This document shows positions 1 through 64,000 of a stretch of DNA of 64,000 bases, piece after piece (within the stretch, counting starts at the first letter, position 1; every line of letters starts with the position of its first letter). Origin of the DNA: Streptomyces sp. CB02009 (GTDB lineage Bacteria > Actinomycetota > Actinomycetes > Streptomycetales > Streptomycetaceae); NCBI RefSeq assembly GCF_001905825.1, contig NZ_LIVV01000005.1, forward strand, positions 720,802 through 784,801, read 5' to 3'. A model generated the notes under the pieces. The model made no database searches, was not told where the DNA came from, and saw nothing but the letters and a program-made list of their open reading frames with translations. A program made the position numbers and the translations under genes.

Positions 1-528
1 GAAGGCGAGGAGCGCGGGGATCTCGGAGGCGAACCGGGTGGAGCCGTCGTACGGGTCGTGGTGGAGGTGGATCGGCTTCATGCCCATGTCGTCGACGGCG
101 AGGACGAGTCGGGTGCTGCCGGGGCGCAGGTCGAGGACCGCGACGGCGAACATGCCGTCGAGGTGCTCGGCGAACGCGGGCCCGTACTCGGCGTAGAGCG
201 CGGGCAGCAGGGTGCCGTCGCAGCGGTCGGGGAACCGGTGGCCGCGGGCGGCGAGGGTGCGGCGCAGCTCGGCGTGGTTGTAGATCTCGCCGTTGAGGAC
301 GGCGAGGACGCCGGGGAGGTGCGGCAGCCGGTAGGGCTGCTGTCCGGCGCAGGGGTCGGTGACGGCGAGCCGGTCGCAGCCGAGGGACCAGCCGGGTCCG
401 GTGAGCACGGCGTGCTCGTCGGGTCCGCCGTGGCGTTGGCGGGCCGACACGGCGGCGAGTTGCGCCGGGTCGGGGCGGTCGGCGTGGGCCGCCGCTCCGG
501 CGGCGAAGGAGCCGAGAATCCTGCACAC
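1..528 (-). CDS. Asparagine synthetase-like glutamine amidotransferase, N-terminal part (truncated by window edge)
   Basis: About 176 codons of a class II (Ntn) glutamine amidotransferase, read leftwards off the window. The protein begins M-C-R-I-L-G-S-F, which puts the nucleophile Cys directly after Met. This decides the start at the GTG at 526-528; a GTG 12 bases upstream would bury the Cys and would leave no room for the GGAGG that sits 8 bases before the chosen start. Further family marks are the RHGGPDE stretch, the NGEIYNHAELR motif and the DGMFA segment followed by DDMGMKP. The synthetase (ATP-binding) half lies outside the window. In this family, ammonia released from Gln is used to amidate aspartate or another acid. 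Whether this copy is housekeeping or biosynthetic cannot be judged here. Confidence 0.88.
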   Translation of the reverse strand, partial: MCRILGSFAAGAAAHADRPDPAQLAAVSARQRHGGPDEHAVLTGPGWSLGCDRLAVTDPCAGQQPYRLPHLPGVLAVLNGEIYNHAELRRTLAARGHRFPDRCDGTLLPALYAEYGPAFAEHLDGMFAVAVLDLRPGSTRLVLAVDDMGMKPIHLHHDPYDGSTRFASEIPALLAF

Positions 529-540
529 AGCGGTCACCCT

Positions 541-599
541 CCAAGCACGTCACTCACTCACCCAGTTGAACCAATGATTTGAATCTACCAAGTTTTTGA
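541..599. promoter_or_regulatory. Divergent promoter region, AT-rich for this genome
   Basis: A short AT-rich stretch between the leftward amidotransferase and the rightward LmbE-type gene. Reading leftwards, TAGATT at 582-587 is a plausible -10; reading rightwards, TTGAAC at 565-570 is a plausible -35. Neither start site is certain. Confidence 0.35.
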
Positions 600-677
600 A
601 TGGCGCGTAAGTGCCATGTCCTGTTCACGCCACGGCTTGGCCTTGCGACGCCCCCGCCGCCCCAACAGGCTGACCTC

Positions 678-1421
678 ATGAGGGACATGGAGGACTACGA
701 CCACGCCGCCCGCACCGCGCCCGAATCGCTGCTCGTCGTGGCCGCGCACCCCGACGACATCGAGTTCTGCGTCAGCGGCACCGTCATGCAGTGGATCGAG
801 CGCGGCACCCGCGTCACGTACTGCATCGTCACGGACGGCGGCGCAGGCGGTTACGACGACAGGCTCCCCCGCCAGGCGATGGCGGACCTGCGCCGCGCCG
901 AGCAGGTCCACTCCGCCAAGCTCAGCGGCGTCGCGGACGTCCGCTTCCTCGGCTACCCCGACAGCTTCGTGGAGGCCTCCGTGGAACTCCGCCGCGACCT
1001 GTGCCGGGTGATCCGGGAGGTACGGCCCCAGCGCGCGATCGTCCCCTCCCCCGAGATCAACTGGGCGCGGGTCGCCGACCTCCACCCCGACCACCGCGCC
1101 GTCGGCGACGCCTGCCTGCGGGCGGTCTACCCCGAGGCCCGCAACCCCTTCGCCCACCCCTCGCTGCTCAAGGACGAGGGCCTCGAACCGTGGATCGTCC
1201 ACGAGCTGTGGCTGATGACCGGCCCCACCCCGAACCAGTACGTGGACGTCACCCCGGTCTTCGAGCGCAAGGTCGAGGCGCTGCGCATCCACACCTCCCA
1301 GACGGCCCACTTCGACGACCTCGCGGGCCTCCTGCGCACCTGGCTCGGCGAACACGCGCGGGCGGGCGGACTGCCCCCGGGGCGGATGGCGGAGGCGTTC
1401 CAGATCGTGCGCATCGACTGA
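678..1421 (+). CDS. PIG-L/LmbE family N-acetylglucosaminyl deacetylase-like protein
   Basis: A zinc-dependent amide hydrolase of the PIG-L/LmbE superfamily, 247 aa from the chosen start. The metal motif AHPDDIE lies near residue 23 and the second motif, HPDHRAVG, near residue 138; the spacing is normal for the family. Relatives include mycothiol-pathway MshB and Mca and deacetylases of antibiotic clusters; substrate is not evident here. Start is uncertain: ATG at 678 gives a compact N-terminus, ATG at 687 is also possible, and an in-frame ATG at 600 would add 26 residues rich in Pro that do not look like the family. No strong ribosome binding site is visible, so a leaderless message is possible. 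Confidence 0.85.
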   Translation: MRDMEDYDHAARTAPESLLVVAAHPDDIEFCVSGTVMQWIERGTRVTYCIVTDGGAGGYDDRLPRQAMADLRRAEQVHSAKLSGVADVRFLGYPDSFVEASVELRRDLCRVIREVRPQRAIVPSPEINWARVADLHPDHRAVGDACLRAVYPEARNPFAHPSLLKDEGLEPWIVHELWLMTGPTPNQYVDVTPVFERKVEALRIHTSQTAHFDDLAGLLRTWLGEHARAGGLPPGRMAEAFQIVRID

Positions 1422-1516
1422 GCGACACCCTTGCCGCCGCGCCGGACGCGTGCGAGCGTGAGTGCACGTGACGGCGTGAAGCCTCAACGTGCCGCACCCT
1501 GAGGGGAGTTCACGCC

Positions 1517-1624
1517 ATGGGGTACGACGTCCCGGAGCTGTGCCGGACCCTGGTCGACGAGCTCCTCGTGCAGCCGGAAGCCGACCAGGAGCCCTACTAC
1601 GCGGCGCCGGGCCGCCTCCACTGA
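1517..1624 (+). CDS. Possible small protein, 35 aa
   Basis: ATG preceded 8 bases upstream by GGGGAG (1503-1508), encoding an acidic 35-residue peptide with three aromatic residues (two adjacent Tyr near the end). I do not recognise it. It is followed at 46 bp by another small ORF on the same strand. The good ribosome binding site is the main support; chance is quite possible in GC-rich DNA. Confidence 0.3.
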   Translation: MGYDVPELCRTLVDELLVQPEADQEPYYAAPGRLH

Positions 1625-1669
1625 CGGGGGAACCGGTTCCTCCGCCCGACCTGCGGGTACGTGGCGTAC

Positions 1670-1834
1670 ATGTCAAAGGGTTGGCGTTGGTTCCTCCTTG
1701 CCGTCCTCGCCGTCTGGACGGTCCTCGCGCTCCAGTGGACGGACCTCGGCTGCGACTACCCGGAGGCGTACCTCGCGGTGCTGCGCTTCGGAACCCCGGA
1801 AGGCCTGGAGTTCCTGCCGGCCTGCGCCGGTTAG
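1670..1834 (+). CDS. Small single-pass membrane protein, 54 aa
   Basis: The peptide begins MSKGWRW, followed by a hydrophobic segment (FLLAVLAVWTVLALQW, about residues 8-23) and a short tail with two Cys. The topology suggests a single membrane helix and a short external C-terminus. An in-frame GTG nine bases upstream is an alternative start. Not recognised as a named family. Confidence 0.4.
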   Translation: MSKGWRWFLLAVLAVWTVLALQWTDLGCDYPEAYLAVLRFGTPEGLEFLPACAG

Positions 1835-1898
1835 GGCCGCGCGCACGCGTACCCGCATCGCCCGCGCACCCGCCCCGGAACACCCCTACGATCGGGGT

Positions 1899-2249
1899 AT
1901 GACCTCTCGCCACGGTCCGTCGCTGTCGCTCTGGTCGCGGGACTCGTTCCTGTCCGTCGCCTCGTCCGGATCCATGCTCTCGATCGGGTCGGTCGGATCG
2001 TTCCTGTCCATCGGCTCCGTAGGGTCGTTCCTGTCCGTGGGCTCCGTCGGCTCCGCGATGTCGGCCGTCTCCGTCGGCTCCTGGGCGAGCGCCGGCTCCC
2101 TGCTCTCCGCCCAGTCGTGCTGGTCGGTGCTCTCCTGGCGCTCGCGCGGCGGCGTGCTCACGGCCGGCGCGGCCCTGGCGGTCGCCGCCACGGTCGCGGG
2201 AGCGGTGGCCGTGTCGGCACCGAAGCGGCCGTCCGGCAGTCGGCGCTGA
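1899..2249 (+). CDS. Low-complexity Gly/Ser/Val repeat protein with C-terminal membrane segment
   Basis: A 116-aa protein whose first ~75 residues are built of short imperfect repeats on the pattern S-[IV]-G-S-V-G-S-F-L; a nine-residue unit SIGSVGSFL is followed by near copies. Ser recurs every three residues over a long run. A hydrophobic Ala/Val segment (about residues 88-105) and a basic tail (KRPSGSRR) suggest membrane association. Similar anonymous Ser/Gly-repeat proteins occur in other Streptomyces; function unknown to me. The regular period might form a beta-solenoid or a polymer-like chain (inference). The reverse strand is open here too, but the repeat structure and the ATG favour this frame. 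Confidence 0.6.
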   Translation: MTSRHGPSLSLWSRDSFLSVASSGSMLSIGSVGSFLSIGSVGSFLSVGSVGSAMSAVSVGSWASAGSLLSAQSCWSVLSWRSRGGVLTAGAALAVAATVAGAVAVSAPKRPSGSRR

Positions 2250-2277
2250 GCCGCTCCCGCCGCCCTCGCGCGCCCGC

Positions 2278-2907
2278 TCAGGAGCGCGCCACGAGCCGTA
2301 CCGCCAGGACGACGATCAGCGTGCTCGACGCGAGCACGGTCGTCAGCCGGCCGCGGGCTCCCGTCAGGGTCCGGCCGAGCAGCGTCCCGCCCAGGCCGAG
2401 GAACAACTGCCAGCTCGCCGACGCCAGCAGCGCCGCGAGGACGAAGGCCGTCCGGTCGGGGAGGGTCGCGGGCGCCGAGGGGCCCGTCGCGAGGATGAGC
2501 GCGGCGAAGTAGATCACCGTCATCGGGTTGAGGATCGTGATCCCCAGGAAGGTGAGGTACGCCCGGGCCGGGCCGAGAGCCGTCCCGTCGTCGCGGGAGG
2601 CGAGCCCGCCCGTCCGGTACACGGAGAGGGCCGTGTACGCCGCCCGTACCGCGAGCACCACGAGCAGCGCCGCCGACGCCCACCGCAGCGGGCTCATCAC
2701 GGGCGTCAGCAGCGGGACGAGCGCCGAGCCGCCCGCCACCGCGAGCACGGCGTACACACCGTCCGCCGTGGCGACCCCGAGCGCCGCGCCCACGCCCGTA
2801 CGCCAGCCGGTACGGGCCGTCACGGCCACCAGGTACGCCCCGACCGCGCCGACCGGGATCGCGATCCCGTAGCCGGCGAGCAGGCCGGCCACCACCGCGG
2901 CGGTCAC
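2278..2907 (-). CDS. LysE/RhtB family exporter
   Basis: A 209-aa integral membrane protein with about six hydrophobic segments. It opens with a GxxxAIPVGAVGAYLV segment (LysE-family N-terminal signature) and contains ITILNPMTVIYF, the conserved 'NP' segment of helix 4. Such proteins export amino acids or related small molecules. The GTG start (2905-2907) overlaps the TGA of the upstream DUF2087 gene as GTGA, so the two are very likely translationally coupled. The DUF2087 partner may regulate the exporter (inference). Confidence 0.85.
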   Translation of the reverse strand: MTAAVVAGLLAGYGIAIPVGAVGAYLVAVTARTGWRTGVGAALGVATADGVYAVLAVAGGSALVPLLTPVMSPLRWASAALLVVLAVRAAYTALSVYRTGGLASRDDGTALGPARAYLTFLGITILNPMTVIYFAALILATGPSAPATLPDRTAFVLAALLASASWQLFLGLGGTLLGRTLTGARGRLTTVLASSTLIVVLAVRLVARS

Positions 2908-3239
2908 GCGACGGCGGGGATCGCGCCTCCGGGGGAGCCGGGCTGCTGCTGTCGGCGGTACGCCGAGCCGTCCTTGCTGCGGGCCAGGAAGCCGCCGACC
3001 ACGAGATACCGCCGCAGTGCGGAGAAGTCCTCGTGGACGGTGAGCAGGGCCTGGTTGACCTCGGGCTCGCGGTAGTCCCGGTCGGGAGCGAAGAGGCTCT
3101 CGGCGAGGTGCGCGAGGAGGGCCTCGCGGCGGGCCGGCCTGCGCGGGATCGCCTTGAGGCGCCCGTCGGCGGCGAACAGGTCCGCGACCGGGCGGGCGGG
3201 ACGGGCCGTGCCGGAAGGGCGGGAGGGATGAGTGGTCAT
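2904..3239 (-). CDS. DUF2087 domain protein
   Basis: 111 aa. Residues about 18-95 match the DUF2087 pattern: LFAADGRLKAIPRRPARR, then YREPEVNQAL and LRRYLVVGGFLAR. The domain resembles a small winged-helix unit and is often fused to or placed next to ArsR-type regulators. Here it stands alone at the head of a two-gene unit with a LysE exporter. DNA binding is inferred from family context, not shown. ATG start at 3237-3239. Confidence 0.8.
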   Translation of the reverse strand: MTTHPSRPSGTARPARPVADLFAADGRLKAIPRRPARREALLAHLAESLFAPDRDYREPEVNQALLTVHEDFSALRRYLVVGGFLARSKDGSAYRRQQQPGSPGGAIPAVA

Positions 3240-3306
3240 GGCGGAGAAGCCTGACGGCCACCGGGCCGCCCCGCAAAGGGTTTTCGTGCCTCCCGGGCCG
3301 GTCAGG

Positions 3307-3585
3307 TCACTTCAGCATGACGTTCACGGCCTGCTGCACCGACGGCAGGATCGTCCGGACTCCGGCCTGTTCGAAGATCGGCCGGGCCTTCTCCACGAAG
3401 GCGAGGAAGGCGTCCTCGGACTCCCAGAAGTCCACGACCCGCCATCCCCCGGTCCCGTCGGGCCCGGCGGCGTGCGCGAGGAACCCCTCCACCGGAAACC
3501 AGTCGGCGGCCTCCAGGAGCCGGATGGTCTCCTCGTACTGCTCCTGCGTGCCGCCGGGCATCTCGACGGTGACGATGACAGCCAT
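3307..3585 (-). CDS. Antibiotic biosynthesis monooxygenase (ABM)-like small dimeric alpha/beta-barrel protein
   Basis: 92 aa from ATG at 3583-3585, with AGGAG eight bases upstream. An upstream extension of the frame is rejected because it lacks a ribosome binding site. The sequence has the ferredoxin-like alternation of ABM proteins: an initial strand (MAVIVTVEMPG), the EQYEETIRLLE helix, a central GGWRVVDFWESEDAF strand-helix and a C-terminal VQQAVNVMLK. Such proteins are often cofactor-free oxygenases or have no known activity. It stands alone between DUF2087 and DeoR; role unknown. Confidence 0.7.
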   Translation of the reverse strand: MAVIVTVEMPGGTQEQYEETIRLLEAADWFPVEGFLAHAAGPDGTGGWRVVDFWESEDAFLAFVEKARPIFEQAGVRTILPSVQQAVNVMLK

Positions 3586-3708
3586 GCCGCTGCTCCTGTA
3601 CGTGGGGGATCCGGGCGCGGGTGCGGGGAATCCCGACCAGCACACCAGCGGCCGGCCCACCGCGCACGGCAGCACACCCCGAACGAGCGACGCCGAGGGC
3701 CGGGACCG

Positions 3709-4467
3709 TCAGCCGGCGGGGAGGATCTCGACGCCCCCCGCCGCCAGCTTCTCGATCATCGGGTCGTGGGGGTCCGCGTCGGTGATCAGCCCGCTGATCC
3801 CACCCCACGGCAGAACCCGGAAGCGCGAGGCGGTGCCGACCTTCTCGGAGGACGCGAGGACGTAGGTGTCCGCGGCTCGCGCCGCGAGGGCGCGCTTCAT
3901 GGCGGCCTCCTCAGCGTCGCCTGCGGTCAGCCCCGCGTCGGGGTGCACGCCGGTGACGCCGAGGAGGCAGAGGTCGGCGGAGACGTTCTGCGCGGCCTCG
4001 ACGGCGGCGGCGCCGCAGGCGACAGCCGAGTGCTTGAAGACGCGGCCGCCGATGAGGAAGACCTCCGCCCCCGGGTGGTCGATCAGCGCGGCGGCGATCG
4101 TCGGGCTGTGGGTGATCACGGTGCAGTCCAGGTCCCGCGGGAGGGCGTGGACGACGGCGAGCGCGGTGGTGCCACCGTCGAGGATCACCGCGCCGCCCGG
4201 CCGTACGAGACCGGCGGCCAGCGCGGCGACCTTCCGCTTGCCGTCGGGGGCGACGGACTTCCGGGACCGGTAGTCCACCGCGGCCGGCGAGACGGGCAGC
4301 GCCCCGCCGTACACCCGCTGGCACAGCCCCTCGCCCGCGAGATCGCGCAGGTCGCGGCGGACGCTGTCCTCGGAGATCCCCAGTCCGGCGGCGACCTCCT
4401 TGGCGACGACCTTGCCCTCACGGGCGAGCAGTTCCAGCAGGTGGTCACGCCGCTCGGCAGCCAGCAT
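3709..4467 (-). CDS. DeoR/GlpR family transcriptional regulator
   Basis: 252 aa. The N-terminal helix-turn-helix reads VVAKEVAAGLGISEDSVRRDLRDL, followed by the classic LCQRVYGGAL of the DeoR family. The C-terminal DeoRC sugar-phosphate sensor domain has LDGGTTALAVV and LIGGRVF. Start at ATG 4467 (MLAAERR) is chosen because AGGAG then lies nine bases upstream; ATG at 4473 would leave only three. Effector is probably a phosphorylated sugar (family knowledge). Divergent from a Nudix hydrolase 49 bp away, which is the most likely co-regulated target. Confidence 0.9.
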   Translation of the reverse strand: MLAAERRDHLLELLAREGKVVAKEVAAGLGISEDSVRRDLRDLAGEGLCQRVYGGALPVSPAAVDYRSRKSVAPDGKRKVAALAAGLVRPGGAVILDGGTTALAVVHALPRDLDCTVITHSPTIAAALIDHPGAEVFLIGGRVFKHSAVACGAAAVEAAQNVSADLCLLGVTGVHPDAGLTAGDAEEAAMKRALAARAADTYVLASSEKVGTASRFRVLPWGGISGLITDADPHDPMIEKLAAGGVEILPAG

Positions 4468-4486
4468 CCGCATTCTCTCCTGTTCT

Positions 4487-4503
4487 TGCACGTTTCTGCA
4501 TGT
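4487..4503. promoter_or_regulatory. Candidate DeoR operator: direct repeat TGCACGT-ttc-TGCATGT
   Basis: Two 7-bp half sites that differ at one base (TGCAYGT), centred ten bases apart, lie in the 49-bp gap between deoR and the Nudix gene. The placement, one helical turn apart and between divergent genes, is typical for an autoregulatory site. Binding is an inference. Confidence 0.35.
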
Positions 4504-4516
4504 ATCGTAGCGCGGC

Positions 4517-5221
4517 ATGGATGATCAGCGCACGCCCGACGACGCCGAGCCCGTGCACACGCCCACGCCCGGTGTCGATGCCCCCGACCACCGGGGCCGG
4601 ACTGGGCTCGACCGTGCCGGACGCGACCTCGACCGGAACCCCGGAGTAGTGATCCGCGACGTCGAGCTCACCTCCCGGGGCTGGCACGTCCTGCGGCGGA
4701 CCACCTTCGACTACCGCCGTCACGACGGGCGTTGGGTCACCGAGCAGCGCGAGACGTACGACCGGGGGAACGGCGCCGTCGTCCTGCCGTACGACACCGA
4801 ACGCCGCACCGTCCTGCTCACCCGGCAGTTCCGCTACCCGGCCTACGTCAACGACCACCCCGACGGCATGCTCGTCGAAGCGGCGGCGGGGCTGCTCGAT
4901 GCCGACGACCCGCTGACCGCGGTCCGCCGCGAGAGCGCCGAGGAACTCGGCGTCACCCTCGGCCCCCTCACCCATGTCCTCGACGCGTACATGAGCCCCG
5001 GGTCCGTCACCGAGCGCCTCCACTTCTTCGCCGCCCCCTACACCCCGGCCGACCGGACCGGGAGCGGCGGCGGCCTGGAGGAGGACGGCGAGGACATCGA
5101 GGTCCTCGAGCTGCCCTTCACCGACGCCCTCGCAATGACCCGCGACGGCCGGATCGCCGACGGCAAGACCATCCTGCTGCTGCAGTGGGCGGCGCTGGAC
5201 GGGCCGTTCGCCACCGCCTGA
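4517..5221 (+). CDS. Nudix hydrolase, NudK/ADP-sugar pyrophosphatase type
   Basis: 234 aa. The Nudix box is present as AAAGLLDADDPLTAVRRESA followed by EELGV, with the six-residue spacing between the acidic residue and the RE pair that NudK-like enzymes share. Before it, VVLPYDTERRTVLLTRQFRYPAY matches the substrate-binding strand of GDP-mannose/ADP-ribose pyrophosphatases. The first ~40 residues are Asp/Pro-rich and unlike the family, so translation may start further in, but no clear internal start with a ribosome binding site is visible. Likely cleaves a nucleoside diphosphate sugar. Confidence 0.85.
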   Translation: MDDQRTPDDAEPVHTPTPGVDAPDHRGRTGLDRAGRDLDRNPGVVIRDVELTSRGWHVLRRTTFDYRRHDGRWVTEQRETYDRGNGAVVLPYDTERRTVLLTRQFRYPAYVNDHPDGMLVEAAAGLLDADDPLTAVRRESAEELGVTLGPLTHVLDAYMSPGSVTERLHFFAAPYTPADRTGSGGGLEEDGEDIEVLELPFTDALAMTRDGRIADGKTILLLQWAALDGPFATA

Positions 5222-5263
5222 ACCACCCGCTACGAGACAGGCGTGGGGTGGGGTGAGGTGGAG

Positions 5264-6414
5264 TCAGTCGGCGAGCGCCGCGCCGACCACCTGCCGGATG
5301 TACGGGAGAGGGCTGGCTGCCCCGGTCGAGTTCAGCGAGTACGCGACACGGTGCCGGAGGTCCTTGGTGGCAAGAAGCCGTTGTCCCATCCCGGCCGGGA
5401 GCCCGTCTTGCCCCAGACGACCTCCTGGTTCTCGAGCCGGTAGCCCATGAGGCCGCCGACGCTGTAGCAGGCGGGCCCGCCGAAGCAGTTCTTGTTGTCG
5501 GCGGCGCTCTTCACCGGCGGCACGTCGAAGACCAGCTTCTGCTGGGCGGGCGGGAGCAGGCGGCCACGGAACAGCGCGGTGAAGAACCGGTCCAGGTCGG
5601 CCGCGGTGGAGATCATGCCGCCCTCGGCCCACGGGTAGGGGCTCTGCTCCGTGACGTCGTGCCCGGCGACGTACACCGTCGCGTGGGGCGACGGGATGCC
5701 CAGGTCGTCGGCGGCCGGCAGGCTGGTGTGGCGGAGGTGGAGCGGCCGGATGATCCGCTGCTCCAGCTCGTCCGTGAAGGAACGGCCGGTGACCTTCTCC
5801 ACGAGCAGGGCGAGGACGACGGAGTTGAGCCCGTTGTACTGCTGCTCGGAGCCGGGCTCGGGAGGCGTCCGGTGCGCGGCCGCCGCCGCGGCGAACGACT
5901 CGCGCAGCGACTCCTCGGGTGTCACGGAGCCGAACTGCCATCCGGGCCCGTCCTCGGGCCCCGGGGTCGGGGCGGGCGCGGGCAGCCCACTCGTGTGATC
6001 CAGGAGCTGGCGGACGGTGACCCGGTCGTACGCCTCGGGGAGCAGCTCCGGGACATAGCGGCGCGCGGCGGCGTCGAGTGCGATCCGCCGCTCGGCGACG
6101 AGCTGGAGCACGACGGTGTGGGTGAACGTCTTGGTGACACTGCCGATCCGAAAGTGCGCGTCGGCGGTGACCGGGCCGACGGCGGCCCCCGTTCCGTCCC
6201 GCCTGACGAGCGCACCCGCGACGACGGCGTCGGGCATGCGGCCCATGACCTCGCGGAGGGCGGGGTTGAGGGCGGTGGTGCGCTGCGGCGCCGTCGCAGG
6301 GGCACGGGTGGCGTGTGCCACTCCGAGGTCCGGCTGGGCGACGGCGGAGCCCGCGGTGACGGCCGCGACTGCGGCGACCACGGCGAGGCCGGTGGTGGTG
6401 AGGCGAAGGCGCAC
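5264..6414 (-). pseudogene. Secreted serine hydrolase (beta-lactamase/D,D-carboxypeptidase family), frameshifted near the C-terminus
   Basis: Reading leftwards from GTG 6414 (GGAG six bases upstream), the protein has a signal peptide (LTTTGLAVVAAVAAVTAGSA), the SxxK motif as GSVTKTFTH and KTG in the third motif (VWGKTGSRPGW). After GWDNGF the frame runs into an unrelated tail and stops at 5332. The -1/+2 frame, however, encodes ATKDLRHRVAYSLNS followed by SPLPYIRQVVGAALAD and a stop at 5264, which is a natural C-terminus for this family. One base is therefore missing near 5368-5377 (TTCTTGCC where TTCTTCGCC is expected). The second motif is also unusual: Y-N-G instead of Y-x-N. Either a sequencing error or a true frameshift mutant. 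Confidence 0.75.
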
Positions 6415-6606
6415 GGGGTGCTCCGGAGCGTTGGAGAGGAGTCGTTCGGACACCCCCGACTCTGGTGCGCGCAGGGCTCTCAGCCCATCGGTGATCACCC
6501 CGGACGGTCCCCGACCGGACCCTGACCCAACCCGGCCGAACCCCTGATCGCGATCTCGGGGTCGTGACCGGCGTCACATCCCGCTCCTGTCAGCAATCGG
6601 TGGGCC

Positions 6607-6635
6607 GTCTCGTTCAAGGGGCGCCCGAACGAGAC
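6607..6635 (+). promoter_or_regulatory. Hairpin immediately before the ribosome binding site of the FAD oxidoreductase
   Basis: GTCTCGTTC (6607-6615) and GAACGAGAC (6627-6635) form a perfect 9-bp stem with an 11-base loop; AGGAG of the oxidoreductase begins one base later (6637-6641 region). It could act as an operator or as an RNA hairpin that affects initiation. Confidence 0.45.
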
Positions 6636-6647
6636 AGGAGCATCGCC

Positions 6648-7886
6648 ATGAAGCACCGCATCGTCGTACTCGGCGCCGGATACGCCGGGGCCTACGCCGC
6701 CGGAAACCTGGCGCGCCGGCTCTCCCCCGCCGACACCGAGATCACCGTCGTCAACGCCGCCCCCGACTTCGTCGAGCGGATGCGGCTCCACCAGCTCGCC
6801 GGCGGCCGGGACCTCGCGGTCCGCTCGCTCGCCGACGTGTTCGCGGGCACCGGGGTGCGGCTGCGCCTCGGCCGGGTCACCGGCATCGACCCGGAGCGCA
6901 GGACCGTCACCGTCACGACCGGCGAGGACGCCGGCGACACCGGGACCCTCCGTGCCGTGGGCGACGCCCGAACCGACGAGCTCGCGTACGACACCCTGCT
7001 CTACGCCCTCGGCAGCACCGCGGCCCACCACGGTGTCCCCGGCGCGGCCGAGCACGCCTTCGACGTGGCCGGACGCTCCTCCGCGCTGCGGCTGCGCGAG
7101 CGCCTCGCCGCCCTCGGCGCGGGCGGCACCGTCCTGGTCGTCGGCGAGGGGCTGACCGGGATCGAGACCGCCACCGAACTCGCCGAGTCGCGGCCCGACC
7201 TCACCGTCGCCCTCGCCGCCCGCGGCGAGCTGGGCGCCTGGCTCTCCCCGAAGGCCCGCCTGCACCTGCGCAGGGCCTTCGACCGGCTCGGCATCACCGT
7301 CCACGAGCACACCGACGTCCAGGCCGTCGAGCCGACCCGGGCGGTCACCGCCGGCGGTACGCCCCTCCCGGCGGACGTGATCGTGTGGTCCGCCGGGTTC
7401 GCCGCGCACCCCCTCGCGGCCGCCGCCGGCCTGGAGGTCGCCGAGTCCGGCCGGATCCTCGTCGACCGCACCATGCGCTCGGTCTCGCACCCGGACGTCT
7501 ACGCCGCCGGTGACTCCGTCCACGCGATCGGCGACAACGGCCTGCCCCTGCCGATGTCCTGCGCCTCGGCCGGTTTCACCACCATGCAGGCGACCGGCGC
7601 GATCATCGCGCGCCTGACGGGCGGCGAGGTCCCGACCACCGAACTGAAGTACCACGGCAACCACATCAGCCTCGGACGGCGGGACGCCATCTTCCAGATG
7701 GTGGACGAGGCCGTCCGGTCGAAGTCCTGGTACCTGGGCGGCCGGACCGCCGCGCGACTCAAGGCCGGTGTGCTCGTGGGCGCCGGGTGGAGCATCGCCC
7801 ACCCGACCTCCGGCCTGCCGAAGCGCAGGCGCCGCCTGACCGCCGAGCGGACGCCCGCCCGGACCGGTCAGAGGGTCGCCTCCTAG
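6648..7886 (+). CDS. NAD(P)/FAD-dependent oxidoreductase (NDH-2/pyridine nucleotide-disulfide type)
   Basis: 412 aa from ATG 6648, with ACAGGAG seven bases upstream. The FAD dinucleotide-binding motif is at the very N-terminus (VVLGAGYAGAYAA), a second Rossmann motif for NAD(P) lies near residue 160 (VLVVGEGLTGIETATEL), and the C-terminal FAD motif is VYAAGDSVHA. No redox-active CxxC is visible, so it resembles NDH-2/FSP1-like quinone or flavin reductases rather than disulfide reductases. It is 28 bp upstream of an ECF41 sigma factor gene; ECF41 sigma factors are typically encoded next to oxidoreductases of this sort, which are their targets. Confidence 0.88.
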   Translation: MKHRIVVLGAGYAGAYAAGNLARRLSPADTEITVVNAAPDFVERMRLHQLAGGRDLAVRSLADVFAGTGVRLRLGRVTGIDPERRTVTVTTGEDAGDTGTLRAVGDARTDELAYDTLLYALGSTAAHHGVPGAAEHAFDVAGRSSALRLRERLAALGAGGTVLVVGEGLTGIETATELAESRPDLTVALAARGELGAWLSPKARLHLRRAFDRLGITVHEHTDVQAVEPTRAVTAGGTPLPADVIVWSAGFAAHPLAAAAGLEVAESGRILVDRTMRSVSHPDVYAAGDSVHAIGDNGLPLPMSCASAGFTTMQATGAIIARLTGGEVPTTELKYHGNHISLGRRDAIFQMVDEAVRSKSWYLGGRTAARLKAGVLVGAGWSIAHPTSGLPKRRRRLTAERTPARTGQRVAS

Positions 7887-7906
7887 GCGGTAGACGCCCC
7901 CTAGGG
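7880..7906. repeat. Inverted repeat between oxidoreductase and sigma factor
   Basis: CCTAGGCG (7882-7889) is mirrored by an imperfect CGCC-CC-CTAGG copy ending near 7905. It covers the stop codon of the oxidoreductase and the start region of the sigma factor gene and may be an intercistronic hairpin. Confidence 0.3.
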
Positions 7907-7914
7907 TGATCGGC

Positions 7915-8859
7915 ATGGACAGCATCGCCGTCGAACGCTTCGAGGCCGGCCGTGGCCGGCTGGCCTCGCTCGCGTACCGCCTGCTCGGCTCGGCCGCCGA
8001 CGCCGAGGACGCCGTACAGGACACGTTCCTGCGCTGGCAGGCCGCGGACCGCGAACGGGTCGACGTCCCGGAGGCATGGCTGACCAAGGTCCTCACCAAC
8101 CTCTGCCTCGACCGGCTCCGTTCGGCGCACGCGCGCCACGAGCGCACGGCCGGCGCCTGGCTGCCCGAGCCGCTGCTCGAAGGCGACCCGATGCTCGGCC
8201 CCGCCGACACCTTCGACCAGCGCGAATCGGTGTCGCTGGCCGTACTGACCCTCCTGGAGCACCTCTCGCCGGTCGAGCGGGCCGTCTACGTCCTGCGCGA
8301 GGCCTTCTCGTACGGCCACACCGAGATCGCCGGCATCCTCGACATCACCGAGTCGGCGAGTCAGCAGCACCTCCACCGGGCCCGGACCCGGGTCACCGCC
8401 GAGCGCCGCCGCGGCGGCGTCCGGGCAGACCCCGCGTCCGCGCGCCGGGTCGTCGAGGAGTTCCTGGCCGCCGCCGTGTCGGGCCGCACCGAACGGCTGG
8501 TGGCCCTGCTCACCGACGACGTGACGGCGGTCTCGGACGGCGCCGGACTGGCCAGGCGGCTGCTGCGGGTCACGACACGCGAGCGGGTCGCCTCCTTCGT
8601 GCGGGCCGGTTTCCGGTCCACGCCGGCGAAGCGGCGGCTGGCCGGCGGTACGCCCGCGCTCCACATCGCGACGGTCAACGGCGCCCCCGCCGTCCTCGCC
8701 GTGATCGAAGGCCGGGTCGTGGGCGCCGTGGCGTTCGCGGTCGCCGACGGCAGGGTCGCGTCCCTGCACGGCGTCGCGACCGCGGACCGCCTCACGCGGC
8801 TCGACGAGGCCTGGCGGCGGCAGGACGATCCGGAGCCGGCGGTGATCGAGGCGTGGTGA
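7915..8859 (+). CDS. ECF41-type RNA polymerase sigma factor (SigJ-like) with C-terminal SnoaL-like domain
   Basis: 314 aa. Region 2 reads SLAYRLLGSAADAEDAVQDT with RWQAADRERV, region 4 reads LSPVERAVYVLREAFSYGHT followed by EIAGILDITESASQQHLHRA. About 120 extra residues follow, matching the SnoaL-like domain that regulates ECF41 sigma factors in cis; their two hallmark motifs are degenerate here (DGAGLAR in place of DGGGK, and a TADRL in place of NPDKL). ECF41 members work without an anti-sigma factor (family knowledge). ATG at 7915 is preferred to GTG 7906 because AGGG then lies eight bases upstream. Probable target: the oxidoreductase upstream. Confidence 0.88.
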   Translation: MDSIAVERFEAGRGRLASLAYRLLGSAADAEDAVQDTFLRWQAADRERVDVPEAWLTKVLTNLCLDRLRSAHARHERTAGAWLPEPLLEGDPMLGPADTFDQRESVSLAVLTLLEHLSPVERAVYVLREAFSYGHTEIAGILDITESASQQHLHRARTRVTAERRRGGVRADPASARRVVEEFLAAAVSGRTERLVALLTDDVTAVSDGAGLARRLLRVTTRERVASFVRAGFRSTPAKRRLAGGTPALHIATVNGAPAVLAVIEGRVVGAVAFAVADGRVASLHGVATADRLTRLDEAWRRQDDPEPAVIEAW

Positions 8860-8936
8860 GCCGAGCGCCGGGGCGCCGGAGCAGCGCGCACGCACCACCG
8901 ACGCGCCGGACCGCCGGGGCACGCTCCAGAACCGCC

Positions 8937-9479
8937 CTAGGCGTCCGCGTCGCGCTTCCAGTCCTGGACGAGGAGTCCGAGGACGACCTCGTCGAGGAAC
9001 TCGCCCATCACCCAGGCCGAGGAGCGCAGCACGCCCTCGCGGACGAAGCCGTTGCTCTCGGCGGAGCGGAGCATCGCGGTGTTGTCCGCCAGCGTCTCGA
9101 TCTGCAGCCGCTGGAGGCTGCGGACGACGAAGCCGTAGTGGCACAGCGTCGCGACCACGTCCGTGCCGTAGCCCTTGCCCCGGGCGGACGGCAGCAGCCC
9201 CAGCCCGATGTGCGCGACCCGGTTGTGGGTGTCGATGCCCCACAGGTTCGCGGTGCCGATCAGGGTGCCGCCCTCCAACTCGACGACGGAGAAGGGGACA
9301 TGCCCCTCCGCGGTGTCGTCCACGACGAGCCGCCGGTCGTTCGAACCGGGCGAGACCGGCCGCCAGGGCCCCGCTTCGGCGCGCGACGCGTTCACCACGT
9401 CGTCGTAGAGCTCGGTCCGCAGGACCGGGATGTCTTCCTCGTGGCGAGCCCTCAGCCCGACCCTCGTACCCCTCAGCAT
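8937..9479 (-). CDS. GNAT family N-acetyltransferase (RimJ/RimL type)
   Basis: 180 aa. The acetyl-CoA loop is seen as LGLLPSARGKGYGTDVVATL (R-G-K-G-Y-G), with the preceding TLIGTANLWGID strand and the NTAMLRSAESNGFVREGVLR segment typical of the RimJ/RimL subgroup. ATG at 9479 has AGGA seven bases upstream. These enzymes acetylate protein N-termini, amino acids or antibiotics; substrate not deducible. Divergent from the dienelactone hydrolase gene. Confidence 0.88.
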   Translation of the reverse strand: MLRGTRVGLRARHEEDIPVLRTELYDDVVNASRAEAGPWRPVSPGSNDRRLVVDDTAEGHVPFSVVELEGGTLIGTANLWGIDTHNRVAHIGLGLLPSARGKGYGTDVVATLCHYGFVVRSLQRLQIETLADNTAMLRSAESNGFVREGVLRSSAWVMGEFLDEVVLGLLVQDWKRDADA

Positions 9480-9565
9480 GCACGTTTCCTATCCGAGCCA
9501 CCTGGCCGGCGGCAAGCCGATAATGACCTCACCACCACGGTGATCACGGTTGTACGGTCGTTCCC

Positions 9566-10312
9566 ATGGCTACGACGACACTGCTGATACCCACCCCCGA
9601 CGGCCAGGCCGACGCCTTAGCCGCCTTCCCCGACGACGGCCGGCGGCATCCGGGCGTACTCCTCTACATGGACGTGTTCGGACCCCGGCCACGGCTGGAG
9701 GAGATGGCGCGCGAGCTCGCCGGGCACGGGTACTTCGTGCTCGTGCCCCACATCTTCTACCGGGAGGGCGCGGCACCCCTCCTCGAACTCCCCGAGCACA
9801 TCGGGGAGGAGGAGCGGCCCGCGCTCTTCGAGCAGGTCATGCCGTTCTACCTGGCGCACACCGACGAGCGCGTCCTGACCGACGCCGACGCCTACCTCGC
9901 GTACCTCGCCGAGCGGCCCGAGGTCGCCGACGGGCCCGTCGGCGTCGTCGGGTACTGCCTGGGCGGCGTCCTGGCGCTGCGTACCGCCGCCGCCCGCCCC
10001 GACCGGGTCGCCGCCGTCGCCGGTTTCCATCCCGGCGCCCTGCTCACGGACGAGGCCGACAGCCCGCACCTGCTCGCCCCTAAGGTCACCGCGGAGGTCC
10101 ACTTCGGAATCGCCGAGGGCGACATGACGCCCGAGGAGTTCGGCCGCCTCAACGAGGCGCTGGAAGCCGCAGGCGTCCGCCACGGCAACGAGATCTACCC
10201 CGGCACCCAGCACGGCTTCACCATGGCCGACACGAGCGCCTACAGCCCGGAGGGGACGCGGCGCCACTGGGACCGCCTGCTGCCCCTCCTGGCCCGCACC
10301 CTCACGCACTGA
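9566..10312 (+). CDS. Dienelactone hydrolase family protein
   Basis: 248 aa alpha/beta hydrolase. The nucleophile elbow is GYCLGG, with Cys as expected for dienelactone hydrolases. An acidic residue and the catalytic His (PGTQHGFTMAD near residue 216) follow in order. N-terminal MATTTLLIPTPDG is the usual beginning of the family. Spans the 86-bp divergent gap from the GNAT gene. Likely cytosolic hydrolase of a lactone or ester; real substrate unknown. Confidence 0.88.
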   Translation: MATTTLLIPTPDGQADALAAFPDDGRRHPGVLLYMDVFGPRPRLEEMARELAGHGYFVLVPHIFYREGAAPLLELPEHIGEEERPALFEQVMPFYLAHTDERVLTDADAYLAYLAERPEVADGPVGVVGYCLGGVLALRTAAARPDRVAAVAGFHPGALLTDEADSPHLLAPKVTAEVHFGIAEGDMTPEEFGRLNEALEAAGVRHGNEIYPGTQHGFTMADTSAYSPEGTRRHWDRLLPLLARTLTH

Positions 10313-10319
10313 CGACGGG

Positions 10320-10371
10320 CCCCCGGCCGCCTCGCGGTCCGACCGGACCCCCGGCCGACTCGCGGTCCGGC
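10320..10371. repeat. Two 28-bp direct repeats with hairpin potential between convergent genes
   Basis: CCCCCGGCCGcCTCGCGGTC starts at 10320 and recurs with one change at 10348 (28-bp period). CCGGACC and GGTCCGG in and around the second unit can pair, so the element may terminate transcription from the dienelactone hydrolase side and the NRPS side. Confidence 0.5.
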
Positions 10372-10378
10372 GGCACGT

Positions 10379-13300
10379 CTACTGCCCCAGCCGGTACCTG
10401 ATCTTCTTGACCAGTTCGGTCAGGTCCGGCTGCCGCAGCAGGCTGTAGTGGTCCGCGTCCAGTTCCACCACCGTCGGCGGGTGCGCCGACCAGCCCTCCG
10501 CGTCCTCCAGGAACGAGTAGTCGTCGCCCGCCGCCTTGAACAGCGTGACCGGGCACGACACCTGGCGCTCCGCCAGCTCGCGGAAGGTGTACGTGAACTC
10601 GAACGTCTCCTCCACGATCGCCACGATCCGGCCGATCAGCTCCGGGTCCAGGGCAGGGAAGTCGGCCGCGACCCGCCGCACGAAGTCCTCGCGGCCGTCC
10701 GCCTCCACCGTCGGGTCGATCGCGCCCGCGAACACCGAGTACAGGATCGTCACGAACGCCGGGTTCGCGTAGTCCGCTCCGCCCGTCTCCGACGAGCGGA
10801 CCTTCGGCGACCCCGGTGCGATCAGGAACAGGTTCTCCACCTGCTGACCCGCCGCCTCCAGGAGATGCGCCGACTCGAAGGCGACCCTCGCGCCGAACGA
10901 GTAGCCCCACAGCGTGTACGGGCCGGCCGGCTGGCGGCGCCGTATCGCCGCCACGTCCGCCGCCGCCATCTGGCGGATCGTCGCGTACGGCTCCTCGCCC
11001 CGGTTGATGCCGTACGCCTGCACCCCGTGGAACGGGCGGTCGATGCCGATCTCCTCCGCCAGGTGCCGCAGGTTCATCGTGTAGCCGCCCAGGCCCGGCC
11101 AGCAGTAGACCGGCGGCCGCGTGCCCGCCGCGTGGAGCCGGACCAGCCGGGAGGCGGGGGTCGCGGCCGCGCCGTCCACCTGATGGGCGAGCTTCTCGAT
11201 CGTGGGCCGGTCGAAGAGGATCTGCAGCGGCAGCCCGGAGCCGAACGCGCGGTTGATCCTCGTCACCAGCGCCACGGCGATCAGGGAGTTGCCGCCCGAC
11301 TCGAAGAAGTCGTCCAGGACCGAGACCGCGTCCACGTCCTCGTACTTCAGCGCCGCCGCCCAGATCTCCGCGATGCGGCCCTCCGTGCGGGTGCGCGGCC
11401 GGACGTGGGGGCGGCCGTGCAGACCGGCGTTGACCACGGCCAGGTCGGCCAGCGCCTTCGTGTCCACCTTGCCGTTCGCCGACAGCGGCAGCCGGTCCAG
11501 GACGACCACCCGGTTCGGGATCATGTAGTCCGGCAGGTGGCGGGTCAGATCGTCGCGGATCATCTCCGCCGGGCCCTTCATGTGCACGGTGTCCTCGTGC
11601 ATGCCCTCGCTCCGCAGCTGCTCCTCGCTGACCCGGCCGCCGACGGCGAAGTACGAGGGACCGGTCGGGCGGCCCGCCGCCGTCAGGATCTCGTCCGCCC
11701 GGCGGGCCGCGGGCAGCGGGTGGCCGGACTTCGAGCTGTAGCCGGAGGACATGAAACCGAGCCCGTGGGAGCCGAGTTGGAGCCGCTGGAGGGTCCGGCC
11801 CAGGTCGACGTACGCACGGTCGGAGCGGGGCGTCGCGCTGACCACCGTGATGCCGAACCGGGCCCGCTCGTACACCGCCTGGTTGATCGCGATCACATGC
11901 CGCCGCTCCACCAGCGCGGCGGAGACCGGCCGCAGATCGCCGTCCTCGTAGGCGTACTGGGCCTGGGGCAGGCCCGTCACCCCGTCTCCATGCGCCTGGA
12001 CGTAGACGTCGGTCCCCGGGGGCGTACGCGACTCCTCGTCGTACGGGACCACCTCCCAGGTGCCGTCCTCGCACGGCCGCACATCCAGGCCGTGCCCCGG
12101 CAGGATCTCCTCGAACAGGCCCACCATGTGACCCGTCTCGATCTCCAGGACCTCCTGGATGTTGTTCCGGTAGACCGGTTCGATCGCCGAACGCCGGCCC
12201 CGGAATCCCAGCCGGAGGACCGGGTCTCCCCCGCTCCCGGGCGTCCCCGCGTCCATCAGGTACAGCTGGTGGCGGACCGGGTGGTAGTAGTACGTGCCCG
12301 GTTCCAGGCCCGCGATGCCGCGCAGCTCCACGTACAGCTGGGTCGCGTACAGCGCGCCCGGTGACGCGTAGCCGTACTTCGGGAGCAGCCGCTCCTCGCT
12401 CGTGAACTGCCCGAACCAGCGCAGGATCTCGCCCAGGTCCGCCGCCGTCAGACTGCCGACCGCCCGCGAACCGATGCCCTCAGGGCGGCGGGCCAGCACC
12501 GCCAGGACGTCCGCGCGGGTGACCTCCCCGCCCTCGTAGAAGCGGTACGTCTTCCGGGCGAAGACCGTGCGGCGCATCCGGTCCGTGGGAGTGCCGCCCG
12601 GGAGCACGACGACGGGGCGGCCCGCCAGGTCGGCGTCGGGGCGGGTGCCGGCGTTCGACAGCTGCGCCTTGACCTGGAGCTTCGACTCCTTGGACTGGTG
12701 GTGGGCGCCGTGGTTGCCCTGGTCCATCAGGGCCGCCTCCTTGGGCGACAGCTCGACGCAGGCGACGAGGTTCTGGAAACCCGTGCGCGGCTCGTCCTTC
12801 ACGATGACCGCCGCGTTCTTCACCCAGTCGTGGTTCGCGATCGCCAGCGCGATCTCGTCCAGCTCGACACGGAAGCCGCGCAGCTTGATCTGGTTGTCTG
12901 CGCGGCCGGCGAACTGGACGGTGCCGTCCTCGTTCCAGTGGGCCAGGTCGCCCGTGCGGTAGAGGCGCTCGCCGCCGTCGGTGGTGAGGAAGCGCTCCGC
13001 CGTGAGTTCGGGGCGGTCCAGGTACCCCCGCGCCACCTGCACCCCTCCTATGCACAGCTCGCCGTCGCGTATGTGGAAGGTCGTGTCGTACGCCGGTCTG
13101 CCGATCGGTATCGCGTCGGGGGCGGCCGGATCGGCGACGGCGGCGCGGTCGACCGTGTGCGACGAGGCGTTGATCGTGCACTCGGTGGGGCCGTAGAGGT
13201 TGATCAGCTCGGCGGCCGGCAACTCGGCGAGGAGCTGCGCCGCCAGGTTGCGGGAGAGGATCTCACCGCCCGAGTACACCCGGCGCAGGGTGGTGCACGA

Positions 13301-14080
13301 GCCGAGACGCTCGGTGTCCACGAGGGCCTGCAGGAGGGTCGGGACGCCCTGCAGCATCGTCGCGCCATGGCGGCGGACGGTGTCGACCAGCGCCTCCGGG
13401 TCGCGGTGGACACCCGGGGGGCCCACGGCGACGCGGGCGCCGACCGCCGGGGCGAGGATCTCCCACTGGGCCGCGTCGAAGCTCATCGGCGTCTTCTGCA
13501 GGACGACCGCGCCCGGGGCGAGCCGGTGCTCCGCCGCCATCCACCGCATCTGCGCGGCGATCGAGCGGTGCTCGACCATGACGCCCTTCGGCCGGCCCGT
13601 GGAGCCCGAGGTGTAGATGACGTACGCGAGGTCCGTCTCCCGGATGTCGTACGGCTCCGGCTCCTCGCCCGCGGTCCGCCAGGCGTGCCGGACGGCGTCG
13701 GCGAGGGTGACGACCGTCGTACCGGGCGGGGCGAGGTCGGTGACGCGGGCGCGGAGGTGCTCCTGGGTGACGACGATGCGGGCGGAGCTGTCCTCGATCA
13801 TGTAGCGGACGCGTTCTTCGGGGTACTCGGGGGAGAGCGGGACGTAGGCGGCGCCGGAGCAGACGGTGCCCCAGGTCGCCGTGACCAGTTCGAGGGACGG
13901 GTCGGTGTGCACACCGACCCGGGTGTCCGCGGCCGCGCCCAGGAAGCGGAGGTACTGGGCCAGGACCAGGGCGCCCTCCGAGAGCTCCCGGAAGGTGAGG
14001 GTCTCGTGCTCGTGGGCCACGGCGGTGGCGTCGGGGCGGTGCAGGGTCTCGGCGTAGAGGAGCCGGTCGAGCGTGCGCAT
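10379..14080 (-). CDS. Single-module nonribosomal peptide synthetase, A-Ox-PCP-TE (indigoidine synthetase type)
   Basis: 1233 aa. Adenylation core motifs are in order: YTSGSTGRPKGV (residue ~156), NLYGPTE (~294), YRTGDLA (~374), GRADNQIKLRGFRVELDE (~392). Then an FMN nitroreductase-like oxidase domain (~500-800; ARKTYRFYEGGEV, LPKYGYASPGALYATQ) is inserted before motif A10 (LSANGKVDTKAL), exactly as in IndC/BpsA. A PCP with FFESGGNSLIAV and a thioesterase with GYSFGA and DADHYSL follow. No condensation domain. The specificity residues I read are D-A-W-Q-V-S-L-I-N, which resemble published Gln and Ser codes. ATG 14080 has AGGG about eight bases upstream. Indigoidine helper genes (indA, indB) are absent, so the product may differ from indigoidine. 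Confidence 0.93.
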   Translation of the reverse strand: MRTLDRLLYAETLHRPDATAVAHEHETLTFRELSEGALVLAQYLRFLGAAADTRVGVHTDPSLELVTATWGTVCSGAAYVPLSPEYPEERVRYMIEDSSARIVVTQEHLRARVTDLAPPGTTVVTLADAVRHAWRTAGEEPEPYDIRETDLAYVIYTSGSTGRPKGVMVEHRSIAAQMRWMAAEHRLAPGAVVLQKTPMSFDAAQWEILAPAVGARVAVGPPGVHRDPEALVDTVRRHGATMLQGVPTLLQALVDTERLGSCTTLRRVYSGGEILSRNLAAQLLAELPAAELINLYGPTECTINASSHTVDRAAVADPAAPDAIPIGRPAYDTTFHIRDGELCIGGVQVARGYLDRPELTAERFLTTDGGERLYRTGDLAHWNEDGTVQFAGRADNQIKLRGFRVELDEIALAIANHDWVKNAAVIVKDEPRTGFQNLVACVELSPKEAALMDQGNHGAHHQSKESKLQVKAQLSNAGTRPDADLAGRPVVVLPGGTPTDRMRRTVFARKTYRFYEGGEVTRADVLAVLARRPEGIGSRAVGSLTAADLGEILRWFGQFTSEERLLPKYGYASPGALYATQLYVELRGIAGLEPGTYYYHPVRHQLYLMDAGTPGSGGDPVLRLGFRGRRSAIEPVYRNNIQEVLEIETGHMVGLFEEILPGHGLDVRPCEDGTWEVVPYDEESRTPPGTDVYVQAHGDGVTGLPQAQYAYEDGDLRPVSAALVERRHVIAINQAVYERARFGITVVSATPRSDRAYVDLGRTLQRLQLGSHGLGFMSSGYSSKSGHPLPAARRADEILTAAGRPTGPSYFAVGGRVSEEQLRSEGMHEDTVHMKGPAEMIRDDLTRHLPDYMIPNRVVVLDRLPLSANGKVDTKALADLAVVNAGLHGRPHVRPRTRTEGRIAEIWAAALKYEDVDAVSVLDDFFESGGNSLIAVALVTRINRAFGSGLPLQILFDRPTIEKLAHQVDGAAATPASRLVRLHAAGTRPPVYCWPGLGGYTMNLRHLAEEIGIDRPFHGVQAYGINRGEEPYATIRQMAAADVAAIRRRQPAGPYTLWGYSFGARVAFESAHLLEAAGQQVENLFLIAPGSPKVRSSETGGADYANPAFVTILYSVFAGAIDPTVEADGREDFVRRVAADFPALDPELIGRIVAIVEETFEFTYTFRELAERQVSCPVTLFKAAGDDYSFLEDAEGWSAHPPTVVELDADHYSLLRQPDLTELVKKIRYRLGQ

Positions 14081-14139
14081 GATGATCCCTTCGGTATCGG
14101 GGCCCCGCGCCGCTGCCGTCGCGGGCACCTGTCCCACCC

Positions 14140-14490
14140 GTTGCGGGCAACCGCTCCGCCGGGGCGGCGCCCACCCGCCCGTTGTGTGCGGGCCCGGGTT
14201 CCGCCGGGGCAGTACCCGCCCGCCCACCCACCCCGTTGTGGGCACGGGTTCCGCCGGAGCGGTGCCCGCCCACCCACCCCGTTGTGGGCAACTGTTCCGC
14301 TGGGGCGGAACGGGTGGGCACAACGGAACGGCGCCCGTTGCCGGGCCTAGGCTTCCGCGCCTGAACCCGCACCCCAGGTGCGGCGCTGTTGGGGTGCGGG
14401 CCAGGGCACGAGGGGCGGAGGCGCCGCCGAGGGCGCCGTCCCGTGTGCCCACCCGTCCCGCCCTGCGGGACGATTGCCCACACGGGGGTG
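14140..14490. repeat. Cluster of REP-like GTTG(T)GGGCA...GGGGCGG intergenic repeats in a 458-bp gap
   Basis: The gap 14081-14538 holds no gene. It contains four adjacent degenerate units beginning with GTTGYG at 14140, 14181, 14235 and 14281. The last unit is closed by an inverted end (CACAACGG near 14331), so GTTGTG...CACAAC and GTTCCGC...GCGGAAC can pair. A further reversed copy with CGTCCCGC/GCGGGACG arms lies at about 14448-14475. I know similar GC-rich palindromic elements from intergenic regions of many Streptomyces genomes. They separate the NRPS from the methyl-cycle operon. Confidence 0.6.
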
Positions 14491-14538
14491 GGCGAGGGTG
14501 CGGGCGCGGCGGGTGGCTGCGGCAAGGCGGGGGTGGGG

Positions 14539-15218
14539 TCAGCGGTAGATGAGGAGTTCTTGTTCCGTCGCGCCCGTCAGTTCGTAGCGCGTCCGCACCA
14601 GCGGACGACCCGCGTAGATCCGGATCAGCGTCGCCGCGTCGCCCCGGAAGGTGGCCGGTGGCCGGCCCTCCCTCTCGTTGCCCAGGGCCAGGGAGACCCG
14701 GGGCAGCGTGCCGTCCTCCAGGACTCCGACCAGGCGCGGGGTCTCGCGCGTGCGGCTCGTCACCGTCAGGAGCGGCAGCGCCAGCTCCAGCGCCTTGCCG
14801 CAGTACGCGCCGGGTTCGCCGAAGGCCTCCCGTACGTCGCCCGCGTGGACCCACTCGCCGAGCGCGACCGCGTCGAGCCGGCCGTCCTCGCGTGCGGCGA
14901 TCACCGGGCCCGCCTCCGTCAGGCCGCGTTCGAGTTCGTCGAGGATGCGGCCCAGGGGCCAGTCCTCGCGTTCGGCGACGTCGCAGGCGTTCGCCTCGGG
15001 CAGGAACACGCCTTCCTCCAGGCGGTCCTCGACGATCCTGACCAGGGCCGCGCCGCAGTGGGCGAGGACCTGCCTCGCCGTCCATCCGGGGCACGCGGTG
15101 CGGAGCTCGTACGCCTCCTCGGGTGTCCGGCGCAAGAGGGGCATCAGCAGGTCCCGTTCCGTCCTGAGGAGGCGGTCGGGAAGCCACGGGTCGCGCCCGT
15201 CATCGTTCGTACACATCA

Positions 15219-15219
<1 letters not shown>
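14539..15219 (-). CDS. Maleylpyruvate isomerase family (mycothiol-dependent, DinB-like) protein
   Basis: 226 aa. The N-terminal four-helix metal domain has WTARQVLAHCGAAL and VHAGDVREAFG (His and Asp ligands), typical of the TIGR03083/maleylpyruvate isomerase N-terminal family; a C-terminal domain of about 90 residues follows (TFRGDAATLIRIYAGR). Relatives use mycothiol as a cofactor or bind metal without a known reaction. The start ATGATG shares its first base with the TGA of ahcY (TGATGATG), so it is translationally coupled to the methyl-cycle genes. Possibly a detoxification or isomerisation step; uncertain. Confidence 0.75.
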
Positions 15220-16620
<1,401 letters not shown>

Positions 16621-16628
<8 letters not shown>

Positions 16629-17496
16629 GGACAACGCTCCTCGCGCTCATGATGGTTCGGTGGATTTCCAGGGCCGCCGTCGACCTGTTCAGCGTGATGT
16701 GGTGCAGGCCCGGCGCGCCCTCGTCGAGCAGCCGCAGGCCCATCGCGGTCGCGTGCTCGACGCCGATGCGGTACGCCGCCGCCGGGTCGTCCTTCGCCGC
16801 CTCCAGGCGGTGCGCCAGGTCCTCGGGGAACGCGGCGTCGCTGAGCTCCGCGAAGCGCCGGATCTGGCGTACGTCGGTGGCCGGCATGATCTCCGGGATG
16901 ATCGGGGTGTCGCAGCCGGCGGCCGCGACGCGGTCCCGCAGCCGCAGGTAGTCCTCCGGGTCGAAGAACATCTGGGTGATGGCGTAGTCGGCGCCCGCCC
17001 GGCACTTGGCCACGAAGTGGGCCAGGTCGTCGGCCGGTCCCGCCGACCTGGGGTGGCCCTCGGGGAAGGCCGCCACCCCGATCCGGAAGTCGCCCAGCGA
17101 CCTGACCAGCGCGACGAGTTCATGGGCGTACGTGAATCCCCGCGGGTGCGGTGTCCACGGGCCGCGCGGGTCGCCGGGCGGGTCGCCGCGCAGGACCAGG
17201 ACGTCGCGCACCCCGGCGTCGGCGTACGCGCCGATGATCGCCCGCAGTTCGGCGACGGAGTGCCCGACGGCCGTCAGATGGGCGACCGGGCGCAGGGTCG
17301 TCTCGGCCGCGATCCGCTTGGTCACCTCGATGGTCCGGTCGCGGGACGAGCCGCCCGCGCCGTACGTCACGGAGACGAAGTCCGGGGACAGGGCCTCGAC
17401 CCGGCGGATCGCCTCCCACAGGGTCCGCTCGCCGCGCTCGCTCTTCGGCGGGAAGAACTCGAAGGAGAACGTCGGGTCCACGGGGGTCGGTCTCAT
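16621..17496 (-). CDS. metF: Methylenetetrahydrofolate reductase
   Basis: 291 aa TIM-barrel flavoprotein. [10 protein letters not shown] at the N-terminus, [22 protein letters not shown], and FAITQMFFD-type segment ([15 protein letters not shown]) followed by PEIMPATD are conserved MetF marks. Makes 5-methyl-THF, the methyl donor of MetH encoded just upstream. ATG overlaps the metH stop as ATGA; its own stop overlaps ahcY. Length and motifs are complete, so it is probably functional. Confidence 0.96.
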
Positions 17497-20400
17497 CTGC
17501 GGCCTCCCGCGTTGAAGTAGCTCGCCTCGGGGTGGTGGAGGACGATCGCGTCCGTCGACTGCTCGGGGTGCAGTTGGTACTCCTCGGACAGCTCCACCCC
17601 GATCCGCTCCGGGCGCAGCAGCGCGGCGATCTTCGCCCGGTCCTCCAGGTCGGGGCAGGCCGGGTAGCCGAGCGAGTAGCGGCAGCCCTGGTACTCGGTG
17701 CGGAGCATGCCGTCCAGGGACGCCGGCTCCGACGAGCCCGCGATGCCCCAGTCGGCGCGCACCCGGGCGTGCCAGTACTCGGCCAGCGCCTCCGCCAACT
17801 GGACGGAGAGCCCGTGGAGTTCGAGGTAGTCGCGGTAGGCGTCGGCGGCGAAGAGCCGCGCCGTCTCCTCGCCGATCCGGGAGCCGACGGTGACCACCTG
17901 CATGGCGACGGCGTCGATCTCGCCGGAGTCCTCCGCGCGGTGGAAGTCGGCCAGGCAGAGGCGGCGGCCCCGCTGCTGGCGGGGGAAGGAGAAGCGGGTC
18001 CGCTCGCCTCCGTCCTCGTCCAGGACGATCAGGTCGTCGCCCTTGGACACACAGGGGAACCAGCCGTGGACGACGGCCGCTTCGAGGAGGTGGTCGGTCT
18101 GGAGGCGGTCGAGCCAGGCGCGCAGCCGCGGCCTGCCCTCGGTCTCGATGGTCTCGGCGTCCTTGAGGCCCCACTGGCCCTTGAAGAGGGCGGTCTCGTC
18201 GAGCCAGGAGGCGTACTCGGCGAGCTGGATGCCCTTGACGACCCTGGTCCCGAGGAAGGGGGGCTCGGGTACCGGGTTGTCGGCGGCGACGTCGGAGCGG
18301 CCGGCCGGCTCGGGTTCCCGGACCTCGGCCGCGAGCAGCGGGGTCGCGCGTTTCGGCACGCGGCGCTGTTTGAGCGGGGGGAGTACGGCTCCGGGGACGC
18401 CGCGCTTGACGCCCATGAGGGCGTCCATGAGACGCAGGCCCTCGAAGGCGTCGCGGGCGTAGCGGACCTCGCCCTGGTAGATCTCGTGGAGGTCCTGTTC
18501 GACGTACGCCCTGGTGAGGGCGGCGCCGCCGAGGATCACGGGGTACTTGGCGGCCAGCTCGCGCTGGTTCAGCTCCTCCAGGTTCTCCTTCATGATCACG
18601 GTGGACTTCACGAGGAGGCCGGACATGCCGATCACGTCGGCGCTGTGCTCCTCGGCGGCTTCCAGGATCGCGGAGACGGGCTGCTTGATGCCGATGTTGA
18701 CGACGTTGTAGCCGTTGTTGGAGAGGATGATGTCGACGAGGTTCTTGCCGATGTCGTGGACGTCGCCGCGCACGGTGGCGAGCACGATCGTGCCCTTGCC
18801 GACCCCTCCCTCGCCGTCGGCCGTTCTCTCCATGTGCGGTTCCAGATGGGCCACCGCCGTCTTCATGACCTCGGCGGACTGGAGCACGAACGGCAGCTGC
18901 ATCTGGCCCGAGCCGAACAGCTCGCCGACCGTCTTCATGCCGTCGAGCAGGATCTCGTTGACGATCTCCAGAGCGGGGCGCCCGGTCAGGGCCGAGTCCA
19001 GGTCCGCCTCAAGACCGTTCTTCTCGCCGTCGATGATCCGCCGCTTCAGGCGCTCGTCCAGCGGCAGCGCGAGGAGCTCCTCGGTCTTGCCCGCCTTCAG
19101 GGACTTCGCCGTCGCGCCCTCGAACATCTCCAGGAAGCGCTGGAGCGGGTCGTAGCCCTCCCGGCGGCGGTCGTGGATCAGATCGAGCGCGACCTCCACC
19201 TGCTCCGGTTCCAGGCGGGCGATCGGCAGGATCTTCGAGGCGTGGACGATCGCCGAGTCCAGGCCCGCCTTGACGCACTCGTCGAGGAAGACCGAGTTGA
19301 GGACGATCCGCGCGGCCGGGTTCAGACCGAACGAGATGTTGGAGAGGCCCAGGGTGGTCTGCACGTCCGGGTGGAGCCGCTTGAGCTCGCGGATCGCCTC
19401 GATCGTGTGGATGCCGTCCCTGCGGGACTCCTCCTGACCGGTGCAGATGGTGAACGTGAGGGTGTCGATCAGGATGTCCGACTCCCTGATCCCCCAGTTC
19501 CCCGTGAGGTCCTCGATGAGCCGCTCGGCGACGGCCACCTTGTGCGCGACGCTGCGGGCCTGGCCCTCCTCGTCGATGGTCAGCGCCATCAGGGCCGCGC
19601 CGTGCTCCTTCGCCAGGGCCGTGACCTGCGCGAAGCGGGACTCGGGCCCGTCGCCGTCCTCGTAGTTGACGGAGTTGACGACCGCCCGGCCGCCGAGCTT
19701 CTCCAGACCCGCCCGCAGCACCCCGGTCTCCGTCGAGTCGAGGACGATCGGCAGCGTCGAGGCCGTCGCGAACCGGCCGGCCAGCTCCGCCATGTCGGCG
19801 ACGCCGTCGCGGCCCACGTAGTCCACGCACAGGTCGAGGAGGTGCGCGCCCTCGCGGATCTGGTCCCGCGCCATCTCGACGCAGTCGTCCCAGCGGCCGT
19901 CGAGCATCGCCTCGCGGAACTTCTTCGAGCCGTTGGCGTTGGTGCGCTCGCCGATCGCCAGGTACGCGGTGTCCTGGCGGAACGGCACATGGCTGTAGAG
20001 CGAGGACGCGCCCGGCTCCGGCTCGGGCCGCCGGTCGAGGACGGCCGCGCCCCGCACCCGCTCCACGATCTCCCGCAGGTGCTCCGGGGTCGTACCGCAG
20101 CAGCCGCCGACCAGCGCGGGGCCGTACTCGCGGACGAACGCCTCCTGCGCGTCGGCCAGTTCGGCCGGCGACAGCGGGTAGTGGGCGCCGTCGGAGGTGA
20201 GGACGGGCAGGCCGGCGTTGGGCATGACCGAGATCGGGACGCGGGCGTGCCGGGAGAGGTGCCGCAGGTGCTCGGCCATCTCCGCCGGGCCCGTCGCGCA
20301 GTTCAGCCCGATCATGTCGATGCCGAGCGGCTCCAGGGCGGTCAGCGCCGCGCCGATCTCGGAGCCGAGCAGCATCGTGCCGGTCGTCTCCACGGTGACC

Positions 20401-20978
20401 TGCACGATGACGGGCAGGTCCACGCCGACCCAGTCCAGGGCCCGGCGGGCGCCGATGACGGCCGCCTTCGTCTGGAGGAGGTCCTGCGAGGTCTCGATGA
20501 GCAGGGCGTCCGCGCCGCCCCGGACCAGGCCCTCCGCGTTCTGCTGGAAGGCGTCCCGCAGCGGCTCGTACGTGACGTGGCCGAGAGTCGGCAGCTTCGT
20601 CCCGGGGCCCATGGAGCCGAGGACCCAGCGGGGGCGCCCGTCGGCGGCCGTGTGCGCGTCCGCCGCGGCGCGGGCGATCCGGGCACCGGCCTCGGACAGC
20701 TCGTACACCTGGTGCTCGATGCCGTACTCGGCGAGCGCGGCCAGGTTCGCCCCGAAGGTGTTGGTCTCGACGCAGTCCACGCCCACCGAGAAGTAGGCGT
20801 CGTGGACGGAGGCGACGATGTCGGGGCGGGTCAGGTTGAGGATCTCGTTGCAGCCCTCGAGGTTCCGGAAGTCCTCCATCGTCGGGTCGGCGGCCTGGAG
20901 CATCGTGCCCATCGCCCCGTCGGCCACCACGACCCGCCGCGCGAACTCCTCCCGCAGGGAACTCCGTACGACGGTCAT
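17493..20978 (-). CDS. metH: Cobalamin-dependent methionine synthase
   Basis: 1161 aa, the full four-module protein. Homocysteine-binding domain with [18 protein letters not shown] and the zinc pair [11 protein letters not shown]; folate (pterin) domain beginning [15 protein letters not shown]; cobalamin-binding domain with the DVHDIGKN axial-His motif and [11 protein letters not shown]-terminal SAM reactivation domain with [12 protein letters not shown] 20978 has GGGGG seven bases upstream and overlaps the adenosine kinase stop as ATGA. No cobalamin riboswitch is visible, as expected for an internal operon gene; control would come from the operon promoter. Confidence 0.97.
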
Positions 20979-21958
20979 GTGAGCCCCCTCAGACGGGTGA
21001 CGAGCGTGGCGGTGCACCCGACGCCGTACGTCGTCCTGATCCGGTCCAGGAGCGGATCCCGGTGCAGCCGGTACTCCTGCGTCCCGACGTAGTCGAGGAC
21101 GGTCGCGGCCACGGCGCAGCCCAGCTGCGCCGCGCACCGCTCCGGGACGCCCCACAGCCAGCCGGCCAGGAACCCGGACCGGAAGGCGTCCCCGACCCCG
21201 GTCGGGTCGACGACCGCCGCGACCTCCACGGCCGGCACGGCGAGCGGCTCGCGGCCCTCGCCCCGGATGCGGACGCCGGCCTCGCCGTGGGTGGTGACCC
21301 AGGCGCCGACCCGGCGCAGCACGTCCGCCTCGGTCCAGCCGGACTTCTCCAGGAGGAGCGCCGTCTCGTACTCGTTGGTGAACAGGAACCGCGCCCCGTC
21401 CACCAGCTCCCGCACCTGCGCGCCGTCGAGCCGCGCCAGCTGCTGCGACGGATCGGCGGCGAAGGGGATTCCCAGGTCACGGCAGGTGCGGGTGTGCCGC
21501 AGCATGGCCTCGGGGTCGTCCGGGGAGACCAGGACCAGTTCCAGCCTGCCGGTGCGCGCCACGACCTCCCGCAGGTCGATCTCGTGCGCCTCGGCCATCG
21601 CCCCCGCGTAGAAGGTGGCGATCTGGTTCTGGGCCCGGTCGGTCGTACAGACGAACCGGGCGGTGTGGAGCGACTCGCTGACGCGCACCGAGTCGGTGTC
21701 CACACCGTGGTCCTTCAGCCAGACCCGGTACGGCTCGAAGTCGGCGCCGACCGCGCCCACGAGGGCGGGACGGAGGCCGAGGGCACCGAGTCCGAAGGCG
21801 ATGTTCGCTGCCACTCCGCCACGCCTGACCTCCAGGTTGTCGGCGAGGAACGACAGGGAGACCCGGTCGAGCCGGTCGGCGAGCAGCTGCTCGCTGAACC
21901 AGCCGGGGAAGGTCATCAGATGGTCGGTCGCGATGGATCCCGTGACAGCGATACGCAT
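20975..21958 (-). CDS. adoK: PfkB-family carbohydrate kinase, probable adenosine kinase
   Basis: 327 aa ribokinase-fold enzyme. It starts MRIAVTGSIATDHLM and contains RRGGVAANIAFGLG, ADPSQQLARL and the catalytic DPTGVGDAFRSGF. The pattern follows the actinobacterial adenosine kinase (Mycobacterium AdoK) closely. It would phosphorylate adenosine released by AhcY, pulling SAH hydrolysis forward. Lies 5 bp after metK and overlaps metH by 4 bp, which supports that role. Substrate assignment is by context and motif, not by assay. Confidence 0.85.
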   Translation of the reverse strand: MRIAVTGSIATDHLMTFPGWFSEQLLADRLDRVSLSFLADNLEVRRGGVAANIAFGLGALGLRPALVGAVGADFEPYRVWLKDHGVDTDSVRVSESLHTARFVCTTDRAQNQIATFYAGAMAEAHEIDLREVVARTGRLELVLVSPDDPEAMLRHTRTCRDLGIPFAADPSQQLARLDGAQVRELVDGARFLFTNEYETALLLEKSGWTEADVLRRVGAWVTTHGEAGVRIRGEGREPLAVPAVEVAAVVDPTGVGDAFRSGFLAGWLWGVPERCAAQLGCAVAATVLDYVGTQEYRLHRDPLLDRIRTTYGVGCTATLVTRLRGLT

Positions 21959-21963
21959 GGCCC

Positions 21964-23199
21964 TCAGCCCTCCTGTCCCGGATGAGCCGCCTTCTGCAGG
22001 GCCTCCACGCGGTCCGTGCGCTCCCAGGTGAACTCGGGGAGCTCGCGGCCGAAGTGGCCGTACGCCGCGGTCTTCGCGTAGATCGGCCGCTTGAGGTCCA
22101 GGTCACGGATGATCGCCGCGGGCCGCAGGTCGAAGACCGCGCCGACGGCCTCCTGGATCCGCTCGTCCGGCAGGGTGCCGGTGCCGAAGGTCTCCACGAA
22201 GAGACCGACCGGCTCGGCCTTGCCGATGGCGTACGCCACCTGCACCTCGCAGCGGCGGGCGAGGCCGGCCGCGACGACGTTCTTCGCGACCCAGCGCATC
22301 GCGTACGCCGCCGACCGGTCGACCTTCGACGGGTCCTTGCCGGAGAAGGCGCCGCCGCCGTGCCGGGCCATCCCGCCGTACGTGTCGATGATGATCTTCC
22401 GGCCGGTGAGTCCGGCGTCGCCCATCGGGCCGCCGACCTCGAACCGCCCGGTCGGGTTGACCAGGAGCCGGTAGCCGTCGGACTCCAGGCTGACGCCCTC
22501 CTCGACCAGCTCCTTGAGGACGTGCTCCACGACGTACTCGCGCACGTCCGGGGTGAGCAGGCCCTCGACGGAGATGTCGGCCGCGTGCTGCGAGGAGACG
22601 ACGACCGTGTCGAGGCGGACCGGGCGGTCCCCGTCGTACTCGATGGTGACCTGGGTCTTCCCGTCCGGGCGCAGGTAGGGCACGGTGCCGTCCCTGCGGA
22701 CCTCGGTGAGGCGGCGGGAGAGCCGGTGGGCGAGCGCGATCGGCAGCGGCATCAGCTCGGCCGTGTCGTCGCAGGCGTAGCCGAACATCAGGCCCTGGTC
22801 GCCGGCGCCCTGCGCGTCGAGCGCGGCGTCCTCTCCCGTCCGGGGGCGCCCCTCCACCCGGGCCTCGTACGCCGTGTCCACGCCCTGCGCGATGTCCGGG
22901 GACTGGGCGCCGATGGACACCGACACGCCGCAGGAGGCGCCGTCGAAGCCCTTCGCGGAGGAGTCGTAGCCGATGTCGAGGACGGCCTCGCGCACCAGCT
23001 TCGCTATCGGCGCGTACGCGGTCGTGGTGACCTCGCCGGCGATGTGCACGAGACCCGTGGTGATCAGGGTCTCCACGGCGACCCGCGAGGACGGGTCCTC
23101 GGCGAGCAGGGCGTCGAGGATGGTGTCGCTGATCCGGTCGGCGATCTTGTCGGGGTGTCCCTCGGTCACCGACTCCGAGGTGAAGAGGCGGCGGCTCAT
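21964..23199 (-). CDS. metK: S-adenosylmethionine synthetase
   Basis: 411 aa. The three-domain enzyme is complete: [19 protein letters not shown] at the N-terminus, the ATP-binding hexapeptide GAGDQG, the P-loop-like [19 protein letters not shown] and a C-terminal YGHFGRE. Makes SAM from Met and ATP. ATG overlaps the acyl carrier protein stop (ATGA), coupling SAM supply directly to the carrier-protein genes. The chromosome must have another metK elsewhere if this one is cluster-dedicated; that is not visible here. Confidence 0.97.
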
Positions 23200-23447
23200 G
23201 CCTGGGCCTCCACCGGGGTCTTGAAGAAGTGCTGCTCGATGGCGGCGAGGGTGCGGATGGACTCGACCTCGAGGGTCTCCATCTGGATCGCCGTGCCGCT
23301 CTCCTGCTCCAGGAGGAAGACGAACTCGACGAAGGACAGCGAGTCGATGAGCCGGTTCTCGATCAGGTCGAGGTCGGACGCGATGTCGTCGCGCTCGGGG
23401 TGACGCTCGAGGATCCAGTTCTTCACCGTCTGCAGGCCGTCGGCCAT
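23196..23447 (-). CDS. Acyl/aminoacyl carrier protein
   Basis: 83 aa. The phosphopantetheine site is [20 protein letters not shown], with DSL around the serine near residue 36, then an acidic helix III and [20 protein letters not shown] precedes the ATG. The neighbours are holo-ACP synthase (19 bp upstream) and an aminoacyl:carrier-protein ligase, so the likely cargo is an amino acid rather than a fatty acid (inference). Overlaps metK by 4 bp. Confidence 0.88.
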
Positions 23448-23466
23448 GGTTGCTCTCCTTTAGCTG

Positions 23467-23904
23467 CTAAGGGATGGGTGTGGCGGGCGCGATGATCGGT
23501 GCGGCCACCGCCACCGCGTAGTCCACGTCGTGGCTGATGGACACGGTGATCTCGGTGATGCCGGAGGCGGCGGCCATCTCGGCGGCCGCCCGGTGCAGTT
23601 CCACGAGCGGCCAGCCGCCCTCGGAACGCCGCACCACGATGTCCGGCCAGGGCAGGAACCTGCCTCTGACCCGCAGGGTCTTGAAGGCCGCTTCCTTGGC
23701 CGCGATCCGCCCGCACAGGCTCAGTACGTCGAGCCCGGAGGAGGTACGGCAGTCGGCGAGCTCGCCGGGGGTGAGCATCCGCTCGAAGAACCGCTCCCCG
23801 TACTGGGCGAGGAGCCTGCGGACACGGTTGACGGACACGATGTCCATGCCGAGGTTCGCCCACCCCAGGCCGCCCGCCGGCGGGGCGGCGGGACGGGCCG
23901 GCAC
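23467..23904 (-). CDS. acpS: Holo-[acyl-carrier-protein] synthase (AcpS-type phosphopantetheinyl transferase)
   Basis: 145 aa. GMDIVSVNRVRRLL carries the first metal-binding Asp, GRIAAKEAAFKTLR the catalytic Glu-Lys motif, and ISHDVDYAVAVA ends the fold. Slightly longer at the N-terminus than the classical enzyme because it starts at GTG 23904, one base after the stop of the ligase gene; an ATG at 23847 (MDIVSV) would give the compact form. Most Streptomyces have acpS elsewhere; a cluster-borne copy suggests a dedicated partner for the adjacent carrier protein. Confidence 0.85.
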   Translation of the reverse strand: MPARPAAPPAGGLGWANLGMDIVSVNRVRRLLAQYGERFFERMLTPGELADCRTSSGLDVLSLCGRIAAKEAAFKTLRVRGRFLPWPDIVVRRSEGGWPLVELHRAAAEMAAASGITEITVSISHDVDYAVAVAAPIIAPATPIP

Positions 23905-23905
23905 G

Positions 23906-24805
23906 TCAGATCACCGGCCCGGCCGCGCCACTCGCACCGGCCCGCACGCGGGCGTTCGCGTCGAGCACCGCTGCGGTCGCCGCCTGCCAGCCGCCGTGGC
24001 GGCGGGTCAGCGCGGACAGCCAGCGTTCGAGGCCGAAGGCGACGCAGCTGGTGAAGGCCGGTCCGCCGGTCGACTCCAGGGTGATGGCGCAGCGGTCGCC
24101 GAAGAAGTTCCGGTGCGTGTTGACCGAGGCGATCGCCAGGTCCTCGTACAGGAACTCGTACTTCACCGGGGTGAGGCGCTGGAGCAGCGCCTTCGAGCCG
24201 CCCTTGTCGAAGAACGGGTCGCAGGCGGCCTCCCGGCGCAGCGGCAGGTCGAGCGCCGCGGCGAAGGACTGGATCCGGGTGGTGAAGTCGGCGAGGTGCG
24301 TCTCGGCGTGCTCGCGCGCGCCGATGGCGACGATCTCCCGCATGCGGAAGCCGAGTTGGCGCCGCATGCCCTCGTAGTGGGTCTCCTTGCGGAAGCACCA
24401 GGAGCAGATCGTGACGAGGGTGTCGTCGGCGACCCGGGTGCCCTGGTGGTCGAGGTAGACGGCGTAGCAGGACGCCGAGGGCAGTCCGAGGCCGGCCGGT
24501 TCGAGGGCGGCGGCGGGCCACTGCCCGTGCTCGCCGTCGAAGGGGGTGGTGAGGCGTCCTTCCAGGTCGAGCGGGGCGGCGAGGACGGCCTGGTGCGGGA
24601 AGTTGTCGTAGTAGTCCAGCTTCGCCAGGTCGGCGGCCGGCAGGAGCGGGGGCATGGTCATCGGGCGGGCGCCCGCGGTCACCCCCCAGCTCTCGAAGGT
24701 GTCGTCGAGGAGCCGCAGCAGGCGGGTCCCCTCCGGCCCGAGCGAGGGGAGGCCCCTCGTCGAGCCCACGTTCTCCCCGGCGTGCGCGGGGGTCGTCACG
24801 GTCAT
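23906..24805 (-). CDS. Aminoacyl:[carrier protein] ligase (class II aminoacyl-tRNA-synthetase-like)
   Basis: 299 aa. The protein lacks a tRNA-binding arm and keeps the catalytic core of a seryl-tRNA-synthetase-like fold. The zinc/substrate region reads ICSWCFRKETHYEGMRRQ followed by LGFRMREIVAIG, the signature of amino-acid:carrier-protein ligases described from Bradyrhizobium and relatives, which load Gly or Ala on the phosphopantetheine of a small carrier protein. FGLERWLSAL is class II motif 3. It directly precedes acpS and the carrier protein, giving a full loading set. Amino acid specificity cannot be read reliably from sequence. Confidence 0.85.
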   Translation of the reverse strand: MTVTTPAHAGENVGSTRGLPSLGPEGTRLLRLLDDTFESWGVTAGARPMTMPPLLPAADLAKLDYYDNFPHQAVLAAPLDLEGRLTTPFDGEHGQWPAAALEPAGLGLPSASCYAVYLDHQGTRVADDTLVTICSWCFRKETHYEGMRRQLGFRMREIVAIGAREHAETHLADFTTRIQSFAAALDLPLRREAACDPFFDKGGSKALLQRLTPVKYEFLYEDLAIASVNTHRNFFGDRCAITLESTGGPAFTSCVAFGLERWLSALTRRHGGWQAATAAVLDANARVRAGASGAAGPVI

Positions 24806-24847
24806 GATCTCTTCACCTCTCGGGTGGGAGGTCCGGTCCCCGGCCGC

Positions 24848-25741
24848 TCAGACGACGGGCAGGGTGTCGTCGGAGAAGATCCCGGTCTTCAGGAAGAAGG
24901 CGAGCGGCTTGCGGATCGCCTTGCGTTCGTGGGGGCGGCGGCTCTCGTCGGCGACCAGCGCGTTGCGCAGGGCCAGCGGGTCGGGGATGCCGGCGTCGCG
25001 GTACACGTGGGGGTTGTAGAGGGAGTTGACGCTGTAGACGACGTACCGCTTGAGGTACGCCTCCACCTCGCGGACCCGTTCGGCGCTCACCGCCTGGCAC
25101 ATCCGGCCGTACAGCAGGGAGACCAGCTCGCGCCCGAAGGCGATGTGCCGGGACTCGTCCTGGTGGTGGATGCGGTTGACCTCGCGGATGGTGTGGCAGA
25201 GGTCGGTGTCCTTCGCCATCCGGGCGTTGTAGTGGTCGACGAGCTCCTCGAAGAAGAGGATGCGGGTGAAGACGAGGAAGTTCTCGACCTCGGGCTCCCA
25301 GGCGGCGTCGGCCCGCATGGCGGTGGATCCGTAGATCTTGTGGCCGTAGCGGCGGCAGAACTCGGAGAAGAACCACATGTGCTCGTTCTCCTCACCGATG
25401 AAGTGGTGGAAGAAGTCCGACGGCACCTCGAAGCCGGGCATGTGGATGCGGCCGACGACCTCGATGAGGAGCTCGCGGATGCCGTGCACGTTGAGGCTGT
25501 AGAAGTTGATCGACTCCCACTTCGACAGGCGCTGAAGCGTTTCCTCGTCGAGGGCGTCGTAGTGCTCGGTGCCGTAGACGGTGAGCAGCTCCGGGGTCAT
25601 CCAGAAACGGTTCTCCTCCAGCGTCTCGGGCCACTGGAAGGTCTGGTACGGGTTGTAGTAGTCCTCGACGGAGCGCTCGCTGAGCCGCTCCAGGACCTCC
25701 ATGAACCGGTCGGTGACGGGCAGGGGGGCGGTGGCGCCCAT
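24848..25741 (-). CDS. AurF/CmlI-type non-haem di-iron N-oxygenase
   Basis: 297 aa. All di-iron ligands expected for the AurF fold can be placed: Glu in SKWESINFYS, ExxH in FIGEENEHMWFF, Glu in ILFFEELVDHY and HxxxExxH in RIHHQDESRHIAFG. AurF and CmlI oxidise an arylamine to a nitro group stepwise through hydroxylamine and nitroso stages; CmlI acts on a carrier-protein-bound substrate. Here the neighbour is an aminoacyl-carrier-protein loading set, so N-oxidation of a tethered amino acid is the most economical reading (inference). ATG 25741 has GGAGG seven bases upstream. Confidence 0.88.
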   Translation of the reverse strand: MGATAPLPVTDRFMEVLERLSERSVEDYYNPYQTFQWPETLEENRFWMTPELLTVYGTEHYDALDEETLQRLSKWESINFYSLNVHGIRELLIEVVGRIHMPGFEVPSDFFHHFIGEENEHMWFFSEFCRRYGHKIYGSTAMRADAAWEPEVENFLVFTRILFFEELVDHYNARMAKDTDLCHTIREVNRIHHQDESRHIAFGRELVSLLYGRMCQAVSAERVREVEAYLKRYVVYSVNSLYNPHVYRDAGIPDPLALRNALVADESRRPHERKAIRKPLAFFLKTGIFSDDTLPVV

Positions 25742-25766
25742 GATGGTTCCTCCAGGCTTCGGGTGT

Positions 25767-26810
25767 TCAGGGCCGCACTTCGTAGACCGCGTTCACCGGG
25801 GTCTCGGTGGCACGCCGCCAGCGGGTGAAGCCGGCCTCCTCCGCGATGGCCCGGAAGGCCTTCTCGCCGGAGTGGTTGCCGAGCGCGTGCGGGCCGCGCT
25901 GGGCGACCGCGACGGGCAGGCACATGACGGCGGACAGGGCCATGAACATGCGGGCGGCGGGCGTCTGCGCGTCGACGTCCTGCGGGGAGACGTTCGACTC
26001 GACGAGCATCCATGTCCCGTCCGCGTCCAGGGACTTGTGGACGTGCTGGGCGGCGGCGACCGGGTCGCCCATGTCGTGCAGGGCGTTGAAGAAGCAGACC
26101 AGGTCGTAGCCGGAGCCGGGGTAGTCGTCGGCCGACGCGACCTCGAAGACGACCCGCTCGGAGAGCCCCGCCTCCTCGGCGAGCTCCCGGGCGATCGAGA
26201 TGGCCTCCTCCGAGTAGTCGAAGCCGTGCACGACGGCGTTCGGGAAGGCCTTCGCGATGAGCAGCGTGGTGTGCCCGACGCCGCAGCCCACGTCGGCGAC
26301 GGTGCCGCCGCCGGCGAGCTTGTCGGTGACCTGGTGGAGGGCGGGCAGCCAGTCGGCGACGAGCTTGTGCTCGTACGTCGGCTGGAAGAAGGAGCCCATG
26401 CCGGTGTCGAGGGCCGCGTCGTGCTCGGCCCAGCCGACCCCGTCACCGGTGCGGTACGCCTCCACGAGCAGGTCCTCGGTGGCGTACAGCGCCTTGAGGG
26501 CGGTGAAGAACCCGGCGGCGTACGTGACGGCCTTCGGGTCCGCGAGCACCTCGACGTGGTCGGCGGGGAGCGTGTACGTGAGGGAGCTGGGGTGCCGCTC
26601 GACGTACCCGGCGGAGAGCTGGGCGTGCAGCCACTCCTCGATGTACCGCTCGTCCGTGCCGGTCGCCTCCGCGAGCGCGGCGGAGGTGAGCGGGCCCCGC
26701 TCGGCCAGCGCCCGGTAGAGGCCGAGGCGCTGTCCGAGGGAGACGGTGAGGCCGCGGACGGCGGCGCCGGCGTCGGTGATGACCTTCTGGTGGAAGTCGT
26801 GGGCGCTCAC
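25767..26810 (-). CDS. Class I SAM-dependent methyltransferase with N-terminal winged-helix/dimerisation domain
   Basis: 347 aa. The N-terminal ~90 residues form a winged-helix-like domain (RGPLTSAALAEATGTDERYI, EEWLHAQLSAGYVERH). The Rossmann part has VADVGCGVGHTTLLIAKAFP (motif I) and HGFDYSEEAISIAR. This layout is seen in O-methyltransferases and in Rv2258c-like proteins. GTG start at 26810; the GAGGGGG ribosome binding site lies in a 57-bp segment duplicated from the end of the preceding methyltransferase gene. Likely acts on a cluster intermediate. Confidence 0.85.
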   Translation of the reverse strand: MSAHDFHQKVITDAGAAVRGLTVSLGQRLGLYRALAERGPLTSAALAEATGTDERYIEEWLHAQLSAGYVERHPSSLTYTLPADHVEVLADPKAVTYAAGFFTALKALYATEDLLVEAYRTGDGVGWAEHDAALDTGMGSFFQPTYEHKLVADWLPALHQVTDKLAGGGTVADVGCGVGHTTLLIAKAFPNAVVHGFDYSEEAISIARELAEEAGLSERVVFEVASADDYPGSGYDLVCFFNALHDMGDPVAAAQHVHKSLDADGTWMLVESNVSPQDVDAQTPAARMFMALSAVMCLPVAVAQRGPHALGNHSGEKAFRAIAEEAGFTRWRRATETPVNAVYEVRP

Positions 26811-26855
26811 GCGGCCACCCCCTCGTAGCCGTTCGCGCCCGGCAGGTCGCAGGTG
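26799..26855. repeat. 57-bp exact direct repeat, copy 1 (start region of winged-helix methyltransferase)
   Basis: Identical to 26891-26947 with a 92-bp offset. It holds the last codons of the upstream methyltransferase (here untranslated), its ribosome-binding GAGGGGG and the GTGA junction that serves as the start of the downstream methyltransferase. 35 bp of unrelated sequence separates the copies. Confidence 0.95.
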
Positions 26856-26890
26856 CTGTGCTGACCCGGAGGACGACCCCCGGACCCCCG

Positions 26891-26947
26891 GTGGGCGCTC
26901 ACGCGGCCACCCCCTCGTAGCCGTTCGCGCCCGGCAGGTCGCAGGTG
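26891..26947. repeat. 57-bp exact direct repeat, copy 2 (3' end of TIGR00027-type methyltransferase)
   Basis: Same sequence as 26799-26855. In this copy the segment is coding: it ends the upstream methyltransferase with its TGA at 26899-26901. The duplicated GTGA junction indicates that the two genes once overlapped directly. Confidence 0.95.
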
Positions 26948-27747
26948 AACAGGAAGGACCGGGGCACCCGGGGGACCGAGCGGGCCGGTACCGGGTAGGG
27001 CCAGCGGCCGAAGTCGGCGCCGGCCTCACCGGGCTGCCTGACCTCGCGCACGGCCCAGCCGCAGTCGGCGAGCAGCACCTCGGGCTCCTCGGTGCCGAAG
27101 AGCCACGGGTTGCCGTCCTCGTCCAGGGCCTTCATGAACCCGCGGGCGAGCGGGTTCTCCAGGGCGGCTTGGGAGATGACGTCGCCGAGCAGCACGGAGC
27201 CGGGGGCGGCGTGGGCGGAGAGCGTCGATATGAGGGTCCGTACGGCCTGCTCGGGGAGGAAGAACAGCAGTCCCTCCACCACCCACAGGACGGGCTCCTC
27301 GCTCTTCCAGCCGGCCTCCTTGAGGGGGCCGGTCCAGTCCTGGGTGAGGTCGACGGGGACGGTGATCCGGTCGCGGCCGGCCGGCTTCGGCTCCTTCGCC
27401 AGCATCTCGGCCTTGGCCTCCAGGAGGGCCGGGCGGTCGAGCTCGTAGACGGTGACGCCGTCGGGCCAGGGCAGCCGGAAGAAGCGGGTGTCCATGCCGG
27501 CGGCGAGGAAGACGACCTGGCGGATGCCCCGCTCCTCCACCGCCCGGACGATGGCGCGGTCGAGGTAGGTGGTGCGGATGGCGAGGAACGGCACGGTGCC
27601 GCCGCCCGCGTAGCGCTCGAGCAGTTCGAAGCCGATCTGGTCGGCGACGGTGCGCGCGTAGGGATCGGCGAACAGCCGGTCCTCGCGCTCGGTCTCCAGG
27701 GCGCGCGCGGCGGCGGTCCACTGGGCGGTGCGGGATACGGCCTCCAC
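26899..27747 (-). CDS. SAM-dependent methyltransferase, TIGR00027/leucine carboxyl methyltransferase-like family
   Basis: 282 aa. Family marks are SRTAQWTAAARALETERED at the N-terminus, RTTYLDRAI, VVFLAAGMDTRFFRLPWP (SAM-binding, with the AGMDTR signature), VYELDRP and VVEGLLFFLP. Members O-methylate carboxylates or unknown small molecules. GTG 27747 is preceded by AAGGGGG. The gene is part of the leftward operon that starts with the MaoC-like gene 97 bp upstream. Confidence 0.87.
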   Translation of the reverse strand: MEAVSRTAQWTAAARALETEREDRLFADPYARTVADQIGFELLERYAGGGTVPFLAIRTTYLDRAIVRAVEERGIRQVVFLAAGMDTRFFRLPWPDGVTVYELDRPALLEAKAEMLAKEPKPAGRDRITVPVDLTQDWTGPLKEAGWKSEEPVLWVVEGLLFFLPEQAVRTLISTLSAHAAPGSVLLGDVISQAALENPLARGFMKALDEDGNPWLFGTEEPEVLLADCGWAVREVRQPGEAGADFGRWPYPVPARSVPRVPRSFLFTCDLPGANGYEGVAA

Positions 27748-27844
27748 AGGAGGTCCCCCTTCACTTCGGTGGATGTACGGGGCTTCCGGACGGGGTCCGG
27801 AGGTACGGACGGCCGTGTTCAGGGGCCCGACGAAGGACGGTTCG

Positions 27845-28384
27845 TCAGGCGCTCATGGCCGGGACACAGGTCTTGGCCGGTCGCGCGCAGGCGACGGGGT
27901 CCTCGGCCGCGGGCATCGACGACAGATGGTCGGCCTCGGAGTCGGCGGGGCGCCGGCGGAAGATGCTGTGCAGGATCATGCTGAACACGGCCGTCCCGTC
28001 GGAGGCCACCAGGGTGCACCGCGGTTTGACGGTGCCGGTGGCGGGATTGAACGGCGACGGGGTGGAGCCGAGGATCTCGACGCGTGCGGTGAGGACGTCG
28101 CCCGGGCGGACGGGCCGCAGGTAGCGGACCTCGTCGATGCCGGGCGAGCCCATACAGGCGCTGTAGGCGAGCAGTCCGTCGACGTAGCGGCGCATGAACA
28201 TCGCCTGGGTGTGGAACCCGCTCGCGATCAGTCCGCGGAACGGCGACCGCTCCGCGCGCGCGGGGTCCGTGTGGAAGGGCTGCGGATCGAAGCGCCTGCC
28301 GAACTCCAGCACCTCCTCCGCCGTGACGGTGACGGCGCCCAGCTCGTGGACGTCGCCGGGCCGGAAGTCCTCGAAGTAGCGCAT
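27845..28384 (-). CDS. MaoC-like (R)-specific hydratase/dehydratase domain protein
   Basis: 179 aa from ATG 28384, chosen because AGGGGG sits eight bases upstream; the longer frame has no such site. The hot-dog fold is indicated by FEDFRPGDVHELGAVTV and the hydratase motif FGRRFDPQPFHTDPARA (Asp and His in the usual places), then GFHTQAMFMR and VRYLRPVRPGDVLTARVEI. Usual role: reversible hydration of an enoyl thioester. First gene after the sigma-70 promoter. A C-terminal tail of ~30 residues with two Cys is unusual. Confidence 0.85.
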   Translation of the reverse strand: MRYFEDFRPGDVHELGAVTVTAEEVLEFGRRFDPQPFHTDPARAERSPFRGLIASGFHTQAMFMRRYVDGLLAYSACMGSPGIDEVRYLRPVRPGDVLTARVEILGSTPSPFNPATGTVKPRCTLVASDGTAVFSMILHSIFRRRPADSEADHLSSMPAAEDPVACARPAKTCVPAMSA

Positions 28385-28430
28385 CGTGCGCCCCCCTTGA
28401 CCTAGGAGTGGTATTTCCCTGGCACACACC

Positions 28431-28460
28431 AATCTACGAATCAGTCATTTATTTTGTCAA
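28431..28460 (-). promoter_or_regulatory. Sigma-70 (HrdB-type) promoter for the leftward biosynthetic/methyl-cycle operon
   Basis: On the minus strand TTGACA (28460-28455) is followed after 18 bases by TAGATT (28436-28431). The surrounding 60 bp are strikingly AT-rich for this genome. The start of the MaoC-like gene lies 47 bases beyond the -10, leaving room for an operator in the leader. Confidence 0.75.
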
Positions 28461-28483
28461 CCCAAAAGAAGGCCCAAGAGGTG

Positions 28484-29653
28484 CTATCCGAGGGCCTGTT
28501 CGGCGTCGGCCCACAGGTCCTCGACGTCCTCGATGCCGACCGACATCCGTACGAGCCCGGGGGCGATCCCCGCGGCCTCCAGGGCGGCCCCGTCGAGCTC
28601 CCGGTGGGACGTGGAGGCCGGATGGGTCACGAGCGTCTCCACGCCGCCGAGGGAGAGCGCGAGCCGGGCCACCCGTACGCGCTCGATGAAGTCCCGGCCG
28701 GCCTCCCGGCCCCCCGTGAGCTCGAACGACAGCAGCCCTCCGCCGCCGTCCAGCACCGCGCGGGCGCGCTCGTACGAGGGGTGCCCGGCGAGCCACGGGT
28801 AGTGGACGGCGGAGACGCGCGGGTGCGCGGCGAGCCGCTCGGCGAGGACCGCGGCGCCGGCGCAGTGCTCGCGCATCCGCAGCGGCAGGGTGGGTATCCC
28901 GCGCAGGGTCAGCCAGGCGGCGAACGGGTCGGCGCAGGCGCCCAGTTCGACCGTTCGGGGCCAGATCCGGCGGCGCAGCCCGTCGTCGGCGAAGACGGCG
29001 GCGCCGCCGAGGACGTCCGAGTGCCCGGAGAGGTACTTGGTGGTGGAGTGGACGACGATGTCGGCCCCGTGCTCCAGGGGGCGGCACAGGGCGGGCGAGG
29101 CGAGGGAGTTGTCGACGAGGCCGACCACCCCGAGGGCGCGGGCCGCGGCGAGCAGTCCCGGCAGGTCGGGGACCTGGCCGGTGGGATTGGCGATGGTCTC
29201 CAGGAGCAGCAGCCGGGTGGCCGGGTGAACGGCGGCGGCCTCGAACTCGGCCGGGTCGTCGCCGGAGATCCGTACGACCTCGATCCCGTACCGCTCGGCC
29301 AGGTCGGCGAGGACGGCATGGGTCCCGCCGTACAGGCAGCGCTGCGCCACCACGCGGTCGCCGGGCCGCAGGAGGGCGAGCAGGACTCCGCTGATCGCGC
29401 CCATCCCGGAGGCGAAGGCGATGGCGCCTGCGCCCCCCTCCAGCCCGGCGAGGGTCTGCTCCAGGGCCCGTACGGTCGGGTTGCCGCGGCGGCTGTAGAC
29501 GTACGACCCGTCGGGTCCCGCCATGGCGTCGGCGAGTGCGGCGGCGGACTCGAAGGCGAAGGCGGAGGACTGCACGAGGGGCACGGAGAGCGGCCGACTG
29601 CCGTGCGGGAGCGGCTCGTTGACGACATGGACGGCGCGGGTACCGAGTTCCAC
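28484..29653 (-). CDS. PLP-dependent trans-sulfuration enzyme (cystathionine gamma-synthase / methionine gamma-lyase type)
   Basis: 389 aa. Cys/Met-metabolism PLP family: VYSRRGNPTVRALEQTLAGL, ASGMGAISGVLLALL, RCLYGGTH, NTLASP-type segment (VDNSLASPALC), the PLP lysine in VVHSTTKYLSGHSD and SLGGVETLVTHPAS near the end. Could form cystathionine/homocysteine or release it by gamma-elimination; the exact reaction cannot be fixed. GTG 29653 has AAAGGA upstream. A terminator separates it from the exporter gene. In context, it could feed homocysteine to the methyl cycle or make a cluster precursor. Confidence 0.88.
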   Translation of the reverse strand: MELGTRAVHVVNEPLPHGSRPLSVPLVQSSAFAFESAAALADAMAGPDGSYVYSRRGNPTVRALEQTLAGLEGGAGAIAFASGMGAISGVLLALLRPGDRVVAQRCLYGGTHAVLADLAERYGIEVVRISGDDPAEFEAAAVHPATRLLLLETIANPTGQVPDLPGLLAAARALGVVGLVDNSLASPALCRPLEHGADIVVHSTTKYLSGHSDVLGGAAVFADDGLRRRIWPRTVELGACADPFAAWLTLRGIPTLPLRMREHCAGAAVLAERLAAHPRVSAVHYPWLAGHPSYERARAVLDGGGGLLSFELTGGREAGRDFIERVRVARLALSLGGVETLVTHPASTSHRELDGAALEAAGIAPGLVRMSVGIEDVEDLWADAEQALG

Positions 29654-29733
29654 GGTGGTTCCTTTCCGGAGACTGCGAGGGGCGGTGGGCAGGGCCGACG
29701 GGAGCAGGGGCAGGCGGGAACGGGTGACGAAAA

Positions 29734-29773
29734 GGGGCCGCCCGACGTCCGGGGGAGGACATCGGGCGGCCCC
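29734..29773 (-). terminator. Rho-independent terminator after the DHA2 exporter gene
   Basis: GGGGCCGCCCGA (29734-29745) and TCGGGCGGCCCC (29762-29773) pair perfectly, with an inner GTCC/GGAC stem; on the minus strand a TTTT run follows. It insulates the downstream PLP-enzyme gene from the exporter promoter. Confidence 0.88.
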
Positions 29774-29786
29774 TTCGGGGCGGGGG

Positions 29787-31220
29787 TCAGGCGGAGACCT
29801 TCTCGCCCTGCGGCGCGGGGGCGGCCTCGGCGGCGACCGCCTTGTCGCTCTTCATGACGAGGAGGGTGATCACACCGCCGGCGGCGGCGATGATCGCGGC
29901 GCCGATGAAGGCGGACGAGAAGCCGTCCGTCAGCTTCGGCAGGTTGCCGAGCTGGTCGGCGCCCTGGGACATGGCGACGGCGGTGAGCGCGGCGAGGCCG
30001 AGCGCGGAGCCCACGTTGTAGGTGGTGTTGACGATGCCGGAGGCGAGACCGGCCTGCTCCTGCGGGGCGCCGGACATGGCGGTCATCATCGTCGGGATGT
30101 AGGCGAGGGACATGCCGAGCGCGGCGACCAGCGAGGCCGGCAGGACGTCGACGAGGAAGGAGCCGGTGGGCGGGACGGCGGCGAGCCAGACCAGGCCGGC
30201 GGCGAGCACCAGCAGACCGCCGGCGATGAGCGGCTTGGCGCCGACCTTCATCATCAGCCGGGCCGTGATGGCCGTCATGAAGATCATGAGGAGCACGGTC
30301 ATCGGGAGCAGCGCGGCACCGGACTCGAAGGCGCCGAAGCCGAGGACCTGCTGGAGGTACAGGTTGAGGAAGTACCACATCGGGATCCAGGCGGCGCCGA
30401 GCAGCGTCATGGCCAGGTTGGCCGAGCCGAGGCGCGGGACGCGCCAGACGCTGAGCGGCATGAGCGGCTCGCTGATGCTCTTCTGGATCACGAAGAAGAG
30501 GGCCAGGAGGGCGGCGGCGCCGACCAGCTGGAGGATCGTGCCGGTGGAGCCCCAGCCGACCTCGGGGGCGCGGACCACGGCGAAGACGGCGAGCGCGAGT
30601 CCGGCGGTGACGGCGACGGCGCCGAGGATGTCGACGGAGCCGCGGCGGGACTCGACGTTCGGCAGGAGCTTGGTGGCGGCGAGGGTCGCCAGGCCGATCG
30701 GGATGTAGATGATGAAGACCCACTGCCAGCTCATCCACTCGGTGAAGACACCGCCGAGGAAGACGCCCGCGGTACCGCCGGCCGGGGCGGCGGCGCCGTA
30801 GAGCGCCATCGCCTTGCCGAGCTCCTTCGGGTCGTGCATGAAGAGGATCATCAGCAGGGTCATGGCGGAGGGCGCGATGAGCGCACCGCCGACGCCCTGG
30901 ACGGCGCGGCCCGCGATCTCGACCCAGGCGGTCTGCGCGGCGGCGGCCAGGACCGATCCGGCGATCATGACGACCCAGCCGGCGACGAAGATCTTGCGGG
31001 CTCCGACGAGGTCGGAGAGGCGTCCGCCGAGGAGCAGGAGGCCGCCGAAGACGATCACGTAGGCGTTGAAGATCCACTGGAGCTCGCTCTGCGAGAAGCC
31101 CAGGTCCTTCTGCATCTCGGGGAGCGCGACCCCGATGATCGACGTGTCCATGATGACCATGAACTGTGCGGCGGCGAGCACGACAAGTGCCCACCAGCGC
31201 CGGGGATTGACGGTTGACAT
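29787..31220 (-). CDS. MFS transporter, DHA2 (EmrB/QacA-type, 14 TM) drug:proton antiporter
   Basis: 477 aa. About fourteen membrane segments. Motif A after TM2 appears as GGRLSDLVGARKIF; motif D1-like DTSIIGVALPEMQKDLGFS lies near the N-terminus and the antiporter motif C region reads GAAAPAGGTAGVFLGG. Likely proton-coupled exporter of the cluster product, or a general drug pump. Its promoter region holds two tandem palindromes of the CsoR/DUF156 type. Confidence 0.92.
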   Translation of the reverse strand: MSTVNPRRWWALVVLAAAQFMVIMDTSIIGVALPEMQKDLGFSQSELQWIFNAYVIVFGGLLLLGGRLSDLVGARKIFVAGWVVMIAGSVLAAAAQTAWVEIAGRAVQGVGGALIAPSAMTLLMILFMHDPKELGKAMALYGAAAPAGGTAGVFLGGVFTEWMSWQWVFIIYIPIGLATLAATKLLPNVESRRGSVDILGAVAVTAGLALAVFAVVRAPEVGWGSTGTILQLVGAAALLALFFVIQKSISEPLMPLSVWRVPRLGSANLAMTLLGAAWIPMWYFLNLYLQQVLGFGAFESGAALLPMTVLLMIFMTAITARLMMKVGAKPLIAGGLLVLAAGLVWLAAVPPTGSFLVDVLPASLVAALGMSLAYIPTMMTAMSGAPQEQAGLASGIVNTTYNVGSALGLAALTAVAMSQGADQLGNLPKLTDGFSSAFIGAAIIAAAGGVITLLVMKSDKAVAAEAAPAPQGEKVSA

Positions 31221-31255
31221 TGCCCTGACCCTTCACTCGCTGCGGCCCCCGAGCG

Positions 31256-31269
31256 GTCCCGAACGGGAC
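31256..31269. promoter_or_regulatory. Palindrome GTCCCG-aa-CGGGAC in exporter leader
   Basis: Perfect 6-bp arms with a 2-base centre, located between the CsoR-like sites and the exporter start. Possible second repressor site, or a short hairpin in the leader. Confidence 0.35.
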
Positions 31270-31276
31270 TCGGGGC

Positions 31277-31292
31277 ATACCCCTAGGGGGTA
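31277..31292. promoter_or_regulatory. CsoR/DUF156-type operator-like palindrome 1
   Basis: ATACCCCTAGGGGGTA is almost perfectly palindromic and matches the ATACCCC...GGGGTAT shape bound by CsoR-family (DUF156) repressors that sense copper or persulfide. It lies upstream of the DHA2 exporter. Confidence 0.6.
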
Positions 31293-31312
31293 CCTGTGCG
31301 CAGCACCGTAGC

Positions 31313-31329
31313 ATACCCGTGGGGGGTAT
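31313..31329. promoter_or_regulatory. CsoR/DUF156-type operator-like palindrome 2
   Basis: ATACCCGTGGGGGGTAT, extended to CATACCC/GGGTATG arms, has the same architecture as the site 36 bp away. Two such sites in tandem suggest cooperative or alternative repression of the exporter and possibly of the divergent HD-domain gene. Confidence 0.6.
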
Positions 31330-31407
31330 GTAAGGGAGAGTGGGAGGCACCGCCGCGAGCACGGGGGAAGCGGGCCTTCCGGCCCGCGCGCCGGGCAGAA
31401 TGCCCTC

Positions 31408-32082
31408 ATGACCGCCGAGGAACACCCCGAGCTGCTCCAGCGCTGGAACTCCACCCTGCACGCCGCCCGCGCCGGCCGCGAAGGCCCCGACCCCGCCCCG
31501 TACGGCCGCAACCTGCTGGCCCGCTGGGCCGAGCCGCAGCGCCGCTACCACACGGTCGACCACCTCCGGGCGGTCCTCACCCGCATCGACGAACTCACCG
31601 ACCAGGGCGGCGAGGGCGGGGAGCTGGAGCTCGTACGGCTCGCCGCCTGGTTCCACGACGCGGTCTACCGCCCCGACCGCTCCGAGAACGAGGAACGCTC
31701 GGCCACCCTCGCCGAGAAGGCCCTCACCGAGGCCGGACTCACCCCGCACGAGGTCGCGGAGGTCGCCCGCCTGGTCCGCCTGACGGTCACCCACGACCCG
31801 ACCCCGGGCGACGTGAACGGCGAGACGCTGTGCGACGCCGACCTCGCGATCCTGGCGACCGACCCCGATACGTACGGGGGGTATACGGCGGCGGTCCGCG
31901 AGGAGTACGGATTCGTCCCCGACGACGCCTTCCGCACGGGCCGCGCGGCAGTACTCCGCCACCTCCTCGGACTGCCCCGCCTTTTCCGTACGCCCTACGG
32001 GGCGGCGGTCTGGGAGGAGAAGGCGCGGGAGAACATGGAACGCGAACTCGCCGAGCTGACGAGCGCCCCGAAGGCGGACTGA
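31408..32082 (+). CDS. HD-domain metal-dependent phosphohydrolase-like protein
   Basis: 224 aa. Metal ligands of an HD fold are seen in order: YHTVDHLRAV (His), LAAWFHDAVYRPD (the HD pair), and LCDADLAIL (final Asp). This matches the family of predicted HD-superfamily hydrolases common in actinobacteria, without an assigned substrate (nucleotide or phosphate ester expected). ATG 31408; divergent from the exporter. Confidence 0.85.
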   Translation: MTAEEHPELLQRWNSTLHAARAGREGPDPAPYGRNLLARWAEPQRRYHTVDHLRAVLTRIDELTDQGGEGGELELVRLAAWFHDAVYRPDRSENEERSATLAEKALTEAGLTPHEVAEVARLVRLTVTHDPTPGDVNGETLCDADLAILATDPDTYGGYTAAVREEYGFVPDDAFRTGRAAVLRHLLGLPRLFRTPYGAAVWEEKARENMERELAELTSAPKAD

Positions 32083-32247
32083 GCGGCACCCGCGGAGGGC
32101 CGCGGTACGGCGCACGGGCCGGGGGCGCACCCGCGGGGCCCCCGCGTACCCGCCCGCGTGCGCGCCCGCATGCCCGCCCCGTGTCCGTATCCCGAGATCC
32201 CCGGCGAACCGGGAATGACAGGCACAAACCCCAGGTTGACCCATGTC

Positions 32248-33588
32248 ATGCCGTCTTCCTCCGCCGAGCCCACGCCCCCCGCTCCCGAGCCCTCCGCACA
32301 GACCCCCGAGACCGCTGCCGCGAGCACCGGATCCGCGGCCGGCACCGGATCCGCGGCGGCCACCGGATCGACCGGCCGCATGCCGCTGGCCGTCTACATC
32401 CTCGGCCTGTCCGTCTTCGCGCTCGGCACGAGCGAGTTCATGCTCTCCGGACTGCTGCCGCCCATCGCGGAGGACATGAACGTCTCCATCCCCCGCGCCG
32501 GACTGCTCATCTCGGCCTTCGCGATCGGCATGGTCGTCGGCGCGCCGCTGCTCGCCGTCGCCACCCTGCGGCTCCCCCGCAAGACCACCCTCATCGCGCT
32601 CATCACCGTCTTCGGCCTCGGCCAGATAGCCGGCGCCCTCGCGCCGAACTACGCGGTCCTCTTCGCCTCCCGCGTCGTCAGCGCCCTCGCCTGCGCAGGA
32701 TTCTGGGCGGTCGGCGCGGCGGTGGCCATCGCGATGGTCCCGGTCGGCTCCCGCGCCCGCGCCATGGCGGTCATGATCGGCGGCCTCTCCATCGCCAACG
32801 TCCTCGGCGTCCCGGCCGGCGCGTTCCTCGGCGAGCACCTCGGCTGGCGCTCCGCGTTCTGGGCGGTCGGCCTGGCGTCCGCGATCGCCCTCGTCGGCGT
32901 GGTGACCCGCATCCCCCGCATCCCCCTCCCCGAGACGAAGCCCCGCCTCAGGAGCGAGGTCGCCATCTACCGCGACCGCCAGGTCCTCCTCTCGATCGTC
33001 GTCACCGCCCTCGCGGCGGGCGGTGTCTTCTGCGCCTTCTCCTACCTGGCCCCGCTGCTCACCGACGTGTCCGGCCTCGACAAGGGCTGGGTCTCCGGCG
33101 TCCTCGGGCTCTTCGGGATCGGCGCCGTGATCGGTACGACGATCGGCGGCCGGGTCGCCGACGCCCACCTCTTCGGCGTGCTGCTCACCGGCATCGCCGC
33201 CTCCACGGTCTTCCTGGTCGCCCTGGCCCTCTTCGCGTCCAGCCCGGCCGCGACGATCGCCCTGACCTTCCTCCTCGGCGTCTCCGCCTTCTACACGGCC
33301 CCGGCCCTCAACGCCCGCATGTTCAACGTCGCCGGCGCCGCCCCCACCCTCGCGGGCGCCACCACCACCGCCGCCTTCAACCTCGGCAACACCGGCGGCC
33401 CCTGGCTCGGCGGCACGGTCATCGACGCGGGCCTCGGCTTCGCCTCGACGGCCTGGGCGGGCGCGGTGATGACCGCCGTCGGCCTGGTGACGGCCGCGGT
33501 GGCCCTGAAGCTCCACAGGTCCCCGTCGCGTGTGGTGACCTCCGGCGTCCCGCAGCCCGAGAAGGCCGTGTCGTCCACGACCGTCTGA
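32248..33588 (+). CDS. cmlR: MFS efflux transporter, chloramphenicol-resistance (CmlR/Cmx, DHA1) type
   Basis: 446 aa. After a Pro/Ala-rich lead it has twelve membrane segments beginning [20 protein letters not shown], a signature of the Cmr/CmlR group, with [20 protein letters not shown] and [11 protein letters not shown] following. Start MPSSSAEPT at 32248 agrees with the N-terminus I recall for the S. lividans chloramphenicol efflux protein; in-frame ATGs at 32158 and 32215 are alternatives. The next gene, 61 bp on, is chloramphenicol phosphotransferase, so substrate is probably chloramphenicol-like. Confidence 0.88.
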
Positions 33589-33649
33589 CGCCCCCGGCCG
33601 CCGCGGAAATCCTCTTCGTACGCCGCGGCCACCGCCGTACGGTGGCACG

Positions 33650-34183
33650 GTGACCCCACAGATCATCATCCTCAACGGCGGTTCCAGCGCGGGGAAGTCC
33701 GGCATCGTACGGTGCCTCCAGGCCGTACTCCCCGACCCCTGGCTCGCGTTCGGCGTCGACTCGCTCATCGACGCGATGCCCCTCAGGATGCAGAGCTCCG
33801 ACGACGGCATCGAGTTCGACGCCGACGGCGGAGTGAACGTCGGCGCCGACTTCCGCGCCCTCGAAGGCGCCTGGGCCCAGGGGGTCGCCGCCATGGCCCG
33901 GGCCGGCGCGCGCGTCATCATCGACGACGTCTTCCTGAGCGGAGCGGCCGCCCAGGACCGCTGGCGGACCTTCGTCGGCGACCTCGACGTGCTCTGGGTC
34001 GGCGTCCGGTGCGACAGCGCCGTCGCCGAGGGCCGCGAGGTCGCGCGCGGCGACCGGGTCGCCGGAATGGCCGCGAAACAGGCGGACACCGTGCACCGGG
34101 GCGTCACCTACGACGTGGAGGTCGACACCACCCGCACCGAGTCGCTGGAGTGCGCCCGCGTCATCGCCTCCCACGTCGTCTGA
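33650..34183 (+). CDS. cpt: Chloramphenicol 3-O-phosphotransferase
   Basis: 177 aa, the size of the S. venezuelae enzyme and very similar to it as I recall it. Walker A is [13 protein letters not shown]; the catalytic Asp is in [23 protein letters not shown] and [17 protein letters not shown] with [10 protein letters not shown] complete the pattern. Transfers phosphate from ATP to the 3-OH of chloramphenicol, inactivating it. GTG start at 33650. With the upstream efflux gene it makes a two-step self-resistance pair. No chloramphenicol biosynthesis genes are in the window. Confidence 0.93.
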
Positions 34184-34273
34184 CCGCGCCGCGGGAACGC
34201 GCCGCACACCCCGCACACGCCGCCCCACGCAGGCCGCCCACCCCCGCACCGAGCACCCTCAGGCGGGACACGC

Positions 34274-34546
34274 TCAGGACGGCGCCGGCCGGCTCTTCGG
34301 CCGGCGCAGCCCCGCCGACGTGAGGCGGCGCAGCAGTTCCTTCGACCCGACCTCGACCGCGCCGCCGGCCACGGCGTCCGCGTACCGCTCGGAGGGTATG
34401 TCGTAGTGGTCCCGCTCGAAGGCACGGGGCGGGGCGCCGATCGACGCGGCGAAGGCGTGCAGTTCCTCGAAGGAGACGTCGCTGACCAGGTGCGACCACA
34501 TCCGGCCGTGGCCGGGCCAGGTGGGCGGGTCGATGTAGAGGGTCAT
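34274..34546 (-). CDS. DUF4031 domain protein
   Basis: 90 aa. Matches DUF4031: MTLYIDPPTW at the start, WSHLVSD, ELHAFAASIGAPPRAFE, DHYDIPSERYADAVAGGAVEV. Common small actinobacterial protein of unknown function. Follows a hypothetical gene by 34 bp on the same strand, likely a two-gene unit. Confidence 0.85.
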   Translation of the reverse strand: MTLYIDPPTWPGHGRMWSHLVSDVSFEELHAFAASIGAPPRAFERDHYDIPSERYADAVAGGAVEVGSKELLRRLTSAGLRRPKSRPAPS

Positions 34547-34580
34547 GTCAGGACCGCCTTCGCCCCGGCGGCGCGCCCGC

Positions 34581-34937
34581 TCACGTCAGGCCGCCCACCG
34601 GCGCCACCACGACACCCTGCTTCCCGCAGACCCAGTGCGGGTCCGGCCCCAGCTCGGGCTCCACGTCCAGGGCGTGCGGGTCACCGGTCGAGCAGACCGG
34701 GCAGAGGGGCCAGCGGCCGTACCGTTCGAGCAGGGCGTCCTGGACGTCCTGGGCGACGAGACCGGCGACGTACGTCACACCCTCGGGCCACTGCTCGACC
34801 CACCAGCGCCGGTGGGTCACCGAGTCCTCCACCATCGACACCACCTCGGCGGCGGCGACCTCGCGGGCCACCAGGTCGGCCAGTACCAGGGCGCGAGCGG
34901 CGTGCAGCGCCTGCTCCACGGGGTCGATGTCGTCCAT
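34581..34937 (-). CDS. Conserved hypothetical protein with CxxC
   Basis: 118 aa, acidic. N-terminal half helical (QALHAARALVLADLVAREVA), C-terminal half with CPVC and a later single Cys in WVCGKQG, which could bind a metal with His-87 nearby. No family name recognised. ATG 34937; upstream of DUF4031 in the same direction. Confidence 0.7.
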   Translation of the reverse strand: MDDIDPVEQALHAARALVLADLVAREVAAAEVVSMVEDSVTHRRWWVEQWPEGVTYVAGLVAQDVQDALLERYGRWPLCPVCSTGDPHALDVEPELGPDPHWVCGKQGVVVAPVGGLT

Positions 34938-35031
34938 GCACCCATTGTCACCCGGGCTGAGCGGACCCCGCGAAGGGCCGAAGGTCCCGGCCCGATCCGG
35001 GACCGACGGGGTCTTGTCGCACCACCGCTCC

Positions 35032-35077
35032 GAAAGTATCTTTCAGTTGTGACCAATGACGTGAAGGAAACTTTCAC
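35032..35077. promoter_or_regulatory. Candidate RpiR operator: palindromes GAAAG-TAT-CTTTC and GTGAAG...CTTTCAC
   Basis: GAAAG/CTTTC at 35032-35044 is a perfect palindrome ending five bases before the GTG of the RpiR gene; a related imperfect palindrome (GAAACTTTC core) lies at 35061-35077 within the first codons. Together they suggest autoregulation. Confidence 0.45.
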
Positions 35078-35966
35078 GGGCGACGCGCCCCCCGCTCCCG
35101 CCGCGCTCGCGGCCAAGGTGCGGACCCTCGCGCCGTCCATGACCCGCTCGATGCAGCGGGTCGCCGAAGCCGTCGCCGGAGACCCCGCCGGCTGCGCCGC
35201 GCTCACGGTCACCGGCCTCGCCGAGCTCACCGGCACCAGTGAGGCGACCGTCGTCCGCACCGCCCGCCTCCTCGGCTACCCCGGCTACCGCGACCTCCGG
35301 CTCGCCCTCGCCGGGCTCGCCGCCCAGCAGCAGTCCGGCCGCGCACCCGCCGTCACCGCCGACATCGCCGTCGACGACCCGATCGCAGACGTCGTCGCCA
35401 AGCTCGCCTACGACGAGCAGCAGACCCTCGCCGACACCGCCGCGGGACTCGACACCGTCCAGCTCGGCGCCGCCGTCGCCGCCCTCGCCACCGCCCGCCG
35501 CATCGACATCTACGGCATCGGCGCCTCCGGCCTCGTCGCCCAGGACCTCGGCCAGAAACTCCTCCGCATCGGCCTCATCGCGCACGCCCCCAGCGACCCG
35601 CACCTCGCCGTCACCAACGCCGTGCAGCTCCGCTCCGGCGACGTCGCCATCGCCATCACCCACTCCGGCTCGACCGGCGACGTCATAGAACCGCTCAGGG
35701 TCGCCTTCGACCGCGGGGCGACGACGGTCGCGATCACCGGCCGCCCGGACGGGCCGGTCACCCAGTACGCCGACCACGTCCTCACCACCTCGACCGCCCG
35801 CGAGAGCGAACTGCGCCCCGCGGCCATGTCGTCCCGGACCAGCCAACTCCTGGTCGTGGACTGCCTGTTCACCTGTGTCACACAGCGTACGTACGAGACG
35901 GCGGCCCCTGCCCTCGCCGCCTCGTACGAAGCCCTGGCCCACCGCCACTCACCCCGCACCCGCTGA
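35049..35966 (+). CDS. MurR/RpiR family transcriptional regulator with SIS domain
   Basis: 305 aa. N-terminal helix-turn-helix (SMQRVAEAVAGDPAGCAALT then LAELTGTSEATVVRTARLLG), C-terminal SIS sugar-isomerase domain (RIDIYGIGASGLVAQDL, AIAITHSGSTGDVIEPL). GTG at 35049. The SIS domain of MurR senses MurNAc-6-phosphate (E. coli); the next gene is MurQ, so the same effector is likely here. Operator-like palindromes overlap the start. Confidence 0.92.
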   Translation: MTNDVKETFTGDAPPAPAALAAKVRTLAPSMTRSMQRVAEAVAGDPAGCAALTVTGLAELTGTSEATVVRTARLLGYPGYRDLRLALAGLAAQQQSGRAPAVTADIAVDDPIADVVAKLAYDEQQTLADTAAGLDTVQLGAAVAALATARRIDIYGIGASGLVAQDLGQKLLRIGLIAHAPSDPHLAVTNAVQLRSGDVAIAITHSGSTGDVIEPLRVAFDRGATTVAITGRPDGPVTQYADHVLTTSTARESELRPAAMSSRTSQLLVVDCLFTCVTQRTYETAAPALAASYEALAHRHSPRTR

Positions 35967-35992
35967 CGACCACAGCGCCGAAAGAGCCGCAC

Positions 35993-36931
35993 GTGTCTGC
36001 TACGTACTCCGAACTCCGCGCCCAGCTGGCCACCCTCACCACCGAGGCGTTCCGCCCGGAACTGGCCGAGATCGACCAGCTCCCCACCGCCGAGATCGCC
36101 GCGCTCATGAACGGCGAGGACGCCACCGTCCCCACCGCCGTCGCCCGGCAGCTCCCGGCCATCTCGGCCGCGATCGACGCCACCGCGGAGCGCATGGCCC
36201 GCGGCGGACGCCTCATCTACATGGGCGCTGGCACCGCGGGCCGCCTCGGCGTGCTCGACGCCAGCGAGTGCCCGCCCACCTTCAACACCGACCCGAGCGA
36301 GGTCGTCGGCCTCATCGCGGGCGGCCCCTCCGCCATGGTCAAGGCCGTCGAGGGCGCCGAGGACTCCAAGGAGCTCGCCGCCGAGGACCTCACCGCGCTC
36401 GGCGTCACCGCGGACGACACCGTCGTCGGCATCTCCGCCTCCGGCCGCACCCCGTACGCCATCGGCGCCGTCGAGCACGCCCGCGCACGGGGCGCACTCA
36501 CCATCGGCCTCTCCTGCAACGAGGACAGCGCGCTCGCCGCCGCCGCCGAACACGGCATCGAGGTCGTCCCCGGCCCCGAGCTGCTCACCGGCTCGACCCG
36601 GCTCAAGGCGGGCACCGCCCAGAAGCTCGTCCTCAACATGATCTCGACCATCACGATGATCCGGCTCGGCAAGACCTACGGAAACCTGATGGTCGACGTC
36701 CGCGCCTCCAACGAGAAGCTCCAGGCCCGCTCGCGGCGGATCGTCGCCCTGGCCACCGGCGCCCCGGACGAGCAGATCGAGACCGCCCTCGCCGCCGCCG
36801 ACGGGGAGGTGAAGAACGCGATCCTCATGATCCTCGCCGACATCGACGCCCCCACGGCCGCCGAGCGGCTGACGGTCTCCCGGGGCCACCTGCGCGCGGC
36901 GCTGCACGCGGCCGGACCCACCACCCCGTAA
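35993..36931 (+). CDS. murQ: N-acetylmuramic acid 6-phosphate etherase
   Basis: 312 aa. SIS-domain lyase: IYMGAGTAGRLGVLDASECP and the PPTFNTDPSEVVGLIAGG region carry the etherase active site, followed by GISASGRTPYAIGAVEHAR and STRLKAGTAQKLVLNMIST. Cleaves MurNAc-6P to GlcNAc-6P and lactate in peptidoglycan recycling. GTG start 26 bp after the regulator; the PTS permease follows after a repeat-rich 144-bp gap. Confidence 0.95.
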   Translation: MSATYSELRAQLATLTTEAFRPELAEIDQLPTAEIAALMNGEDATVPTAVARQLPAISAAIDATAERMARGGRLIYMGAGTAGRLGVLDASECPPTFNTDPSEVVGLIAGGPSAMVKAVEGAEDSKELAAEDLTALGVTADDTVVGISASGRTPYAIGAVEHARARGALTIGLSCNEDSALAAAAEHGIEVVPGPELLTGSTRLKAGTAQKLVLNMISTITMIRLGKTYGNLMVDVRASNEKLQARSRRIVALATGAPDEQIETALAAADGEVKNAILMILADIDAPTAAERLTVSRGHLRAALHAAGPTTP

Positions 36932-36934
36932 CAC

Positions 36935-37045
36935 CCCCTCGGGGGCGCACCAGCCCGCCGGACGCTCCCCTCGGGGGCGCGCACCACCCTGCCGGACGCC
37001 CCCTCGGGGGCGCACCAACCCCGCCGGACGCCCCCTCCCCCAGAG
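36935..37045. repeat. Tandem ~32-bp GC-rich repeats between murQ and PTS gene
   Basis: The unit CCCCTCGGGGGCGCaCCA (followed by a CCGCCGGACGC tail) occurs three times, at about 36936, 36967 and 36999, with a fourth partial copy from 37031. Each contains a CCCC/GGGG hairpin. They fill the gap and could modulate expression of the downstream permease. Confidence 0.75.
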
Positions 37046-37075
37046 GCACCCCTCACAGCAAGGCACCACCGCACC

Positions 37076-38587
37076 ATGAGCACAGACGACAAGAACCGCG
37101 CCACCGCCGCCGCGATCCTCCCCCTCGTCGGCGGCGCCGAGAACATCAGCTCCGTGGCCCACTGCATGACCCGCCTGCGGCTGGGTCTGCGCGACCGCTC
37201 GCTCGTCCAGGACGAGGCCCTCAAGGCACTGCCCGCCGTGATGGGCGTGGTGGAGGACGACACGTACCAGATCGTCCTCGGCCCGGGCACCGTCGCCCGC
37301 GTGACCCCGGAGATCGAGGCCCTGGTGGCGGCGGCCCCGCAGCCGACGCACTCGGCGGAGGACCTCGCGGCGCAGGGCGCGGCCCTGAAGGCGGAGCAGA
37401 AGGCGAAGAACGCCACCCCGTTCAAGCTCTTCCTCCGCCGGATCGCGAACATCTTCGTTCCGCTGATCCCCGCGCTGATCGGCTGCGGCATCATCGCCGG
37501 CCTCAACGGCCTCCTGATCAACCTCGGCTGGCTGCCCGGCGTCACCCCGGCGCTCGCGGCGATGGCGAGCGGCTTCATGGCCCTCATCGCGGTCTTCGTC
37601 GGCTACAACGCGGCGAAGGAGTTCGGCGGTACGGCGATCCTGGGCGGCGCGGTCGCGGCGATCATCGTCTTCCCCGGCGTCGCCAAGATCGACGCCTTCG
37701 GCCAGACGCTCTCCCCCGGCCAGGGCGGTGTGCTCGGCGCGCTGGGCGCGGCGATCCTCGCGGTGTACGTGGAGAAGTGGTGCCGCCGCTGGGTGCCGGA
37801 GTCCCTCGACGTCCTGGTCACCCCGACCCTGACGGTCCTGGTCTCCGGCCTGGTCACGATCTTCGGCCTGATGTTCGTGGCCGGTGAGATCTCCACCGCC
37901 ATCGGCGAGTTCGCCAACTGGCTCCTCGCGAACGCGGGCGCCGGCGCGGGCTTCCTCCTCGGCGGCCTGTTCCTGCCGCTGGTGATGCTGGGCCTGCACC
38001 AGGCCCTCATCCCGATCCACACCACACTCATCGAGCAGCAGGGCTACACCGTCCTCCTCCCCATCCTGGCGATGGCGGGCGCGGGCCAGGTCGGCGCGGC
38101 GATGGCCGTCTACCTGAAGCTGCCGCGCAACGGCTCGATCCGCCGCACGATCAAGTCCGCGCTCCCGGCCGGCTTCCTGGGCGTCGGCGAGCCGCTCATC
38201 TACGGCGTCTCCCTCCCCCTCGGCCGCCCCTTCATCACGGCCTGTGTCGGCGGCGCGTTCGGCGGCGGCTTCGTCGGACTGTTCAGCATGCTGGGCGACA
38301 CGGTCGGCTCGACGGCGATCGGCCCCTCGGGCTGGGCCCTCTTCCCGCTCCTCGACGGCAACAAGGGCCTGGGCGGGACGATCGCGATCTACGCGGGAGG
38401 CCTGATCGTCGGCTACCTGGCGGGCTTCGTGGCGACGTACTTCTGGGGATTCAGCAGGGAACTCCTGGAGGAGTTCAACGTGGACACGGAGGCCGGGCAG
38501 ACCGAGCAGACCGAGGTGACGGTGGCGAAGGGCGGCCCGGCACCGGAACGGACGCCCGAGCCGGAGCCGGAGCCGGCGAAGGTCTGA
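37076..38587 (+). CDS. PTS transporter EIIBC (glucose/MurNAc family)
   Basis: 503 aa. EIIB domain first, with the phosphorylated Cys in SSVAHCMTRLRLGL (residue ~29), then a linker and the ten-segment EIIC domain (IFVPLIPALIGCGIIAGLNG, GLHQALIPIHTTLI, GVGEPLIYGVSLPL). No EIIA domain, as in E. coli MurP, which borrows EIIA-Crr. The operon with RpiR and MurQ makes MurNAc (or a related amino sugar) the probable substrate. C-terminal tail is Glu/Pro-rich. Confidence 0.9.
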   Translation: MSTDDKNRATAAAILPLVGGAENISSVAHCMTRLRLGLRDRSLVQDEALKALPAVMGVVEDDTYQIVLGPGTVARVTPEIEALVAAAPQPTHSAEDLAAQGAALKAEQKAKNATPFKLFLRRIANIFVPLIPALIGCGIIAGLNGLLINLGWLPGVTPALAAMASGFMALIAVFVGYNAAKEFGGTAILGGAVAAIIVFPGVAKIDAFGQTLSPGQGGVLGALGAAILAVYVEKWCRRWVPESLDVLVTPTLTVLVSGLVTIFGLMFVAGEISTAIGEFANWLLANAGAGAGFLLGGLFLPLVMLGLHQALIPIHTTLIEQQGYTVLLPILAMAGAGQVGAAMAVYLKLPRNGSIRRTIKSALPAGFLGVGEPLIYGVSLPLGRPFITACVGGAFGGGFVGLFSMLGDTVGSTAIGPSGWALFPLLDGNKGLGGTIAIYAGGLIVGYLAGFVATYFWGFSRELLEEFNVDTEAGQTEQTEVTVAKGGPAPERTPEPEPEPAKV

Positions 38588-38600
38588 GCGCACGCGGAAG

Positions 38601-38633
38601 GGAGCCCGGTCGGAAGGATTCCGACCGGGCTCC
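38601..38633 (+). terminator. Terminator of the murQ operon
   Basis: GGAGCCCGGTCGGAA (38601-38615) and TTCCGACCGGGCTCC (38619-38633) form a perfect 15-bp stem with a 3-base loop, 14 bases after the PTS stop codon. Confidence 0.85.
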
Positions 38634-38653
38634 GGCGTACGTACGGGAAGTAC

Positions 38654-38730
38654 CCCACCGGCGCAGGAGGTGCCCACCGGCAGAGGATGCGCCCACCGGC
38701 AGAGGAGCTGCCCACCCGCGCAGGAGGCGC
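38654..38730. repeat. Tandem ~20-bp repeats CCCACCGGCRSAGGA
   Basis: Four head-to-tail copies of CCCACCGGCGCAGGAGGTG-like units, lying between the operon terminator and the stop codon of the peptidase gene; the peptidase stop itself continues the pattern. Confidence 0.7.
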
Positions 38731-40254
38731 CTACCGGCAGAGCACGTCGCGCTCCGGCCGGACGCCCTCGGTGAGGAAGCGGGTCACCGCCCGGTCCCCG
38801 CAGGCGTTCCCGTTCCCGAGGTAGGCCCCGTGCCCGCCGTGGTCGACGGAGACGAGCCGGGCCCGGTCGCCGAGCGCACGCCGCATCGCCATCCCCTTGG
38901 CGTGCGGGGTGGCGGGATCCCGCAGGTTCTGGATCATCAGGATGTCGGAGGGCCCGCGGTCGGTGATGCGGACGGGCTTCTCCGCCGCGCCGCCCTTCCA
39001 GAAGGAGCAGGGCGTGATGTTGGCCGGCATCCCCGCCGTCAGCGGGAACCGCGCGCGGTTCTTCGCCACGGCCCGCTCGTACGCGGCCACGGAGGCAGGC
39101 CAGTCCACGTCGTTGCAGATCACACCGACGGTGATGGCCGCGGCGTCGTCCGGCATCGGGCCCGCCAGCTCACGCGGCAGCACCGGCTCGCCCTGCGGGT
39201 CGAGCGCCTCCGTCACCAGTTGCGCGAAGGACGGGAAGAAGCCGTCGGAGTAGAGCGCGAGCTGGAGCGACTGGAGCAGCATCGAGCCCGTGAGCGGAGG
39301 GCCCGGCCGCGCGGGCTCGCCCGGCGCACCCGGCAGCACGGTGGCATGCGGCTCCCGGTCGAGCCGGCCCGCCAGATCCATGACGACCGCCCGGACGTCC
39401 TCGGGCCGCTCCGCGAGCCGCACCCCCTCGACCGCCCGGTCCGGGTGCGCCGCCCAGTCCGCGAAGTCCGGGAACCGGTCCTCAGCGCCCTGCGCCATGC
39501 CCTCGAGCCAGCCCCGGGCGACCCGCTTCGGGTCGGGGTCGTTGCTGCTGTCGAGGACCCAGCGGTCGGTCCGCCCCGGGAACCTCTCGGCGTACGCGGC
39601 CGCCACGTACGTCCCGTACGACACGCTCCACGCCGACAGCTTCCGCTCGCCGAGCGCCTTCCTCAACTGGTCCAGGTCCCGCACCTGGTTGGCGGTGGTC
39701 AGCCCGCGCAGCATGGCACCCCCGTTCCGGGCGCAGGCCTCGGCGATCCGCTTCGACCGGGCGACGTTCTCGTCGATGCCGCCGTCCGCGCCCGGCCACG
39801 ACCGCAGCGTCATCATCCACCGGTCGCCCTCGTCGAGCCCGCACCGCGCCTTGTCCGAGCCGCCGATCCCGCGCGGGTCGAACGCCACGAGGTCGTACGC
39901 CCCGTCCATCTCCTTCGCCAGCGCGGCGCCCTTCTGCGCCAACCGCTGCACCCCGGAGCTGCCGGGTCCGCCGGGAATGACCATGAGGGTCCCCCGCCGG
40001 GCATCGGGGCGGGTGCTGGCGATCCGGGACACGGCGAGCCGGATCCGCGGCCCGTCGGGGTCGGCGTAGTCGAGGGGTACGGAGAGCGCGGCGCACTGCT
40101 GCCCGGGAAGAGGCTTTACGGCGGGGTCGCACACCCCCCAGTCGAGCCCGGCGGCGGAGGCGGGAGCGACACCGCCGGCGGCGAGGCCGAGCCCGGCGAC
40201 GAGGGCGGCGGAGAGACCGAGGAGGGAGGCGCGGCGGCCGTGATTCGCTGTCAT
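38731..40254 (-). CDS. Secreted alpha/beta hydrolase, tripeptidyl aminopeptidase (SlpD/TAP-like) family
   Basis: 507 aa. Signal peptide RRASLLGLSAALVAGLGLAA then a GVAPASAAG cleavage region. Serine nucleophile in SAWSVSYGTYVAA (GxSYG), preceded by VIPGGPGSSGVQ (oxyanion HG-like loop) and FDPRGIGGSDKARC; C-terminal TAP-like domain with ILMIQNLRDPATPH and the catalytic His in SVDHGGHGAYLGN. Several Cys suggest disulfides. Likely extracellular exo-peptidase. ATG 40254. Confidence 0.9.
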   Translation of the reverse strand: MTANHGRRASLLGLSAALVAGLGLAAGGVAPASAAGLDWGVCDPAVKPLPGQQCAALSVPLDYADPDGPRIRLAVSRIASTRPDARRGTLMVIPGGPGSSGVQRLAQKGAALAKEMDGAYDLVAFDPRGIGGSDKARCGLDEGDRWMMTLRSWPGADGGIDENVARSKRIAEACARNGGAMLRGLTTANQVRDLDQLRKALGERKLSAWSVSYGTYVAAAYAERFPGRTDRWVLDSSNDPDPKRVARGWLEGMAQGAEDRFPDFADWAAHPDRAVEGVRLAERPEDVRAVVMDLAGRLDREPHATVLPGAPGEPARPGPPLTGSMLLQSLQLALYSDGFFPSFAQLVTEALDPQGEPVLPRELAGPMPDDAAAITVGVICNDVDWPASVAAYERAVAKNRARFPLTAGMPANITPCSFWKGGAAEKPVRITDRGPSDILMIQNLRDPATPHAKGMAMRRALGDRARLVSVDHGGHGAYLGNGNACGDRAVTRFLTEGVRPERDVLCR

Positions 40255-40464
40255 GCCCCCAGCCTGTCGAAGCCGGGCACGCCGTCCCATCCGGCAGGCA
40301 CGCGGCCCGAGGGTGGGGCCAACCCCCATAGGTAGGAGGGGTGTTCGGGAGCCCGCAGCGGGACAGGACACCTGAGGGGGAGGAAGGAGAGACGGATCCC
40401 GGGACGGACAAGCGGAATCCTTTATCCGATGGCGGTCCCCCACCCTCTGGTGAATCATCCCCGC

Positions 40465-41409
40465 ATGACCACCACCCCCACCCCCACCACTCCTCCCGCC
40501 CTCGCCTCCGCCGCCGGTACGTGGACCCTCGGGGACCTCACCGTCAACCGCGTCGGGTTCGGGGCGATGCGGCTGCCCCAGCGCGGCGAGGCGCTCGTCG
40601 AGCACGCGGTGCCCCGTGACCGCGACGAGGCGATCGCCGTACTGCGCAAGGCCGTCGACCTCGGCGTGAACCACATCGACACCGCCGCCTTCTACTTCTC
40701 CCCGCTCCGCTCCGCCAACGAGCTGATCAGCAGCGCGCTCGGCGGGCCCTACCCCGACGACCTCGTCATCGCCACCAAGGTCGGCCCCTGCCGCGACGCC
40801 TCCGGCGCCTGGGGCAGCCACGCGCGCACCGCCGCCGCCCTGCGCGGCCAGGTCGAGGAGAACCTGCGCCAGCTCGGCCGCGACCACCTCGACGTCGTCA
40901 ACCTCCGGATCGTCGGCACCGATTCGATCGCCGAGCGCTTCGGCGCCCTCGCCGAGCTCCGCGAAGCCGGCCTCGTCCGCCACCTCGGCGTCTCCAACAT
41001 CACCCCCGAGCAGCTCGCCGAGGCGCGAGCCATCGCCCCCGTCGTCTGCGTGCAGAACATGTACGGGATCGGAGTCCGCCCCGAGTACGAGGACTTCGTG
41101 CGCGGCTGCGGCGAGCAGGGCATCGCCTTCGTCCCCTTCTACGCGATCGCCGCCGCCGGCCGCCAGGGCGGCGCCACCGCCCCCGAGAGCCCCGAGGTCC
41201 TCGCCGTCGCCGAGGCCCACGGCGCGAGCCCGGCCCAGATCCGGATCGCCTGGACCCTGCACCAGGGGCCGCACCTGCTCGCCATCCCCGGCACCGGCGA
41301 CCCCGGCCACCTCGCCGCCAACGTCGCCGCGGGCGCGATCCGGCTCGCCGAGGAGGACCTGGCCCTCCTCGGCGGACTGCACCGCGAGCCCGCCGCCGAC
41401 GCTTCCTGA
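40465..41409 (+). CDS. Aldo/keto reductase
   Basis: 314 aa. TIM-barrel pattern: VGFGAMRLPQ, HIDTAAFYFS (Asp and Tyr of the catalytic tetrad), VIATKVG (Lys), then LGVSNITPEQL and VVCVQNMYGI. The usual His is replaced: LDVVNLRIVG has Arg. Start at ATG 40465 (MTTTPTPTT), close behind a possible -10 so perhaps leaderless; an upstream in-frame ATG at 40429 is unlikely. Reduces a carbonyl with NADPH; substrate unknown. Confidence 0.88.
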   Translation: MTTTPTPTTPPALASAAGTWTLGDLTVNRVGFGAMRLPQRGEALVEHAVPRDRDEAIAVLRKAVDLGVNHIDTAAFYFSPLRSANELISSALGGPYPDDLVIATKVGPCRDASGAWGSHARTAAALRGQVEENLRQLGRDHLDVVNLRIVGTDSIAERFGALAELREAGLVRHLGVSNITPEQLAEARAIAPVVCVQNMYGIGVRPEYEDFVRGCGEQGIAFVPFYAIAAAGRQGGATAPESPEVLAVAEAHGASPAQIRIAWTLHQGPHLLAIPGTGDPGHLAANVAAGAIRLAEEDLALLGGLHREPAADAS

Positions 41410-41448
41410 ACACCCCTTCCTGAACTCCCCTTCCTAGACTCCTCTTCC

Positions 41449-42183
41449 ATGACGCACACGCCGAGCCCCGCCGCCGCCCTCGCCGCCGACCTCGCCCCCA
41501 CCGGCACCCTCCGGGCCTCCATCAACCTGGGGAACCCCGTGCTCGCCCAGGGCACCCCCGAGGAGCCGTCCGGGATCACCGTCGATCTGGCGCGGGAGAT
41601 CGGGGCGCGGCTCGGGCTCCCCGTGGAGCTGCTCTGCTTCGACGCGGCGCGGAAGTCCTTCGAGGCGATGGCCGACGGCCGGGCCGACCTCTGCTTCCTC
41701 GCCGTGGATCCGGCGCGGGAGACGGAGGTCGCGTTCACCGCCCCGTACGTCGTCATCGAGGGCGTGTACGCCGTCCCGCGCGACTCCGGCCTCGCCACCG
41801 TCGAGGACGTCGACGCGCCGGGCGTCCGGATCGGCGTGAAGCAGGGCTCCGCGTACGACCTGTTCCTCTCCCGGTCGCTCACGCACGCGACGGTCGTGCG
41901 CGGCGCGGAGGGCGTCGACACCTTCCGAGCCGAGGGCCTGGAGGCGGGCGCCGGGATCCGCCAGCCGCTGACCTCGTACGTACGGGAGCACCCCGAAGTG
42001 CGGCTGATCGAGGGCCGGTTCATGGAGATCCGGCAGGCAGTCGGCACGACGGCCGGACGCGCGCCGGGGACGGTCGCCTTCCTCCGCGCCACGGTGGAGG
42101 AGCTGAAGGCGAACGGCTTCGTGGCGGACGCGCTCCGTCGCGCCGGGCAGGACGCCGGGCTGCTCGCCCCGCCCGCAGCCTGA
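41449..42183 (+). CDS. Solute-binding family 3-like protein without signal peptide
   Basis: 244 aa. SBP_bac_3 pattern: TLRASINLGNPVLA, GITVDLAREIGARLGLPVEL, FDAARKSFEAMADGRADLCF, FTAPYVVIEGVYAV, GVRIGVKQGSAYDLFL. The N-terminus (MTHTPSPAAALAADL) has no hydrophobic segment or lipobox, so the protein appears cytosolic. No transport genes nearby. TAGACT at 41435-41440 lies eight bases before the ATG, consistent with a leaderless start. Confidence 0.85.
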   Translation: MTHTPSPAAALAADLAPTGTLRASINLGNPVLAQGTPEEPSGITVDLAREIGARLGLPVELLCFDAARKSFEAMADGRADLCFLAVDPARETEVAFTAPYVVIEGVYAVPRDSGLATVEDVDAPGVRIGVKQGSAYDLFLSRSLTHATVVRGAEGVDTFRAEGLEAGAGIRQPLTSYVREHPEVRLIEGRFMEIRQAVGTTAGRAPGTVAFLRATVEELKANGFVADALRRAGQDAGLLAPPAA

Positions 42184-42225
42184 CGGCCGGAGAGCGGCAG
42201 GACGCCCTGGAACGGCAGGACCGCG

Positions 42226-43482
42226 TCACCCCACCACGTCCGCCGCCGTCAACGGCTCCCCCGGGACCAGGATCCGGTCCCGGGGGCCGTACGGGGTCAG
42301 CTCGTCCCACCAGCGCGCCGCCGGGTCGAAGCGGGCGTGCGCCACGGCGCCGGCCAGCGCGGGATCGCGGGCCCTGAGCGCACGGAGGGCGAAGGCCGGG
42401 CCCTGGCCGAGGCGGACGACGCCGTCCACGGCGAGCGCGCCCCGTTCCGTGGACATCACCGGAGCGCCGGCGACGGGCACGAGCCCCCCGCCCCGCTGCC
42501 GCACGGCCTCCGCGTGGAGGGCCAGGACCTCGGCGAGCGGCAGCCCGAAGCAGCGGCGCGCGCCCGAGCCGCGCTCGACGAGCATGCGGTACGGGACGAG
42601 GCCGAGCGCGGTCTGCTCCCGCCACATCCGCGCCCAGGCTCCGGCGTCGTCGTTGACGTGCCGGAGGACGGGGCCCTGGGTGCGGAGGGCCGTTCCCGTC
42701 GCGAGGACGCGGGCGAGGGCCCGGCGGGTCGGTACCGGTTCGAGCTCACGGGGGTGGGTGAGGTGGAGGAGCAGCGAGAGGCGCCGGCCGGCCGCGGCGA
42801 CCCGTTCGAGGGCGCGGAGGAGGTCGTCGGCGTCGGCGGTCGCGGCGAGGAAGCGCTCCGGGGCGTGGAGCGGGGCCCTCGTCCGGATGCGGATCGTCCG
42901 CACGTGGGGGGTGGCCAGGAGCGCGGAGAGGTACGCGTCGAGCTGCGCCGCGCTCAGGGCGAGCGGGTCCTCGCCGTCGAGGACGACCTCCGTGATCTCC
43001 GGGTGCCGGGCCAGGGCGGCCGTCATCGCCTCGGGCCCGCCCCGCACCGGGTCGGCGGCGTCCTGGGGCCGGCGGAAGCAGGAGGCGCAGGGGGCGGGGC
43101 AGGTGCGGCGCCGGTCGGGGAGGACGAGCAGGGTGCCCGGGTAGGTGTGCCGGACGGCCTCGGTGTCGCGGCCGGCCGGGTGGGGGTCGAGGCGTTCGCG
43201 CAGGCCGTCGACGACGAGCCGCAACCGGTCGCGGTCGCCGTCCCGCAGGGTCTGCTCGACGGCGGCGAAGTCCGCGGGGGCGAGCAGGTCGCGGTGGGGC
43301 ACGAGGAGCCGGTACAGGGGGTCGTCGGGGGCCCGTGACCAGTCGATGAGCTCGTCGGCGGCGTGGGAGCCGACCCGAAACGGCAGCACGCGGCCGACGA
43401 CGTCCGCGTCGTGGGCGAGGGCGGGCTGCCCGGTGCGGTCGGCGATGAGTCGGGCGAGGCGGTGACCGGTGAGGACGGTCAC
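42226..43482 (-). CDS. KamA-family radical SAM protein (lysine 2,3-aminomutase-like) lacking the PLP lysine
   Basis: 418 aa from GTG 43482 (GGGGA six bases upstream). The radical SAM cluster motif is CPAPCASCF (CxxxCxxC). Around it the KamA pattern holds: YPGTLLVLPDRR before and VVLDGEDPLALSAAQLDAYL, IRIRTRAPLHAPERF after. The C-terminal PGGGGK segment that binds PLP in KamA and EpmB is absent; the matching place reads VAGAPVMSTERGA without Lys. It therefore either does not use PLP or has a different function. Confidence 0.8.
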   Translation of the reverse strand: MTVLTGHRLARLIADRTGQPALAHDADVVGRVLPFRVGSHAADELIDWSRAPDDPLYRLLVPHRDLLAPADFAAVEQTLRDGDRDRLRLVVDGLRERLDPHPAGRDTEAVRHTYPGTLLVLPDRRRTCPAPCASCFRRPQDAADPVRGGPEAMTAALARHPEITEVVLDGEDPLALSAAQLDAYLSALLATPHVRTIRIRTRAPLHAPERFLAATADADDLLRALERVAAAGRRLSLLLHLTHPRELEPVPTRRALARVLATGTALRTQGPVLRHVNDDAGAWARMWREQTALGLVPYRMLVERGSGARRCFGLPLAEVLALHAEAVRQRGGGLVPVAGAPVMSTERGALAVDGVVRLGQGPAFALRALRARDPALAGAVAHARFDPAARWWDELTPYGPRDRILVPGEPLTAADVVG

Positions 43483-43816
43483 CCGTTCCCCACCGCCGGC
43501 ACGTCGGTCGTCTGCACGGTCGTCGCCTCCTCGAAGGCCTCGCCGATGGCTGGTGCGGCACACCCCGGACGATGATGGGGAGCGGACACCCCGGCCGCCA
43601 ATGGCACTAGCGGTGGCCCGATTCGGGGGCAACGGAGGAGTCCGGCCAATCACACCCGACACGTACCGGACAGCACGATGTCACGCAAACACCCGTTAAC
43701 CACCCATCCACCCCGATATGCACCCGAGGCCTTTCGGCCTGGCGTAGACCCGGGGCATCTGCCAGATTGGCGACTTTCCTCCGGGCCCGGCTCACCTCAC
43801 GACAGCCCGACGAAAG
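43483..43816. other. Intergenic region between the KamA-like gene and the FG-GAP gene terminator, no gene seen
   Basis: 334 bp. Moderate AT content near 43645-43700 (ACCCGTTAACCACCC) may hold the promoter of the KamA-like gene. No open reading frame with a ribosome binding site and no repeat was found apart from the terminator beyond it. Confidence 0.5.
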
Positions 43817-43851
43817 CCCGAGGGCCCGGCCGTGACGGCCGGGCCCTCGGG
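43817..43851 (-). terminator. Terminator after the FG-GAP protein gene
   Basis: CCCGAGGGCCCGGCCG (43817-43832) and CGGCCGGGCCCTCGGG (43836-43851) form a perfect 16-bp stem with a TGA loop, 24 bases beyond the stop; CTTTCG follows on the minus strand. Confidence 0.85.
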
Positions 43852-43874
43852 GCGGGAAGCGGGTGGGACGAGCG

Positions 43875-46800
43875 TCAGTACAACCCCTTGAAACCGTTCC
43901 AGCCGCCCGAACCGATCAGCACCCGCGCGCCGTACCCGCCGGTCCCGGTGCCGCTGTACCGCCACAGCTTCCCGGTGGTGTCCCGGGCGAGCAGGTCTGC
44001 GCGCCCGTCACCCGAGAGGTCGCCGACGCCGACGAGCGACGCGTAGCCGCCCCATCCGCCGCCGACCTTCACCCGCGCGGTGACACCGCCGGTGGCGGTG
44101 CCGTAGTAGCGCCAGAGCACACCCGCCGCGTCGACGCCGAGCAGGTCACCGCGCCCGTCGCCGTTGAGGTCGCCGGCGCCGGCAAGCCTCTTGTACAGCT
44201 TCCAGTCGGCCCCGATCCGGACCCGGGCCTTCACCCGGTGGTCGACCGTGCCCGCGTAGAAGTACACGTCACCGGTGGACGCCTGACGCACGACCAGGTC
44301 GGCGAAGCCGTCACCGTTCACGTCCCCCGGGGACGTGAGCACGTCGTACTGTCCCCAGCCCGAACCGACCGTGGTGTACGGCGAGGAGGCGGAGACCGCC
44401 TTTCCGCACCCGGGCCGGTACGCGCGCAGTTGGTCACCCACGCGGGCGTACACGTCCGCGCACCGGTCACCGCTCAGATCGCCCACCGGCACGAACACCG
44501 ACGAGGTCGCGAACTTCGCCCCCGTACCGGCGATCCGCGCGGAAAGCGCCCCCGTGCCGGTCCCCCGGTACATCGACACGAGCCCGGCCGTGTCCATCAC
44601 CAGCAGATCACCGAACCCGTCGTCACCGGCCAGGTCACGCCGGACAGCGGCCGCACCCGACACCTGGACCGCACCGGAGAGGCCGAGGTCGGCGCCCTGC
44701 CCGTCGGCAGGCTTGGCCGTCAGCGTCCAGGTGTGGGCCCCGTTGGCGACGAACCTCCCGGCCGCGTCCTTGCCGTCCCAGACGGGCGCGACGACGCCTC
44801 GCGCCTCGCCGCCGGTCAAGGTCCGGACCGCCTTGCCGGTCGCCTTGTTCCTGAGCGTCAGAGACCAGGAGGCGGCCGGCTTGGACAGCCACCAGCGAGG
44901 CTTCCAGGAGGCCGACCCGAGTCCGGCGGCAGGGGTGTCGGAGTCGATCGCGGTCAGCCGGCCGGTGGCGCCGCCGAGCCCGGAGACGTGGACCTTCCGC
45001 AGGGAGTCGACGAACGCGACAGCCCCGCCGAAGCGGTCGACCGCCCAGATGTTGCGCTCGTCCTGGACGTCATAGCTCCCGAGGACGCCCAGTTCGCGGT
45101 CCTCCGGCTCACCGGAGCGCACGTCGATCGCCGCCAGCGTGTACCCGTACCCGGTGTAGGAGGCGTACACGAGGAAGCCGTCACCCAGTCCGGACTCGAC
45201 GTTGCGAGGGAGCCGGACCTTGACCGCGGCCCTCTTCTCGCGGTCGTACACCACCGCGGGCGTGGAGGACGAGGTGCAGAGCGAGTAGATCCACCTGCCG
45301 ACGACCTGGAGATGGTAGGACCGGCAGTCCGTCCCGAGGTCGAGCGTCTCGACGGTCGCGCCCGTCCGCAGGTCGATCGCGGAGACGGTGTCGTCGGTCG
45401 CGGACGCCACCCAGAGCCGACCGCCCCACAGCGCCTGCCCCACTCCGGTGGCGGAGTTCCGGAGGATCTGCCCCGTCTCCACGTCCGCGACGATCGAGCG
45501 CGTTCCGGAATCCGTCTTCCCGCCGAAGTGCACGTAACGGCCGGAGGCGCTGTAGAGGGTGCCCGCCTCGAGCTTGCCCGAGTGGCCGAGCAGGACGGTG
45601 CGCGTGGTTCCCGCGGGTCCGGGTGTCGTCACCCGTGCCTGGACCGCGCAGTCGGAACACGACGGCTGCCCGCCGGACGCCGGGCGGCTCACCGTGTCCA
45701 GGGTGACCAGACGGCCGTCCCCCGTATCGTGCCACCACGCCGCCGTGGAGCTCGAGGACTTGAGGATCCACGGACAGTTCGCGGCGGTGCCGGCCAGCGC
45801 GTCGCACGTCCAGGTGTGCGTCGGCGCGTGTGCGCCGGTGAGAGGCAGGTCGAATCCCCGGAGCGTGTGGGTGTCCGTCAGCGTCTCCGTGACGACCCGG
45901 CCGTTGGCCGTGGTCAGAGAGGTGTAGGGGACGGTCGGCGGAGTGGCGAGGGCCTGGGCCGTGACCGGGACGCCGCCGGCTCCCGGCGAGACGCGTCGAA
46001 CACCCCAGTGGGCGGAGTCGGTACCGCCCAGCAGGTACAGGGCGCCGTCCGCGCCGGTCTCGACGCCCCCGCCCGCCTGCGCGACGATACCGAGGGCTCG
46101 TGTGTCACCCCCGCGGATGGGCGTGGCGAGGACGGGGACGGTCGTGAACTCGTAGGGGTCGGACGGCCCGTCGTAGTGGCCCACGATCCAGTCGCCGACC
46201 ACACCGATCCGCGCCTGGGTGCCGTCGCCGCCGAGGGGCAGCTTCACGGTCCTGCCCGGGTCGCCGTGGTCCGTGCGGGAGACGACGAACGCCTGGTCCG
46301 TGACCGACTCGTCGTACCGGACGATCCAGTCGGAGCTGAGGGCCACCCTCGAGGTGAGCGGGGCGGAGGGCGTCTCGGGGACGGGGGTGAGCGCACCGGT
46401 GGCGAAGTCGAGCATCGCGGTGCGCCGGGACGCGGCATCGGTGTAGACGATGAGTGCACCGGCGTCGTCGTGGGCGACGACGTAGGGTGCCCCGACGGCA
46501 CCCGGCACGGACACGTCCACGTCGGCAGGGGCCTCAGGGCCGTAGCCCAGCAGGTGCACGACCCCGCCGCCGTCGTCGGACCCGGTGGTGATCAGCCGGT
46601 CCGCCGTGAGGCGCGGGGAGGCCTGCTCGGATCCGAGGCTCCGGGTGAAGGCGGCACCGCTCGCGAAGTCGTGGACGGTCACCTCGTCCCCGAAGCCCGG
46701 GACGCAGGCCGCCCGGTCGCCGTGGGTGATCAGGTCGGACGAGTAGCACGGGGGAGTGTGGGCGGCACGCCCGTCCTTCAAGCTCAGCCAGGAGGGGTGC

Positions 46801-47015
46801 GCGGACTCTCCTCCACGCACCAGCTGGACGCCGGTGCCGACCCCCATCAGATAGATGTCAGGCGTTCCGGCGGGGTCCGCGGGCGCGGCGATCGTGGCCT
46901 CGTACGGCGCGTCGGACGCGGTCCCGGCCGTCGCGGCGGGTGCGGTCGCGGCCGCCAGGGCGGCGATGCCAAGGGTCGCGCTCAGTGCGAGCGCGACGGC
47001 TCTTCGGACGGACAA
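43875..47015 (-). CDS. Large secreted FG-GAP/VCBS repeat protein
   Basis: About 1046 aa. Start at TTG 47015 (LSVRRAVALALSATLG) gives a standard signal peptide and places GAGGGGAC eight bases upstream; an ATG at 47063 would add 16 odd residues. The first two thirds resemble a beta-propeller with repeated strands and paired Cys; a FlgD-like Ig segment (WDGKDAAGRFVANGAHTWTL) follows. The C-terminal ~270 residues are FG-GAP repeats: VGDLSGDRCADVY, PGDVNGDGFADLV, AGDLNGDGRGDLL, VGDLSGDGRADLL, each with a Ca-binding DxNxDG-like loop. Extracellular; ligand unknown. Confidence 0.88.
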   Translation of the reverse strand: MSVRRAVALALSATLGIAALAAATAPAATAGTASDAPYEATIAAPADPAGTPDIYLMGVGTGVQLVRGGESAHPSWLSLKDGRAAHTPPCYSSDLITHGDRAACVPGFGDEVTVHDFASGAAFTRSLGSEQASPRLTADRLITTGSDDGGGVVHLLGYGPEAPADVDVSVPGAVGAPYVVAHDDAGALIVYTDAASRRTAMLDFATGALTPVPETPSAPLTSRVALSSDWIVRYDESVTDQAFVVSRTDHGDPGRTVKLPLGGDGTQARIGVVGDWIVGHYDGPSDPYEFTTVPVLATPIRGGDTRALGIVAQAGGGVETGADGALYLLGGTDSAHWGVRRVSPGAGGVPVTAQALATPPTVPYTSLTTANGRVVTETLTDTHTLRGFDLPLTGAHAPTHTWTCDALAGTAANCPWILKSSSSTAAWWHDTGDGRLVTLDTVSRPASGGQPSCSDCAVQARVTTPGPAGTTRTVLLGHSGKLEAGTLYSASGRYVHFGGKTDSGTRSIVADVETGQILRNSATGVGQALWGGRLWVASATDDTVSAIDLRTGATVETLDLGTDCRSYHLQVVGRWIYSLCTSSSTPAVVYDREKRAAVKVRLPRNVESGLGDGFLVYASYTGYGYTLAAIDVRSGEPEDRELGVLGSYDVQDERNIWAVDRFGGAVAFVDSLRKVHVSGLGGATGRLTAIDSDTPAAGLGSASWKPRWWLSKPAASWSLTLRNKATGKAVRTLTGGEARGVVAPVWDGKDAAGRFVANGAHTWTLTAKPADGQGADLGLSGAVQVSGAAAVRRDLAGDDGFGDLLVMDTAGLVSMYRGTGTGALSARIAGTGAKFATSSVFVPVGDLSGDRCADVYARVGDQLRAYRPGCGKAVSASSPYTTVGSGWGQYDVLTSPGDVNGDGFADLVVRQASTGDVYFYAGTVDHRVKARVRIGADWKLYKRLAGAGDLNGDGRGDLLGVDAAGVLWRYYGTATGGVTARVKVGGGWGGYASLVGVGDLSGDGRADLLARDTTGKLWRYSGTGTGGYGARVLIGSGGWNGFKGLY

Positions 47016-47063
47016 GTACGTGTCCCCTCGTGCGGGTGTGGAGCTTGCAGGCAGCAGCAACAC

Positions 47064-47403
47064 AGGGGGAAACGGCAGGCAGTCAGGCCGGGCACGTCAG
47101 GCAGGACAGGACGGAGCGGACCGCGCGGGCCGAGGCCGGCGGGACCCCCCCCTGTCGGCAGGCGGATCGTACATTCACGCGAATTGAATGCGCCAGAAAC
47201 CTACCTGCTCCAGCGCCGGGAAGCCCTCTTCCCGGCCCTGGAGGCCGCCTTCCCGGAGCCCGCACGCCGGACACCACCCCTGGGACCCAGCCCCCGGGCC
47301 GCAACCCGCCCACCACCCCTCCAGCCCCACCACACACCACCCCTGACCTGGGCTTTTACTCTTCCCCTCGGTATTCTGGAGATCGACTCGGAGGGGGATC
47401 CCG
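47064..47403. other. Intergenic region with hairpin and putative promoter of the methyltransferase gene
   Basis: Includes a perfect hairpin GCCGGGAAG-CCCT-CTTCCCGGC at 47215-47236 without a following T-run, and TATTCT at 47372-47377 as a possible -10 for the gene at 47404. The AT-rich patch near 47170-47192 (CACGCGAATTGAATGCG) may carry the promoter of the leftward FG-GAP gene. No ORF supported. Confidence 0.4.
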
Positions 47404-48147
47404 ATGGACCTGAACAGCCGTGACATCCGCACGATCGACGACGTCCTGACCCTGCTCGACGGGCTGTTCGCGCCCGAGGCCGACCGGTGGTCCGGTGGGG
47501 GTGCCGACTGGTGGAACGGGTTCTACGCCGACCGGGACAGGCCCGTGCCGTTCTTCGTCGCCAAGCCCGACGAGAACCTCGTCTCGTACGTCGGGCGCGG
47601 ACTGCTCCCGGCCGGGGGCGGGCGGGCCCTCGACCTCGGGTGCGGGCCCGGGCGGAACAGCCTGTACCTCGCCTCGCTGGGGTACGAGGTGGACGCCGTC
47701 GACCTGTCCGCCACCGCGATCCGCTGGGCGGAGGAGAGGACCGCGGAGGCCGGGGCCACCGGGATCCGCTTCCTGTGCGGCGACGCCTTCACCGCGCCGC
47801 TGGAGGGCCCGTACGACCTCGTCTACGACTCCGGCTGCTTCCACCACCTGCCGCCGCACCGCCGCGTCAGCCACCTCGCGCTCCTCGACCGCGTCCTCGC
47901 ACCCGGCGGACACTTCGCGCTCACCGCGTTCGCCGCCGGAGAAGGCGGCATGGGCTCCGAGCTGCCCGACATCGACTTCTACCGGAAGGGCGGGCTGGAC
48001 GGCGGACTCGCCTACACGGACGCGTCGTTGCGCGGGATCTTCGCCGACCTGACCGACGTCGAGGTCCGCCGCATGAGGGACGAGACCGCCGACTCCCCCG
48101 CCTTCGGCGAGTCCTTCCTCTGGACGGCGCTCTTCCGGCGCCCGTGA
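47404..48147 (+). CDS. Class I SAM-dependent methyltransferase
   Basis: 247 aa. Motif I GRALDLGCGPGRNSLYLAS, motif post-I VDAVDLSATAIRWAEE, YDLVYDSGCFHHLPPHRR (motif IV), LAPGGHFALTAFA. GGAGGGGG lies before the ATG. The pattern is like thiopurine/tellurite-type small-molecule methyltransferases; substrate unknown. Stands alone between unrelated genes. Confidence 0.88.
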   Translation: MDLNSRDIRTIDDVLTLLDGLFAPEADRWSGGGADWWNGFYADRDRPVPFFVAKPDENLVSYVGRGLLPAGGGRALDLGCGPGRNSLYLASLGYEVDAVDLSATAIRWAEERTAEAGATGIRFLCGDAFTAPLEGPYDLVYDSGCFHHLPPHRRVSHLALLDRVLAPGGHFALTAFAAGEGGMGSELPDIDFYRKGGLDGGLAYTDASLRGIFADLTDVEVRRMRDETADSPAFGESFLWTALFRRP

Positions 48148-48172
48148 CGCGGCGGGGGCGGGGAGCCGGCCC

Positions 48173-48643
48173 TCACATCGACCTCAGGTGCGCCGCGAGC
48201 CGGTCGTACTGCTCCCGTACCCCCGCCTCCATGCCCGCCGCCAGCGACTGGTCCCTGATCTCGTTCGACGGCCAGAAGGACGTGCTGGTCAGCGCCGTAC
48301 CGCCGTCCGGAGTCGAGTCGAAGGTGAGCGTGACGCGGACCGGGCCACCCACCGGCATCTGCTCGAAGACCTCCGTGTAGTCGAGCCGCTCCACCGGGAC
48401 GACGTCCTCGTACGTGCCGGAGAAGACGATCTGCTGGCCGTCCGGGGCGGTCTGGCCCCAGCGCCACGCGCCGCCCACCCGCAGATCGATGTCGACGACC
48501 GTCGTGGTCAGCCCGGACACGCCGTACCACTCCCGCACGTGCGCGGGGACCGTCCACGCCTCCCAGACCCTGGCCGGCGGGGCGTCGAAGGTACGGGTGA
48601 TGACCAGCTCGCGGTCGGCGGGTGTCGTCAGCAGGGTGACCAT
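48173..48643 (-). CDS. SRPBCC/AHSA1 (activator of Hsp90 ATPase homologue-like) domain protein
   Basis: 156 aa from ATG 48643 (AAGGG nine bases upstream; longer frame has no site). Typical AHSA1 layout: ELVITRTFDAPPARVWEAWT, HVREWYGVSG, DLRVGGAWRWGQ, FSGTYEDVVPVERLDYTEVF, LTFDSTPDGGTALTSTSF, GMEAGVREQYDRLAAHL. Hydrophobic-ligand-binding fold, function unknown. Convergent with the methyltransferase. Confidence 0.87.
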   Translation of the reverse strand: MVTLLTTPADRELVITRTFDAPPARVWEAWTVPAHVREWYGVSGLTTTVVDIDLRVGGAWRWGQTAPDGQQIVFSGTYEDVVPVERLDYTEVFEQMPVGGPVRVTLTFDSTPDGGTALTSTSFWPSNEIRDQSLAAGMEAGVREQYDRLAAHLRSM

Positions 48644-48819
48644 GGCCGCAACCCTTCCGCCGTATCCCTTTCGGTCCCTTCCAGGATGACTCGGGCACGC
48701 CCGGCCGGCCACTCCCGAAAAGGGAGTGAACACGTTCAACAGGTGAGCGCTAAAGTTCTGCCACGCGGCCGCGCCCGATCACGGGCGACGCCGCCATCAC
48801 AGACCTGTGGGGGGTCCCT

Positions 48820-50472
48820 TTGCCGCGCTCAACGCGCAGGCTTCCGCACGCCTTCGTGCGTGCCGCAGCCGTCTTCGCTCTCTCGGCGGGCGTCATCGCG
48901 CCCGCCGTCGTCCACGCCCCGACCGCCTACGCGGATGCGCCGGTCCTGTCCGGCAAGACGCTGGACGACGGCCGCTACCGCCTGGAGCTGCCCGCCAACG
49001 CGCTCTGGATCAAGGTCAGCGTCCTTGAATCCACCGCCCCCGGCGCCGCCGTGCTCGCCTCCACGGAGGCGCTCACCACGGACAACATCCGCTGGGAGAC
49101 GGAGGCGCCGTTCACGCTCCCGCAGGGCACCGCCTTCCAGGACTACCCGGTACGCGTCGAGTACCGGATGCCCGGCGGCACCACCCAGCGGACCGCCGGC
49201 GCCACCTACAGCTACCGGCCGCACGTCGGCGTCACCGACCTGTCCTGGGACCGCGAGAACACCAGCTACGACCAGCGCCAGGCCGTCCTCTCCGGCAGGA
49301 CGACCCTCTGGGACCCGGCCACCGGCGCCCGCACCACCGCGCCCGCCGGCACCCAGGTGGCGATCGCCCTCAATGCGCAGGACGGCACCAACAGGGTCAT
49401 CCGCTCCACCGCCACGACCCTCGCGGACGGCACCTTCTCCGTGACGGTGACCCCGGGCGGCTGGGTCTCCGGCACCGCGACCGTGGTCACCGCCGGCACC
49501 GGCAACGACCCGGACGACGCCGCCTTCGTCCCGAACCTGGGCGTGGAAAAGCTCCTGTACCGGATCAGCACCAACGTCAACAAGTACCGCGTGCTCGCCG
49601 GTACGGACGTGCGGGTCAGCGGGCACGTGGAGCGGTACACGCCGACCGGCTGGAAGCCCTTCCCCGGCGCCTCCGTCGTCGCGACCGGATCACAGCCCTA
49701 CGGCTCCAACACGGCGACCGTCCTGGGCAGCACCACGTCCTCCGCGACCGGGACCTTCTCCTTCAACGCGCGGCCCCAGTACAGCACCGAGTACGTGTAC
49801 ACCTCGCTGCGGTACTCGCCGTACTTCGACGACGCCCGCGCCTACGCCAAGAGCGACATCGTCGTACCGCAGCAGTTCTCGTACTCCCCGCACACGATCA
49901 CCCTGGACGAGTACGGGCAGCTCACCGCCACGGGCGGGTTCGGCTCGGCCTACTGCCGCAACGGGCAGCCCGTACAGCTCCAGGTCTCCTTCGACGCCGG
50001 TCGCAGCTGGCGCGTCATGCGCAGCGGCATGACGGACAGCGGCTGCTCCTACCGCTTCACCACCCAGGGCTACGAGAGCGCCCTCTACCGGATCCACCAC
50101 CCGGAGACCAACGAGCTGGTCGCCAAGGGCAGTACGTCCCTGAAGCGGGGCCGCACGCCCACCCGCTTCTCCGCCTTCACCATCAGCCCCACCCGGCCCA
50201 CCGTGAACGGCAAGATGACCGTCTCCGGCACCGTCCAGCGCAAGGTGGGCGGCGTCTGGAAGCCGCTCGCCGGAGCCAAGCTGACCCTGGTCTTCAAGCC
50301 CAGGAACGAGAACCAGTGGTACTGGGTGACCAAGAGCATCACCACCAACAGCAGCGGCCGGTTCAGCTACCGCGCCACCGCCTACGGCGACGGCTCCTGG
50401 GCCTCGTACCTCAACACCACGGGCACCTACTTCTACAGCGACACGAAGGCGATCTACATCGATGCGCGCTGA
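48820..50472 (+). CDS. Secreted Ig-like/beta-sandwich protein A
   Basis: 550 aa. Starts at TTG 48820, with GGGGGG five bases upstream, and has a signal peptide (HAFVRAAAVFALSAGVIAPAVVHAPTAYA). The rest is beta-rich with repeated Ig-like units marked by G-x-V/VSGTVQRKVGGVWKPLAG and TNSSGRFSYRATA; two Cys pairs (YCRNGQ, SGCSY) may form a disulfide. No enzyme motif. The 3' end overlaps the next, related gene by 11 bp. Probably surface or matrix protein. Confidence 0.8.
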   Translation: MPRSTRRLPHAFVRAAAVFALSAGVIAPAVVHAPTAYADAPVLSGKTLDDGRYRLELPANALWIKVSVLESTAPGAAVLASTEALTTDNIRWETEAPFTLPQGTAFQDYPVRVEYRMPGGTTQRTAGATYSYRPHVGVTDLSWDRENTSYDQRQAVLSGRTTLWDPATGARTTAPAGTQVAIALNAQDGTNRVIRSTATTLADGTFSVTVTPGGWVSGTATVVTAGTGNDPDDAAFVPNLGVEKLLYRISTNVNKYRVLAGTDVRVSGHVERYTPTGWKPFPGASVVATGSQPYGSNTATVLGSTTSSATGTFSFNARPQYSTEYVYTSLRYSPYFDDARAYAKSDIVVPQQFSYSPHTITLDEYGQLTATGGFGSAYCRNGQPVQLQVSFDAGRSWRVMRSGMTDSGCSYRFTTQGYESALYRIHHPETNELVAKGSTSLKRGRTPTRFSAFTISPTRPTVNGKMTVSGTVQRKVGGVWKPLAGAKLTLVFKPRNENQWYWVTKSITTNSSGRFSYRATAYGDGSWASYLNTTGTYFYSDTKAIYIDAR

Positions 50473-52180
50473 CCTCCGCCCCTCCCGCGCCCTGACGGCG
50501 GGCCTGGCCGCGGCCGCCCTCGCCGCGACGACCCTCGCCGTCACCGCCGCGCCCGCCACCGCGGCCGACCCGCTCGTCGGCATCGGCCGGGCCCTCACCG
50601 ACGACACCCAGCGCGGCGTCTTCCAGGTCACCGCCTGGACGGACGCCCCGCAGGCGAAGATCACCAAGGTCTCGGCCCAGGTCCGGCAGGGCGACACCGT
50701 CCTCGTCGACATCCCGTCGCTCCCGGGCGCGACCGATCCGTGGAGCCCCACGCCCTCGGCCACCACCTTCCGGCTGCCCGACGCGGCCGCGCTGAAGCTC
50801 GTCGAGGACGGCGGCCGCATCCCGGCCCTCGGGACGTACGCCATCGACGTCACCGCCACCGACTCGCTGGGCAACAAGCAGACCCGGACCGACGCCGGAC
50901 AGCTCGACTTCCGGCTGCGCCCCGAGATCACCCTCGTCCCCACCAAGCCCACGTACGCCGACCGCAACGCCCGTCCCTCGGGCACCGTCGTCGGCATCCA
51001 GCCCGGCTCCGGGGACCGGGTGGCACTGGCCGACCTGCCGGTGACCGTCAAGCGGCTCGACCCGCCGCGGGACGGGACGCAGAGCCCGCCCCAGCAGGCG
51101 GTCACCGACGCGGACGGCCGGTTCACGTCGCCACCGTTCCCGATCTCCAGCGCGGACCTGAACATCTCGAACCTCTCGTTCTGGGCGACGGTCACCGCCG
51201 ACACCTCCGAGCTCCACGGCACCGTGACGGACCACCTCAGCGTCTACCAGCACGAGCCGCGCAAGGTGGCCGTCACGGCCACCGCCGACAAGAAGCGGGC
51301 GCTCGACGGGGAGACCGTGACCGTCACCGGCCGGATGACCGACCCGGCCGCGGCCGGCGCGCCCGTCGCGAACCACGAGGTGCGCGTGCGGCTCGGCGGC
51401 CCCACCTGGGGAACGGGCTCCAGCGCCGTCGTCCGGACCGGAACGGACGGCCGGTTCACCGCCCGGCTCATCGCCGTCGCGGGCAAGGAGTCCGGCGGCT
51501 TCGCGGTCGAATCGCCCGACCGGTACGTGGAGTTCCCCGCGCACTACGGCGCCCTGGCCATCCCCCTCGACTCCCGCACCGACCTCCGCACGTACGGGCT
51601 CTCCGCCGACGGCCGGGTCACGGTCTCCGGCACCTTCGGCGCCCGGTACGAGGCGGAACCGAACTTCACGACGGCCCAGTTCATCCGGCTGGAGCAGCTC
51701 GTCGGCGGCGCCTGGAAGGCGATCGCCTGGGGGAACGTCAACTCGGCCTACTACAACGAGTTCACGGCCTCGGCGGCGAGCCGGGGCGGCACCTTCCGCC
51801 TCCGACACCTCACCACCGACCAGTTCGCCGAGTCCAGCACCGGCACGCTGCGGCTGACCCGCACCGAGACCCGGATCGTCTCCCTGAACGCCGGCCCCGA
51901 GCCGGTCGCGAAGGGCGGGTACGTGACGGTCACCGGCGGACTCCAGCACTACACGGACAAGTGGCGCGCGTACGCGAACGCTCCGGTCGTCCTGCAGTTC
52001 CAGCCGCGGGGCTCCACGACGTGGAAGCAGATGGCGACCGGCCGGGCGAACGCGAGCGGCAACGTGTCCCTGAAGGCGAAGGTCACCGGGGACGGCACCT
52101 GGCGCATCCGCCACTACGGCGACAGCAAGCACTTCAACACCCCGGCCACGGCCGGCGGTGACTACGTCGACATGCGCTGA
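50462..52180 (+). CDS. Secreted Ig-like/beta-sandwich protein B
   Basis: 572 aa. Signal peptide SRALTAGLAAAALAATTLAVTAA with cleavage near APATAADP. Downstream Ig-like units show the same marks as the preceding protein (VTVSGTFGARYEAEPN, VVLQFQPRGSTTWKQMATG, GDGTWRIRHYGDSKHF). ATG 50462 lies inside the end of gene A, so the two are co-translated and are probably paralogues acting together. No membrane anchor seen. Confidence 0.8.
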   Translation: MRADLRPSRALTAGLAAAALAATTLAVTAAPATAADPLVGIGRALTDDTQRGVFQVTAWTDAPQAKITKVSAQVRQGDTVLVDIPSLPGATDPWSPTPSATTFRLPDAAALKLVEDGGRIPALGTYAIDVTATDSLGNKQTRTDAGQLDFRLRPEITLVPTKPTYADRNARPSGTVVGIQPGSGDRVALADLPVTVKRLDPPRDGTQSPPQQAVTDADGRFTSPPFPISSADLNISNLSFWATVTADTSELHGTVTDHLSVYQHEPRKVAVTATADKKRALDGETVTVTGRMTDPAAAGAPVANHEVRVRLGGPTWGTGSSAVVRTGTDGRFTARLIAVAGKESGGFAVESPDRYVEFPAHYGALAIPLDSRTDLRTYGLSADGRVTVSGTFGARYEAEPNFTTAQFIRLEQLVGGAWKAIAWGNVNSAYYNEFTASAASRGGTFRLRHLTTDQFAESSTGTLRLTRTETRIVSLNAGPEPVAKGGYVTVTGGLQHYTDKWRAYANAPVVLQFQPRGSTTWKQMATGRANASGNVSLKAKVTGDGTWRIRHYGDSKHFNTPATAGGDYVDMR

Positions 52181-52200
52181 CCGCGGCGCTCCACCACGCC

Positions 52201-52238
52201 CGAGGGCGGCACCCCCCTGCCGGGGAGTGCCGCCCTCG
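52201..52238. terminator. Bidirectional terminator between Ig-like gene B and groEL
   Basis: CGAGGGCGGCAC (52201-52212) pairs perfectly with GTGCCGCCCTCG (52227-52238); convergent genes end on either side. Confidence 0.8.
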
Positions 52239-52285
52239 TTCGTGCTGAGCTTCGCGTTCAGCGATGAACCACCGATCCCGGAGGA

Positions 52286-54071
<1,786 letters not shown>

Positions 54072-54077
54072 CGCCAA

Positions 54078-54106
54078 TGATTAGCACTCGCCCTATGAGA
54101 GTGCAA
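54078..54106 (-). promoter_or_regulatory. groEL promoter (TTGCAC-N17-TAATCA)
   Basis: On the minus strand TTGCAC (54106-54101) and TAATCA (54083-54078) are 17 bases apart; the element is embedded between and within the two CIRCE sites, as in other Streptomyces groE promoters. Confidence 0.65.
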
Positions 54107-54107
54107 G
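54081..54107. promoter_or_regulatory. CIRCE element 2 (HrcA operator)
   Basis: TTAGCACTC, nine bases, GAGTGCAAG (two mismatches in the right arm). Overlaps the -35 of groEL. Confidence 0.8.
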
Positions 54108-54162
54108 CGACTCTCGAGTTTCGAGAGGTGGAGAGGGGGGCGCGAGAGGGCGCGGGAACGCG

Positions 54163-54200
54163 CGAGGGGCCCGCGTCCCCTGGGGGATGCGGGCCCCTCG
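54163..54200 (-). terminator. Terminator of the cold-shock gene
   Basis: CGAGGGGCCCGCGTCCCC (54163-54180) and GGGGATGCGGGCCCCTCG (54183-54200) form an 18-bp stem with one G-T type mismatch, 34 bases downstream of the csp stop. Confidence 0.8.
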
Positions 54201-54233
54201 ACGGCGTTGCGTCGGTGGCCGATCGCGCCGCGC

Positions 54234-54437
54234 TCAGACGGCGAGCTTGACCATGTCCGCCTGCGGACCCTTCTGGCCCTGCGAGATCTCGAACTCGACT
54301 CGCTGTCCCTCTTCGAGGCTGCGGTAGCCATCCATCTGGATCGCGCTGTAGTGGACGAAAACATCCGCACCACCGTCGACCGCGATGAAGCCGTAGCCCT
54401 TCTCCGCGTTGAACCACTTGACGGTGCCCTGAGCCAT
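54234..54437 (-). CDS. Cold-shock domain protein
   Basis: 67 aa, a single cold-shock domain. RNP1 is KGYGFIAV and RNP2 VFVHYS; the rest ([30 protein letters not shown]) is the common Streptomyces form. Binds single-stranded RNA/DNA and acts as an RNA chaperone. GGGGAG six bases before the ATG; a ~95-base leader separates it from the putative promoter. Confidence 0.96.
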
Positions 54438-54528
54438 GCCTAACTCCCCTATTACTGGCCCTTGCGCGGGACCCGCACTTCGCGGAACCCGGGTCAGACC
54501 CTGCGCCGGAACGCGTCGACCGCGGCTG

Positions 54529-54556
54529 AATGTATCTGCCCAACTGCCCTCTGCAA
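54529..54556 (-). promoter_or_regulatory. Putative promoter of the cold-shock gene
   Basis: On the minus strand TTGCAG (54556-54551), 16 bases, TACATT (54534-54529). The resulting leader of roughly 85-95 bases fits the long 5' UTRs of cold-shock mRNAs. Confidence 0.45.
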
Positions 54557-54770
54557 CAGGTCAATCGAGCGAGAATTCTGGGCGCCGTGGAAAGGCGAAT
54601 TGGGGAGATTCCCTTGGATGACCGGGCAAGTCGGGCCCGGCAAAGCGCGCAGAAGGTACACAACGCGCACACACTTTGGCTGCTTCTTGTCGTGCGGGGA
54701 CGCATTCTCATATGCGCCCGGCATGAGCAGCGGAGGGGACTTCCCCAACTCTACCGCGCTCAACCATGCA

Positions 54771-54810
54771 GAATTGCCCCTTCCGCTTTATGGCGCGGAA
54801 GGGGCAATTC
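54771..54810 (-). terminator. Terminator-like hairpin downstream of metO
   Basis: GAATTGCCCCTTCCGC (54771-54786) and GCGGAAGGGGCAATTC (54795-54810) make a perfect 16-bp stem with an 8-base loop, 64 bases beyond the metO stop. No long T-run follows, but the stem is strong. Confidence 0.7.
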
Positions 54811-54874
54811 AAGAAAGACGGGACAGGCGAAGAGCCGAGAGAGGCTCAGCAGCCTCCGGCACTGTGCTCGATGG

Positions 54875-55150
54875 TCAGCCTCCGGCGACGGCCGGGATGA
54901 TCGAGACGCCGGCGCCGGCCGGGGTGGCCGTCTCCAGGCCCTGCTCGAAGCGCACGTCGTCGTCGTTCACGTACACGTTGACGAAGCGGCGCAGCTTGCC
55001 CTGGTCGTCCAGGACGCGGGCGGCGATGCCCGTGTGGTTCTTCTCCAGGTCCGCGATGACCTCGGCGAGGGTCGCGCCCTCGGCCTGGACCTCGGACTGA
55101 CCGCCCGTGTAGGTGCGGAGGATGGTGGGGATGCGGACGTTCACGGCCAT
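54875..55150 (-). CDS. metO: MetO-type sulfur carrier protein (MoaD/ThiS/CysO family)
   Basis: 91 aa ubiquitin-like protein ending in Ala-Val-Ala-Gly-Gly; the terminal GG is the site of thiocarboxylation. NVRIPTILRTYTGGQSEV and RFVNVYVNDDDVRF are the marks of the CysO subgroup. In Streptomyces, MetO hands sulfur to MetM to form homocysteine from O-phosphohomoserine. It lies 14 bp behind the metM-like gene under the same SAM riboswitch, which fits that role better than cysteine or molybdopterin synthesis. Confidence 0.9.
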   Translation of the reverse strand: MAVNVRIPTILRTYTGGQSEVQAEGATLAEVIADLEKNHTGIAARVLDDQGKLRRFVNVYVNDDDVRFEQGLETATPAGAGVSIIPAVAGG

Positions 55151-55164
55151 GTCGTCGATACCTT

Positions 55165-56451
55165 TCAGAGGGCCAGGCCGGCGTCGCGGAACGCGTCCAG
55201 GCTCGGGCGGATGGTGACGGTCGCCTGAGAGGTGTCGGCCACCGCGTCCAGGGTCTTGAGTCCGTCGCCGGTGTTGAGGACGACGGTGGTGAGGTTCGGG
55301 TCGATCAGCCCGTTCTCGACGAGCTTCCTCGTGACGCCGACGGTCACGCCGCCCGCGGTCTCGGCGAAGATGCCCTCGGTCTGCGCGAGGAGCCTGATCG
55401 CGTCCACGACCTGCTCGTCGTTCACGTCCTCCACGGCACCGCCGGTGCGGCGGGCGATGTCGAGGACGTACGGGCCGTCGGCCGGGTTGCCGATGGCGAG
55501 CGACTTGGCGATCGTGTTCGGCTTCTGGGGCCGCACGACGTCGTGGCCGGCCTTGAAGGCCACCGACACCGGGGAGCAGCCCTCGGCCTGCGCGCCGAAG
55601 ATCTTGTACGGCTTGTCCTCGACGAGGCCCAGCTTGATGAGCTCCTGGAGACCCTTGTCGATCTTCGTGAGCTGGGAGCCGGAGGCGATCGGGATGACGA
55701 GCTGGTCGGGGATGACCCAGCCGAGCTGCTCGCAGATCTCGTACGCCAGCGTCTTGGAGCCCTCGCCGTAGTACGGGCGGAGGTTGACGTTGACGAAGCC
55801 CCAGCCCTCGCCCAGCGGGTCGCCGATGAGCTCGGAGCAGAAGCGGTTGACGTCGTCGTAGTTGCCCTCGATGGCGACGAGGTCACCGCCGTAGACACCG
55901 GCCATGACGACCTTGCCCTGCTCCAGGTCGTGCGGGATGAACACGCAGGAGCGGAAGCCGGCGCGGGCGGCGGCGGCGCCGACGGCGCCGGCCAGGTTGC
56001 CGGTGGAGGAGCAGGAGAGGGTGGTGAAGCCGAAGGCGCGGGCGGCCTCGATGGCCTGGGCGACGACCCGGTCCTTGAAGGAGTGGGTCGGGTTGCCGGA
56101 GTCGTCCTTGACGAAGAGCTTGCCGGGGGCGACGCCGATCTCGCGGGCGAGGTTGTCGGCCTGGACGAGCTTGGTCCAGCCCGGGTTCAGGTTGGGCTTG
56201 TCGGCGACGTCGGCGGGGACGGGCAGCAGCGGGGCGTAGCGCCAGATGTTGGCGGGGCCGGCCTCGATCTGCTTGCGCAGCGCCTCGGGGTCACCGGTGG
56301 GGAGGTCGTAAGCGACTTCGAGCGGTCCGAAACAGAGTTCGCAGGCGAAGATCGGACCGAGCGCGAAGACTTCACCGCATTCGCGACAGGAGAGTCCCGA
56401 CGCGGGACCGAGGTCGACCGAAGTGGCGGGGGTAACAGTCTGTACAGCCAT
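55165..56451 (-). CDS. metM: MetM-type homocysteine synthase (threonine synthase homologue)
   Basis: 428 aa PLP enzyme. N-terminal zinc-ribbon-like CxxC pairs (SCRECGEVF, CELCFGPLE), then the PLP Lys in SGNPTHSFKDRVV, SCSSTGNLAGAVGAAAA (phosphate loop) and GVTVGVTRKLVENGL. By sequence alone it would be called threonine synthase. The SAM riboswitch in its leader and the co-transcribed MoaD-like carrier instead match the Streptomyces MetM/MetO pair, which turns O-phosphohomoserine into homocysteine. ATG 56451 lies in CCTCCATGG, where GGAG/CTCC pairing can hide the ribosome binding site. Threonine synthase activity is not excluded. Confidence 0.88.
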   Translation of the reverse strand: MAVQTVTPATSVDLGPASGLSCRECGEVFALGPIFACELCFGPLEVAYDLPTGDPEALRKQIEAGPANIWRYAPLLPVPADVADKPNLNPGWTKLVQADNLAREIGVAPGKLFVKDDSGNPTHSFKDRVVAQAIEAARAFGFTTLSCSSTGNLAGAVGAAAARAGFRSCVFIPHDLEQGKVVMAGVYGGDLVAIEGNYDDVNRFCSELIGDPLGEGWGFVNVNLRPYYGEGSKTLAYEICEQLGWVIPDQLVIPIASGSQLTKIDKGLQELIKLGLVEDKPYKIFGAQAEGCSPVSVAFKAGHDVVRPQKPNTIAKSLAIGNPADGPYVLDIARRTGGAVEDVNDEQVVDAIRLLAQTEGIFAETAGGVTVGVTRKLVENGLIDPNLTTVVLNTGDGLKTLDAVADTSQATVTIRPSLDAFRDAGLAL

Positions 56452-56470
56452 GGAGGCGAGGCCCTTTCTC

Positions 56471-56611
56471 CTCATCTTTCCCATGACGAATTTTTCGCCA
56501 TGAGACGGATTTGGCACCTTCCCTAGCCGGGAGCCTCGCTGGAGGACGAGTAACCGACTGGAGGGTTGCCGGGGCTTCAACGGGCCGTTTCCCTCTGCCC
56601 CTCTGGATGAG
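56471..56611 (-). ncRNA. SAM-I (S-box) riboswitch upstream of metM
   Basis: On the minus strand the aptamer begins CTCATCCAGAGGGGCAGAGG and contains the conserved GGCCCGTTGAAGCCCCGGCA followed by ACC, then GGTGCCAA; the P1 stem closes as CTCATC (56611-56606) with GATGAG (56476-56471). The ribosome binding region GGAGAAAGGG follows directly, and CCTC/CTCC just before the ATG can mask it, which suggests control of translation rather than termination. SAM binding would switch metM-metO off. Confidence 0.9.
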
Positions 56612-56762
56612 CGGTATTCGATTGTGAAGCGCGGTGAACTTTCGTTCCTGCGCTCCGACGCGGGCGGCACCCCGACGTGCATCGGGCATCCGCGTTGTTC
56701 AAGACTGTAACCGAAGGCCCGGACGCTTGGACCGGCCGTCCGAACCGCGAGATGGAGATCAC

Positions 56763-57704
56763 GTGCTGGAAGAGGTGGAGCGCTGGCTGGACCGGCGGTC
56801 CTGGTCCGTGGCGGACCGGCCGCTGGAGCGGATCCTCGCCGCGAAGCGGAACACGAAGGTCAGCGTCGTCCTGCCGGCGCTGAACGAGGAGGCGACGGTG
56901 GGTGACATCGTCACCGTGATCCGGCGCGAGCTCATGTCGGAGGCGGTGCCGCTCGTCGACGAGCTGGTGGTGATCGACTCGGGCTCCACGGACCGCACGG
57001 CGGAGGTGGCGGCGGCCGCCGGGGCGCGGGTGGTCGCGCGGGACGCGATACTCCCCCGGATACCGGCCGTGCCGGGCAAGGGCGAGGTCCTGTGGCGGTC
57101 GCTGATGGTGACCACCGGGGACGTCGTGTGCTTCGTCGACGCGGACCTGCGGGACTTCTCGGCGGACTTCGTGTCGGGGATCGTGGGCCCGCTGCTGACG
57201 GAGCCGGACGTGGACTTCGTGAAGGCGATGTACGACCGCCCGTTCGGGGACACCCCTGGTCAGGGGGGCCGGGTGACGGAGCTCGTGGCCCGTCCCCTGC
57301 TCAATCTGCACTGGCCGCGGCTGGCCGGCTTCGTCCAGCCGCTGGGCGGCGAGTACGCGGCGCGCCGGTCCCTGCTCGAGCGGCTGCCCTTCCCGGTCGG
57401 TTACGGGGTGGAGCTCGGCCTGCTCGTGGACGCGCTGCACACGGTGGGCCTGGACGCGCTCGCGCAGGTGGACGTGGGGGTGCGCAAGCACCGGCACCAG
57501 GACGGGCAGGCGCTGGGCCGGATGGCGGCGGCGATCTACCGGACGGCGCAGCTGCGGCTCTCGCGGGGCCATCTGGTGCGGCCGCGGCTGACGCAGTTCG
57601 AGCGGGGCGAGAAGGGCTTCGAGCCGCGGACGTACGCGGTGGACACGGAGGAGCGGCCGCCGATGGCCGACATCGTGGAGTACGCCCGGCGCCGCGTGGC
57701 GTAA
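56763..57704 (+). CDS. gpgS: Glucosyl-3-phosphoglycerate synthase (GT81)
   Basis: 313 aa from GTG 56763 (GGAG five bases upstream). GT-A fold: KVSVVLPALNEEATVGDIV, VVIDSGSTDRTAEVA, the metal-binding FVDADLRDF (DxD), VKAMYDRPF, and YGVELGLLVD. Moves glucose from UDP- or other NDP-glucose to 3-phosphoglycerate, the first step to glucosylglycerate and methylglucose polysaccharides. An upstream ATG at 56634 would add 43 residues overlapping the riboswitch on the other strand and is rejected. Confidence 0.93.
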   Translation: MLEEVERWLDRRSWSVADRPLERILAAKRNTKVSVVLPALNEEATVGDIVTVIRRELMSEAVPLVDELVVIDSGSTDRTAEVAAAAGARVVARDAILPRIPAVPGKGEVLWRSLMVTTGDVVCFVDADLRDFSADFVSGIVGPLLTEPDVDFVKAMYDRPFGDTPGQGGRVTELVARPLLNLHWPRLAGFVQPLGGEYAARRSLLERLPFPVGYGVELGLLVDALHTVGLDALAQVDVGVRKHRHQDGQALGRMAAAIYRTAQLRLSRGHLVRPRLTQFERGEKGFEPRTYAVDTEERPPMADIVEYARRRVA

Positions 57705-57742
57705 CGCCCCATGATGATCTGTTTTGCATACATTGCCCTTTT

Positions 57743-59611
57743 ATGCGCTTCAGACACCATCACCCGGGCAGGGTGCTCGCGGCCGTCGTGGCCGTCGGAC
57801 TGACGGCGGGCCCGCTCGCGCTCACCGCGGCGGGACCGGCCGCGGCGGACGTGGTCGAGCCGTTCGGCAAGCGGTACGACGCGTCGCTGTACGGCGACTT
57901 CACGACCGTCGGCAACACGGTCATGGGCTGTCCGGCCGCCCCCGCCGACCAGGCCGCGCGCTGCGCGGTCGCGACGAGCGGCCAGGGCCCGGACTCCGGC
58001 GACACCTTCGTGATGCGGCGGATCGACTCCGCCGTCCTGGGGAGCGGGTACGGCTCCAGCACCGGCCGGGTGCGGATCCCGGCGGGCGCGGAGGTGGCGT
58101 ACGCCCGGCTCTTCTGGGGCGGCAACGACGGCACGTACAAGGGATTGGGCGGGGCGCGGCTGAAGCGCTGCGACCTCTCGGGCGCCGATGCCGGGCGCTC
58201 GCCCGGCGACCCGACGACGACCGCCCCGGTGATCAGGGTCGGCACGGGCGCCGCGACCCCGGTCTCGATCGACAGCATGGTGGCCGATCCGGCCGACACC
58301 GACGGCCCGCACTACTACACGGGCGAGTCGGACGTGACGGCCGCGTTCGCGGGCACCTCGGGCCTCTCGGGCCTCTCGGGCACGGACGTGCAGGTGGCCG
58401 TCGGCAACCTCTGGGCGCCCGAGGGCAAGGGCTGCGTGGCGGGCTGGTCGCTGACCGTCGTCCACAGGTTCCCGGGCCCCGAACCGGTCCGCGCGCCCGA
58501 GCGGCGGAACGTGTCCGTGTACGGCGGGCACGTCCTCCAGCGCCCGTCCTCCCCCGCGACCACCATCACCGTGGACGGCTTCCGCCGGAGCGGCGGTACG
58601 GCGCGGGCCGGCGTCACCGCCTTCGAGGGCGACCGGAACACCCCGGGTGACGCCTTCCTCGCCGGCGGCAGGAACGTCACCGAGGCCCGCACGGGCACCA
58701 CCGACAACTTCTTCCTCGGCGGGGACGACGGAGCCGTCGCCCCCGACCTCGTCGACAACCTGGGCATCGACGCGAAGTCCTTCGACCTCCCCGACGACGC
58801 AGTCCCGCAGGGCGCCACCTCGGCCGACCTGGCCTTCTCGACGCGCGGCGACAGTTACGTGCCCTCCGCGCTCGCCTTCTCCGTGCCGGTCCCCGACCTG
58901 GAGATCACCAAGACGGCGAGCGCGCGCACCGTGAAGCCGGGCGACACGCTCACCTACACGATCACCGCGAAGAACGTCGGCGCGCACGACTACCCGGACG
59001 CCAGGTTCGGCGACGACCTGACCGGGACCCTCGACGACGCCGAGTACCGGGGCGACGTGCGGACGGACCTGGGCACGGTGACCTACCGGGCGCCGAGGAT
59101 CGGGTACGCGGGCACCATCCCGGCCGGGAGGACGGCGACCGTCACCTACTCGGTGAAGATCAAGAACCCGGCGACCGGGGACGGCCGGCTCCACGACCGG
59201 GTGCGGTCCGAGACCCCCCGCGCCACCTGCGGAGCCGGCAGCGAGGACCCGGCCTGCCAGGCGGCCCCGGAACTCCGGAAGCCGCCGAAGCCGGCCCCCA
59301 GGCCGACACCGACCCGGGTGGATCCGACCCCGGTGGATCCGAGCCCGACCGCGGTGGACCCCACGCCCACCCCCACGCCCACCCGCGCGGACCCGACCCC
59401 CGACCCGGCGGAGCCCACGACCGCCCCGACCCGCGAGGCGCCCGCTCCCGCGCCCCCGGCCCCCGGGCCGCCGGGGAACGGCCGGGGCGGCTCGATGGCC
59501 GAGACCGGCGGCAACGGCGAGCGGCTGTGGCTGCTGGGCGCCCTGGGCCTCGCCCTCGCGGCGACGGGCCTGGTCGCGAAGGCGGCGATGCGCGGCCGAC
59601 GCGAGAACTGA
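57743..59611 (+). CDS. Cell-wall-anchored surface protein with DUF11 domain and sortase-type tail
   Basis: 622 aa. Signal peptide (GRVLAAVVAVGLTAGPLALTAA). A large beta-rich N-terminal domain (to ~380) with FWGGNDGTYKG and NLWAPEGKGCVAGWSL, a DUF11 repeat (DLEITKTASARTVKPGDTLTY), a Pro/Thr-rich wall-spanning linker (PTPTRVDPTPVDPSPT), then MAETG, a hydrophobic segment (LWLLGALGLALAATGLVA) and RGRREN. MAETG stands where a sortase signal of the LPxTG/LAxTG type is expected. Probably displayed on the cell surface; binding partner unknown. Confidence 0.87.
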   Translation: MRFRHHHPGRVLAAVVAVGLTAGPLALTAAGPAAADVVEPFGKRYDASLYGDFTTVGNTVMGCPAAPADQAARCAVATSGQGPDSGDTFVMRRIDSAVLGSGYGSSTGRVRIPAGAEVAYARLFWGGNDGTYKGLGGARLKRCDLSGADAGRSPGDPTTTAPVIRVGTGAATPVSIDSMVADPADTDGPHYYTGESDVTAAFAGTSGLSGLSGTDVQVAVGNLWAPEGKGCVAGWSLTVVHRFPGPEPVRAPERRNVSVYGGHVLQRPSSPATTITVDGFRRSGGTARAGVTAFEGDRNTPGDAFLAGGRNVTEARTGTTDNFFLGGDDGAVAPDLVDNLGIDAKSFDLPDDAVPQGATSADLAFSTRGDSYVPSALAFSVPVPDLEITKTASARTVKPGDTLTYTITAKNVGAHDYPDARFGDDLTGTLDDAEYRGDVRTDLGTVTYRAPRIGYAGTIPAGRTATVTYSVKIKNPATGDGRLHDRVRSETPRATCGAGSEDPACQAAPELRKPPKPAPRPTPTRVDPTPVDPSPTAVDPTPTPTPTRADPTPDPAEPTTAPTREAPAPAPPAPGPPGNGRGGSMAETGGNGERLWLLGALGLALAATGLVAKAAMRGRREN

Positions 59612-59661
59612 CGGCCGCCAGAGGTCCGGCCGCCCTGCGTGATCGGCCGCCCGGGAGGTCC

Positions 59662-59711
59662 GGCCACCCTCCGTGGCCTGGCCTCCGGGCGCACGGCCAC
59701 CCTCCGTGGCC
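59662..59711. repeat. Duplicated palindrome GGCCACCCTCCGTGGCC upstream of otsA
   Basis: Two identical 17-bp copies at 59662-59678 and 59695-59711; each is itself a hairpin (GGCCAC/GTGGCC). A degenerate copy precedes at about 59630-59648. The element may end transcription of the surface protein gene. Confidence 0.75.
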
Positions 59712-59736
59712 GGAACCACCCGTCTCGTATACGTAC

Positions 59737-59765
59737 GTTTGAGCGTTTACCGGACGGGCTAGGTT
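59737..59765 (+). promoter_or_regulatory. Promoter of otsA giving a leaderless mRNA
   Basis: GTTTGA (59737-59742), 17 bases, TAGGTT (59760-59765); the ATG follows six bases later, so transcription should start at or next to the A of ATG. Confidence 0.6.
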
Positions 59766-59771
59766 CGCCCC

Positions 59772-61217
59772 ATGGCATCTGTGCTCGTGGCATCCAACCG
59801 GGGACCCGTCTCGTACGTGCGCGGCGAGGACGGTGAGCTCGACGCCCGCAGGGGCGGCGGCGGCCTGGTCTCCGGGCTGAGCGCCGTCTCCTCGCAGGAC
59901 AGCGTGTGGGTGTGCGCGGCGCTCGGCGAGGGCGACCGGGAGGCCGTCCGGCGCGGCATCGCCGAGCCGGGCGTACGGATGCTGGACATCGACCCGGAGG
60001 TGTACGCCGACGCGTACAACGGCATCGCGAACTCGGTGCTGTGGTTCCTCCACCACCACCTGTACGACACCCCCCGCGAGCCCGTCTTCGACGCGGAGTT
60101 CCGGCGCCGCTGGGAGGCCTACCGCGCCTACAACCGCGCGTTCGCCGAGGCCCTGGCCGCCGCGGCCGACGAGGGCGCGGCGGTCCTGGTGCAGGACTAC
60201 CACCTGGCACTGGTCCCCGGGATGCTCCGGGAGCTCCGGCCCGACCTGCGGATCGGGCACTTCACGCACACGCCGTGGGTGTCCTCCGAGTACCTGCGCA
60301 TGGTGCCGGACGACATCGTCGAGGAGCTCCTGTGGGGCATGCTCGGCGCCGACGAGCTGGGCTTCCACACCTGGGGATGGGCGTCGGCGTTCATCAGCTG
60401 CTGCTCCCAGCGCGACGACTCGACCGGGACGACCCGGGGCGTCTGGCCGAGCGGCGACCCCTGGCACGGGGTGGAGTGGCGCCGCCACGGCGCCGGGAAG
60501 GGCCGCACCCGGGTCCGGGCGTACCCGCTGGGCGTCGACGGCGACGAGCTGCGGGCCCTGGCCCACCGCCCCGAGGTGGACGAGGCCCTCGCCCGGCTCC
60601 GCGCCGAGGTGGGCGACCGCAGGACCGTCGTCCGCGTCGACCGCACGGAGCTGTCGAAGAACATCCTGCGCGGCCTCCTCGCCTACCGGGAGCTGCTCAC
60701 CGCCCATCCGGAGTGGCACGACCGGGTGGTGCACCTGGCCTCGGCGTACCCCTCCCGGCAGGACCTGGAGTCGTACCGCGCGTACACGGCCTCGGTGACG
60801 GAACTGGCCGCCGAGATCAACGCGGAGTTCGGCACGGCGGACTGGCAGCCGGTGATCGTGTCCGTGGAGGACGACTTCACCCGCTCCCTGGCCGCGTACC
60901 GCCTGGCGGACGTGGCCCTGGTCAACCCGGTGCGCGACGGCATGAACCTGGTCGCGAAGGAGATACCGGTGGTCTCGGACGCGGGCTGCGCGCTCGTCCT
61001 GTCCACGGGCGCGGGCGCGTACAAGGAGCTGCGGGCGGACGTCCTCGCGGTGAACCCCTTCGACGTGTCGCAGACCGCCGACGCCCTCCACACCGCCCTG
61101 ACGATGCCCCTGTCCGAGCGCGCCGACCGCACGAAGCGCCTCGCCGCGACGGCGACGGCCCTGCCGCCGCAGCGCTGGTTCCTGAACCAGCTCGACGCGC
61201 TGCGCGAGAAGAGCTAG
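59772..61217 (+). CDS. otsA: Alpha,alpha-trehalose-6-phosphate synthase (GT20)
   Basis: 481 aa. VLVASNRGPVSY, YNGIANSVLWFLHHHLYDTP, VLVQDYHLALVPGML, IGHFTHTPWVSSEYLRMVP and RDGMNLVAKE are the GT20 donor and acceptor sites. Makes trehalose-6-phosphate from glucose-6-phosphate and an NDP-glucose. Its partner phosphatase otsB lies 1.4 kb on, in the opposite direction. The stop codon overlaps the end of the convergent HxlR gene by 4 bp. Confidence 0.95.
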   Translation: MASVLVASNRGPVSYVRGEDGELDARRGGGGLVSGLSAVSSQDSVWVCAALGEGDREAVRRGIAEPGVRMLDIDPEVYADAYNGIANSVLWFLHHHLYDTPREPVFDAEFRRRWEAYRAYNRAFAEALAAAADEGAAVLVQDYHLALVPGMLRELRPDLRIGHFTHTPWVSSEYLRMVPDDIVEELLWGMLGADELGFHTWGWASAFISCCSQRDDSTGTTRGVWPSGDPWHGVEWRRHGAGKGRTRVRAYPLGVDGDELRALAHRPEVDEALARLRAEVGDRRTVVRVDRTELSKNILRGLLAYRELLTAHPEWHDRVVHLASAYPSRQDLESYRAYTASVTELAAEINAEFGTADWQPVIVSVEDDFTRSLAAYRLADVALVNPVRDGMNLVAKEIPVVSDAGCALVLSTGAGAYKELRADVLAVNPFDVSQTADALHTALTMPLSERADRTKRLAATATALPPQRWFLNQLDALREKS

Positions 61218-61591
61218 GACACGGCCCGCTCCGGGGAGGCCGACCGCTCCTGAGGGGCCGACCGCCGCTCCCGCCCCCACAGCGCCAGCGGTTCGAGGGC
61301 CTCGTTGAGGCGGACGCCGTCCTTCGTGAGGGCGTACTCGACGCGGGGCGGGACCTCCTCGTAGGAGGCGCGGTCGACGATGCCGTCCGCCTCCAGCTCC
61401 CGCAGGTGGGAGGCGAGGACCTTCTCCGTGATGCCCGGGACGAGTCGCCGGAGCTCGCCGAAGCGCAGGTGCGGCCGCTCGTGCAGCGCCCACAGGATGA
61501 GCACCTTCCACTTGCCGCCGATGACCTCCATCGCGGCGTCGATCCCGCAGACGTGGCCGTCCCCGGTTCCGGGCCGGTTCAGCGTCGCCAT
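61214..61591 (-). CDS. HxlR family winged-helix transcriptional regulator
   Basis: 125 aa from ATG 61591, with a GGGG-rich site upstream; ATG 61645 would run into the operator palindrome. HxlR core: VCGIDAAMEVIGGKWKVLIL, HLRFGELRRLVPGITEKVL, HLRELEADGIVDR, VEYALTKDG. A Cys near residue 15 (HVCGID) sits where thiol-based redox sensors of the family (HypR, YodB) have theirs. Probably represses the divergent reductase gene. Confidence 0.9.
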   Translation of the reverse strand: MATLNRPGTGDGHVCGIDAAMEVIGGKWKVLILWALHERPHLRFGELRRLVPGITEKVLASHLRELEADGIVDRASYEEVPPRVEYALTKDGVRLNEALEPLALWGRERRSAPQERSASPERAVS

Positions 61592-61633
61592 GTGCCCCAC
61601 CCCTCTGACCTGTTCGCTCACCTCAGGGTAACC

Positions 61634-61651
61634 ACCCACTTCCAAGTGGGT
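61634..61651. promoter_or_regulatory. Candidate HxlR operator ACCCACTT-cc-AAGTGGGT
   Basis: Perfect 8-bp arms with a 2-base centre, midway between the divergent HxlR and reductase genes; an overlapping GGTACTT extends the AAGT...ACTT pattern seen in HxlR-family operators. Confidence 0.6.
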
Positions 61652-61689
61652 ACTTGAGCAGGTCAGAGGCCTGCAGCAGCCTGGTGGCC

Positions 61690-62577
61690 ATGACAGCGAA
61701 CGCGCATCGGAAGACCCCCGTCACCCTCCTCGGACTCGGTGCGATGGGCACCGCCCTGGCCCGGACCTGGCTCGCCGCCGGACATCCGCTCACCGTCTGG
61801 AACCGCACCCCCGCCCGCGCGGAGGCCATCGCCGCCGAGGGCGCGAAGGCCGCGGACAGCGCGGCCGGCGCGGTCGAGGCGAGCACCCTCGTCATCGTCT
61901 GCCTCCTCGACGACGCCTCGGTGGAGGCGGCCCTGGACGGCGCCGACCTGGCCGGCAAGGACCTCGTCAACCTGACCACCACGACCCCCGTCGAGGCCCG
62001 GGCCCGCGCCCTGTGGGCCGAGGAGCGCGGCGCCCGCTACCTGGACGGCGGCATCATGGCCGTCCCGCCGATGGTCGGGGTCCCCGAGGCCGGCGGCTAC
62101 GTCTTCTACAGCGGCTCGCGGGAGCTGTTCGAGCTCCACCGGGAGTCCCTCGCCGTGCCGGTCGGCACCACCTACGTCGGCGAGGACGCGGGCTTCGCGG
62201 CCCTGCACGACGTGGCCCTGCTGAGCGCGATGTACGGGATGTTCGCGGGGGTCGCGCACGCCTTCGCCCTGATCCGGCGGGAGAACATCGACCCGGTCGC
62301 GTTCGCCCCGCTGCTCGGGGAGTGGGTCGGGGCGATGGCCGGACCGTCGATCGGGCAGACGGCCCGGCAGCTGGCGACCGGCGCGTTCGACGACAGCGAC
62401 TCCAGCCTGGCGATGCAGGTGGCCGGCACGCCGACCTTCCTGGCCACCGCCGAGGACCAGGGCGTCAGCCCGGAGCTGATCCGGCCGTACTTCGAGCTGA
62501 TGCGCCGGGGGCTCGCCGCGAGCCGCGCCGGGGAGGAGGCGACCAGCCTGGTGGACCTGCTCGTACGGAGGGACTGA
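61690..62577 (+). CDS. NAD(P)-dependent beta-hydroxyacid dehydrogenase/imine reductase-like oxidoreductase
   Basis: 295 aa. N-terminal Rossmann motif VTLLGLGAMGTALARTWLAAGHPLTVWNR, then VIVCLLDDASV, VNLTTTTP, YLDGGIMAVP and a helical C-terminal domain (FGA-type GYVFYSGSRE, LHDVALLSAMYGMFAG). The place of the catalytic Lys of hydroxyacid dehydrogenases is taken by a HDVALLS segment, as in imine reductases. ATG 61690, under the HxlR site. Its stop codon lies in an 18-bp tandem duplication. Confidence 0.85.
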   Translation: MTANAHRKTPVTLLGLGAMGTALARTWLAAGHPLTVWNRTPARAEAIAAEGAKAADSAAGAVEASTLVIVCLLDDASVEAALDGADLAGKDLVNLTTTTPVEARARALWAEERGARYLDGGIMAVPPMVGVPEAGGYVFYSGSRELFELHRESLAVPVGTTYVGEDAGFAALHDVALLSAMYGMFAGVAHAFALIRRENIDPVAFAPLLGEWVGAMAGPSIGQTARQLATGAFDDSDSSLAMQVAGTPTFLATAEDQGVSPELIRPYFELMRRGLAASRAGEEATSLVDLLVRRD

Positions 62578-62595
62578 CTCGTACGGAGGGACTGA
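62560..62595. repeat. Perfect tandem duplication of 18 bp across a stop codon
   Basis: CTCGTACGGAGGGACTGA occurs twice without any gap (62560-62577, 62578-62595). The first copy encodes the last residues and the stop of the reductase; the second is untranslated. Confidence 0.97.
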
Positions 62596-62611
62596 CGGGA
62601 CCGGCCCCGGC

Positions 62612-63451
62612 TCAGGCCTCCCGTACCGCCGCCGCCAGCGCCCCTAGGAACTCCACCACTCCGGGCGGACCCGGCACCGCCAGGTCCCCGCGGTCGGCGA
62701 GCTCCGGGACCTCCGTCGAGCCGCTGCAGACCAGCAGCCCCGGGGTGCCGTCGGAGCGGAGCTTCTCGACGGCCGCGAAGGCCGGCAGGTCGCCGAGGTC
62801 GTCGCCCGCGTAGAGCACGGACCCGGCGCCCACCTCCCGTACGTACTCCGCGAGCGCGACGCCCTTGTCCATGCCCGGCGGCCGCAGCTCCAGGACCATG
62901 CGGCCGGGTTCCAGGACGAGGCCGTGATGGGTGGCGAGGTCGCCCAGCGGGCCCTTGAGGGCTTCGAACGCGCCCTCCGGGTCGAGGGCGCGCCGGGTGT
63001 GCACGGCGACCGCGCGGCCCTTCTCCTCGATCCAGACGCCCGGCCAGGCGCCGGCCCGGTCGAGGAAGCCGGGGAGCTCGGCGCGGACGGAGGCCACGCC
63101 CGGGTGCGGGGCGGCGGCCCGGACGGTACCGGTGACGGCGTCCCAGCGTTCGGCGCCGTAGTGGCCGAGGACGACGAGGTGCTCCAGACCGGGGACGCCG
63201 GCGAAGCCGCCGTACCGGACGGCGACCCCGGCGGGGCGGCCGGTCACGACGGCGACGGAGGCGACCTCGGGGGCGAGGGCGGCGAGCGCCTCGACGGCGC
63301 CGGGGTGGGCGCGGGCCCGTTCGGGGTCGGGAACGATCTCGGCGAGCGTGCCGTCGAAGTCGAGGGCGACGACGGCCTTCTCGGGCCGCGCGAGCAGCGC
63401 GTCCAGACCGTCGCGGCCGGCGGACGTGGTCGGGTGCGGGAGGCTGACCAT
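62612..63451 (-). CDS. otsB: Trehalose-6-phosphate phosphatase
   Basis: 279 aa HAD-family enzyme. Motif I is VVALDFDGTLAEIVPD; then VAVVTGRPAG, LGHYGAERW, WIEEKGRAVAVHTRR, and YAGDDLGDLPAF (motif IV). Dephosphorylates trehalose-6-phosphate. ATG 63451 follows TAGGGT by seven bases, indicating a leaderless message. Confidence 0.94.
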   Translation of the reverse strand: MVSLPHPTTSAGRDGLDALLARPEKAVVALDFDGTLAEIVPDPERARAHPGAVEALAALAPEVASVAVVTGRPAGVAVRYGGFAGVPGLEHLVVLGHYGAERWDAVTGTVRAAAPHPGVASVRAELPGFLDRAGAWPGVWIEEKGRAVAVHTRRALDPEGAFEALKGPLGDLATHHGLVLEPGRMVLELRPPGMDKGVALAEYVREVGAGSVLYAGDDLGDLPAFAAVEKLRSDGTPGLLVCSGSTEVPELADRGDLAVPGPPGVVEFLGALAAAVREA

Positions 63452-63458
63452 GCTCCCG

Positions 63459-63464
63459 ACCCTA
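63459..63464 (-). promoter_or_regulatory. -10 element of otsB (leaderless)
   Basis: TAGGGT on the minus strand, seven bases before the ATG. Confidence 0.5.
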
Positions 63465-63633
63465 CCCACGCGGGCCGCCCGCGTCAGGGCCACGAACAAG
63501 ACGGCACGCGCGGGACGACGCGCGCGGGAGGGCACGCGAGGGGCCGACCGCCGGGCCCGGAGCGTCCGGTGCCGGCTCCCGGCCGGTCCCGGTGAGGCCC
63601 GGGGCCCCGGCCGGTCCCGGTGCGGCCCGGGCG

Positions 63634-63897
63634 CTACCGCCTCTTCCGCTTCTCCTCCCGCACCCGCCGCAGCCGGTTCACCGTCACGGGGTCGTGGGCG
63701 AGGGCCCTGGGGTCGTCCAGGAGGGCGTTGAGCAGCTGGTAGTAGCGGGTCGGGGAGAGCCCGAGGGTCTCGCGGACCGCGCGCTCCTTGGCGCCGGGGC
63801 CCGGCCAGGAGCGGCGCTCGACGGTGAGGAGGGCCTGCTCGCGCTCACCGAGCCCGCCCTCGTCACCGCTGTCCGCCGCTTCGCGCTCCTCGGTCAT
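63634..63897 (-). CDS. DUF3263 domain protein
   Basis: 87 aa. GLGEREQALLTVERRSWPGP, KERAVRETLGLSPTRYYQLL, NALLDDPRALAHDPVTVNRL: the DUF3263 pattern, a small helix-turn-helix-like domain common in actinobacteria, with a basic tail (REEKRKRR). TAGGTT six bases before the ATG suggests a leaderless start. Possibly DNA-binding; function unknown. Confidence 0.88.
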   Translation of the reverse strand: MTEEREAADSGDEGGLGEREQALLTVERRSWPGPGAKERAVRETLGLSPTRYYQLLNALLDDPRALAHDPVTVNRLRRVREEKRKRR

Positions 63898-63903
63898 ACG
63901 ACC

Positions 63904-63909
63904 AACCTA
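63904..63909 (-). promoter_or_regulatory. -10 element of the DUF3263 gene (leaderless)
   Basis: TAGGTT on the minus strand followed by six bases and the ATG. Confidence 0.5.
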
Positions 63910-63929
63910 TTACCCGGCGCCGCCCGCTG

Positions 63930-63961
63930 CCGTGGCCGCCCGGTCGCGCGGGCGGCCACGG
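63930..63961. terminator. Terminator-like hairpin at the window end
   Basis: CCGTGGCCGCCCG (63930-63942) pairs perfectly with CGGGCGGCCACGG (63949-63961). The gene it serves lies outside the window. Confidence 0.6.
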
Positions 63962-64000
63962 CGCCGAGCGGCGCTGCGGCGGCCCGGTCGCGCGGACGCC

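Follow-up and report, generated by a model that had tools for sequence, protein, structure and literature searches.

Streptomyces albulus MetM, a threonine-synthase-like enzyme paired with the MoaD-like carrier MetO, is described as synthesising homocysteine; a SAM riboswitch precedes its gene, and a methionine auxotrophy phenotype is reported (Hasebe et al., 2024, AEM 90:e01247-24, as cited in PMC12172450). The arrangement of a SAM-I riboswitch with MetM/MetO is already published, and the core of the finding reported here is known. In Streptomyces lividans TK24, RF00162 precedes the two-gene unit SLIV_16930-SLIV_16925, listed in 2021 under 'threonine biosynthesis' (PMC8079986); judged by its label this would be the same pair as metM-metO, from which it differs in that annotation. 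CysO/CysM of Mycobacterium tuberculosis likewise combines a sulfur carrier with a PLP enzyme whose substrate is a phosphorylated amino acid, but there that substrate is O-phosphoserine and the product cysteine.

The locus analysed here lies in a 64 kb stretch of Streptomyces sp. CB02009 (the window) and is very probably the metM-metO operon of Streptomyces, under translational control by a SAM-I riboswitch and serving homocysteine synthesis. No difference from the S. albulus system is established; CB02009 additionally carries metY-metX. The features of the locus, all on the minus strand, are as follows:

54875..55150, minus strand: metO, a MoaD/ThiS/CysO-like sulfur carrier of 91 amino acids with a GG end (PF02597)
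55165..56451, minus strand: metM, a threonine-synthase-like PLP enzyme of 428 amino acids, predicted to be an O-phosphohomoserine-dependent homocysteine synthase
56438..56457, minus strand: candidate ArgR box spanning the start codon, matching the SCO4293 box at 19 of 20 positions
56463..56469, minus strand: Shine-Dalgarno sequence AGAAAGG, complement of the 16S rRNA 3' end CCUUUCU, 1 nt after P1
56469..56613, minus strand: SAM-I (S-box) riboswitch aptamer (RF00162, 76.5 bits)
56471..56476, minus strand: P1 3' strand, GAUGAG
56606..56611, minus strand: P1 5' strand, CUCAUC

A cmscan of the whole window with Rfam matched SAM-I at 56613-56469 on the minus strand with an E-value of 3.4e-16 and a score well above the RF00162 gathering threshold (44.4 bits), and no other Rfam family reached its gathering threshold in the 64 kb. 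The original prediction had placed a SAM-I riboswitch ahead of the PLP gene and proposed this covariance-model search, which bears it out; the end coordinate that it gave, 56611, is where the P1 5' strand begins. P1 forms by pairing of 56611-56606 with 56476-56471, both strands being placed by the cmscan alignment and occupying the same position in the collected Streptomycetaceae leaders. No second SAM-I was found in the 9.2 Mb genome, the copy ahead of metM being the only RF00162 match. The CB02009 leader is expected to bind SAM and to regulate in response to it.

Of 150 genus genomes, 148 carried SAM-I (in both misses metM lies at a contig start), as did all 131 sampled genomes of the family, covering 17 genera. 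The SAM-I core, metM and metO occurred together in 80 of 80 named Streptomyces loci, the best 80 matches of the contig scan being Streptomyces only and hence uninformative on other phyla. Of the 30 best SAM-I loci in the phylum, 19 immediately precede a metM (50-55% identical). Among 12 genomes tested from the same class only two encode a MetM above 600 bits, and SAM-I precedes both. Some family genomes hold a second SAM-I (loci L065, L066, L186 and L189, from genomes G098, G103, G602 and G579 respectively), which lies ahead of a short ORF and an NdgR-like regulator of the IclR family (Pfam IclR_C); its Shine-Dalgarno sequence, AGGAG, overlaps the P1 3' strand and a GTG start lies 8 nt past P1. 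In genome G554 the second copy (L187:101-237) has a very short ORF (MVRVNKHGSRIRFRRLF-like), not metM, downstream of it.

An over-long ORF would start metM at 56682; this was rejected in favour of the ATG at 56451, since the stretch separating P1 from the MAVQ-type start differs in length among relatives and the upstream ATGs fall out of frame, which marks them as spurious. That the PLP gene reads as a threonine synthase, as had been noted, is correct at the level of family models: its best NCBIfam is TIGR00260, threonine synthase (264 bits, cut-off 167), and its nearest solved structures by PDB sequence comparison are threonine synthases. The genome nevertheless encodes a dedicated ThrC (L007:4046-5116) in a canonical hom-thrC-thrB operon with a rho-like gene after it, and this ThrC matches MetM at 38% over the aligned part. 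MetM shares the fold family and the catalytic-lysine motif SFKDR with canonical ThrC (PDB 2d1f, 1uim, 2zsj), but carries an N-terminal CxxC-CxxC segment and PTHSFKDRV in place of PTGSFKDRG, with further conserved differences around the pocket motifs. Among 137 MetM-type sequences the motif was PTHSFKDRV in 131, PTHSFKDRP in two and PTNSFKDRV in two; the aligned ThrC sequences have PTGSFKDRG.

In a maximum-likelihood tree all SAM-linked MetMs formed one clade (support 100/100) separate from ThrC, and within the tree two genomes from other families each contain one MetM and one ThrC. MetM of CB02009 belongs with its genus-wide orthologues, has no adjoining hom or thrB and falls outside the ThrC clade; its orthology to Streptomyces MetM is drawn from genus-wide conservation and this tree. 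A third threonine-synthase-like gene in the genome (L008:5656-6792), divergent from a subtilisin-like protease gene, encodes PTLSFKDRG and a CxxC-CxxC N-terminus.

The CysO-like carrier said to lie 14 bp downstream of metM is indeed there: the metM-metO gap is 14 nt, and the protein belongs to the carrier family and ends in ...PAVAGG. Its nearest PDB sequences are M. tuberculosis CysO and another ThiS/MoaD protein (4n6e). MetO is 64% identical to the CysO of its own genome, which adjoins cysM in a pair separate from metM/metO; that CysO ends in GGMV, whereas MetO ends in a bare GG. Carrier C-termini in the loci read (L192, L193, L196-L199 and others) were PAVAGG (70), PAVAGGC (31) and PAVAGGA (1), so that many carriers have an extra Cys after the di-glycine. 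MetO of CB02009 would be thiocarboxylated and transfer its sulfur to MetM.

In Streptomyces coelicolor, SCO4293 and SCO4294 are taken here as the metM/metO orthologues by their labels, gene pairing and matching start-site sequence. The pair follows a sulfate-assimilation expression profile, rising transiently in the wild type, a response lost in an afsS mutant (PMC2267785). In EMSA, ArgR bound a fragment spanning the start codon of SCO4293, with no differential transcription seen (PMC5839063, Table 1); conservation of the ArgR box alone proves nothing, because the box is mostly coding sequence.

It is quite improbable that the enzyme is instead a second, or bifunctional, threonine synthase whose riboswitch ties threonine supply to SAM and so balances the branch point. 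The thrC family is its best curated match, above cut-off, and a homologue from a cyanobacterium (51.6% identity to S. albulus MetM) made threonine in vitro and gave only an unassigned peak in a MetM-type assay (PMC12172450); since that homologue makes threonine, a threonine-synthase side activity is possible. A threonine role sits poorly, however, with the dedicated ThrC, the different active-site motif and clade, the sulfur carrier sharing the operon in 80/80 loci, the sulfate-assimilation expression of SCO4293-4294 and the methionine phenotype published for S. albulus. The same ThrC, clade, motif, linkage and S. albulus genetics uphold the central claim of the original prediction, that the SAM-I riboswitch serves a MetM/MetO pair labelled threonine synthase. 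Its supporting argument, that SAM repression of threonine synthesis would make little sense, is weak by itself.

How the riboswitch of metM-metO acts can be judged from its leader. The start codon lies 15-21 nt beyond P1 in 106 Streptomycetaceae leaders, and in 103 of them duplex energies combined with spacing put the start of the Shine-Dalgarno sequence 0 nt past P1; the window has a 7-nt core beginning 1 nt after P1. Because the Shine-Dalgarno sequence starts 0-1 nt and the start codon 15-21 nt past P1, control of metM is most likely translational here. Action of the riboswitch on the same genes through intrinsic or Rho-dependent termination is unlikely: although several metM leaders of other actinobacterial classes contain, further downstream, a sequence complementary to the P1 3' strand that could serve as anti-terminator, together with a U-tailed hairpin (a terminator was scored in L101 and L104, not in L119), a terminator was looked for on the Streptomycetaceae metM leader strand and none was found, and in two further families of the class the Shine-Dalgarno sequence again adjoins or overlaps P1 with otherwise different flanks. 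The simplest reading of these leaders is that control may be transcriptional in the other classes and translational in that of Streptomyces. Another model considered was a long-range pseudoknot in which the P3 loop (GCGAGG) pairs with the spacer GGGCCUCGCC and sequesters the start region. This pseudoknot fitted well in Streptomyces, where most leaders show the complementarity with C-G/U-G/U-A variants; it failed on wider sampling, being missing in several other genera of the family though the spacer element persists, and pairing within P3 accounts for GCGAGG, which leaves the pseudoknot highly improbable.

Under translational control of metM-metO, plentiful SAM would bind the aptamer and stabilise P1, and with the Shine-Dalgarno sequence 1 nt beyond the helix the 30S subunit would be kept off and metM left untranslated; metO would be silenced likewise, by coupling or through the shared mRNA. 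At low SAM, P1 would open and the operon be translated, allowing MetM to make homocysteine by condensing O-phosphohomoserine with the sulfur held as thiocarboxylate at the C-terminus of MetO. Partition-function calculations showed no difference in Shine-Dalgarno sequestration between P1-on and P1-off states, with a P1-free constraint that probably blocked pairings of the P1 3' strand, and folding predictions, weak with the constraint as modelled, revealed no extra sequestering helix. Occlusion would therefore have to be steric. The adjacency of the Shine-Dalgarno sequence to P1 (0-1 nt), with the start codon 15-21 nt past the helix, is a new detail beyond the published systems.

The genome also contains the metY-metX pair, for which no Rfam leader was found. 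As a general statement, the earlier claim that housekeeping methionine synthesis is SAM-controlled does not hold, because the riboswitch then governs just one of two predicted homocysteine routes. The claim had been set against a cluster in the window (15219-29653) with its own AhcY, MetH, PfkB-type kinase, MetK and small carrier-like protein, as well as an amino acid:[carrier protein] ligase-like protein, a methyltransferase and a methionine gamma-lyase/cystathionine synthase-like enzyme. The Rfam scan gave no plausible leader on the cluster genes even at E<=1, but that they lack SAM-I is not very informative, because no gene other than metM has a SAM-I genome-wide. The housekeeping metH and metK of S. 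lividans have leaders RF03063 and RF03076 (PMC8079986), and a contrast in SAM control between housekeeping and cluster genes may hold, though not through SAM-I.

The genome further contains a SAM-IV riboswitch (113 bits, L281:4854-4970) before a SufS-family cysteine desulfurase (L281:5122-6657), a locus downstream of a trpD-like gene. Of 30 loci of the family, 26 show SAM-IV ahead of a cysteine desulfurase, an arrangement already annotated in S. lividans (PMC8079986), and one S. coelicolor expression class of only five genes includes both SCO2146 (cysteine desulfurase) and SCO4293 (PMC3293853). SCO2146 being presumably the SAM-IV gene, this pairing and the common expression class suggest that SAM controls the source of sulfur for the MetO route as well as the acceptor. 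We tentatively propose, as a possibility that remains doubtful, a SAM regulon of two riboswitches in which SAM-I shuts off MetM/MetO and SAM-IV shuts off the desulfurase that would supply the sulfur for MetO thiocarboxylation. If this is true, cysteine sulfur would reach homocysteine without cystathionine, and the tie of MetM/MetO to the SAM-IV-controlled desulfurase is testable.

The main value of the finding is a correction of annotation. Family models call the enzyme a threonine synthase and published Streptomyces annotation gives the riboswitch to threonine, and with such labels on both gene and riboswitch, flux models and regulatory maps can mislead on the amino acid concerned. PTHSFKDR, a neighbouring carrier ending in GG and a SAM-I riboswitch together make a simple sequence test for MetM, and its leaders point to a likely shift, within one orthologous leader, from a transcriptional to a translational platform.
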